Part shown: positions 1 through 39,131 of the stretch, one piece after another
How the letters are laid out: each line of letters opens with the position of its first letter
How positions within the stretch are numbered: position 1 is the first letter of the stretch
Origin: an uncultured Lachnospiraceae bacterium
GTDB lineage: Bacteria; Bacillota; Clostridia; Lachnospirales; Lachnospiraceae
Length of the DNA: 39,131 bases
Direction: 5' to 3'
Assembly: GCA_902760755.1 (NCBI GenBank)
Contig: CACWHK010000016.1
Location: 1 to 39,131, forward strand
The notes under the pieces: model-generated
Told to the model about the DNA's origin: nothing
The model's database searches: none
Seen by the model: only the letters and a program-made list of their open reading frames with translations
Made by a program: the position numbers and the translations under genes

Positions 1-10
1 GGAAGTACCC

Positions 11-1375
11 TTAGTTTTTGAAGCTATGCACCGGAGCGGGGATCCGACCGGTCCGGCTGATGAGTGCGTCACATCCATAGGGATTCACAGCCATAATGGG
101 AGCGCTTCCCAGCAGACCTCCGAATTCCACGGTGTCGCCCACACCCTTTCCGACCACGGGAATGACGCGGACTGCGGTGGTCTTCTGGTTGATCATACCG
201 ATGGCCATCTCGTCGGCAATGATACCGGAAATGGTGGTGGCCTTCGTATCTCCGGGGATGGCGATCATATCCAGTCCCACGGAGCAGACACAGGTCATGG
301 CCTCCAGCTTCTCGATGGAAAGGGACCCTGCCTTGGCAGCATCGATCATGCCCTGATCCTCGCTGACGGGAATAAATGCTCCGGACAGACCTCCCACATA
401 GGAGGATGCCATGATACCGCCCTTCTTTACCTGATCGTTCAGCAGTGCCAGTGCAGCGGTGGTTCCCGGAGCTCCGGCCATATCCACACCGATCTCCTGC
501 AGGATATCCGCAACGGAATCACCGATGGCCGGAGTCGGTGCCAGAGACAGGTCCACGATACCGAAGGGAACACCCAAACGCCTGGAAGCCTCCTTCGCCA
601 CCAGCTGTCCCACACGGGTAATCTTAAATGCTGTTTTCTTGATGGTCTCACAGAGAACCTCGAAGGATTCTCCGCGGATTTCGGAAAGCACACTGCGCAT
701 AACACCGGGGCCGCTGACGCCCACATTGATGACACAGTCACCCTCGGTTACACCGTGGAAGGCGCCTGCCATGAACGGATTGTCATCCGGCGCATTGCAG
801 AACACCACCAGCTTGGCACAGCCGATGGAATCCTTTGCCTTTGTATATTCAGCAGCTTCCTTAATGATCTCTCCCATAAGGCGGACTGCATCCATGTTGA
901 TCCCGGTCTTGGTGGAGCCCAGGTTCACGGAGCTGCAGACCACATCCGTCTCCGCCAGAGCCCGGGGGATGGAACGGATCAGAAGCTCATCTGCCGTTGT
1001 CATATGCTTAGATACCAGAGCGGAATATCCTCCGAGGAAGTTTACTCCCACATCCAGGCCTGCCCGGTTCAGGGTCTTTGCGATCTCCACGAAATCCTCG
1101 GGAGTCTTGCAGACAGAACCGCCTACCAGTGCGATGGGTGTTACGGAGATCCGCTTATGAACGATGGGAATACCATACATTTCCGTGATGGACTTTCCTG
1201 TCTTCACCAGATCCTTTGCCGAGGTGGTGATCTTCGTATAGATCTTCTCGCAGGTCTCTGCCACATCGGAACCGACACAGTCCAAAAGACTGATGCCCAT
1301 GGTGATGGTACGGACATCCAGGTTCATACGGGATATCATTTCATTTGTCTCTAATACTTCGTTTAAAGTGATCAT
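11..1375 (-). CDS. PFL-family protein (UPF0210/DUF711)
   Basis: This 454-residue protein matches the conserved PFL family (UPF0210, DUF711). Members adopt a fold related to pyruvate formate-lyase but have no established reaction. Full family length is present, with glycine-rich blocks such as [12 protein letters not shown] and [16 protein letters not shown] and the late segment [17 protein letters not shown]. No signal peptide or membrane segment is visible, so it should be cytosolic. The ATG at 1375 sits five bases downstream of a GGAGGT site (1381-1386), which fixes the start. It follows the ACT-domain gene by about 50 bases, and the two genes occur as a pair in many Firmicutes, so joint regulation by an amino acid is a plausible inference. 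Family assignment is firm; function is unknown. Confidence 0.9.
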
Positions 1376-1426
1376 TGCATACCTCCGGAATCAGGATAAT
1401 ACAGAATATAGGTTTTCATCAGAAAA

Positions 1427-1699
1427 CTAAATTCTGTGCATCATGTCAAAGATTTCCTCTTTCTGGGTCTTGATCTGTACTCCGATCTCGTGGCCTACGG
1501 AGGTAAGTTCACGGGCAAGCTCCTCATGAGACTTCACTGCCTTATCCGTATCCACGATCATCATCATGTTAAAATAGCCCTGCATGGTGGTCTGTGTGAT
1601 ATCACAGATATTAATGTTGTTGCTGGCCAGATAATTGCAGACCTTTGCGATGATTCCTACGGTATCTTTTCCGATCACGGTGATAATTGTTCTTGACAT
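1427..1699 (-). CDS. ACT-domain protein (UPF0237 family)
   Basis: A 90-residue protein made of essentially one ACT domain. The N-terminal strand and turn MSRTIITVIGKDTVGIIA is followed by the helix beginning KVCNYLASNNINICDITQ, typical of small-molecule-binding regulatory ACT modules. The UPF0237 family is close in sequence to the GcvR type of stand-alone ACT regulator. The ligand is not known; amino acid sensing is inferred from the fold. A GGAG site lies about 12 bases upstream of the ATG at 1699. A strong promoter at 1765-1793 drives this gene and, by read-through, the PFL-family gene about 50 bases downstream. That conserved pairing suggests the ACT protein senses the substrate or product of its neighbour. 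Confidence 0.9.
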   Translation of the reverse strand: MSRTIITVIGKDTVGIIAKVCNYLASNNINICDITQTTMQGYFNMMMIVDTDKAVKSHEELARELTSVGHEIGVQIKTQKEEIFDMMHRI

Positions 1700-1740
1700 C
1701 AGCTTCTTTTGCTCCTTTCACTCGTCTTCCGCCGGAACTG

Positions 1741-1784
1741 TAAAAGGCGGAAATCGCTCCTCATATTATAGCGACTCCCGCCTT
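1741..1784 (-). terminator. terminator-like hairpin overlapping the ACT gene promoter
   Basis: Two 14-base arms (1744-1757 and 1771-1784) are complementary at 12 of 14 positions. On the transcribed strand the hairpin is followed by TTTTA. It sits just downstream of the lipoprotein stop codon and would act as its terminator. The 13-base loop contains the -10 box of the next promoter, so the two signals are physically nested. Confidence 0.6.
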
Positions 1785-1793
1785 CCGTTTCAA
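1765..1793 (-). promoter_or_regulatory. sigma-A type promoter for the ACT/PFL gene pair
   Basis: TTGAAA (-35, 1788-1793) and a perfect TATAAT (-10, 1765-1770) are separated by exactly 17 bases. The expected start of transcription is near 1758, about 60 bases before the ACT-domain gene. Confidence 0.8.
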
Positions 1794-1817
1794 TCCTTAA
1801 ATTCTTTGAATATGAAA

Positions 1818-2576
1818 CTACTTAATATCGGTTACATCAACAATGGAATAGGTTCCGTCAACCCCTGCATATACGGTCAGGATCGCATAACAGGTTGTTG
1901 CATTCTGATCCGAAAGAGTCTCCTCTGCCAGAATGATGTAATTTGTTCCCGCAACCACCTGGGTACCCATCAGTGCCAACGGAGTATAGGTTGCACCCTC
2001 CAGCTCGGCAGTTGCATTGTTAAATGCAGTCGTTGCCTCAGCCGTCATCTCGGGACCTGCTTCCGTAATACCGCCTGCCAGCTGCTCCGTGGGAGCCTGA
2101 ACCGTGGATGTAAGGAAGTTGGTGAACTCTGCATTTCCCTGAAGATCCGCATACAGAGTTACGATGGAATATACCGGCTTTGCATCCGGAACCACGGTAG
2201 TCTCCTTGCAGAGCAGGCAGTAGTTGGTTCCCGCAACCACCTGGGTTCCAAGCACTGCTACCGGCTCATAGATAGCACCGGTCAGTGTCTCACTTGCCTT
2301 TTCCACCAGACTCTTGATCTCCGGTGTGATCACCGGAGAAGCCGGCTTCTCCCAGCCGCCGGAGATCTGCTCTCCGCCATCCGGAGTCACTTCAGAAGCC
2401 ACCTCAGAAACTACGTCCTCGGACGTATTCTCTGCAACTGTTGCCTTCTGGGTATTTTCCACCTTCTCGACCATCTCTACGGTGGATGCTGTTGTGGCCT
2501 TGTCATCCTTACCGCATCCTACCATCATCATAGCCATAGCTGCGATCAGCACAGCTGCCGTAATCTTCTTTCTCAT
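1818..2576 (-). CDS. lipoprotein with two cystatin-like repeats
   Basis: A 252-residue predicted lipoprotein. The ATG at 2576 follows AGGAGG (2585-2590); a longer reading frame reaches 2627 but lacks a ribosome site. Residues 1-20 form a signal peptide with lipobox MVGC, and Cys21 would be lipidated. Residues 22-72 are an acidic, low-complexity linker. Two related domains follow, about 83-155 and 174-252. Each has a helix-like segment, then TQVVAGTNY (QVVAG at 112-116 and 206-210), then strands ending near YADLQGN or YAGVDGT. QxVxG is the first protease-binding loop of cystatins. The first repeat also matches stefins before the loop (TPEI then a helix), and glycine pairs precede both domains (73-74 and 168-169). 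Cysteine protease inhibition is inferred, not shown. A weak -10 (TATAGT, 2628-2633) is visible upstream without a clear -35. Confidence 0.75.
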   Translation of the reverse strand: MRKKITAAVLIAAMAMMMVGCGKDDKATTASTVEMVEKVENTQKATVAENTSEDVVSEVASEVTPDGGEQISGGWEKPASPVITPEIKSLVEKASETLTGAIYEPVAVLGTQVVAGTNYCLLCKETTVVPDAKPVYSIVTLYADLQGNAEFTNFLTSTVQAPTEQLAGGITEAGPEMTAEATTAFNNATAELEGATYTPLALMGTQVVAGTNYIILAEETLSDQNATTCYAILTVYAGVDGTYSIVDVTDIK

Positions 2577-2664
2577 AAACGTTTCCTCCTGTCGTATATT
2601 CAATGCTCGTTTTGAGCTATCTATCATACTATACTGATTCCATAATGATTTTTATGGGTTTATT

Positions 2665-3459
2665 TTAAAATTCAATGATCGGATCCGCCGTATCCCTGGC
2701 AGCGATCTTAATATTCAGATCCTTCGGGTCCGGTGCGAAAGGATTTCCCAGAAGCTCCTGAAGTACGGTTTCATAGGCCAGCTCGGGGAAATTGTTCTCC
2801 TTTGAGAGATGCCCGAGGCGGATCTCCTTTACATGATCATTCAGAAGGGCACGGATAAATGCCCCGCCTGCCTCATTGGAAAGATGTCCCCGGTTGCTCA
2901 GGATCCTCTGCTTCAGAGGATAGGGATAGGGACCCACCTCCAGCATGCGGATATCATGATTTGCTTCGATCAGCATCATGTCACAGCCCTGCAGCTCCCG
3001 GATCAGTGCATCCGGAACGTACCCCAGGTCCGTAGCGATACAGCACTTCTTCTCTCCGTCCGTAAAGCTGTAGCATACCGGATCCGCAGCATCATGGGAC
3101 ACCGCATGCGTCCGGATCTCCAGATCCTTCAGCTGGATGCTGTCCCCTGCCCGAAAGGGTCGGAACAGCTCCCGGTCCAGCTTCCCGAGATTCATGCGAA
3201 AGATCGAATCGATGGTCCGGTCCGTGGCATAGACGGGCATATGATACTTTCTGGAAAGCACCCCCAGGCCCCTTACATGATCGATATGCTCATGAGTGAT
3301 CAGGATCGCGTCGATATCACTTCCGGTATAGTCTGCCGTATTAAGACACTCTTCTATTTTTTTCATACTGACGCCGGCATCACAGAGGACCGTCACCCGA
3401 TCGGTTCCGATAAGGGTACTGTTCCCGCTGCTTCCGCTGACGAGATTCATCATTTTCAT
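2665..3459 (-). CDS. metallo-beta-lactamase-fold hydrolase, YycJ/WalJ-like
   Basis: A 264-residue protein of the metallo-beta-lactamase superfamily, closest in outline to YycJ/WalJ of Firmicutes. The opening MKMMNLVSGSSGNSTLI is characteristic of that group. The metal-binding motif HEHIDH is at residues 56-61; later histidines fall in SHDAAD, GHLSNEAGG and LGHLSKENN. No signal peptide is present, so it should be cytosolic. The family is proposed to act as an exonuclease or phosphodiesterase linked to DNA replication or cell wall signalling, but the walRK genes that often accompany it are not in this window. Its start overlaps the stop of the ASKHA gene by four bases, indicating translational coupling. 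The exact substrate is unknown. Confidence 0.85.
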   Translation of the reverse strand: MKMMNLVSGSSGNSTLIGTDRVTVLCDAGVSMKKIEECLNTADYTGSDIDAILITHEHIDHVRGLGVLSRKYHMPVYATDRTIDSIFRMNLGKLDRELFRPFRAGDSIQLKDLEIRTHAVSHDAADPVCYSFTDGEKKCCIATDLGYVPDALIRELQGCDMMLIEANHDIRMLEVGPYPYPLKQRILSNRGHLSNEAGGAFIRALLNDHVKEIRLGHLSKENNFPELAYETVLQELLGNPFAPDPKDLNIKIAARDTADPIIEF

Positions 3460-4529
3460 AGGTTTCTTTTTCCCAGTATCATAGAACTGTAAAGCAGCCC
3501 TTCGTAGTCCGGATCCCCGGCAAGCTGCTGTGTATGCACCTTTCTTCGGAAGGCGTCATAGGAATCCGTTCCCTCTGTCACCATCCGTTCGGATGCAAGA
3601 AGGGAGGTATTCCCGGCTATGGTTACCCGGTCCAACATCTCCTCCGGAATAAGACCGATGGTTACGGCATCCCGAAGAGACAGGTGGAAGCCGAAGCCTC
3701 CTGCCAGACAGATCTTTTTCACATCCCCTGCAGCAAGTCCCGCACGTTTGAGGAGCATGGCATAGGTTGCATAGATGGCAGCCGAAGCCAGCTGGATCTC
3801 ATGGAGGATCTTCGCTGTGATCCTTATGCCGCGGAATTCGATCCCGTCTCTTGCCTGTTCCTCCGTTAATACTCCGTCCTCCCGGAGCTTCCCCTGCCGG
3901 AGCAGGTTCGCCAGCACGGAAATGGTGGTAGACCCGTAGATTCCCCGGGATCTGGTACAGTTTTCAAAAGCCGGTCCGCAGGCTGCGCTGGCCCCGTGGA
4001 AGATCCCGTCATGGCAGACGATCATTTCCCCGTTGGTTCCAAGGTCCATCAGGACCTCTCCTTCTCCGAGTCCGAGAACCCACGCGCCTCCGCAGGCATC
4101 ACTGCCTAAGAATGCGGAAGCCCCTACCGGGATCGTCATGGGGACTCCGAAAAGGTTCGTTTCTTCATTCTTGGAAAAGGGCATGCCAAAGGGTGCCTGT
4201 CCCAGCATGCCCGTATCGTATCCGAGGAACAGGGAGCCCATGACCGTATTGCAGGTAACAAGGATCCGATTAAGATCCACCGGAAATGCTGCCTTATTCC
4301 AGGAAAGCATCTTCGAGAGGGTATCCCGGAGTTCATTCTTAAGACAATCCTGCATGGCAGTATCACCGGGATGCTTTTGCTGATAGGTCATACGGGAGAT
4401 CACATCCGAACCAAACCTGCTTTGCGGGTTGGCAAATCCGGATTTGGCCGTAACGGATCCATCCGTCCGAAGCAACGATACTTCGACAGAGGTTGTACCC
4501 AGATCGATTGCAGCGTAGAAATCCCCCAT
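3456..4529 (-). CDS. RACo-like ASKHA-domain protein lacking the ferredoxin domain
   Basis: A 357-residue protein with the ATP-binding fold of the ASKHA superfamily: DLGTTS (9-14), DLGTNGE (162-168), CGPAFE (184-189), AGGFG (276-280) and AGNTSL (305-310). These motifs match the C-terminal part of RACo-type reductive activators of corrinoid enzymes (DUF4445/COG3894). Those proteins usually carry an N-terminal 2Fe-2S ferredoxin domain and linker and run to about 600 residues. Here both are missing, and the protein begins directly with the first phosphate-binding motif. It sits between threonine dehydratase (16 bases upstream) and the YycJ-like gene (four-base overlap). It may reactivate a corrinoid protein such as the MetH in this window, using a separate electron donor; that is inference. 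Confidence 0.75.
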   Translation of the reverse strand: MGDFYAAIDLGTTSVEVSLLRTDGSVTAKSGFANPQSRFGSDVISRMTYQQKHPGDTAMQDCLKNELRDTLSKMLSWNKAAFPVDLNRILVTCNTVMGSLFLGYDTGMLGQAPFGMPFSKNEETNLFGVPMTIPVGASAFLGSDACGGAWVLGLGEGEVLMDLGTNGEMIVCHDGIFHGASAACGPAFENCTRSRGIYGSTTISVLANLLRQGKLREDGVLTEEQARDGIEFRGIRITAKILHEIQLASAAIYATYAMLLKRAGLAAGDVKKICLAGGFGFHLSLRDAVTIGLIPEEMLDRVTIAGNTSLLASERMVTEGTDSYDAFRRKVHTQQLAGDPDYEGLLYSSMILGKRNL

Positions 4530-4545
4530 AGATGCTCCTTCGTAT

Positions 4546-5769
4546 TTAGAGAGCCGCCTTCGGGCTCTTATCCAGCGGTCGGTAGCCCTTCTCCTTCAGG
4601 ACCTCCATGATCTTTTCCTTATGCTCCGGTCCGAAAGCTTCGATGGTGATCACAAGCTCAACCGCCGCATTCCGGTTCAGGGATACGAACTGGTTATGCT
4701 CCAGCTTGATGATATTGCCCTGCAGCTCCGCAATGATGCGGGAAACCTCCATCAGCTGCCCCGGCTTATCCGGAAGCAGTACGGATACCGTAAAGATCCT
4801 GCTTCTTGCAATGAGGCCGTGCTGAACCACGGAGGAAAGGGTGATCACATCCATATTTCCGCCGGACAGGATGCTGACAACCTTCTTTCCTTCCTTCGGC
4901 AGATGCTTTAACGCAGCTACCGTCAGAAGTCCGCTGTTCTCAACGATCATTTTATGATTCTCGATCATATCCAGGAAGCTGACGATCAGCTCACTATCCT
5001 CAACGGTAATGATATCGTCCAGATTCTCCTTGATATACGGGAAGATATTGGTTCCCGGAGTACGAACTGCAGTGCCGTCGGCTATGGTATTTACCCCCGG
5101 AAGGGTTGTGACTGCCCCAAGCTTCAGGGATTCCTGCATGCAGTTGGCTCCCGCCGGCTCCACGCCGATCACTTTGATATCCTGATTCAGCATCTTGGCC
5201 AGAGTGGAAACACCGGTAGCCAGTCCGCCGCCGCCGATGGGTACCAGAATGATATCCACGAAGGGAAGCTCCTTCAGGATCTCCATGGCTACGGTACTCT
5301 GTCCGGTGGCAACCTCCAGGTCATCAAAGGGATGGATGAAGGTATAGCCCTTCTCCTCTGCCAGCTCCAGCGCATAGGCACAGGAATCATCATACACATC
5401 TCCGTACAGGATCACCTCTGCCCCGTAGGACTTGGTGCGGTTCACCTTGATGAGAGGTGTAGAGGTGGGCATAACGATGGTTGCCTTCACTCCGTAGGCC
5501 TGTGCCGCATATGCCACACCCTGGGCATGGTTTCCTGCGGACGCGGTAATAAGACCCTTGGCCCGTTCCTCATCGGAGAGCTGGCTGATCTTATAATAGG
5601 CACCCCGGATCTTATAGGCTCCGGTCACCTGCATATTTTCAGGCTTCAGATAGACCTTATTCCCCGTAAGATTACTGAGAAATTCGCTTTCGATCAGGTT
5701 CGTGGGACGAACCACCTTCGATACGATCTCATATGCCTGTTCACATTTTTCTCTTGTGATCTTATCCAT
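4546..5769 (-). CDS. ilvA: threonine ammonia-lyase with C-terminal ACT domain
   Basis: This 407-residue PLP enzyme deaminates threonine to 2-oxobutanoate, the first step toward isoleucine or a catabolic route to propionate. The PLP lysine is Lys53 in TGAYKIRGA, and the phosphate-binding loop is IGGGGLATG. The first 320 residues form the fold-type II catalytic domain. A single ACT-like domain follows at about 325-400 (FTVSVLLPDKPGQLMEVSR). This is the short clostridial/TdcB-like layout with one ACT domain, not the long form with two regulatory domains. The ATG at 5769 is chosen because GAGGA lies at 5777-5781; an in-frame extension to 5826 overlaps the upstream gene and has no ribosome site. 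The window also holds ilvN and ilvC, about 17 kb upstream. A biodegradative role cannot be excluded. Confidence 0.9.
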   Translation of the reverse strand: MDKITREKCEQAYEIVSKVVRPTNLIESEFLSNLTGNKVYLKPENMQVTGAYKIRGAYYKISQLSDEERAKGLITASAGNHAQGVAYAAQAYGVKATIVMPTSTPLIKVNRTKSYGAEVILYGDVYDDSCAYALELAEEKGYTFIHPFDDLEVATGQSTVAMEILKELPFVDIILVPIGGGGLATGVSTLAKMLNQDIKVIGVEPAGANCMQESLKLGAVTTLPGVNTIADGTAVRTPGTNIFPYIKENLDDIITVEDSELIVSFLDMIENHKMIVENSGLLTVAALKHLPKEGKKVVSILSGGNMDVITLSSVVQHGLIARSRIFTVSVLLPDKPGQLMEVSRIIAELQGNIIKLEHNQFVSLNRNAAVELVITIEAFGPEHKEKIMEVLKEKGYRPLDKSPKAAL

Positions 5770-5822
5770 AAATCTGTCCTCTTTACTTATTTGGGTACAC
5801 AGCCATAGGATTCCCCGGCTGA

Positions 5823-6458
5823 TCATTTTTCATATGTCGGATCTGAGACGACATCCAGAACAACACCAAGAAGATTCAGTAACCCAACGTCTTCATCATT
5901 ATCGTCTTCGTCATTATCATCATTATCCTTATCTTCAGCCTTCACTTCGGCAGCCGCTTTTTCTTCAGCCGCTTTTTCTTCAGCCGCCTTTTCTGCAGCC
6001 GCCTTCTCTGCAGCCGCCTTCTCTGCAGCATTCGACTCTTCTAACTCAAAGAGACCCTCATATTTCTTAAGGGTAATGATATCACTGATCAGTTTATCCA
6101 GGAACGGTGCCAGCAGAAATGCATTGTTCTCTGATATACCCAGAAGCTTCTCCGTCTGATCCCGCACCGGATCCCAGTTCTTCAACAGGACGATGGCAGT
6201 CTTCGTCATAGTGTCCTTGAAATATACAGCCTGATCCGTGATCACAAGCCCGTTCTTCCCCTTGCTGAACAAGGATGTGTCATAGATCATGAGGATTGTT
6301 TCTTCCGCATTCCTTTTATCCACAAAATGCTTCAGTACCTTTTCCTCATGTTTTTCGGGGATATTCGGATAGTACTCCGGCTGAAACCCGCCGTTTTCAT
6401 TCTTCATGCATTCATGGAATCTGTCTTTTATGAGATTGACCAGATTGTCATTATACAT
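5823..6458 (-). CDS. unknown protein with Ala/Glu/Lys repeats and acidic tail
   Basis: No family is recognised with confidence. The 211-residue protein has a folded-looking N-terminal part (about 1-140) containing KNGLVITDQAVYFKD, which resembles the strand pattern of bacterial PH-like or YvbH-type domains; this is only a resemblance. Residues from about 145 carry repeated AEKAA/EEKAA units, then a very acidic stretch (DKDNDDNDEDDNDED), then a hydrophobic C-terminus (VGLLNLLGVVLDVVSD). No signal peptide is seen. It starts three bases after the ftsY stop with GGAGAG as ribosome site and ends just before threonine dehydratase, so it is probably cotranscribed with both. The repeats make its length prone to variation between strains. 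Confidence 0.7.
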   Translation of the reverse strand: MYNDNLVNLIKDRFHECMKNENGGFQPEYYPNIPEKHEEKVLKHFVDKRNAEETILMIYDTSLFSKGKNGLVITDQAVYFKDTMTKTAIVLLKNWDPVRDQTEKLLGISENNAFLLAPFLDKLISDIITLKKYEGLFELEESNAAEKAAAEKAAAEKAAEEKAAEEKAAAEVKAEDKDNDDNDEDDNDEDVGLLNLLGVVLDVVSDPTYEK

Positions 6459-6461
6459 CTT

Positions 6462-7427
6462 CTACTCTCCACTCTGATTATAGTCTTCAGAATCGTTTTC
6501 AAGGATCCGCTCCGTATCGGAGGGCATGCTGAAGCCCGAGAACAGTGCCGTGATGTACTGATCCGGATCGAAACGCTCCATATCCTCCACCTTCTCGCCC
6601 ACACCGATATATTTGACGGGCACATTCAACTCGGCTTCGATGGCTACGGCGATACCGCCCTTGGCGGTTCCGTCCAGCTTGGTCAGGATGATACCGTTGA
6701 TCTCGGTAACATTGGAGAACTGACGGGCCTGTTCCAGGGCATTCTGGCCGGTGGAGCCGTCCAGTACGATCAGGGACTCCACATATGCCTCCGGATATTC
6801 TCTGGAAATGATGCGCCGCATCTTCGCCAGCTCATCCATAAGATTCTTTTTATTATGAAGACGTCCCGCCGTATCGATCAGCAGGATATCCGTTCCCCGG
6901 GCCTTGGCAGCGGAAACGGCATCAAATACAACGGCAGAGGGATCTCCGCCCTCGCCCTGTGCGATCAGCTCCACGCCTGCGCGGTTGGCCCAGGTACGGA
7001 TCTGCTCCACGGCTCCCGCACGGAAGGTATCGCCTGCTGCGATCAGGACCTTCTTGCCCCGGGCATGATACTTGGCAGCCAGCTTTCCGATGGAGGTGGT
7101 TTTTCCAACACCGTTTACGCCGATCACGAATACCACCGACTTCTTATCCTCGAAATCATAGGCAGATTCGTCCACGGACATCTGATCCCGGAGATTGTTC
7201 ATGACCAGATCCTTGGTCATTTCCGCACTCTTCAGCTTCTGCTCCTTCACCTGCTTCTTCAGGTCCTCGATCACGCGCTCCGTGGTCTCAAAGCCCATAT
7301 CGGCTTCGATCAGGGTTTCCTCGAGCTCGTCATAGAACTCGTCCGTGATCTCGGTTGCTTTAAATACATTTGCGATACTGGCACTGGTCTTCTTCAGACC
7401 TTCCTTCAGTCTCTGGAAAAATCCCAT
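6462..7427 (-). CDS. ftsY: signal recognition particle receptor FtsY
   Basis: FtsY is the membrane-associated GTPase that docks the signal recognition particle and hands nascent chains to the Sec translocon. The 321-residue protein has an N-terminal helical N domain (about 1-95) and the G domain: GVNGVGKTT (103-111), DTFRAGA (133-139), DTAGR (185-189) and TKLDG (249-253). The long acidic N-terminal extension of the E. coli protein is absent; the short amphipathic MGFFQRLKEGLKKT probably mediates membrane contact. It starts 12 bases after the smc stop. The rnc-smc-ftsY order is widely conserved in Firmicutes. Identification is secure. Confidence 0.98.
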   Translation of the reverse strand: MGFFQRLKEGLKKTSASIANVFKATEITDEFYDELEETLIEADMGFETTERVIEDLKKQVKEQKLKSAEMTKDLVMNNLRDQMSVDESAYDFEDKKSVVFVIGVNGVGKTTSIGKLAAKYHARGKKVLIAAGDTFRAGAVEQIRTWANRAGVELIAQGEGGDPSAVVFDAVSAAKARGTDILLIDTAGRLHNKKNLMDELAKMRRIISREYPEAYVESLIVLDGSTGQNALEQARQFSNVTEINGIILTKLDGTAKGGIAVAIEAELNVPVKYIGVGEKVEDMERFDPDQYITALFSGFSMPSDTERILENDSEDYNQSGE

Positions 7428-7439
7428 AGTGTTCCTCCC

Positions 7440-10400
7440 TTAATCGTCCAGCTTATCCTCGATCAGGTTCACGGATACCAGGGTGGAGACACCCTTCTCC
7501 TGCATGGTGATACCGTACAGGATATCCGCGCACTCCATGGTTCCCTTTCTGTGTGTGATGACGATAAACTGTGTATCCTTGGTCAGCTTCTTAAGATACT
7601 TTGCAAATCTGGTTACATTCGAATCATCCAACGCAGCCTCGATCTCGTCCAGAAGACAGAAGGGCGACGGCTTCAGACTCTGGATCGCAAAAAGAAGTGC
7701 GATGGCGGTAAGACTCTTCTCACCACCGGAGAGCTGCATCATGTTCTGCAGCTTCTTTCCGGGGGGCTGTGCGTTGATCACGATACCGGTCTCCAGCAGA
7801 TTCTCCTCATCCACCAGCTCCAGATCTGCCTTACCACCGCCGAAGAGCTCCCGGAAAACCTTGCTGAACATGGCCCGGATCTCTCCGAACTTGGAAGCAA
7901 AGGTTTCCTTCATGGCCTTATCCAGCTCGGCGATAACGCTGCGCAGGTTCTCCTCTGCCTTGATGATATCGTCATGCTGTGTCTTCAGGAAGGTATACCG
8001 CTCGAATACCTCCTTATATTCCTCAATGGCACCTACATTTACCTCACCCAGTGCCTTGATCCTTTGCTTAACGGCAGAGATCTCCTTCTTCATCTCCGCA
8101 GGGCTAAGCTCTTCCTCATCCCGGAGCTTTTCAGTTTCACTGTAGGTAAGCTCATACTCCTCCCACATGTAGGTGGTAAGACTTTCCTTGCTTTCCTCCA
8201 GCTTCTCCATGGCCGTGGTGAGCTTGAAGGCTTCCTTCTCAAGACCGGTCATATCCGTGGTCAGGGCTTCCCGCTTTCCGAAGAACTCCTTATGGGTCTT
8301 ATTGATGACTTCCTTTTCTTCCTGCTTCTTTGCCTGCTCAGCCCTGATCTCCTCCAGCTTCGCCTGGTTGGATTCGATCAGCTTCTTACTCTCACTGATC
8401 CGGTCGGAAAGCTCCGTTACCTCACGGACACGCTCGCCACAGCGTCCCTGCAGCGATGCCTTCTCCTCCTCCTGACGGGCAAGATCCGCGGCAAGACGGG
8501 AGATGTCATTCTGATAGAACTCGTCTCTTTGGGTTACGGTACCGAGAGACAGCTGTGCCTCGGCCAGCTGTTCCTCCAGAGAACGACGCTCCCGGTCGAT
8601 CTCCTCACCTTCCTTTTCCAGTCCTTTGATGGACTCCTCCTGCAGCCGGATGGCTTCCTGCTGCTGCTTTTCGGTATCGAAGAGCTCGGATTTATTCTTT
8701 TCGATGTCACGGACCTGCTGATCCAGCTCATCATTTTCGCGCTTAATGGAAGCAAAGGAGGTTTCCAGGGCAGCGACCTTTCGCTCCACCTGCTCCAGAT
8801 TGATGGAAACCGAGTTCTTCTCCAGCGTCAGCTTCTGGATCACGGACTGATACTGGATCCGCTGCTCCTTCAGGGATTCCCGCTGCATGGAGAGCTCAGC
8901 ATCCTCCTTCTTCGCCTCGTTATACTTCTTTGTCATATCCGCGATCTGGGAGGTCAGCTCGTCCAGCTCTCTCTTCCTTCCCAGAAGGTTGCTGTTGTTC
9001 CGGAAGGCACCACCGGTCATGGAACCGCCGGGGCTTACCAGCTCCCCGCTGGGGGTTACCAGACGCAGGGTCTGCTTATACTTTCTTGCGATCCGGATGG
9101 CAGCATCGATATCCTTTGCCACGATGGTCCGGCCCAGCAGACTCTCGATCACGGTCTTATACTTCGGATCGGTCTTTACCAGCTCGGAGGCGATCCCGAT
9201 CACTCCGTTTTCCGATAAGGCATCCGGATTCACGGATCCTCTGGACATCACGGAAGAGATGGGGAGAAATGTGGCACGTCCCAGCTTTCCTTCCCGAAGG
9301 AAGGCGATCATCCGCTTCGCAGTCTCTTCGTCCTCGGTAACGATGTTCTGGATGGATCCGCCGAGAGCCGTCTCGATGGCTGTCTCATACTTGGAATCCA
9401 CCTCTATGATATCGGCAACCACACCGACGATCTTCGGATTCTCCTCCTTTTGCTCCATCACCTTCTTAATGCTGTTTCCGTAGCCTTCATAGCGTTCGGA
9501 CAGGTTCCGGAGGCTTTCGAATCTGGATTTAAGCCGGATCAGCTCCTGGCTGTAACGGTTCATCTCACCGCGAACGGTTCCGCTCCGGTCCGTCTTGGCA
9601 CGAAGGTCCGCCTCCAGACGATCCATCCGCTTCTGGTTATCCGACAGGCTGTCGGATACGGAGGTTTTCTGCTCGGAAAGGATTTTCTCCTCTTCCTTTG
9701 CCTTCTGCTCCTCACTCTTTTCGGACAGGTACTTCTGACGAAGCTCTGATCTCCGGAGAGTGATATTCTCCAGCATGGTATCGTACCGGGCAACCTTCTC
9801 CTTTACGGTTCCGCCCAGGTTCATGTAATCGATGATGGCACCCTTGGCCTGCTCGATCCTTACGGAAACGTCATGACGCTGCTCCGTCTTCTCCGTAAGA
9901 GATTCCTCCAGGGTCCGTACTGCCTGCTTCTTCTCCTTTAACTCCGAGGAAAGGGTGCTGCGGGTCTTTTCCACGGCCGCCTTCTCATCGGAAAGACGCT
10001 GGATCTCTCCGTTGATCCGCTCCATCTGAAGAAGGAGCTCCTGCTCGGAGTTCTTTGCTGCGGAGATCTTCTCCTGCAGGACACGGATCTCACCCTCTGC
10101 ATGCTCATTTTCCAGAGAGATCCTGTGGGAATCGTCTGCCAGCTCCTGCATCCGCTCGGTCAGGGCTTCCAACTCCGATTCAAGGCGATCGTACTCTTCC
10201 TTGGTATGGTCAAACTCCGACTGCAGGCGTGCCCGCTCTGCCTCGGTGATATCCAGCTTTTCTTTGGTCTTATGGATCTTATCCTCGATCTGGTCGATCT
10301 CCAGGTTGAAGAGATTGATATCCAGGCGCTTCTGCTCCTCTTTCAGCTTCAGATACTGCTTTGCCTTCTCAGACTGCTTCTCCAGAGGGCCCACACGGTC

Positions 10401-10997
10401 CTCCAGACCGCTCAGAATATCATTGACACGGTTCAGGTTGTTATGCTCCTGCTCCAGCGCCTTCTCCGTTGCCTGCTTATTCTTCTTATACTTTACGATA
10501 CCGGCAGCCTCGTCAAAAAGGTCCCGGCGGTCATCCGGCTTTCCGGACAGGATCCGTTCGATCTGGCCCTGACCGATGATGGAATAGCCTTCCTTACCGA
10601 TACCGGTATCAAAGAAGAGGGCTGCAACATCCTTAAGACGGGTGACATTTCCGTTGATCAGATACTCACTCTCACCGGAACGATACACACGACGGGCGAC
10701 CGTTACTTCCGTAAAATCCACCGGAAGGCTATGGTCCGAGTTGTCCAGGGTGATGGCTACATAGGCGAAGCTCTGGGGCTTCCGAAGCTCGGTTCCGGCG
10801 AAGATAACATCCTCCATCTTGGAACCACGGAGCTTTAAGGCACTCTGTTCACCCAGCACCCAGCGGACCGCATCACCGATATTACTCTTTCCGGAGCCGT
10901 TGGGTCCGACGATGGCAGTGATCCCTTCGTTGAACTTAAAGGTCATCCGATTGGCAAAGGACTTAAATCCATTGACTTCAATACTTTTCAGATACAT
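7440..10997 (-). CDS. smc: chromosome condensation ATPase SMC
   Basis: SMC is the ATPase of the bacterial condensin that organises and segregates the chromosome with ScpA and ScpB, both encoded in this window. The 1185-residue length is typical. The Walker A motif GPNGSGKSN is at 31-39. Two long coiled-coil arms (about 170-500 and 660-1010) flank the glycine-rich hinge at about 515-640. The C-terminal head has the ABC signature LSGGEKS (1089-1095) and Walker B followed by the catalytic glutamate in LLDEIEAALDD. The ATG at 10997 has only a weak ribosome site. It lies between rnc and ftsY in the conserved cluster. Nothing in the catalytic motifs is unusual. Confidence 0.98.
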   Translation of the reverse strand: MYLKSIEVNGFKSFANRMTFKFNEGITAIVGPNGSGKSNIGDAVRWVLGEQSALKLRGSKMEDVIFAGTELRKPQSFAYVAITLDNSDHSLPVDFTEVTVARRVYRSGESEYLINGNVTRLKDVAALFFDTGIGKEGYSIIGQGQIERILSGKPDDRRDLFDEAAGIVKYKKNKQATEKALEQEHNNLNRVNDILSGLEDRVGPLEKQSEKAKQYLKLKEEQKRLDINLFNLEIDQIEDKIHKTKEKLDITEAERARLQSEFDHTKEEYDRLESELEALTERMQELADDSHRISLENEHAEGEIRVLQEKISAAKNSEQELLLQMERINGEIQRLSDEKAAVEKTRSTLSSELKEKKQAVRTLEESLTEKTEQRHDVSVRIEQAKGAIIDYMNLGGTVKEKVARYDTMLENITLRRSELRQKYLSEKSEEQKAKEEEKILSEQKTSVSDSLSDNQKRMDRLEADLRAKTDRSGTVRGEMNRYSQELIRLKSRFESLRNLSERYEGYGNSIKKVMEQKEENPKIVGVVADIIEVDSKYETAIETALGGSIQNIVTEDEETAKRMIAFLREGKLGRATFLPISSVMSRGSVNPDALSENGVIGIASELVKTDPKYKTVIESLLGRTIVAKDIDAAIRIARKYKQTLRLVTPSGELVSPGGSMTGGAFRNNSNLLGRKRELDELTSQIADMTKKYNEAKKEDAELSMQRESLKEQRIQYQSVIQKLTLEKNSVSINLEQVERKVAALETSFASIKRENDELDQQVRDIEKNKSELFDTEKQQQEAIRLQEESIKGLEKEGEEIDRERRSLEEQLAEAQLSLGTVTQRDEFYQNDISRLAADLARQEEEKASLQGRCGERVREVTELSDRISESKKLIESNQAKLEEIRAEQAKKQEEKEVINKTHKEFFGKREALTTDMTGLEKEAFKLTTAMEKLEESKESLTTYMWEEYELTYSETEKLRDEEELSPAEMKKEISAVKQRIKALGEVNVGAIEEYKEVFERYTFLKTQHDDIIKAEENLRSVIAELDKAMKETFASKFGEIRAMFSKVFRELFGGGKADLELVDEENLLETGIVINAQPPGKKLQNMMQLSGGEKSLTAIALLFAIQSLKPSPFCLLDEIEAALDDSNVTRFAKYLKKLTKDTQFIVITHRKGTMECADILYGITMQEKGVSTLVSVNLIEDKLDD

Positions 10998-11048
10998 AGT
11001 TTTCGAATTCCATTTCTGTCTTACATTTATGCTTATTTGCGAAACGCT

Positions 11049-11741
11049 TTAGGAAAGCCCAAGCTTACGCAGGGTCTTATGTGCCGCCTCCATCTGGGCT
11101 CCCTTGATGGAGTGGGCCTGCCCGATCTCATACGGGGTTCCGCCGATTATTACCTGTGAGGTATAAACCCGAAGGTGATCCGGTCCGGACTGATCCAGGA
11201 GCTCATAGGTAAGCTCCAGCCCCTGACTCTGGGCATACTCCTGCAGGATGGTCTTGGCATCCGTAAAGAGAGTTTTATGCTCCATATCCGTAAGAAGATG
11301 ACGCTCCACGTATTCCCTGGCAGGCTCCATGCCTCCATCCAGATAGATGGCACCCAGCACGCTTTCAAAAAGATCACAGAGGATGGAGGAACGCTCTCTT
11401 CCTCCCGTCAGCTCCTCTCCCTTTCCCAGGATCACATAGTCTCCGTAGCCCAGACCCTTCGTGATCTGGGACAGCGTATACTCACAGACAAGGCTTGCCC
11501 GCTTCTTGGTAAGCTCCCCTTCCGAAAGCTCCGGATACTTCTGATAAAGTGCCTCACTGGAGATATACTCCAGGATGGAATCCCCCAGGAATTCCATTCG
11601 CTCATACTGGGGAATCTCACGAATATGATATTCAGCTGCAAATGATTTGTGGGTCAGGGCCGTGCGGAGCAGGGTGGGATCCTGAAACCGGTATCCGATC
11701 CGTTCCTCAAGGGGTCCGAACTCCATAGATTCGTAATTCAT
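11049..11741 (-). CDS. rnc: ribonuclease III
   Basis: RNase III cleaves double-stranded RNA, processing rRNA precursors and some mRNAs. The protein has the catalytic signature ERMEFLGDSIL (47-57), a second acidic site in the LFESVLGAIYLD helix, and a C-terminal double-stranded RNA-binding domain (about 155-228) ending in QMEAAHKTLRKLG. The ATG at 11741 gives 230 residues, the usual length, and starts one base after the plsX stop. A longer in-frame start at 11798 would run into plsX and is less likely. The acpP gene that often separates plsX and rnc is absent. Identification is secure; the start is probable. Confidence 0.96.
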   Translation of the reverse strand: MNYESMEFGPLEERIGYRFQDPTLLRTALTHKSFAAEYHIREIPQYERMEFLGDSILEYISSEALYQKYPELSEGELTKKRASLVCEYTLSQITKGLGYGDYVILGKGEELTGGRERSSILCDLFESVLGAIYLDGGMEPAREYVERHLLTDMEHKTLFTDAKTILQEYAQSQGLELTYELLDQSGPDHLRVYTSQVIIGGTPYEIGQAHSIKGAQMEAAHKTLRKLGLS

Positions 11742-11742
11742 A

Positions 11743-12762
11743 TTATTCGGTAACGGTCCCTTCTTCTGCCAGGCCTTCGATGATCTTTCCGCTGACATTT
11801 GTATTTACGAAGTTTTTACACTGAAGGACCGCAGAGGAAAACTCTTCATCCTTCGAATTGCCATGCACCTTCACCAGAAGTCCGTGCTTCAGGCCCAGCA
11901 GCGGCGCACCGCCCTTGTTGCTGGCATTGAAGTTGCTTAAGGTCTTCTTCAGGGATTTTTTGATCATAAGGGCACCGATCTTACTCTTCACGGTACTCAT
12001 CATGGCCTTCTTGATCTCCTTCAGGATCATCTTGGAAAGGCCCTCGTAAAGCTTCAGGACCACATTTCCCACGAAGGCCTCGGTCAGGATCACATCCGCC
12101 TTACCGAAGGGAATCTCCCGGGATTCGATGCTTCCGACGAAATTGATGGACTTGCAGGCCTTCAGCAGCGGGAAGGTTTCCTTCACCAGGGCATTTCCCT
12201 TCTCCTCTTCCGTTCCGATATTCACGATGGCAACCCGGGGCTTTTTGATGCCCATAACATTCTGCATGTAAATGGATCCCATCTTTGCAAACTGCACCAG
12301 GACCTCCGGCTTTGCATCCACATTTGCACCGCAGTCGATCAGAAGCTTCATGCCCTCCGTGGTGGGAAGCAGGGGAGCCAGCGGTGTCCGCTTTACGCCC
12401 TTGGCACGTCCGATGATCAGGCTTCCGCCGGCCAGTACCGCACCGGAGCTGCCCGCAGAGATAAAGGCATCTGCCTTTCCTTCCTTCACCAGATTAAGAC
12501 CTACTACAAGAGAGGAATCCTTCTTCGTCTTGATCGCCTCCACCGGTGCATCATGACAGGTGATCTCTTCGGCACAGTCGATCACCTCCAGACGATCCTT
12601 ATCATAAGTATATTCCGACAGCAGCTGATCCAGCTCCTTTTTCCTTCCGGTCAGAATCAGCTTCACGTCCTTATTCTGCTGCAATCCGTTCACGGCTCCT
12701 TTTACGGCTGCCGGAGCACCATTATCTCCTCCGAGGGTATCGATGACGATATTCACACTCAT
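11743..12762 (-). CDS. plsX: phosphate acyltransferase PlsX
   Basis: PlsX converts acyl-ACP to acyl-phosphate, the substrate used by PlsY (also in this window) to acylate glycerol 3-phosphate made by GpsA. The 339-residue protein opens with the family hallmark VIDTLGGDNGAP and contains the glycine-rich SAGSSGAVLAGG and the C-terminal GGAPLLGLKHGLLVKVHG block. The ATG at 12762 is preceded by AGGAGA (12769-12774); a longer frame to 12825 would include non-conserved residues. A promoter lies at 12838-12866, and a terminator separates the gene from rpmF upstream. It heads the plsX-rnc-smc-ftsY series. Confidence 0.97.
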   Translation of the reverse strand: MSVNIVIDTLGGDNGAPAAVKGAVNGLQQNKDVKLILTGRKKELDQLLSEYTYDKDRLEVIDCAEEITCHDAPVEAIKTKKDSSLVVGLNLVKEGKADAFISAGSSGAVLAGGSLIIGRAKGVKRTPLAPLLPTTEGMKLLIDCGANVDAKPEVLVQFAKMGSIYMQNVMGIKKPRVAIVNIGTEEEKGNALVKETFPLLKACKSINFVGSIESREIPFGKADVILTEAFVGNVVLKLYEGLSKMILKEIKKAMMSTVKSKIGALMIKKSLKKTLSNFNASNKGGAPLLGLKHGLLVKVHGNSKDEEFSSAVLQCKNFVNTNVSGKIIEGLAEEGTVTE

Positions 12763-12837
12763 GGCTTCTCTCCTTTTGGTCCTTCCGCTTTTCACCCTCC
12801 GAAACAAAGAATCCGAAAGGTGCACATAGACTACATT

Positions 12838-12866
12838 ATTTTATATGAAAACGGTCCTGAATGCAA
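12838..12866 (-). promoter_or_regulatory. promoter for plsX-rnc-smc-ftsY
   Basis: TTGCAT (-35, 12861-12866) and TAAAAT (-10, 12838-12843) are 17 bases apart. The leader to plsX is about 70 bases. I looked for a FapR-type palindrome around it and saw none. Confidence 0.65.
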
Positions 12867-12925
12867 GCCTACCGTGAGCAATTCGGACGGATTCTTTTAA
12901 GGATCAAAGCGCCGAAAATGCAACG

Positions 12926-12955
12926 AAAAAAAGCCCATGCCGACGGCACAGGCTT
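12926..12955 (-). terminator. rpmF terminator
   Basis: An 11-base-pair stem with two G-T pairs (AAGCCTGTGCC / GGCATGGGCTT, three-base loop) spans 12931-12955 and is followed by a run of T on the transcribed strand. It lies 15 bases after the rpmF stop and makes rpmF a short, separate transcript. Confidence 0.9.
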
Positions 12956-12970
12956 GTCATTTCGTATAGA

Positions 12971-13150
12971 TTAATCTACAGACACGATTTCCTTCTGGTT
13001 GTAAGAACCACAGTTCTTGCAAACGCGGTGAGGCATCATAAGAGAGCCGCACTTGCTGCACTTTACCAGGTTCGGAGCAGACATCTTCCAGTTTGCTCTT
13101 CTCTTATCACGTCTAGCTTTTGATATTTTTCCCTTCGGGCAGATTGACAT
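12971..13150 (-). CDS. rpmF: 50S ribosomal protein L32
   Basis: L32 is a small zinc-ribbon protein of the large ribosomal subunit. The 59-residue product begins MSICPKGKISKARRDKRRANW and has two CxxC pairs (CSKCG and CKNCG), so it is the zinc-binding C+ form. The start is the ATG at 13150, ten bases from AGGAGG (13161-13166); an upstream GTG at 13159 is too close to that site to be used. The gene has its own perfect consensus promoter and terminator. The DUF177 protein gene that usually precedes rpmF is absent; only a promoter lies between ackA and rpmF. Confidence 0.97.
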   Translation of the reverse strand: MSICPKGKISKARRDKRRANWKMSAPNLVKCSKCGSLMMPHRVCKNCGSYNQKEIVSVD

Positions 13151-13188
13151 ACCGATCACACCTCCTTACCAAAAATCACACTTTCGTT

Positions 13189-13217
13189 ATTATACAGATG
13201 AAAGCGTGTATTGTCAA
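13189..13217 (-). promoter_or_regulatory. consensus promoter for rpmF
   Basis: A perfect TTGACA (13212-13217) and a perfect TATAAT (13189-13194) are separated by 17 bases, giving a short leader of about 30 bases. Such a match to the sigma-A consensus fits a highly expressed ribosomal protein gene. A small palindrome, AATTTC-TT-GAAATT, lies just upstream at 13225-13238. Confidence 0.9.
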
Positions 13218-13244
13218 CACATAATTTCAAGAAATTAAGATATT

Positions 13245-14441
13245 TTATTCAAAGGCATATTTCAGGGTTTCTCTTGCGATGGCCAGCTCCTCATTTGTGG
13301 GGATGATGGCACACATCACCTTGGAATCCGGGGTGGAAATGATGGTCTTGGTACCGCTCTTCTTATTGGCCTCTTCATCCAGAGTGATGCCGAGATAGGT
13401 AAGGGAGCTTACGATCTCCTTACGGACATCCCCGTCCCACTCTCCGATGCCGGCAGTAAATGCGATGAGATCCACACCGTTCATTGCTGCAACATATGCC
13501 CCGATGGTCTTAATGATATGATAGCAGAATGCATGGAAGGCCAGGGTTGCCTTCGGATCCCCGGATGCTACGCCTGCATCGATATCACGCATGTCGCTGG
13601 AGATGCCTGAGATTCCGAAGAGACCGGACTCCTTGTTAAGGACAGTCAGTACCTCATCCATGGAAAGCCCCTCCTGTGCTGCCATGTACTGAAGCACTGC
13701 AGGATCCAGACTTCCGCTGCGGGTGCCCATGATCAGACCCTCCAGCGGAGTAAGTCCCATGGAGGTATCCACGGATTTTCCGCCGCTGACTGCGGTTACG
13801 CTGGCACCGCCGCCCAGGTGACATACGATGATCTTCGTATCCTCGATGGGCTTGGAAAGAAGCTTGGCTGCTTCCTTGGATACAAAGCTGTGGCTGGTTC
13901 CGTGGAAGCCGTACTTCCGGATCTTATACTTCTCATAGTAACGATACGGAATACCGTAAATATATGCCTTCTCCGGCATGGTCTGATGAAATGCCGTATC
14001 AAATACCGCCACATTCGGGACTCCCGGCATCAGCTCCATGCAGGCACGGATGCCCAGCAGGTTTGCGGGGTTATGCAGCGGAGCCAGTCCGCTCACCGCC
14101 TCGATCTCTTCCAGTACCTTGTCCGTAACGCGAACCGAGGTGGAGAAGGTCTCTCCGCCGTGAACCACACGGTGACCCACCGCATCAATCTCGTCCAGGG
14201 ACTTAAGGGAACCGTGCTCCGGATCCAGAAGCTCGCGGATCACGATCTTCAGAGCTGTTCCGTGATCGGGCATATCCTCCTTGATCAGGATCTTCTCTCC
14301 TGTTTTCGGATGATCAAACTTGATCTGTCCGTCCAGGAAGATCCGCTCGCAGAGTCCCTTGGCAAGCACCTGCTCGCTTTCGGAATCGATCAGCTGATAT
14401 TTCAGGGTTGTGGAACCACAGTTAATTACAAGTATCTTCAT
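13245..14441 (-). CDS. ackA: acetate kinase
   Basis: Acetate kinase transfers phosphate between acetyl phosphate and ADP, giving ATP and acetate in fermentation. The 398-residue protein has the ASKHA opening ILVINCGSTTLKYQL (usually N-x-GSSS), the histidine-containing GYRVVHGG-like block AVGHRVVHGGETF, KYGFHGTSHSFV, CHLGGGASVTAV and the C-terminal FTAGIGE. The ATG at 14441 follows GGAGG (14449-14453). It lies 29 bases after the diguanylate cyclase gene and is probably cotranscribed with it. The usual partner, phosphotransacetylase, is not adjacent and must be elsewhere if present. Confidence 0.97.
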   Translation of the reverse strand: MKILVINCGSTTLKYQLIDSESEQVLAKGLCERIFLDGQIKFDHPKTGEKILIKEDMPDHGTALKIVIRELLDPEHGSLKSLDEIDAVGHRVVHGGETFSTSVRVTDKVLEEIEAVSGLAPLHNPANLLGIRACMELMPGVPNVAVFDTAFHQTMPEKAYIYGIPYRYYEKYKIRKYGFHGTSHSFVSKEAAKLLSKPIEDTKIIVCHLGGGASVTAVSGGKSVDTSMGLTPLEGLIMGTRSGSLDPAVLQYMAAQEGLSMDEVLTVLNKESGLFGISGISSDMRDIDAGVASGDPKATLAFHAFCYHIIKTIGAYVAAMNGVDLIAFTAGIGEWDGDVRKEIVSSLTYLGITLDEEANKKSGTKTIISTPDSKVMCAIIPTNEELAIARETLKYAFE

Positions 14442-14470
14442 CTTTCTGCCTCCGCTTATTTTGTCATTCA

Positions 14471-16291
14471 TTATGCCAGTTTCGTTTTTTTTTGCGTATC
14501 GTCCGGGAACTCCTGCGTAGACTCCTGAACATCCTTTATGTCAGATGTATCCTTTACGATCCGGATATCCGGCCGGTTTCCTTCCACCTGCGAAAGTGCT
14601 TCCTCTTCCCTTCCGAAGATTACGATCATGCCGCGGCCGTTTTCCTTACTGAAGTACATGGCACGGTCGGACTGATCCAGAACATCCACGATCTCCGTAG
14701 CGATCTCCGGGTAGTTGGACATACCGATACTGGAGTTCACATGGATCTCTTCCTTCTCGTAACGGACTACCGTATTCACGATATCATCATGCACCTTCTG
14801 CAGGATCTTCCGGAACTCATCCACGGAATAGCCGGGAAGGATCAGTAGGAACTCCTCACCGCCGTAGCGAACCGCATACCCGTGATACATGTCTGCGTAC
14901 TTCCGGTCCACTGCAGCCACCATACGGATCACCTCGTCACCGGCCAGATGCCCGTAGGTATCGTTGATGGATTTAAACTTATCGATATCCAGCAGAGCCA
15001 TGGAGAGACTTCTGCCGTCCACAATACATTTTGCACAGATGCTGGGGAAGATCTCGTTGAAGTAGGCCCGGTTGTATACGCCGGTAAGGCCGTCCTTTAC
15101 GGCCATGTCCTTCATCTGCAGATACAGCTTCGTACTCTGCACGGAGCTGGTGAAATCAACCAGCGCCGACTCATAGAAGGAGTATCCGGCTTGAAAGAAG
15201 TCATAGGCACCGGACATAACCACCATGACACCGTAGTAGTCCTCATTCACGTAGGCCGGGATCGCTACCGCATTTACCACACTGGTATCGCTTAGGATCC
15301 CCGTCAGGAAATCGCCGTTATCGCAAAGCACCAGCGGGTCCGGATTCTTTCTTCTCTGAGTCATGTCATAGATCGTAAAGAAGTCCCGCTCCATGGCATC
15401 CCGGTAGGTTTCATTTCCGGTGATCACGGCACAGTAGGGGTCATTGTTCAGAAAGACCTTCTCACGGATATAAAGACCTACGGCGGTAGGACTCTTCAGC
15501 TCCATGATGTTCTCCATCATGTGCTTTGCATTCTCCTCCACATCGAAGGTGGATGAGAAGCCCTTCATCATCTCGATCAGGGAACGAACCTCTTCGTTCT
15601 TGCTTTCCAGCTCCCGGTTGGCCTTTACCAGGTTCAGCTTCTGGAAGTTGATCTCGCTGTTGACCTGCTCCACACGGTCCTGATACTTTAAGAGCTTGTT
15701 CCGCTCCTCCTCCAGGTTGATGTACTTGAAATGGGTATCCGTTGCCTTCTTTTCATACATCCTTATACCTTCAAGAAAGCTATGGAACATGATATAGCAG
15801 ACGCCCACGATCACGGCTCCGATCAGGATCTCCAGAAGGATCCAGACACCGCTCAGGATGTTCCGGAAGCAAAGGGCCATGCTGACCATCACCAGGAAGA
15901 GATACAGAACCCGGCGGATAAAGATACCGAAGTCATCGAAGATATCATTCAGGATCATATCCTCATAAATGATCAGGATATCGTAGATCAGGAACGGGAT
16001 AAACTCCATGGGATGCGGAGGTCCGAAGAGGGTTCCGCCGGACAGGAAAAGTATCGCCAGAAATGCCCGGACGCTGAAGAACTTCTTCGGCACGTTGAAC
16101 TTCCTCCAGAGAAGATATTCATCCATAACCGCGCAAAGAAGGATCGCGATCAGATAGTATGCCAGGGTTGTGGGCTCGGGAGAAACCTTGCAGAAATAGC
16201 ACATTAAAACGACACTAAACAAAACCACATAGAAAGCTCTATGCAGCTTGAAGTGTCGTGACATGTAGATCGTTTTATACTGCTCCGGCAT
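14471..16291 (-). CDS. membrane-bound diguanylate cyclase with GAF-like domain
   Basis: This 606-residue protein should make cyclic di-GMP at the membrane. About six hydrophobic segments fall within residues 19-170 (near 19-36, 44-62, 73-90, 97-111, 126-143 and 150-170). A coiled-coil linker (about 185-245) and a GAF-like sensory domain (about 245-385) follow. The GGDEF domain (about 395-560) has GGEEF at 477-481 and metal-binding LLDIDKFK, so it looks active. The inhibitory RxxD site expected five residues before GGEEF is replaced by MYHG, which suggests weak product inhibition. The C-terminal 45 residues are polar and not conserved. It has its own promoter inside the end of coaE and precedes ackA. 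The N-terminal signal it senses is unknown. Confidence 0.93.
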   Translation of the reverse strand: MPEQYKTIYMSRHFKLHRAFYVVLFSVVLMCYFCKVSPEPTTLAYYLIAILLCAVMDEYLLWRKFNVPKKFFSVRAFLAILFLSGGTLFGPPHPMEFIPFLIYDILIIYEDMILNDIFDDFGIFIRRVLYLFLVMVSMALCFRNILSGVWILLEILIGAVIVGVCYIMFHSFLEGIRMYEKKATDTHFKYINLEEERNKLLKYQDRVEQVNSEINFQKLNLVKANRELESKNEEVRSLIEMMKGFSSTFDVEENAKHMMENIMELKSPTAVGLYIREKVFLNNDPYCAVITGNETYRDAMERDFFTIYDMTQRRKNPDPLVLCDNGDFLTGILSDTSVVNAVAIPAYVNEDYYGVMVVMSGAYDFFQAGYSFYESALVDFTSSVQSTKLYLQMKDMAVKDGLTGVYNRAYFNEIFPSICAKCIVDGRSLSMALLDIDKFKSINDTYGHLAGDEVIRMVAAVDRKYADMYHGYAVRYGGEEFLLILPGYSVDEFRKILQKVHDDIVNTVVRYEKEEIHVNSSIGMSNYPEIATEIVDVLDQSDRAMYFSKENGRGMIVIFGREEEALSQVEGNRPDIRIVKDTSDIKDVQESTQEFPDDTQKKTKLA

Positions 16292-16327
16292 GATACCCTT
16301 CTCCCACGAGCAAATTTTACCTATGAT

Positions 16328-16356
16328 ATTATATCACTTATTATGTCTCACATCAA
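16328..16356 (-). promoter_or_regulatory. promoter for the diguanylate cyclase gene
   Basis: TTGATG (-35, 16351-16356) lies in the last codons of coaE and TATAAT (-10, 16328-16333) is 17 bases downstream. The expected leader is about 30 bases. Confidence 0.75.
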
Positions 16357-16980
16357 GAAAAGCCTTTGCAGTTCCTTTGATGTTTTTTCCCTTAACTCCT
16401 CCACTGCTCCGTCATTTTCTATGGTCACATCCGTATTCGACGAAAAAAAATGATCCTCCGGCTGACTGGAAAGCACGGCTTCCCACTTCTCACGGGTTCC
16501 GCCTCTGCTCTCCAGAAGCCGGTGTATCCGAAGCTCCCGGTCCACGTGGATGTACCAGAGGGCGTCACAGATGCTCCGATACCCGTCCTGGATCAGCAGC
16601 GCCGCCTCGATCACAAAGAGACGGACACCCCGTTCCCGTGCTCTCCGGATCCTGGCACGGATACAGCGCTTTACCGAAGGATGAACGATCCGATTAAGAC
16701 AGGCCAGAGCTTCCTCATCCTGAAATACCTTCCTTCCGAGACGTTCCCGGTCAATGGTTCCGTCCGGACCAAGGATCTCCTCTCCGAAGCAGTCGACGAT
16801 CCTCCGGTAACAGGTATGTCCCGGCTTCATCAGGGTATGGGCCAGACGGTCCGCTTCCACAATATATGCCCCGGGCTCCTCCGAAAGGATCGAAAGCACA
16901 AGACTCTTTCCGGATCCGATCCCTCCGGTGATCCCCAGGAGCTTCATATCATTCTTTTTACAGGCCTTACTTTGTGTCAT
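16348..16980 (-). CDS. coaE: dephospho-CoA kinase
   Basis: CoaE phosphorylates dephospho-CoA in the last step of coenzyme A synthesis. The P-loop GITGGIGSGKS, the EADRLAH substrate segment, the IVHPSVK block and VIEAALLIQDGY are all family features. Two starts are possible. The ATG at 16980 overlaps the end of polA by 14 bases and has GGGAG nine bases upstream (16990-16994), giving 210 residues. The ATG at 16947 begins directly at MKLLGITGG and gives 199 residues, the usual form, but no ribosome site is visible. I list the former. The polA-coaE order is common in Firmicutes and suggests coupling. Confidence 0.94.
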   Translation of the reverse strand: MTQSKACKKNDMKLLGITGGIGSGKSLVLSILSEEPGAYIVEADRLAHTLMKPGHTCYRRIVDCFGEEILGPDGTIDRERLGRKVFQDEEALACLNRIVHPSVKRCIRARIRRARERGVRLFVIEAALLIQDGYRSICDALWYIHVDRELRIHRLLESRGGTREKWEAVLSSQPEDHFFSSNTDVTIENDGAVEELREKTSKELQRLFLM

Positions 16981-19585
16981 AAAGGTTTTCTCCCGTATGC
17001 AGATCCACATAGAGAGGAACGGCAAGCTCTGCGGCGTGCACCATTTTCTCTTCCAGAAGCTTCTCCACTTCCTCCACCTCCTCCTTCGCTGCTTCGATCA
17101 GAAGCTCATCATGGATCTGAAGGATCAGTCTGGACCGCATGCCCCGTTTTTTCAACTCTTCCCGTACTGCGATCATGGCAAGCTTGATGATATCCGCAGC
17201 CGTTCCCTGGATGGGGCTGTTCATGGCAACCCGCTCCCCGAACTGTCTGGTCATAAAGTTGGAGGATGCAAGCTCCGGAATGGGACGAAGCCGCTTATAA
17301 AGAGTCCGTACCGCTCCCGCGGTCTTCCCGGTCTCCACCAGAAGATCCAGGAACTGCTTTACACCCCTGTAGGTTTCAAAATACTGATCGATATACTCCT
17401 GGGCCTCCTGCCTGGAGATATCCAGATCCTGTCCCAGGCCAAAGGAGCTGATGCCGTAAATGATTCCGAAGTTCACGGCCTTGGCCTTCCGGCGAAGTCC
17501 GCTGTCCACCTCCTCCAGCGGGACGTGGAACACCCTGGATGCCGTAGCCGCATGGATATCCTGGGACTGACGAAAGGCTTCGATCAGATTCTCGTCCCCG
17601 GACATGGCTGCCATCACCCGAAGCTCGATCTGGGAATAATCGGCATCCACAAAGAGGAAGCCCTCCTCGGGGATAAAGATCTTCCGAAGCTCCCGTCCCA
17701 GCTCGCTCCGCATGGGAATATTCTGCAGGTTCGGTTCGGAGGAGCTGATCCGTCCGGTGGCTGTGACGGTCTGATGGAACCGGCTGTGGATCCTTCCGTC
17801 GGGACCGATGGCGGTAAGCAGCCCTTCCACGTAGGTGGAACGAAGCTTTGTCAGCTGACGGTACTCCAGGATCCTCGGAATGATGGGATGGGAATCCCTG
17901 ATCTTCGTTAAGACATCCACATTTGTGGAGTAACCGCTCTTTGTTTTCTTTCCGCTCTGCAGCTCCAGCTTCTCAAAAAGGATCTGCCCCAGCTGCCTGG
18001 TGGAATTGATATTGAAGGCCTCTCCCGCATCCGCGTAGATTTCCTTCGTCAGGGTATCGATCCGGCTGTCCAGACGGAGGCCGTACTCCTCCAGAGCATC
18101 CTTATTCACACGGATTCCGTACTGCTCCATATCCTGCAGCACAAAGGTTGCCGGATGCTCCATGGTGTCATAGAGCTCCTTCATATCCAGCTGCTCCAGC
18201 TTCTTTGTAAGCACTGGGTACAGAACCTCCGCGGTATAAGCCCACATGGCGAAGGCTTCCCGCATTTCAGGCATGGCAAAGGAGAAGACGGAGAGCTCCT
18301 GCTTCCCCACCAGATCCTTTTCACTCTTAACCTCGATATCCAGATATTTCTGCAGGAGTACGTGATACGGATACTCTCCTGCCAGCGGGTCGATCAGATA
18401 GGCTGCAACCTCAGTATTAAACCACTGCTCCTCCGGATTGATATGGAAGGGCCGGATCAGCGGCTTTAAGCTCGGGGCCGCTATGGTAACACGGTTTGCA
18501 AGCATCCAGGAAAGCAGCTCATAGACGGATGCGATGGCATCGGTCTGGGTAAGGATCACATTTCCGCCCATGGAAAATGCAGTTCCGAGCAGCAGATTTC
18601 CCGAAAAGACGGGATAGAAGCCAACCACACTTCCGGGCTCGGTGAAGGCCTTCACCTCCGAAAGCTTTCCGTCACGGAAGGAAAGCTCGAAGGGCTTTTT
18701 TTCTTCCTCGTAGCTTGCGAAATGCTTCATCAGGCTCTTTAATTCCAGTTTCAGGAAATGTGCCTTCACATCCTCGGAAAGGATTTCGTCCCGCCCTACC
18801 TCGGTCTCTGACAGCGTCACCGGTACCGGAGCGGTAAGAAGGATCCTGGACAGATCTCTGGAGAAGATGGCCATCTCCCGGTTTTCCTCCAGGGCTGCCC
18901 GCATTTTATTTTGGGGCATATCCGACAGGTGCTCCATCACGGATTCCACGGTATGATAGGTCCGGATCAGCTTCTCCGCCGTCTTCGGACCGATGCCCGG
19001 AACTCCGGGGATATTGTCGGAGGTATCCCCCATCAGGCCCTTCATTTCTATAAACTCCACCGGTGTCACACCATAGGTGGATTCCACCTCGGAGGCATGG
19101 TAGTCCTCCACGGTGGTCTTGCCGGCCCTTGTCTTGGGAATCCGGATCATGACTGCATCCGTAGCCAGCTGCAGCAGATCCCGGTCTCCGGAAAGAATGG
19201 TCACTTCCATCCCTGCGGACTCTCCCATCCGGGACATGGTCCCGAGAAGATCATCCGCCTCATAGCCGGCCAGCTCCATGGTGGGGATCTTCATGGTGTG
19301 CAGAAGCTCCTTGATCACGGGCATCTGCTCCTTTAACTCCTCCGGCATGGGATGACGCGTGCCCTTATACTCCTTATACTGCTCGTGCCGGAAGGTGGGT
19401 GCATGCACGTCAAATGCAACGCAGATGTTGGTCGGATGCTCTTCCTCGTAGATCCGGAAGAAGATATTTAAAAAACCCAGGAGGGCATTCGTGTGAAGTC
19501 CCTCCTGGTTTGTCAGATCTGCCGGCAGAGCGTAGAATCCCCGGTTCATGATGGAATTACCGTCAATCAGCAGTAGTTTTTTCAT
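16967..19585 (-). CDS. polA: DNA polymerase I
   Basis: Pol I removes RNA primers and fills gaps in Okazaki fragment maturation and repair. The 872-residue protein has the 5'-nuclease domain (about 1-290; LLIDGNSIMNRGFYAL, helix-hairpin-helix IPGVPGIGPKTAEKL) and the polymerase domain (about 470-872; VDADYSQIELRV, KAVNFGIIYG, HDELLIEA). The 3'-5' exonuclease region between them lacks the catalytic acids: the expected DTET is replaced by GFYPV and NLKYD by SLKPL. It is therefore predicted to have no proofreading, as in Bacillus Pol I. The ATG at 19585 follows GGGAGGA; it overlaps the end of the anti-sigma-like gene by 23 bases. A frame extension to 19624 is not needed. Confidence 0.97.
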   Translation of the reverse strand: MKKLLLIDGNSIMNRGFYALPADLTNQEGLHTNALLGFLNIFFRIYEEEHPTNICVAFDVHAPTFRHEQYKEYKGTRHPMPEELKEQMPVIKELLHTMKIPTMELAGYEADDLLGTMSRMGESAGMEVTILSGDRDLLQLATDAVMIRIPKTRAGKTTVEDYHASEVESTYGVTPVEFIEMKGLMGDTSDNIPGVPGIGPKTAEKLIRTYHTVESVMEHLSDMPQNKMRAALEENREMAIFSRDLSRILLTAPVPVTLSETEVGRDEILSEDVKAHFLKLELKSLMKHFASYEEEKKPFELSFRDGKLSEVKAFTEPGSVVGFYPVFSGNLLLGTAFSMGGNVILTQTDAIASVYELLSWMLANRVTIAAPSLKPLIRPFHINPEEQWFNTEVAAYLIDPLAGEYPYHVLLQKYLDIEVKSEKDLVGKQELSVFSFAMPEMREAFAMWAYTAEVLYPVLTKKLEQLDMKELYDTMEHPATFVLQDMEQYGIRVNKDALEEYGLRLDSRIDTLTKEIYADAGEAFNINSTRQLGQILFEKLELQSGKKTKSGYSTNVDVLTKIRDSHPIIPRILEYRQLTKLRSTYVEGLLTAIGPDGRIHSRFHQTVTATGRISSSEPNLQNIPMRSELGRELRKIFIPEEGFLFVDADYSQIELRVMAAMSGDENLIEAFRQSQDIHAATASRVFHVPLEEVDSGLRRKAKAVNFGIIYGISSFGLGQDLDISRQEAQEYIDQYFETYRGVKQFLDLLVETGKTAGAVRTLYKRLRPIPELASSNFMTRQFGERVAMNSPIQGTAADIIKLAMIAVREELKKRGMRSRLILQIHDELLIEAAKEEVEEVEKLLEEKMVHAAELAVPLYVDLHTGENLYDTK

Positions 19586-20144
19586 GTGCGATCGTTCCTC
19601 CCAAACGCAGAATAAATGTCTCATATTCCTTCAGCTCATGGACACTCCGTATCTTGCTGAAGAGCTCCGGCGTTTCCGTCTTAGTTTCTTCAGATTCACT
19701 TTCCAGTGAGGCCTTGTAACGGTCCTCAATGGGAAGAAGGATTCGATTCCATCTGCTATAGAAATAGTACTCTCCCTGGGCAGATTGTTTTGTATCCTGC
19801 TCAAATGCATAGACCGCGGTCAGACATTTTCCGTAGAACAGGATCATGAAAAGCGCAATCGCTATGGTGACCACGGTAAACATGGACACCCGTATGCCCC
19901 GCCGATTCTTAGCCTTATGCTCTACCTTCTTCAGCTTCATTTCGAGGTCTTTCCTGAAATTCCCCGAAGGCTCCACATCATCCGACAGGATCTGCATCCC
20001 GGTCATCAGTGTGTAGTAGATCTCCAGCTCATCATGGCAGCCCTTGCAGTTCTTCATATGCATGACAAACTCCAGCCGCTTGGCGTCCGGCAGCTTGCCC
20101 TCTATGAAGGGCATGATATACGATTGCGCTTCCAGATGATTCAT
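19563..20144 (-). CDS. zinc-finger anti-sigma-like single-pass membrane protein
   Basis: The 193-residue protein has an N-terminal putative zinc finger of the zf-HC2 kind, with His29, Cys33 and Cys36 in HMKNCKGC, one membrane helix (about 85-105) and an extracytoplasmic C-terminal region of about 85 residues. This is the architecture of anti-sigma factors that hold an ECF sigma factor at the membrane. No sigma factor gene is adjacent, so its partner is unknown. It lies 18 bases after the AIM24-family gene and overlaps polA by 23 bases, implying translational coupling with DNA polymerase I. The extracytoplasmic part has no recognised domain. The role as anti-sigma factor is inferred from architecture only. 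Confidence 0.7.
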   Translation of the reverse strand: MNHLEAQSYIMPFIEGKLPDAKRLEFVMHMKNCKGCHDELEIYYTLMTGMQILSDDVEPSGNFRKDLEMKLKKVEHKAKNRRGIRVSMFTVVTIAIALFMILFYGKCLTAVYAFEQDTKQSAQGEYYFYSRWNRILLPIEDRYKASLESESEETKTETPELFSKIRSVHELKEYETFILRLGGTIAHEKTTAD

Positions 20145-20162
20145 AATTTCCTCAGAGTTTGT

Positions 20163-20975
20163 TTACTTGGTTGCAGATGTCTGCTCCGGTCCATTCCAGT
20201 TGCTCATTCCGGTTCCCGGAAGTGTCGGAGCCATGAGAACCTTACCGGTTCCGCGATATACATTGACGAAGCCTTCACCGGAAACTGCAGAGCCCATCAG
20301 AGACTTGGCAGCCTTCTCTACCGTGAAGTTAAGGGAGGATGACCATGCGATCGCCATATTTCCGTCGATCTTCAGCTCATCATCCTGCAGAATGAACTCG
20401 AACAGCTCTTCTCTCGGAACCGGGCACTCCAGAACGGCGTAGCCCTGACCGGACAGGCACAGGTTGAAAAGTCCCTCACCGCCGAACATGGCAGATGTAA
20501 GACCGGTTCTCTTTGTGATGGATTCCTGGATATTGTTATCGCAGCAAAGGAACAGACCGTCATCGAGAACAACGCCCGGACCCCAGGTGCTGATGTCTTC
20601 GATCAGAAGATGGTTAAATGTAGGCTCCAGCATAAGATATCCCTGGCCGGAGTAGATCGGCTTTGCAGCGGATTCGCCGGTTACGGCGCCCTTTACCATC
20701 TTGCCCAGGAAGTTGCCGACGCCGGAAACGCCGGTTTCCATATGCACATTTCCGGAGGTCCACTGCATGGCACCTGCCTGGATCTTGGTTGCTGTTCCGT
20801 TCAGCTGTACCAGAACCTGACGCTTCTTCACGTTCATTTCCTTCATGAAATAAGCCATATTTGCACTTCCGGGAGATACGGACATATCCTCCTGATGCTC
20901 GTAGATGAAGTACTGGCCACCCTGAGCGATGCACTTGATGTTCGGATTGTTAAAAACGTTGTTGTACTGAATCAT
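20163..20975 (-). CDS. AIM24-family protein
   Basis: A 270-residue protein of the AIM24 family, named after a yeast mitochondrial protein. The bacterial members have a beta-rich fold and no known reaction. Visible features are repeated short glycine-rich strands such as YSGQGYLMLEPT, LCLSGQGYAVLECP and GTGKVLMAPTL, with no catalytic motif, signal peptide or membrane segment. The ATG at 20975 follows AGGAGGAGAAGGTA; the frame extends to 20999 without need. A perfect consensus promoter at 21024-21052 suggests high expression. It is the first gene of a series with the anti-sigma-like gene, polA and coaE. Confidence 0.82.
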   Translation of the reverse strand: MIQYNNVFNNPNIKCIAQGGQYFIYEHQEDMSVSPGSANMAYFMKEMNVKKRQVLVQLNGTATKIQAGAMQWTSGNVHMETGVSGVGNFLGKMVKGAVTGESAAKPIYSGQGYLMLEPTFNHLLIEDISTWGPGVVLDDGLFLCCDNNIQESITKRTGLTSAMFGGEGLFNLCLSGQGYAVLECPVPREELFEFILQDDELKIDGNMAIAWSSSLNFTVEKAAKSLMGSAVSGEGFVNVYRGTGKVLMAPTLPGTGMSNWNGPEQTSATK

Positions 20976-21023
20976 TACCTTCTCCTCCTGTTGATTCAAA
21001 TTCGATGTAAACCACCACTCTTA

Positions 21024-21052
21024 ATTATAGATTTACCCGGGATATATGTCAA
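21024..21052 (-). promoter_or_regulatory. consensus promoter for the AIM24-polA-coaE series
   Basis: A perfect TTGACA (21047-21052) and a perfect TATAAT (21024-21029) are 17 bases apart, with an expected leader of about 40 bases before the AIM24 start. Confidence 0.9.
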
Positions 21053-21175
21053 ACGAAACCGCACTTTAAAACCATGAGATTCGCGATTCTGGATACAGTT
21101 ACCGACGTTGATGCGCTCTATTAAAAACCACTGCAAAACTTAGCCTTGCATCAAATTCTATTCTGGTATATGAGA

Positions 21176-21232
21176 CGGCGCTTGGTCCTCGAAAAAGCAT
21201 CGGTGGCACAGGACTGCAGCGCCGAGGTTTTT
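21176..21232 (+). terminator. plus-strand hairpin with T tract, possibly of an unseen small RNA
   Basis: On the plus strand CGGCGCT (21176-21182) pairs with AGCGCCG (21218-21224), with an inner TCCT/AGGA pairing, and five T follow at 21228-21232. No plus-strand gene precedes it. It could end a small transcript or be chance structure. Confidence 0.35.
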
Positions 21233-21261
21233 ACCTTACCCTCAGATTATAACAAAAGGTT

Positions 21262-21312
21262 TAGAAATAAAAAGAACACAGCCACTTGCATGCATGCAGG
21301 ACCGTGTTCTTT
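21262..21312 (-). terminator. ilvC terminator
   Basis: A long hairpin with arms AAAGAACACGG and CTGTGTTCTTT (one mismatch) spans 21271-21312; its loop contains the self-complementary TGCATGCATGCA. It is followed by TTATTTCTAA on the transcribed strand and lies about 30 bases after the ilvC stop. Confidence 0.85.
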
Positions 21313-21343
21313 GTTGTCTATCTTGAACCGTAACTCGGTTTCG

Positions 21344-22435
<1,092 letters not shown>

Positions 22436-22912
22436 TTATCGTCTTGCAAGTCCGGTGAGGCCCGTACGAACCAGCTCCTGGATCTCAAAGCCATCCAGAA
22501 GTCCGATAAATGCATCGATCTTCGTGTTGTTTCCTGTGATCTCGATCATGATGGTCTCCGGAGATACATCCACGATCTTTGCACGGAACACATCCGTGAT
22601 CGCAATGATTGCCTGACGCTGGGTCTGATCTGCCTTCACCTTTACAAGTACAAGCTCACGACAAACAGAAGCACCATCCTCCAGCTCGATCACCTCAACC
22701 ACATCCTCCAGCTTGTTCAGCTGGTTCTTGATCTGGGAAAGGATCCGGTCATCACCGCTGACTGCAACGGTCATACGGGAATACTTCGGATTCTCGGTCA
22801 CACCGACGGACAGGCTGTCAATATTATAGCCTCTGCGGCTGAACATGCCGGACACTCTGGAAAGTACTCCGGACGTATTATCAACTAGTAAGGACAGTAC
22901 CTTCGTCTTCAT
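22436..22912 (-). CDS. ilvN: acetolactate synthase small (regulatory) subunit
   Basis: The small subunit binds valine and controls acetolactate synthase, the first common step of branched-chain amino acid synthesis. The 158-residue protein has the N-terminal ACT domain (VLSLLVDNTSGVLSRVSGMF and the RGYNIDSLSVG block) and the C-terminal domain with ELVLVKVKADQTQR. The ATG at 22912 is preferred over a GTG at 22924 because the AAGGTGG site lies at the right distance. Its promoter is at 22946-22974 with a leader of only about 30 bases, which leaves no room for a T-box or a leader peptide. The catalytic subunit must be encoded elsewhere. Confidence 0.95.
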   Translation of the reverse strand: MKTKVLSLLVDNTSGVLSRVSGMFSRRGYNIDSLSVGVTENPKYSRMTVAVSGDDRILSQIKNQLNKLEDVVEVIELEDGASVCRELVLVKVKADQTQRQAIIAITDVFRAKIVDVSPETIMIEITGNNTKIDAFIGLLDGFEIQELVRTGLTGLARR

Positions 22913-22945
22913 AGGATCAACCACCTTTCAAAATTCATAACAAAC

Positions 22946-22974
22946 ATTTTAGCAATTGTTCACGTTAATGTCAA
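22946..22974 (-). promoter_or_regulatory. promoter for ilvN-ilvC
   Basis: A perfect TTGACA (22969-22974) and TAAAAT (22946-22951, preceded by an extended TGC) are 17 bases apart. Confidence 0.85.
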
Positions 22975-23007
22975 ACGATTCTCGGGACTTTCTGTAAAAT
23001 TAATGAC

Positions 23008-25446
23008 CTATTTTACGCCAAGAAGACGGTCCACCAGCTTTACACACTCATTTGCATCTGCGGAGTACCCGTCAGCATGGATCTCATCCGCAAAGCTCTG
23101 GGAGATCACAGCCCCGCCGATGATGACCTTGGCCCTGCATTTTTTCTCCTTTGCAAGCTCCACAACTTCCTTCATCTTCATCATGGTGGTGGTCATCAGG
23201 GCGGAAAGTGCGATAATGTCTGCCTTATGCTCTGCCGCGGCCTTAAGAATATCCTCCGCAGGCACATCCTTTCCGAGATCGATCACGGTATAGCCGTAGT
23301 TTCGGAGCATCAGCACGCAGAGATTCTTTCCGATCTCATGGACATCTCCCTCCACCGAAGCAAAAACGATAGTCCCCTTCGGCTCCTTTCCTTCACTGGA
23401 GGGAAGGAAAGGCGCCAGATAGGCGATGGCTGCATCCATGGCATTGGCGCCCTGGATCAGCTGTGGAAGGAAGAAGCGTTTCTCTTCAAAGAGCTCACCC
23501 ACCCGGGTAATGGCGGGGATCAGGTCATCATCGATGATCTGCTTTGCCTCCCGGCCTGCTTCCATCTGTTTTTTTACTTCTTCAACGATCCGGCCCTTGC
23601 TTCCGTTTAACACGCAGTCATACACCGGTCCCCGGGAGGGCTCTCCCGCCTGCTTATCCTCAGGCTTTGCAGCCGACGCGGCTGTGGCACTGCCCGTAAT
23701 GGGCCGTACCCGTTCCACATAGATCTTATCGGTTCCTTCCTTCGCCAGCAGAAGGTCCGAAGCATAGGCTGCATTCATCAGCTGCTCCTGGCCGGGATTG
23801 GCGATGGCCATGGTAAGTCCCTTGGATATAGCCATGGTCAGGAAGGCTGCATTTACATTAATTCGTTCCGGCAGTCCGAAGGAAATGTTGGAAAGCCCGC
23901 AGATCGTGGGCAGCCCCAGCTCATCATGACTGTACCGGATGGTATCCAGCGTATTTCTTGCGGCCATGGGATCTGCGCCCACGGTGGAAACCAGTCCGTC
24001 CACACAGAGGTCCTCCATACAAAGGCCCTCCTCCAGGGCAATCTTCACGAGCTGATCCACATTTGCACGACGCTCCTCTGCAGTGGCCGGAAGACCCTCG
24101 TCGGATACCGGAAGCAGGATACACATGGCACCGTACTTCTTTGCGATCCGAAACAGGGGCCGTGTCTTGGCACTTTCCAGGGAAACGGAGTTGATCAGCG
24201 CACGTCCGGGATAGATCCGGAGTGCGGCTTCAATGATATCCACATGACTGGAATCGATACAGAGCGGAAGGGAAACCAGCTGTGTCACCTCATTGATGGC
24301 ACGAAGCATCATTTCCTTCTCATCGATGCCGTTCAGCCCCATATTGATGTCCAGGACGTGTGCATGGTTTTCCTCCTGGGAAACGGCCATCTCACTGACA
24401 AGGTCCAGACTTCCTTCCCGAAGGGATGCCTGCAGCTTCTTCTTTCCCGTGGGATTGATACGTTCTCCCACCACCAGGAAGGGTCCGTCCGTACGGATCT
24501 CCTGCAGGGCCCGTTCCGACGTAAGAACCCGAACCGGATGCTCCAGCGGTGCCACGGGTGAAAGTCCGCGAACCCGCTGCTTTACGGCACGGATATGCTC
24601 CACGGAGCTTCCGCAGCAGCCTCCAACCAGATTGGCCCCTGCATCCACAAGGTCACTGATGCAGTCTGCAAAATATTTCGGCGTCATCTTATATACGGAC
24701 ACACCATTCTCCAGCTCCGGCATGCCTGCATTCGGCTTTGCAAATACGGGAACGGTGGCATAACGCTTCATCCGCTCCAATAGTTCGGTCATTTCCTCCG
24801 GTCCCGTGGAACAGTTGAGTCCCACGGCGTCGGCACCCAGTCCCTGAAGCACGATAACGGACACCTCGGGTGTGGAACCAAAGAGGGTCTTTCCGTCTTC
24901 ACGGAAGGTAAGACTTGCGATCACCGGAATATCCTCGGAAAGCTCACGGATCGCGATGACTGCGGCCCGGGTTTCCTGAAGACTCATCATGGTCTCCACA
25001 ACGAAAAGATCCACGCCGGCCGAAAGCAGTGCCGCAGCCTGCTCCTTATATACATCCACCAGCTCCTCAAACTGCAGATCTCCGATGGGGAAGAGCTGCC
25101 GTCCGGTCATGGTCATATCTCCTGCCACATATCCCCGTCCGTTGCAGCGGCGCACAGCCTCCCTTGAAAGAGCCACCAGCCTTTCGTTCATTTCTTTGGT
25201 CTTTGACTCAAGATGGTACTCCTTCAGCTTGATCCGGTTACACGTAAATGTAGGCGCGTACACAATATTGGTACCCGCCTCCAAAAAACGAACCTGCAGA
25301 TCGATCAGTGTCTCCGGGTGCTCCAGGATCCACTGCTCCGGACATACCCCGAGGGGCATGCCGGCAGCCATAAGATTGGTCCCTGTTGCACCATCCAGAC
25401 ATAGGATGCGATTCTTAAGCAGTCTTGCAAAATCTTCTCTTTTCAT
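23008..25446 (-). CDS. metH: cobalamin-dependent methionine synthase without reactivation domain
   Basis: MetH transfers a methyl group from methyltetrahydrofolate to homocysteine through cobalamin. The 812 residues give, in order: the homocysteine domain (about 1-295; zinc ligands Cys212, Cys277 and Cys278), the pterin-binding domain (about 310-580; VGERINPTG and DINMG), the cap (about 620-690) and the cobalamin-binding domain (about 690-812; DVHEIG at 701-706, with His703 as lower cobalt ligand). The C-terminal SAM-binding reactivation domain of E. coli MetH (about 1,227 residues) is missing. An independent activator is expected; the RACo-like protein at 3456-4529 is a candidate. The gene follows rnhA by 29 bases with a weak ribosome site. 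No SAM or cobalamin riboswitch fits in that gap. Confidence 0.95.
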   Translation of the reverse strand: MKREDFARLLKNRILCLDGATGTNLMAAGMPLGVCPEQWILEHPETLIDLQVRFLEAGTNIVYAPTFTCNRIKLKEYHLESKTKEMNERLVALSREAVRRCNGRGYVAGDMTMTGRQLFPIGDLQFEELVDVYKEQAAALLSAGVDLFVVETMMSLQETRAAVIAIRELSEDIPVIASLTFREDGKTLFGSTPEVSVIVLQGLGADAVGLNCSTGPEEMTELLERMKRYATVPVFAKPNAGMPELENGVSVYKMTPKYFADCISDLVDAGANLVGGCCGSSVEHIRAVKQRVRGLSPVAPLEHPVRVLTSERALQEIRTDGPFLVVGERINPTGKKKLQASLREGSLDLVSEMAVSQEENHAHVLDINMGLNGIDEKEMMLRAINEVTQLVSLPLCIDSSHVDIIEAALRIYPGRALINSVSLESAKTRPLFRIAKKYGAMCILLPVSDEGLPATAEERRANVDQLVKIALEEGLCMEDLCVDGLVSTVGADPMAARNTLDTIRYSHDELGLPTICGLSNISFGLPERINVNAAFLTMAISKGLTMAIANPGQEQLMNAAYASDLLLAKEGTDKIYVERVRPITGSATAASAAKPEDKQAGEPSRGPVYDCVLNGSKGRIVEEVKKQMEAGREAKQIIDDDLIPAITRVGELFEEKRFFLPQLIQGANAMDAAIAYLAPFLPSSEGKEPKGTIVFASVEGDVHEIGKNLCVLMLRNYGYTVIDLGKDVPAEDILKAAAEHKADIIALSALMTTTMMKMKEVVELAKEKKCRAKVIIGGAVISQSFADEIHADGYSADANECVKLVDRLLGVK

Positions 25447-25475
25447 GAAACTCTGATTCCCTGTTATCTAAAAAA

Positions 25476-25973
25476 CTATGCCTCTTCTTTCAAAGAGTCC
25501 ATATATACCTGATCCACCAGCCACGGACCGTCATCAGCTGCAGCAGTTGCCAGCTGATCACAGCGTTCGTTGCCGGGATTTCCGTCATGTCCCTTTACCC
25601 AGCGAAAGGTTACCTCATGGGGTTCCTTGGCCTTAAGAAGCCGTTTCCAGAGGTCCACATTCTTCACCGGGTCTTTTCCCCGTTTCCAGTTATGGGCGAT
25701 CCATTTATCGATCCAGTGCTCATTGAACGCCTTCACCACATACTGGGAATCGGACCAGACCGTAACCGCACAGGGACGCACCAGATGCTCCAGACCCACG
25801 ATCACAGCCATCAACTCCATTCGGTTATTGGTGGTACGTTCATACCCCTGGGACAGCTCCAGCTTATGCTCTTTTCCTGCGGAATCCGTTACGGAAAGCA
25901 CCGCGCCGTAGCCGCCGGGTCCGTCCGGATTTGCCCTTGCGGAACCATCCGTATACAGTGTTACTTGCTCCAT
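25476..25973 (-). CDS. rnhA: ribonuclease HI
   Basis: RNase HI cuts the RNA strand of RNA-DNA hybrids. The 165-residue protein has the four catalytic acids in order: Asp in LYTDGSARANP, Glu in NNRMELMAV, Asp in VWSDSQYVV and the final Asp in NERCDQLAT; the flexible-loop histidine is in VKGHDGNPGN. There is no N-terminal hybrid-binding domain. The ATG at 25973 is preceded by GGGAGAGGGA. An unusual palindromic region (26000-26070) lies upstream and metH downstream. The window also encodes RNase HII (rnhB). Confidence 0.96.
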   Translation of the reverse strand: MEQVTLYTDGSARANPDGPGGYGAVLSVTDSAGKEHKLELSQGYERTTNNRMELMAVIVGLEHLVRPCAVTVWSDSQYVVKAFNEHWIDKWIAHNWKRGKDPVKNVDLWKRLLKAKEPHEVTFRWVKGHDGNPGNERCDQLATAAADDGPWLVDQVYMDSLKEEA

Positions 25974-25999
25974 AGGGTCCCTCTCCCGGATATGTATTG

Positions 26000-26070
26000 C
26001 CCCCTCGCCTACGCTCGGCGGCGCTTCGGTCAGTGCGATTCATATGTCATGACTTCGTCATGACCGCACC
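26000..26070. repeat. palindrome-rich intergenic element
   Basis: GTCATGAC-TTC-GTCATGAC (26046-26064) is an 8-base-pair hairpin whose arms are themselves palindromic, enclosed by GTGCG/CGCAC (26033-26037 and 26065-26069). A second inverted pair, CGCC/GGCG, lies at 26006-26020. It has no T tract and looks like a dispersed repeat or processing signal between the L,D-transpeptidase and rnhA genes. Confidence 0.5.
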
Positions 26071-26078
26071 TCCCTGTA

Positions 26079-27836
26079 TCAACGAACGAGAAAATCATCC
26101 GTTCTCCAGTAGCATACCACGGGTAGTCCGCGGTATCCCATTTCATAGATGGTCTGTGCCGTGGTGTGCGGAAGATTTACGCAGCCGTGGGAGCCGCGGG
26201 TCAGATAAAGATTCCCGCCGAACTTGGACTGCCAGTAAGCGTCATGCAGACCGATCTCCCCGTTGAAGGGCATCCAGTAATCCACATGGGAGGCATAGCC
26301 CGGACCGGTCAGAACCACATTCTGGCGCATGCCGTAGATCTCGTAGAGGCCTCCGGGAGTATCCTGATATTTGTTGGGATTTCCGGAAATGATATCATCC
26401 TCCAGAACCAGCTGTCCATCCATGTAGAAGTAGACCCTTTGTACCGTAAGGTCCAGCTCCACGTAAGAATTCCCGATATCCGATCCGTCCTGGGTATATA
26501 CATGTCCCTCATGGGTAAACATGGGCTGACGCTCGATATTCTCCTTCCGGACAAGGTTCTGGATCAGCTCATCCACTTCCTTCTCCTGATCGATCTCCCA
26601 TCCCATGGTGGGACTGGAAAGACGGACCACCTTGCCGAAATGTGTCCGGAACAGCCGTTGCTTCCCGTAGGTATCATGCTCATAAGCAAAGGTTTCCACA
26701 AAGTTCTGAACCTTCCGCTTGGAAACTGCACAGTAATACTTCTCCTGATCGATCTCCATCATGTTGTAGATATCCTCGGGACGCAGGGTAAACCGCGCCT
26801 GGTTCTCTCCGTAGAGATAGGTGATCTTAAGGGAAGTGTAGGTTTCGATGGCATCCCGGCAGCGGACAACCTTTTCCGAATCCGCTTCATAATCCGGCTT
26901 CACATAGCAGCCTTCCTTTTCAAGGTCCAGCTCCGTATTCAGCGTCCGGATCCGGTCCTCGATCAGATCCACAACCTTGTCACGGTCGATGGTGGTTCCC
27001 TGGTCTCCCGGAATAATCTCCGGCTTTCCGTCCGAAAGAACGATCCGCGGATTCTCCGGTGCCTTCATATTCTCCGGCTGAAAGGCCTTCTGCCGGTCCA
27101 GGAAGGATCCCACCAGATCCTTATTATAGCTGATCACATAGGAAGCCTCACTGGGATGATCAAAGAATGCCATGAACCAGAGGAACGGATTCTGCTTCTC
27201 TTTAATTTTCTTAATGTCATTTTGAGTTGTGATCACGAGGCCGATATCCTCGGGCTGTATGGTGAACTCTCCGTTCCGAAGCTTTACATGGATCTGATAA
27301 CCCTGCTTCTTCGAATCGATCTCCTCCTGCACGTCCTCTGCGGAACGGAAGGAATAATCCACGCCGTTGATCACGGTATTCGGCTGGAAGTATTTATAGC
27401 TGAGGATCACCATGGTAAAATACCCGGCGACAAAGAGAGTCCCCAGGGTGATCAGGGCTGCGATCAGGACACGGCGAAGCTTTCTCTTCTTCAGAAATGC
27501 CTTCTGATCGATAAACGCTTCCTGATGTCCGATGCCTGAGAGATCCGCGGTACTAACCTCCGGCTTCTCTTCGGTCGATTCTGCAGGTTGCTCCTCTGTG
27601 GTCTCAGCGGGCTTCTCCTCCGTGGTCTCTTCAGACGTCTTCGCTTTTTCCTCCTCAGATTCTGTTTCGGAAGACTCTGCCTCGTTTTTTTCTTCAGTTT
27701 TATTCTCAGTCAGGGATTCAGCGGCAGTCTTTGCTTCGTTTTCGATATCCTTCTCGCCATCCTTCTCAACGTCCTTTTCCGCCTCATCCTCGATCACAAG
27801 GTCAACGACCTCAGGGTTTTCTCTCTCATCACCCAT
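26079..27836 (-). CDS. membrane-anchored L,D-transpeptidase with long acidic N-terminus
   Basis: A 585-residue cell wall enzyme of the YkuD family, which forms 3-3 crosslinks or attaches partners to peptidoglycan. Residues 1-118 are a Glu/Lys/Thr-rich cytoplasmic stretch with repeats such as EEKPAETTEEQPAESTEEKP. One membrane helix lies at about 122-144. Residues about 150-440 match paired peptidoglycan-binding-like modules (PG_binding_4 type), and the YkuD domain occupies about 455-575. The catalytic site is SHGCVNLP with Cys552 and His550; an earlier GLHDAYW supplies the other histidine region. The enzyme part should lie outside the membrane. It is the last gene of the series beginning at rplS and follows the metallophosphoesterase by 16 bases. 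Confidence 0.92.
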   Translation of the reverse strand: MGDERENPEVVDLVIEDEAEKDVEKDGEKDIENEAKTAAESLTENKTEEKNEAESSETESEEEKAKTSEETTEEKPAETTEEQPAESTEEKPEVSTADLSGIGHQEAFIDQKAFLKKRKLRRVLIAALITLGTLFVAGYFTMVILSYKYFQPNTVINGVDYSFRSAEDVQEEIDSKKQGYQIHVKLRNGEFTIQPEDIGLVITTQNDIKKIKEKQNPFLWFMAFFDHPSEASYVISYNKDLVGSFLDRQKAFQPENMKAPENPRIVLSDGKPEIIPGDQGTTIDRDKVVDLIEDRIRTLNTELDLEKEGCYVKPDYEADSEKVVRCRDAIETYTSLKITYLYGENQARFTLRPEDIYNMMEIDQEKYYCAVSKRKVQNFVETFAYEHDTYGKQRLFRTHFGKVVRLSSPTMGWEIDQEKEVDELIQNLVRKENIERQPMFTHEGHVYTQDGSDIGNSYVELDLTVQRVYFYMDGQLVLEDDIISGNPNKYQDTPGGLYEIYGMRQNVVLTGPGYASHVDYWMPFNGEIGLHDAYWQSKFGGNLYLTRGSHGCVNLPHTTAQTIYEMGYRGLPVVCYWRTDDFLVR

Positions 27837-27852
27837 GGAACAAACCTCTTTC

Positions 27853-28713
27853 CTACTTCAGTTCAAGTAGTACCATTTCCGGGAGATTGTTGAATCTCAC
27901 CGGGATCGTATGCTGCCCGAGTCCGGAGCTCACCAGCATATGTATATCTCCCTCGTCATATACGCCGTAGTCAAAATGCGGGAAGGGTTTCAGCTTCGGA
28001 GAAACCAGTCCGCCCAGCAGCGGCAGACGGATGATACCTCCGTGATAATGCCCGGACAGGATCAGATCCGCTCCCCATGCACCGTAGGCAGGTGCCCAGC
28101 CGGGATCATGTGCAAGGAGAAGTACCGGCAGGTCTCTTCTTGGCTTTCCCAGATACTGATCCAGGGCTTCCTTCGTCAGCTTGTCATCCTTTCCGACGAA
28201 GAAGGAGTGATCCATGTCCAGTCCGTAGACATGGATGCTTCCCTGCTTCAGTTTGCAATCCGTATAGTCATTTGTAAGAATCTTTACTTCCGGATCCAGC
28301 GCTGCCATATAGTCAGCCCAGTGGAATCCTGCATCCTTGGAATAACGGATCATTTTCTTTTCATGATTTCCGTAGGCATAGACCGTGGGGGCAATCTTCG
28401 CCAGCCCGTTGATCAGCGATACTGCCGGGGCATAGTCTTCATCGATATGGTTTCCGTTCACCATATCTCCGCCGATCAGGATCAGATCCGGCTTTTCCTC
28501 TGCAGCAGCCTTCAGGAGCTTTTCATTCATGGCTCCACCCACTGCCTCATGATAGTCCGTAAGGAACAGGATCCGTCCCTTCACACCGGGAAGAGACCTC
28601 GCAATCCTCCGAACCCGGAACTTATGCAGCTCCCGGTAGGATTCCAGAAACAGCACTGCAAGCCCGAGGGTGCAGATTCCTGCCAGGATTCCCAGTAGTT
28701 TCCATATCTTCAT
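27853..28713 (-). CDS. membrane-anchored metallophosphoesterase
   Basis: A 286-residue calcineurin-like phosphoesterase with one N-terminal hydrophobic anchor (about 5-25). The metal-binding motifs appear in order: TDYHE (52-56; an altered D-x-H site), GGDMVNG (81-87), YGNHEK (114-119), LLAHDP and SGHYHGG. This resembles the YkuE/YaeI-type phosphoesterases, some of which act on UDP-diacylglucosamine or on wall lipids; the substrate here cannot be told. The ATG at 28713 follows AGAGGAAG. Its place before an L,D-transpeptidase suggests a role at the cell envelope, by inference only. Confidence 0.88.
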   Translation of the reverse strand: MKIWKLLGILAGICTLGLAVLFLESYRELHKFRVRRIARSLPGVKGRILFLTDYHEAVGGAMNEKLLKAAAEEKPDLILIGGDMVNGNHIDEDYAPAVSLINGLAKIAPTVYAYGNHEKKMIRYSKDAGFHWADYMAALDPEVKILTNDYTDCKLKQGSIHVYGLDMDHSFFVGKDDKLTKEALDQYLGKPRRDLPVLLLAHDPGWAPAYGAWGADLILSGHYHGGIIRLPLLGGLVSPKLKPFPHFDYGVYDEGDIHMLVSSGLGQHTIPVRFNNLPEMVLLELK

Positions 28714-28742
28714 ATAGCTTCCTCTTCATGCTCAAAGGATCA

Positions 28743-29318
28743 TCAGGTCTCGACGTTGATCACGCCGGCCTCTTCCTCAGCCTCTCTCCGGAAGTCCTCC
28801 ATCCGGTCCGGTGAGATCACCGGAAGATCATCCATGGAGGATATGCCGAAGCTCCGGAGGAAATCATCCGTGGTTCCGAACAGGATCGGATGTCCCGGCG
28901 CATCCAGACGACCCACCTCCTGGATCAGATTGTACTCCACAAGACGGTTTACCGCATGGGAACAGGACACCCCGCGGATCTTCTCGATCTCCTGCCGTGT
29001 TACCGGCTGTTTATAGGCCACGATGGAGAGGGTCTCCAGCAGAACATCCGTCAGCACATGCTTCTTCGGGGTGTTCACCAGCCGAACCAGCTCCTCGTAA
29101 TAATCATTCTTCGTACAGAGCTGATACTTTCCGTCCAGCTCGATCATGCGAATTCCCCGCTCCGGACTATTATACTGCTCCATCATTTCCGAAAGAAGGG
29201 TCTTTAATTCTGCGTCCTCAATCTCCAGTGCCGTTTTTAAGTCCGAAAAGGATACGGCTCCGCCGATGGCAAACAGAACTGCTTCCAGAGCCGCGTATCG
29301 ATTCTTATTCTCGTCCAA
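28743..29318 (-). CDS. scpB: segregation and condensation protein B
   Basis: ScpB is a winged-helix partner of ScpA and SMC in the bacterial condensin. The 191-residue protein has the family core LEAVLFAIGGAVSFSDL, the strongly conserved VLLETLSIVAYKQPVTRQEIEKIRG segment and FGTTDDFLRSFG near the end. The start codon is TTG at 29318, preceded by AGGAAGAG; no better ATG is present. It follows scpA by about 25 bases, the usual order. The matching SMC gene lies 18 kb away in the same window. Confidence 0.96.
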   Translation of the reverse strand: MDENKNRYAALEAVLFAIGGAVSFSDLKTALEIEDAELKTLLSEMMEQYNSPERGIRMIELDGKYQLCTKNDYYEELVRLVNTPKKHVLTDVLLETLSIVAYKQPVTRQEIEKIRGVSCSHAVNRLVEYNLIQEVGRLDAPGHPILFGTTDDFLRSFGISSMDDLPVISPDRMEDFRREAEEEAGVINVET

Positions 29319-29344
29319 TTATCTCTTCCTGCCTTTCCGAAGCA

Positions 29345-30091
29345 TCATTCCAGAGAGTCGATCAGGATCTCTCCGAAGAGCCCGTCCTGTCGTATGGTAA
29401 TAATGCCGGTCTTCATCAGTTCAAGGATCGCAAGGAAGGAAACGATGATATTCAGTCTTCCCCGCTTGCTGCCCAGAAGTGTCCGGAAGTTAATGCTCCG
29501 GAGTCCCTGGATCTCCTTCCGGATCTCGATCATCCGGTCCTCAAGCTTGATCTCTTCCCTGCTGATGGTGCCGAACTTACTTCGGACCGGATCCACACGG
29601 AAGACCTCTCTACGCATCAGCTGCTGAAAGATCTCATTCAGCTTCGCCAGCGTCACATCCCCCACAACCTCGGCGGGATCGATCTCCTCCTTATGGTCAC
29701 GAACCTCCTTCGGGATGGAGGCCTCCTTATAGAAGGTCTTATCCGCATCCAGCTCCATATCCTTCAGCTCATAGGATGCATACTTATACATCTTATATTC
29801 CAGAAGGCTTCGAACCAGCTCTGCCCGGGGATCCTCTTCCTCATCCTCTACTTCCTCTTCCTTCGGAAGAAGCATCTTTGCCTTGATACTGATCAGCTGG
29901 GCAGCCATCACCAGGAATTCACTCATGGTGTCCATATCCGTCTCGTCCAGCTGGTCCAGATAAGCGATATACTGATCCGTGATCTCCACGATGGGGATGT
30001 CAAATATGTTATATTTATTCTTTTCAATCAAATGAAGCAGAAGGTCCAGAGGACCTTCGAACACATTCAGCTTCAGATTCAGACTGCTCAT
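29345..30091 (-). CDS. scpA: segregation and condensation protein A
   Basis: ScpA is the kleisin that bridges the two SMC heads. The 248-residue protein opens with the typical FEGPLDLLLHLIEKNKYNIFDI region, followed by YLDQLDETDMDTMSEFLVMAAQLISIKAKMLLP. An acidic linker (EEEVEDEEEDP) comes before the C-terminal winged helix, which ends IVSFLAILELMKTGIITIRQDGLFGEI. The ATG at 30091 has a modest AAGGCGG site. It lies between gpsA and scpB. Confidence 0.97.
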   Translation of the reverse strand: MSSLNLKLNVFEGPLDLLLHLIEKNKYNIFDIPIVEITDQYIAYLDQLDETDMDTMSEFLVMAAQLISIKAKMLLPKEEEVEDEEEDPRAELVRSLLEYKMYKYASYELKDMELDADKTFYKEASIPKEVRDHKEEIDPAEVVGDVTLAKLNEIFQQLMRREVFRVDPVRSKFGTISREEIKLEDRMIEIRKEIQGLRSINFRTLLGSKRGRLNIIVSFLAILELMKTGIITIRQDGLFGEILIDSLE

Positions 30092-30109
30092 AGTTCTGCC
30101 GCCTTCTAA

Positions 30110-31120
30110 CTATTTATCCCAGGAAAGACCGAACACTTCCGCCTTCCGTCCTCTCGTCATAAGGGAGGTCAGTGCTTCCTGCGCGGTCATGCCTTCAAAG
30201 AGCACCTGATTCACGGTTTCCACGATGGGCATGGTGACGCCGTACTTCTCCGCCAGAGCAAGAGCTGCCTTTGCGGAATATACGCCCTCCACCACCATCT
30301 TCACCTCATTCATGGCCTCATGATAGCTCATGCCCTGTCCGATCAGGAATCCGGCTCTCCGGTTCCGGCTGTGACGGGATGCGCAGGTAACGATCAGATC
30401 TCCGATTCCGGAAAGACCGGTGATGGTTTCTATATGACCGCCCATTTTGGTTCCGAGGCTGGTGATCTCCACGATACCCCGGGTAATGATGGCTGCCTTC
30501 ATATTATCTCCGCAGCCAAGACCGTCAGCAATACCGGCTGCCAGTGCGATCACATTCTTTAAAGCTCCGCCCAGCTCGATCCCCACCATATCGGGGCTGG
30601 TGTAAACCCGGAAGAAATCCGTCATGAAGGTGTCCTGGATTCTGTGAGCCGTATCCTGGCTCTCTGCACCCACAACCACGGTGGTGCCGAGGCACTTGCC
30701 CACTTCCTCCGCATGGCTGGGTCCGGAAAGAACCGCAACATCCGCCTTCGGAATCTCTTCCTTGATCACCTGAGAAAGACGAAGCAGCGTCTCCTCCTCA
30801 AGGCCCTTGGACACACTAACAATGGTGGTTCCGTCCGGGATCAGGGGAGCCACTGCTTTTGCCGTGCTGCGAACGAAGGGAGACGGAACTGCCATAACCA
30901 CCATTTCCGCATCCTTTAATGCAGTTTCCGGGTCGCAGGTATAGTGTACCGTTCCGGGCAGGATCACGCCGGGGAGCTTCTGCTTATGCTCGCAGTACTC
31001 CGTAAGCATGGCAACCTCTTCCGGATCGATAGACCACATGGTGATCTCATGCTGATTACAGGAAAGCAGCTTGGCCAGGGCCACGCCCCAGCTGCCTGCA
31101 CCTAAGATTGCTATTTTCAT
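30110..31120 (-). CDS. gpsA: glycerol-3-phosphate dehydrogenase [NAD(P)+]
   Basis: GpsA reduces dihydroxyacetone phosphate to sn-glycerol 3-phosphate, the acceptor for PlsY just upstream. The 336-residue protein starts with the Rossmann motif ILGAGSWGVALA (GAGSWG at 7-12). It has VSKGLEEETL, SGPSHAEEVG, and the catalytic lysine in GALKNVIALAAGIADGLGCGDN. The ATG at 31120 follows an AAAGGAG site that overlaps the plsY stop. The der-plsY-gpsA order is conserved in Firmicutes. Identification is secure. Confidence 0.98.
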   Translation of the reverse strand: MKIAILGAGSWGVALAKLLSCNQHEITMWSIDPEEVAMLTEYCEHKQKLPGVILPGTVHYTCDPETALKDAEMVVMAVPSPFVRSTAKAVAPLIPDGTTIVSVSKGLEEETLLRLSQVIKEEIPKADVAVLSGPSHAEEVGKCLGTTVVVGAESQDTAHRIQDTFMTDFFRVYTSPDMVGIELGGALKNVIALAAGIADGLGCGDNMKAAIITRGIVEITSLGTKMGGHIETITGLSGIGDLIVTCASRHSRNRRAGFLIGQGMSYHEAMNEVKMVVEGVYSAKAALALAEKYGVTMPIVETVNQVLFEGMTAQEALTSLMTRGRKAEVFGLSWDK

Positions 31121-31134
31121 TCGAATTAACTCCT

Positions 31135-31803
31135 TTAGTGTTTATGGAAGGAAAGCTTGTTTTCACTATGATGGATCAGCCGTTTGATATTATCCTTATG
31201 CCGGATGATGGCAAGGATCGTAAGAAGGGCTGCCGGAACAAAGCTTTCATACATGGCCGCGCAGGAATCGGGGATCGCCCGGTCAAAGCAGAGCAGACCA
31301 TTCAGTGCAAAGATCACGTATACCGTGATAAAGGAAATCATCAGAACGATGGAACCTACGGATACATACTTCGTGATCAGAACTGCTATCGTGAAGATGC
31401 AAAGCAGGATCAGGCACATCCAGGGATTCAGGAGTCCGATGATGGCACCTGCCGAGGAGGAAATCCCCTTTCCGCCCTTAAACTTCAGGTAGAAAGGGAA
31501 GTTATGTCCGAGCACGGCTCCGAGACCCGTATAAAGCACATATAGCATATAGGTGTCTTCATAAATGTTCCGGAACACGATATTTACGATAAGACAGGGA
31601 ATAAACGCCTTCAGCAGGTCTCCGATAAATACCACAAGACCGGCCTTCGGACCGAGAACCCGGAGTGCATTTGTCATTCCGAGATTTCCGCTCCCGTGCT
31701 TACGGATATCCACACCCTTCAGTTTTCCATAGAGTACCCCTGTCTCGATCAGGCCGAACATGTAGCCGATGATAAGACAAAGAACACGAAGAAATATGTT
31801 CAC
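31135..31803 (-). CDS. plsY: glycerol-3-phosphate acyltransferase PlsY
   Basis: PlsY is the membrane enzyme that uses acyl-phosphate from PlsX to make lysophosphatidic acid. The 222-residue protein has about five hydrophobic helices and the conserved loops [37 protein letters not shown] and a positively charged C-terminus ([12 protein letters not shown]). Its ATG overlaps the der stop by four bases, so translation is coupled. PlsX, PlsY and GpsA are all in this window; the second acyltransferase PlsC is not. Confidence 0.97.
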
Positions 31804-33128
31804 CGATCCTCTTTCCTTTCTCTGATGATAAAACGTAGAGGTGTTCCCTTGAACAGGAAGGCCTCCCGGACCTTGTTCTCGATATAACGGATATAGGAGA
31901 AATGCGCCAGCTCCTTGTCATTGACAAAGATCACGAAGGTGGGCGGTTTTACGGCCACCTGAGTCATATAATATAGACGAAGGCGCTTGCCCTTATCCTG
32001 GGGCGGTTCCACCTCTGCGGTTGCGGAAGCAAGGATCTCATTGATGACACCGGTTGCAACCCGCATGGAGTGATAGTTTACCACCATATCGATCTCATCG
32101 AACAGTTTCGGAAGCCGCTGGCCCGTAAGCGCAGAGATAAACATCAGCTCCGCATAGGGCATGAAGGACAACTTGTTCCGGATATCCTTCCGGAACTGAT
32201 TCATGGTCCGGTCATCCTTCTCGATCAGATCCCACTTATTCACTACGATGATCATGCCCTTACCGCTCTCATGGGCGATGCCGGCAATCTTCGTATCCTG
32301 GTCCGTAACCCCTTCCTGGGCATCGATCACAAGCACAGCCACATCACACCGCTCCACGGCTGCCACCGTACGGATGATGGAGTACCGCTCGATCTCGTCC
32401 TTCACCTTGCTCTTACGGCGAAGGCCTGCCGTATCGATAAAGACATATTCCGTCTTATTATGCTTCACCACCGTATCCACGGCATCCCGGGTGGTTCCCG
32501 CGATATCCGACACGATGAGACGCTCTTCTCCCAGCAGACGGTTGATCATGGAGGACTTGCCTACATTCGGCTTACCGATGATGGCAATCTTCGGACGGTC
32601 ATCCGTCTCCTCCTCTGTCACCTTTGCATTCGGGAAATGTGCCACCACCTCGTCCAGCAGATCACCGAAGCCAAGCAGGGATGCTGCAGAAACGGGATGG
32701 GGATCTCCGAGTCCCAGATTGTAGAACTCATAAACATCTCCCATGAATTTATCAAAGTTATCTACCTTATTCACTACAAGAATGATCGGCTTCTTCGAAC
32801 GGCGCAGCAGATCCGCACAGGCGACATCCGAGGCCGTAAGCCCCTCCCTTACATCCGTAAGGAACAGGATCACATCCGCGGTCTCGATGGCGATCTCAGC
32901 CTGTTCCCGCATACGACGAAGAAGCAGATCGTCTGACTCCGGCTCGATTCCGCCGGTATCCACCAGCGTAAACTGATAATCCAGCCAGGTCACGTCTGCG
33001 TATATACGATCCCGGGTAACTCCCGGGGTATCCTTTACGATTGAGATCCGTTCGCCTGCCAGTGCGTTAAACAACGTGGATTTCCCGACGTTCGGCCGGC
33101 CGACAACGGCTACGATGGGCTTACTCAT
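31800..33128 (-). CDS. der: ribosome biogenesis GTPase Der (EngA)
   Basis: Der is a double GTPase needed for 50S subunit assembly. The 442-residue protein has two G domains: the first with [12 protein letters not shown] near residue 10, DTGG and NKVD; the second with [12 protein letters not shown] near residue 180, [11 protein letters not shown] and NKWD. A C-terminal KH-like domain follows (about 360-442). It overlaps plsY downstream and the DUF512 gene upstream by four bases each. All GTP-binding motifs are intact. Confidence 0.98.
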
Positions 33129-34510
33129 TCTACCACTCCTATGATTGCCTTTAAAAAGTCCATACCATACGATTCTACAATAACCGTTTTTACTTGTAAA
33201 GCATTTTCAAGCTCTGATAAGTGCATATCATCAAGAAAAATGTTCTCGTCCGCCTTAAGGCAACATTTCGGGATAAGAAGCGCTTCTCCCAGGTCCTTTC
33301 CGGAGAGCTGTGCCACGATATCCTGCCCCGTAAGAAGACCTGTAACGGTTATTCCGTGACCGAAATAATCGTTTACGATGGGGAACACCTGATAATTGAT
33401 ATCCGGGCGGATCCGCTCCAGCTCCCCGCGGATATATTCCAGATTCCGGACCGCCAGAGTTCCTGTGATGGAAGAAACCGTTCTTCCCGGATTCATGGTC
33501 ATAAGCTTCCGGTACGGCCGAAGCTCCTTCGGCATCCGGAGTGCCCGAAGGCCGTGGTACTCCCCTGCATCCCGGACCTGATCCACTGCTGCGCGGAACT
33601 CCTCGTATAGAAGCCGGGTCATACCCACGCCGTTTTCGATCTGCAGGTAGCCGTCATAGGTTTCCTCTGCCGGGAATTCCCGCTCCGCAACGATATACCA
33701 CTCATCGCTGGCATGCACAAAATGGATCCCATAGCGTTCCATGGCTTCCTTCTGAAAGCCCTCGATGATATCGATCACCTCTGCGGATTCCTCCCTGCTG
33801 AAGGGCTCCAGCTGACAGAGGGCATCCCGAAACTTGGAAAGCCCCACGGGAACCACCGAAAGGCTCTCCATGACCGGGGCAAAGTTCAGCAGGTCCCGGA
33901 TGGTCCTTCTTAGCTCATCCCCGTCATTCCATCCCTTGCAGAGCACAATCTGACCGTTCATGGGGATCTCCGCCTTGTAGAGCTTCTCGATATGGGTGAG
34001 GATGTTTCCCGCAAAACGGTTGTGCAGCATTTCCACCCGAAGCTCCGGATTCGTGGTGTGGACGGAGATATTGATGGGAGCCAGCTTGTACCGGATGATC
34101 CGGTCAATCTCCGACTCCTTCATATTCGTCATGGTGATATAGTTCCCCTGCAGGAAGGAAAGCCGGGAATCATCATCCTTAAAATATATGGTGTCCCGCA
34201 TCCCAGGGGGATTCTGATCGATAAAGCAGAAGATGCATTTGTTCCTGCAGGACCTGTAATCATCCATCAGGGATTCGGCAAAGACCAGGCCCAGGTCATC
34301 ATCCTCTCCCTTCTCGATGGTAAGGGTCTGCTCCGAGCCGTCCTCTCTTCGAACGGTCACGGAAACAGAGACCTCCTCCGCCTGATAATGATAGTCGAAT
34401 ACATCTCCGACTTCTTCTCCGTTCAGGCGGATGAGCAGGTCTCCGGCACGGATCCCGGCCAGATCTGCCGGGCTTCCCTTATTCACACTCACAATCTTAT
34501 GCTCGTGCAT
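33125..34510 (-). CDS. PDZ/radical SAM/DUF512 protein
   Basis: A 461-residue protein with an N-terminal PDZ-like domain (about 1-68; [21 protein letters not shown]), an iron-sulfur cluster motif Cys88-x3-Cys92-x2-Cys95 in [15 protein letters not shown] typical of radical SAM enzymes, and a C-terminal DUF512 region. The family is widespread in Clostridia and cyanobacteria, and its reaction is unknown. The ATG at 34510 follows AGGAGT, which overlaps the end of yraN. A four-base overlap with der, also seen in relatives, suggests a link to ribosome assembly or RNA modification, but this is only contextual inference. A PDZ domain without a signal peptide on a cytosolic radical SAM protein is itself unusual. 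Confidence 0.9.
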
Positions 34511-34519
34511 GCGTACTCC

Positions 34520-34870
34520 TTAAAATGCATTCTCCACATGGGTCAGTTCCTCTCCCAGGATCCCGACCACATCAAACCGGATCTTCGTCATATCCGGACT
34601 TAAATCATGATCCTCCAGATAGTAAAGTGCAGCCATTCGGATCTTTCGCTGCTTCCCGGATGTCACAGCCTCCAGCGGATGTCCCTGGGAAGCATCCCTT
34701 CGATACTTGACCTCCGTAAAAACATAGGTGTCCCCGTCCAGGCTGATCAGATCCGCCTCTGCCATACGGGTACGGAAGTTATATTCAAGAATCCGGTGTC
34801 CCTTCTCTTCCAGATAGGCTCCGGCGATCTTCTCCTTCCTGGTCCCAAGCTCTCTTTTATTCTCCGGCAT
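34520..34870 (-). CDS. YraN family protein (UPF0102)
   Basis: A 116-residue protein of the YraN/UPF0102 family with a predicted nuclease-like (endonuclease-related) core. The conserved pieces are GTRKEKIAGAYLEEKGHRILEYNFR, the acidic EADLISLDGDTYVFTEVKYR (matching the E-x-D-x...E-x-K catalytic pattern of the fold) and the later SGKQRKIRMAALYYL. Function in the cell is not established. It lies between rnhB and the DUF512 gene, 11 bases after rnhB, the common rnhB-yraN order. Confidence 0.92.
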   Translation of the reverse strand: MPENKRELGTRKEKIAGAYLEEKGHRILEYNFRTRMAEADLISLDGDTYVFTEVKYRRDASQGHPLEAVTSGKQRKIRMAALYYLEDHDLSPDMTKIRFDVVGILGEELTHVENAF

Positions 34871-34881
34871 AGTCCCTCTTT

Positions 34882-35670
34882 CTATTGCTCCAGGATGTTT
34901 CTGATGTAGCTTCGTCTATGGATCGGACAGGGGCCGAGGGTCCTTAATGCCTCGATATGTGCCGCACTGCCGTACCCCACATTATCCTTAAAGCCGTAGC
35001 CCGGATACTGTTCATCAAACTCCTGCATCATACGGTCCCTGGTCACCTTGGCCACGATACTGGCAGCCGCGATGGAGACAGACTTTGCATCCCCCTTGAT
35101 GATGGAAACCTGTCGGATATCCACCTCCGGAATATGCACGGCATCCACCAGAAGCAGATCCGGCGTAACACCCAGATTCCGGATAGCCTGACGCATGGCA
35201 TCCTTATTTGCAAACTCGATCCCCTTCTCGTCGATCACGGCTGCGGTGTTCATTCCCACACCCACGGCAACCGCATTGCTGAGGATCACGTCGTAGAGCT
35301 CCTCCCGGTGCTTCTTCGATACCTGCTTCGAATCATTCAGCATGGGGATCACCAGCCCCTTCGGAAGGATCACCGCTGCGGTAAGCACCGGTCCGGCCAG
35401 AGGGCCTCTTCCCACCTCATCGATGCCCGCGATCAGCTCCGCATCAGGGTATTTATTTTCAAAATACATCATGCCGCGGACCCGTTCGATCTCTGCGTCG
35501 ATGGAGTCGATCTTCTTCCGTGCCTGATCCAGAACCTGCACGATCCCCTTTCTTCCGTCGGATTCGTTTTCGGCGATCATCTGGTGCAGGGCCGCACGCA
35601 TGGTATCATATTTCATAAGGGGCATATCCAGGATATCCCGGTACTTCGCACGCAGTTCACATATATTCAA
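34882..35670 (-). CDS. rnhB: ribonuclease HII
   Basis: RNase HII removes single ribonucleotides and RNA primers from DNA. The 262-residue protein has an N-terminal extension (about 1-75) like the Bacillus enzyme, then the catalytic GIDEVGRGPLAGPVLTAAV, the second acid in DSKQVSKKHR and the third in LLVDAVHIP, with SIAAASIVAKVTRDR. The start codon is TTG at 35670, with GGAGG ten bases upstream. It ends 11 bases before yraN. The catalytic residues appear intact. Confidence 0.96.
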   Translation of the reverse strand: MNICELRAKYRDILDMPLMKYDTMRAALHQMIAENESDGRKGIVQVLDQARKKIDSIDAEIERVRGMMYFENKYPDAELIAGIDEVGRGPLAGPVLTAAVILPKGLVIPMLNDSKQVSKKHREELYDVILSNAVAVGVGMNTAAVIDEKGIEFANKDAMRQAIRNLGVTPDLLLVDAVHIPEVDIRQVSIIKGDAKSVSIAAASIVAKVTRDRMMQEFDEQYPGYGFKDNVGYGSAAHIEALRTLGPCPIHRRSYIRNILEQ

Positions 35671-35704
35671 GGGGGCTTACCTCCGCTTCTTGGCTTTAAG
35701 GAAA

Positions 35705-35733
35705 GAAGGACCGTAGTCTCCTCACGGTCCTTC
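35705..35733 (-). terminator. hairpin after the charged signal peptidase gene
   Basis: A perfect 10-base-pair stem GAAGGACCGT/ACGGTCCTTC with a nine-base loop (GAGGAGACT) lies seven bases after the stop codon and is followed by TTTCCTT. It may be a weak terminator or attenuator between this gene and rnhB. Confidence 0.55.
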
Positions 35734-35739
35734 GCAACG

Positions 35740-36720
35740 TCAATCTATACTTCCGAACTTTTTCAGTGGTGTCAGCCGGAACGCTGCCCTGCCGATGATC
35801 TTATCACGTTTGATATTTCCTACATCCGCCCAGCGGCTGTCACGACTGTTATTTCGGTTATCTCCGAGAACGAAATACTCATCCTCACCCAGGGTAATGG
35901 GGGAAGAAGCGATTCCGTTGCTTCGGATCCGGTCGAACTTCTTCGGCTCAACAAGCACCTCCCCGTTGATCAGAATATCACCGGTATCTGTGATCTGTAC
36001 GGTCTCACCCGGCAGACCTATGATCCTCTTGATATAGTGTACATCATCCTGATACGGGAACACGATGATATCATAGCGCTGCGGATCACCGAACTTGTAA
36101 GCCAGCATATTTACCCAGAGACTGTCTCCGGACTGAAGCGTGGGATTCATGGAGTCTCCGTGTACCGTGGTTCTCCGTCCCACAAAGGTAACGATAAGGA
36201 AGCAGATGAGGATCACAACGCCGATATAAGGGATCAGCGTAAGAAGATCCTTTACGATATTCACATCCTCGGGACGTTCCTTCCTTGATTTCTTCTTCTT
36301 TTTCTTCTTTTCCTTTTTGGATTCCGGTTCTTCTTCTGCAGATTCAGCAGCCTCTGCCACTTCATCCTTAGCCTCAGTCTCAGTCTCAGTGGCATTCTCT
36401 GCTTCCGAAGGCGCATCCTTCCGATTCCGGTTTTGTTCTTCCTGCTCTACCTCTTCCAGAGCTTTTCTGGACTCCTCGGCTGCATCGGCTGCAGCCTTCT
36501 TCAGGTCAGCCATGCTGACCTCCGGAAGGTCCGCGTAGGCTCCTTCCTTTTCCATCTTCCGTTCCAGCTTTTCCTGCTTCTTTTGCTCCTTCAGAAGACG
36601 CTTTTCTTCCTTCCGACGTTCCTTCTCCAGACGCTTTTCCTCCTTGGAAGAAACCTCTCCTGCCAGTGCCTCGATGCCTTCTTCTGTCTTTTTTTCTTCG
36701 TTTTCGTCAAAATAACCCAT
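35740..36720 (-). CDS. lepB: signal peptidase I with long charged N-terminal region
   Basis: Signal peptidase I removes signal peptides from exported proteins. The catalytic domain is standard: one membrane helix (about 160-180), the serine in HGDSMNPTL (Ser190), the lysine in YIKRIIGLPGE (Lys231) and GDNRNNSRDSR. Unusually, about 155 residues precede the helix: a Lys/Glu-rich probable coiled coil (20-60), an acidic stretch (90-135) and a polylysine run (136-148). This part should be cytoplasmic. The ATG at 36720 follows GGAGGGG and starts one base after the rbgA stop; a TTG extension to 36741 is not needed. A second signal peptidase gene lies on the other side of rbgA. What the extension binds is unknown. 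Confidence 0.93.
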   Translation of the reverse strand: MGYFDENEEKKTEEGIEALAGEVSSKEEKRLEKERRKEEKRLLKEQKKQEKLERKMEKEGAYADLPEVSMADLKKAAADAAEESRKALEEVEQEEQNRNRKDAPSEAENATETETEAKDEVAEAAESAEEEPESKKEKKKKKKKSRKERPEDVNIVKDLLTLIPYIGVVILICFLIVTFVGRRTTVHGDSMNPTLQSGDSLWVNMLAYKFGDPQRYDIIVFPYQDDVHYIKRIIGLPGETVQITDTGDILINGEVLVEPKKFDRIRSNGIASSPITLGEDEYFVLGDNRNNSRDSRWADVGNIKRDKIIGRAAFRLTPLKKFGSID

Positions 36721-36721
36721 A

Positions 36722-37582
36722 TTACCCCTCCGGGTACTCAAGCGTCACCCGTCCAAGTCTTCCGCTTCTAAGGTCATCCAGAAGACACTTGGCAGCCTTG
36801 TCCAGGTCCGGCTCATTTCCTTTTTTTATACATTTGCGTACGTCTGCGATCCTTGCAAGTCCTTCCGCAGGCGACACACCATCTTCAATTTTATACCTTT
36901 CAAGCAGTAGATTGCAATAGTATTTTTGCAAAAAAACCAGAAGATCCGACGCCAGACTGATCTTTTCCAGAATATCGTCATTGATGGAGCCGATCCAGCC
37001 AAGAGCCGTCCCCACAGCCGGGTTTTCGAACTTCGGCCAGAGGATTCCGGGAGTATCCAGAAGATCCATATCCTTTGATATCCGGATCCACTGCTTTCCC
37101 TTGGTAACTCCCGGCTTATTGCCGGTCTTTGCAGCGGCTTTTCCCGCAAAGGAATTGATAAATGTGGACTTTCCCACGTTGGGGATCCCGACGATCATGG
37201 CCTTGATGGGACGCCCCACGATGCCGCGCCTTCGGTCTCTCTCGATCTTTTCCCTGCAGACCTCCTGCACCACCTTCCCGACGGAGGTGGCCTCCTTCCG
37301 GTTCCTTGAATCCATCAGAAGCACCGCATAGCCCTGTTCCTCGTAATAGGACTTCCAGCGTTTCGTCATCTGGGGATCCGCAAGATCCGTCTTGTTCAGG
37401 ATGAGAAGCCGGTACTTCCCCTTTGCCAGGGTATCGATATCCGGATTCTTGCTGGCTCCCGGAACCCGGGCATCCAGAAGCTCGATCACGATATCGATCA
37501 GTTTGATATTCTCCTGCATCATTCGCCTGGCACTGGTCATATGTCCCGGATACCAGTTAACGATGTTTGTGATCTCAGCCAT
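36722..37582 (-). CDS. rbgA: ribosome biogenesis GTPase RbgA (YlqF)
   Basis: RbgA is a circularly permuted GTPase for a late step of 50S assembly. The 286-residue protein shows the permuted order: G4 (LILNKTDLAD, about 60-70) comes before G1 (GIPNVGKSTFIN, about 130-141) and G3 (LDTPGILWPKF). The N-terminus NIVNWYPGHMTSARRMM and the C-terminal RNA-binding region are family features. It overlaps the end of the upstream signal peptidase gene by eight bases. In Bacillus the same rplS-ylqF-rnhB neighbourhood occurs. Confidence 0.97.
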   Translation of the reverse strand: MAEITNIVNWYPGHMTSARRMMQENIKLIDIVIELLDARVPGASKNPDIDTLAKGKYRLLILNKTDLADPQMTKRWKSYYEEQGYAVLLMDSRNRKEATSVGKVVQEVCREKIERDRRRGIVGRPIKAMIVGIPNVGKSTFINSFAGKAAAKTGNKPGVTKGKQWIRISKDMDLLDTPGILWPKFENPAVGTALGWIGSINDDILEKISLASDLLVFLQKYYCNLLLERYKIEDGVSPAEGLARIADVRKCIKKGNEPDLDKAAKCLLDDLRSGRLGRVTLEYPEG

Positions 37583-38180
37583 CGATCTTCCCCCGCTTCC
37601 CTTTCGTTAGCCGATAAAAGACCTTCCCGCGGATCTCGGACTGCTGTACATTTCCGTAGGTCGAGAATCTGGAATCCTCGCTGCTGGCGAGGTTGTCTCC
37701 GATCACGAAGTATTCCTTCTCCCCCAGGGTTACGGGGGTAGACAGTCTTCCCGGGGACTGGATCACATCCAGATGGTAAGTATCGCTCACCTGCCGGTCA
37801 TTTACAAAAAGCTTACCGCCCACGATACTGATCTTATCTCCCGGCAGTCCGATCACCCGTTTGATATCGAAATAAGAATCCGAGCCCATGGCGCGGATGG
37901 CAACGATATCTCCGGCCTCTATGGAGCCGAACATGTAGGAAAGCTTATTCACGACCACCGTTTCTCCATCGGAAAGAAGCGGTTCCATGGACGGACCCTG
38001 CACCTTTAGGGTCTGGAACCCCCAGGTGATAAAGGCATATCCGAGGACCGCAGCTGCAAAAATGATCAGCAGCGTTGTCCGGATCTCTCCGAACAGCTTC
38101 TTCCTGCGTTTTTTCAGTTCATTTGCGGTTTCCTTCTTCTGAAGCGTGAAGTCCTGACCGCTGATATGCTTCCGTTTCAT
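37575..38180 (-). CDS. lepB: signal peptidase I
   Basis: A 201-residue type I signal peptidase of the usual Gram-positive size. A basic N-terminus (ELKKRRKKLF) precedes one membrane helix (about 34-52). The catalytic serine is Ser64 in VQGPSMEPLL and the lysine is Lys107 in DIKRVIGLPGD. The later box reads GDNLASSEDSR, with Leu where Arg is common. The ATG at 38180 has GGAG nine bases upstream; an extension to 38231 would run through the hairpin after rplS and is rejected. It shares an eight-base overlap with rbgA. Together with the charged paralogue it frames rbgA. Confidence 0.94.
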   Translation of the reverse strand: MKRKHISGQDFTLQKKETANELKKRRKKLFGEIRTTLLIIFAAAVLGYAFITWGFQTLKVQGPSMEPLLSDGETVVVNKLSYMFGSIEAGDIVAIRAMGSDSYFDIKRVIGLPGDKISIVGGKLFVNDRQVSDTYHLDVIQSPGRLSTPVTLGEKEYFVIGDNLASSEDSRFSTYGNVQQSEIRGKVFYRLTKGKRGKIDG

Positions 38181-38200
38181 GAACCGTACTCCATACAAAG

Positions 38201-38227
38201 ACACCGGAGTTTTGAAAACTCCGGTGT
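38201..38227 (-). terminator. hairpin between rplS and the signal peptidase gene
   Basis: A perfect inverted repeat of 13-base arms (ACACCGGAGTTTT and its complement) with a one-base centre lies seven bases after the rplS stop. It is followed only by CTTTG, so it is a partial terminator or an mRNA 3'-end stabiliser that lowers expression of the genes downstream. Confidence 0.6.
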
Positions 38228-38234
38228 TCATGAA

Positions 38235-38588
38235 TTATTTTACAAGTTCCTTAACCTTAGCTCTCTTTCCTACTCTGTCACGCAGATAGTAAAGCTTAGC
38301 TCTTCTTGCCTTACCAAGACGAACAACCTCTACCTTCTCGATCAGAGGAGAATTCATCGGCCATGTCTTCTCAACACCGACACCGTTGGAATTCTTCCGT
38401 ACGGTAAAGGTCTTGCGAGCGCCTGTTCCCTGCTTCTTGATCACGGTACCCTCGAATACCTGGATACGGGAACGGTTACCTTCCTTGATCATGGCAGATA
38501 CACGAACGGTATCACCGACATTGAACTTCAGTTCTTCCTTGCGGACCTGAGCATCCTCGATGCTCTTCATGATTTCTACGCTGTTCAT
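38235..38588 (-). CDS. rplS: 50S ribosomal protein L19
   Basis: L19 sits at the interface of the 30S and 50S subunits. The 117-residue protein has [29 protein letters not shown], the [31 protein letters not shown] block and the basic C-terminal [20 protein letters not shown]. The ATG at 38588 follows GGAGG with six bases spacing; a frame extension to 38600 is not used. It has its own promoter and a leader of about 110 bases. trmD and rimM, which usually lie upstream, are replaced here by a terminated S1-domain gene. Confidence 0.98.
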
Positions 38589-38700
38589 AGCTACCTCCAA
38601 ATATAGATAATAAGAATCAGGCGTTCATTCTATCGATACAATGTCCGGATGTGAATCCGGCTGAAATAAACATGATACAGCGGACCGCCACGATTACAAC
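38589..38700 (-). promoter_or_regulatory. rplS leader, possible L19 autoregulatory element
   Basis: The transcribed leader contains the hairpin CCGGAT-TCAC-ATCCGG (38645-38660) and further short complementary segments. Ribosomal protein genes of Firmicutes, rplS included, often have protein-binding leaders. Whether this one matches the known L19 leader cannot be judged by eye. Confidence 0.4.
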
Positions 38701-38706
38701 TCCGAT

Positions 38707-38735
38707 AGTTTAGCATACCGTTGAAAAAAAAGCAA
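38707..38735 (-). promoter_or_regulatory. promoter for rplS
   Basis: TTGCTT (-35, 38730-38735) and TAAACT (-10, 38707-38712, preceded by an extended TATGC) are separated by 17 bases. Confidence 0.75.
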
Positions 38736-38761
38736 GCCTTTTTTCACTCTTTGGATCGGAG

Positions 38762-38798
38762 AAAAAAACAGGGGATGATCCGTAGGAACCATCCCCTG
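38762..38798 (-). terminator. strong terminator of the S1-domain gene
   Basis: A GC-rich hairpin with arms CAGGGGATGGTTCC and GGATCATCCCCTG spans 38769-38798 and is followed by seven T on the transcribed strand. It begins about 20 bases after the stop codon and separates this gene from rplS. Confidence 0.95.
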
Positions 38799-38816
38799 AA
38801 ATGTACATCTTATTGA

Positions 38817-39131
38817 TTACTCAGCATCTGCCGGTGCTTCCTCAACGGCATCAGCAACCTCAGTCGGAACCTCGAGAGTCTCCGGAGCATCCTCTGTGGT
38901 AGCTACGGTCTCTTCTTCCGGTGCTGCAGCAGCTTCTTCCTCTTCCGGCTCTACGTCCTTCAGAAGTGCCTTGATGGAAAGGCTGATCTTCTTCTCGGGT
39001 CCCTTGAAATCTACAACCTTAGCAGTGATGGTCTCACCTGTCTTCAGTACGTCAGACGGCTTCTCAACATGAACGTTGGAGATCTGGGATACATGAAGCA
39101 GTGCATCGATGCCCGGCTCCAGTACGATGAA
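38817..39131 (-). CDS. rpsA: S1-domain RNA-binding protein, C-terminal part (cut by window end)
   Basis: Only the last 104 codons are inside the window. My translation gives the second half of an S1 domain, with GIDALLHVSQIS, then GETITAKVVDF and KKISLSIKALL, the hallmark of ribosomal protein S1 repeats. An Ala/Glu/Pro/Thr-rich acidic tail of about 40 residues follows, ending ADAE. The stop is TAA at 38817-38819. In many Clostridia the last S1 repeats belong to an IspH-S1 fusion that combines an isoprenoid enzyme with the ribosomal protein; which form applies cannot be decided here. The gene ends at a strong terminator. Confidence 0.8.
   Translation of the reverse strand, partial: FIVLEPGIDALLHVSQISNVHVEKPSDVLKTGETITAKVVDFKGPEKKISLSIKALLKDVEPEEEEAAAAPEEETVATTEDAPETLEVPTEVADAVEEAPADAE

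Follow-up and report, generated by a model that had tools for sequence, protein, structure and literature searches.

The two-domain lipoprotein gene and its family

At positions 1818-2576 of the window, by which we mean the whole stretch of 39,131 nucleotides analysed here, the minus strand of an uncultured Lachnospiraceae genome encodes a lipoprotein of 252 residues in which two cystatin-like domains follow one another. Open-frame analysis reads the gene from an ATG at 2576 to a stop codon ending at 1818, and this start is favoured over the ATG at 2627 because of the AGGAGG at 2585-2590. The features are as follows, with the basis of each assignment in parentheses.

1818-2576, minus: gene for the two-headed cystatin-like lipoprotein, 252 residues (open frame; relatives with the same architecture)
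2585-2590, minus: AGGAGG, probable ribosome-binding site, 8 bases 5' of the ATG (sequence)
2514-2576, minus: signal peptide with lipobox VGC, Cys21 being the predicted lipidated residue (sequence and weak NCBIfam matches)
2367-2513, minus: linker, residues 22-70 (sequence; the single-sequence model has low confidence over most of it)
2088-2366, minus: first cystatin-like domain, residues 71-163 (profile match at 2106-2366, and model)
2352-2360, minus: N-terminal part of wedge 1, Gly-Gly-Trp (family conservation)
2229-2243, minus: first hairpin of wedge 1, QVVAG (model and conservation)
2133-2147, minus: second hairpin, presumed part of wedge 1, DLQGN (model and conservation)
1821-2087, minus: second cystatin-like domain, residues 164-252 (profile match at 1821-2081, and model)
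2067-2075, minus: N-terminal part of wedge 2, Gly-Gly-Ile (conservation)
1947-1961, minus: first hairpin of wedge 2, QVVAG (model and conservation)
1851-1865, minus: second hairpin, presumed part of wedge 2, GVDGT (model and conservation)
3456-4529, minus: further gene on the same strand as the lipoprotein gene

Other neighbours on this strand are what we take to be a PFL/DUF711-type gene (11-1375), a metallo-beta-lactamase-fold (MBL) gene (2665-3459) and a threonine dehydratase gene (to 4546). An opposite-strand frame of 326 residues at 1635-2615 was set aside as a shadow of the lipoprotein gene. NCBIfam models match the lipoprotein weakly, mostly through lipoprotein N-termini and always below cut-off.

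The residue numbers given in the sequence-only reading are correct: the VGC lipobox ends in Cys21, QVVAG lies at residues 112-116 and 206-210, the glycine pairs are at 73-74 and 168-169, and the TPEI segment of the first repeat is found as ITPEI from residue 83. The two tandem repeats that it described are also there, at a length nearer 90 residues than its estimate of about 75. They share 37% identity, and both contain TQVVAGTNY, preceded in each case by the glycine pair and a helix segment. At the DNA level the two QVVAGTNY stretches (2220-2243 and 1938-1961, minus strand) are identical in 22 of 24 bases, against 37% for the domains in protein, a pattern that could reflect local gene conversion or codon bias.

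A whole-protein search of 61 genomes (our own and 60 relatives) gave matches in 27, many over the signal peptide only; matches over the domains occur in 12 genomes besides the source genome, with which a profile search of these agrees. Within larger and mutually overlapping samples, the profile is positive in 28 of 392 genomes of the order and in 15 of 391 of the class, one of the latter with four internal stops. Of 395 stretches in genome_contigs that match the pattern, at least 316 code for relatives, and the earlier statement that clear cystatins are uncommon in bacteria therefore needs correcting for this lineage. No relative was found in viral contigs in one scan with P0001. Judged by title, the best 80 of the 316 are Bacillota, namely Lachnospiraceae, Ruminococcus (including R. 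albus and R. flavefaciens), Eubacterium, Saccharofermentans and other Clostridia, with single Selenomonadales and Erysipelotrichaceae also among them. A ruminant gut site is named in the titles of 16 of these 80 loci and red deer in 2 more (by eye), and 43 further titles bear RUG or RUI labels, which we take to denote rumen projects; as these counts come without a background rate, we claim no ruminant enrichment.

The 74 non-redundant open reading frames (ORFs) at the 80 loci hold one domain in 15 cases, two in 52 and four in 7, and a simple pattern finds a lipobox-like motif in 50 of them. Two domains are combined with choline-binding repeats in L002, L012, L032 and L033, and L096 is a fusion to a sub-threshold match of Cu_amine_oxidN1. 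Other layouts were seen by eye. In L014, L015 and L016 the two domains follow a long, anti-sigma-like N-terminal part with a probable membrane segment, and these proteins may be sensors. Some 140 residues containing SGD form a shared C-terminal tail after the two heads in L082, L085, L111, L113, L124, L130, L134, L137, L139, L142 and L143; Pfam gave no match to the tails of L130 and L143. In L052, L055 and L056 a single domain lies behind spore-coat-like repeats rich in Cys, Pro and Gln.

The lipoprotein is 41-70% identical to four relatives and diverges more than its PFL, threonine dehydratase and MBL neighbours. We do not read an arms race into this fast divergence, as the neighbour at 3456-4529 is also only 55-64% identical to its counterparts in relatives.

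Resemblance to cystatins in fold, sequence and wedge residues

The AlphaFold2 model built with 25 aligned sequences (pLDDT 92.4, pTM 0.87) predicts for each domain the helix-on-sheet arrangement that had been named as a check on the cystatin assignment. In model numbering (offset 68), domain 1 comprises a helix at 17-27 and strands at 33-46, 48-59, 67-75 and 81-92, and domain 2 a helix at 111-121 and strands at 127-139, 142-153, 160-170 and 175-183. The order in each is helix, strand, QVV-A-G turn, strand, strand, second turn, strand, which is the cystatin order, and in both domains QVVAG forms a tight turn between strands 1 and 2, where an inhibitory hairpin had been expected. The model from the single sequence is poor (pLDDT 58.6), with the helix and four strands per domain already visible.

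Foldseek finds two PDB entries at E <= 0.001 and no others: the phytocystatin 2mzv (1.7e-5, the best) and latexin 2bo9 (9.5e-4). The best 50 of 556 rows also hold latexin a second time, fetuin-B, tick cystatins and a Fasciola stefin; NTF2-like proteins take ranks 3-5 and 7, and papain-bound tarocystatin stands further down these 50, amid low-probability matches to unrelated proteins. TM-scores of the target are 0.49-0.63 for those listed cystatins that have one domain, and about 0.3, with large rmsd, for matches over two domains; the low values probably come from a different placement of the heads. Even with the poor single-sequence model, latexin, phytocystatin and multicystatin come out on top, none at E <= 0.001.

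Sequence comparison with single proteins gives a fainter signal. Pfam Cystatin (PF00031), proposed earlier as a test of each repeat, matches neither domain alone; the whole protein is matched over two stretches (E 0.0021) with 18.7 bits, below the gathering cut-off of 22.2, as is the relative L044 with 21.0 bits. Four of 30 single domains from the genus are matched at E <= 1 (best 0.018). A six-frame search of the 61 genomes with this model returned 0 matches, and controls likewise returned 0. In five short relatives with a single domain it finds nothing at E <= 0.1 or 1 either, so that these provide no bridge to accepted bacterial stefins; one of the five, the distant relative L158, which has no signal, matches cystatin B at E 0.5 only, behind an unrelated protein at 0.018. 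With phmmer, the six PDB sequences that match the lipoprotein at E <= 10 are all cystatins, cystatin A at the top with E 0.13, and TPEI and TQVVAGTNY align in register. The likeness to stefin A pointed out before is thus real, and weak for a single protein.

Profiles strengthen it. Built from 30 genus domains, a profile matches 20 PDB sequences at E <= 10, the best at 0.0024 and all with cystatin-type names, and one built from 21 domains (17 of those 30 and 4 from other loci) finds 22, again all so named, the best at 6.8e-6 and 12 at E <= 0.001; the names concerned are cystatin, stefin, sialostatin, mialostatin and CPI, all of which we take to denote cystatins. The 21-domain profile aligns to stefin A over positions 2-77, from the N-terminal glycine to the second hairpin. 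When eight motif residues in the same 21 rows are replaced by X, no PDB sequence is matched at E <= 10, and kinship outside the motif is therefore undetectable by sequence; the sequence signal for cystatins, as these searches read it, is one that hangs on the motif in its context.

By eye, the lipoprotein has no PW and no four-cysteine pattern, the marks of type 2 cystatins (I25B), and where stefins (I25A) are defined by a single domain without a signal peptide, it has two domains behind a lipoprotein signal.

The wedge of cystatins is described as consisting of three elements, the N-terminus and the first and second hairpins (PMC2784779). We followed these elements through 240 matched domain rows, of which 207 were left after removal of identical rows and of rows shorter than 70 residues. 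QxVxG is present in 199 of the 207; one of the 8 exceptions departs from it through V to I alone (QxIxG), and the motif has been lost in some first or second domains. As the 80 loci had been fetched with QVVAG[TK]NY, three subsets were also counted: of the domains in those loci that do not contain this string, 57 of 58 keep QxVxG; of the domains from loci that a profile had picked up, 27 of 31; and of those from loci to which the whole-protein search in the genus had led, 27 of 30. The top columns in all three subsets include Gly3 in the N-terminal segment, Gln42, Val44 and Gly46 in the first hairpin, and Gly77 in the second. Gly3 is found in 99% of 197 rows, which upholds the suggested likeness of the glycine pairs to the N-terminal glycine of cystatins; Gly77 is found in 95% of 207 rows, without PW. 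The match to stefin A is more than chance: both domains keep QxVxG in 74 of 82 distinct two-domain ORFs at the loci examined.

Proposed function and candidate targets

The predicted fold, the place of the hairpin, the conservation of the wedge and the architectures lead us to read the lipoprotein as a tethered, two-headed inhibitor of papain-type (C1) proteases, and we consider this function probable. It is the function that the sequence-only reading had proposed, and computation bears it out in the helix-on-sheet fold, QVVAG at a turn, the retention of the three putative wedge elements, the two heads and the lipid anchor. After export the protein would receive its lipid at Cys21 and sit on the outside of the cell membrane, with a flexible linker tethering both heads to the anchor. 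Each stefin-like head would present a wedge made of the N-terminal Gly-Gly, the QVVAG hairpin and a hairpin of the D-L-x-G-N type, which would plug the active-site cleft of a C1 protease without being cut itself, in a presumably tight and reversible inhibition, and one molecule could hold two proteases. Likely targets would be C1 proteases near the cell surface, whether the bacterium's own exported enzymes or those of feed, host or grazing ciliates, and the target may differ between species.

An own protease is a candidate target that the earlier reading did not contain, suggested by a gene pair on contig 14 of the same genome (L149:4118-8069, minus strand), where a papain-like protease gene is followed 31 bp downstream by a wall-anchored, two-headed paralogue of the lipoprotein. 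The protease (909 residues) has a signal-like N-terminus, a Peptidase_C1 domain (3.7e-8), a lectin-like domain and choline-binding repeats; the catalytic Cys, Asn and His would lie in its motifs GTCWAF, VKNSWGG and, found by eye, HSVCIIGYDD, respectively. The paralogue is a choline-binding protein of 396 residues with two cystatin-like domains. The repeats common to the two are promiscuous anchors, found also in another neighbour. A second C1 peptidase of 840 residues, which likewise combines that lectin-like domain with choline-binding repeats, is encoded on contig 14 about 16 kb from the first (L150:2587-5109, plus strand). In another genome (G017), two ORFs on from the matching cystatin gene, a fragment at the contig end is 44% identical over 144 residues to the C-terminus of the contig-14 protease; this is probably the same linkage, the presumed protease being cut by the contig end before its catalytic part.

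We do not take adjacency of protease and cystatin genes as a general rule, since it is seen at a single locus of one genome and probably in a second genome. A phmmer search with three own C1 proteins, less sensitive than a profile, found no C1 peptidase in the flanks (up to 6 kb) of the 80 loci, and inspection by eye of window ORFs 1-12000 found no C1 gene near the lipoprotein gene. Two further loci bear on the neighbourhood. In G020, two repeat-anchored, two-headed paralogues (L161:5894-8211, minus strand) take the place of the lipoprotein, with the PFL, MBL and threonine dehydratase genes as neighbours just as in the window; no C1 gene was found in the 14 kb read around them or on their contig. 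In G129 (L163), some 9 kb separate a single-domain gene (5402-5698, minus strand) from a C1 peptidase gene (14802-16121, plus strand), a nearness that may mean nothing, as the latter sits between the same neighbours as the C6 protease of our own genome.

Across genomes of the order, a C1 peptidase was detected in 20 of the 28 with the domain and in 131 of the 364 without it (Fisher p 4e-4, shared ancestry ignored). Could the protein, then, be an immunity protein only, shielding the cell solely from its own exported C1 peptidases? The contig-14 pair and its probable counterpart in G017 speak for this, as does the presence of a C1 peptidase in all 12 same-genus, domain-bearing genomes tested. 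Against it, no C1 gene was found by eye among window ORFs 1-12000 near the lipoprotein gene, or by phmmer in the relatives' flanks, and no C1 peptidase was detected in 16 of the 34 domain-bearing genomes tested, which stand for 34 of the 80 loci; an own-protease target is for this reason not general, and the genomes without C1 peptidases suggest a foreign one. We regard an exclusively self-protective role as unlikely. For a C1-protease inhibitor with foreign targets, the rumen offers a candidate in the ciliate Entodinium caudatum, which feeds on bacteria and whose transcriptome shows high expression of C01A peptidases (PMC6925433). The C1 proteases of this ciliate are candidate foreign targets, as are host and plant enzymes.

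Another possibility is that the cystatin fold and its hairpin are kept for a different purpose, such as ligand binding, sensing or the inhibition of proteases of another class. Latexin and fetuin-B, which inhibit metalloproteases, are among the best structural matches. The aspartic-proteinase-inhibitor model PF16845, presumably a member of the cystatin clan, matches 9 of 30 genus domains at E <= 1 (best 1.1e-4, with scores, where given, below cut-off), and the layout of L014-L016, with its probable membrane segment seen by eye, would suit sensing. What weighs against such a purpose is the near-universal retention of QxVxG, the hairpin that binds C1 proteases, also in domains without the fetch pattern; latexin and fetuin are not known to have it. 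We think this quite improbable. Convergence, in which an unrelated bacterial domain with a QVVAG hairpin on a helix-and-sheet fold would have acquired a cystatin-like action without shared descent, could account for the silence of the masked profile beside the 22 matches of the unmasked rows and for the weak single-sequence scores of phmmer and Pfam, but it is very unlikely, as element order, hairpin place, second hairpin and N-terminal glycine all agree with cystatins at once and the stefin A alignment spans the length from that glycine to the second hairpin.

Beyond inhibition of C1 proteases by this lipoprotein, a wider picture can be sketched, which we offer tentatively and hold to be doubtful as a whole: gut Clostridia may carry papain-like proteases together with matching two-headed cystatins on one cell wall, as a counterpart of the cathepsin-cystatin system, in one-, two- and four-headed forms anchored by lipid or to the wall, which in ruminants could also shield the cell from the C1 proteases of feed plants or of ciliates that eat bacteria.

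A large family lies just under the Pfam threshold, with a candidate target encoded beside one member, which makes it directly testable whether true cystatins are at work in bacteria and what they act against. If the heads work, they would have a bearing on proteolysis and perhaps on grazing by rumen ciliates.

Comparison with known systems

Among bacteria, the staphopain of Staphylococcus is a papain-like protease whose gene lies beside that of its inhibitor, staphostatin, a pairing that resembles the arrangement proposed for the contig-14 locus; staphostatins are cytosolic and have a different fold. Kininogens, multicystatins and tandem phytocystatins also carry several heads in one chain, and are secreted animal or plant proteins not known to have a lipid tether. 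Kininogens bind two cathepsins (PMC10380794).

The closest likeness is to the stefins (type 1, MEROPS I25A; stefin A and B), in size, in the TQVVAGTNY hairpin and the N-terminal glycine, in a second hairpin without PW, in the absence of the four-cysteine pattern and in the profile alignment to positions 2-77 of stefin A. The window protein differs from them in its tandem heads, signal peptide and lipid anchor, and in its score below the PF00031 cut-off.

On the basis of sequence, stefins have been reported from bacteria of eight phyla, within Firmicutes only from Clostridia, where 15 of 60 Clostridium genomes hold them, and were suggested to be emergency inhibitors (Kordis and Turk 2009, PMC2784779). 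By its description there, the set of Kordis and Turk agrees with ours in being bacterial, in QxVxG, in the class Clostridia and in the proposed inhibition of cysteine proteases, and is called very rare and patchy. A review of 2012 restates the report and calls for experimental data (PMC3594739). None of the papers listed by our literature search, which left subscription journals largely outside, describes a bacterial cystatin with tandem, lipid-anchored heads or puts one to a functional test. Compared with that set, the family described here stands out by heads in pairs, by anchoring through lipid or to the wall, and by matching stretches that number at least 316. The kind of protein is already known; new are these pairs and anchors, the abundance in Clostridia and the paralogue linked to a protease.
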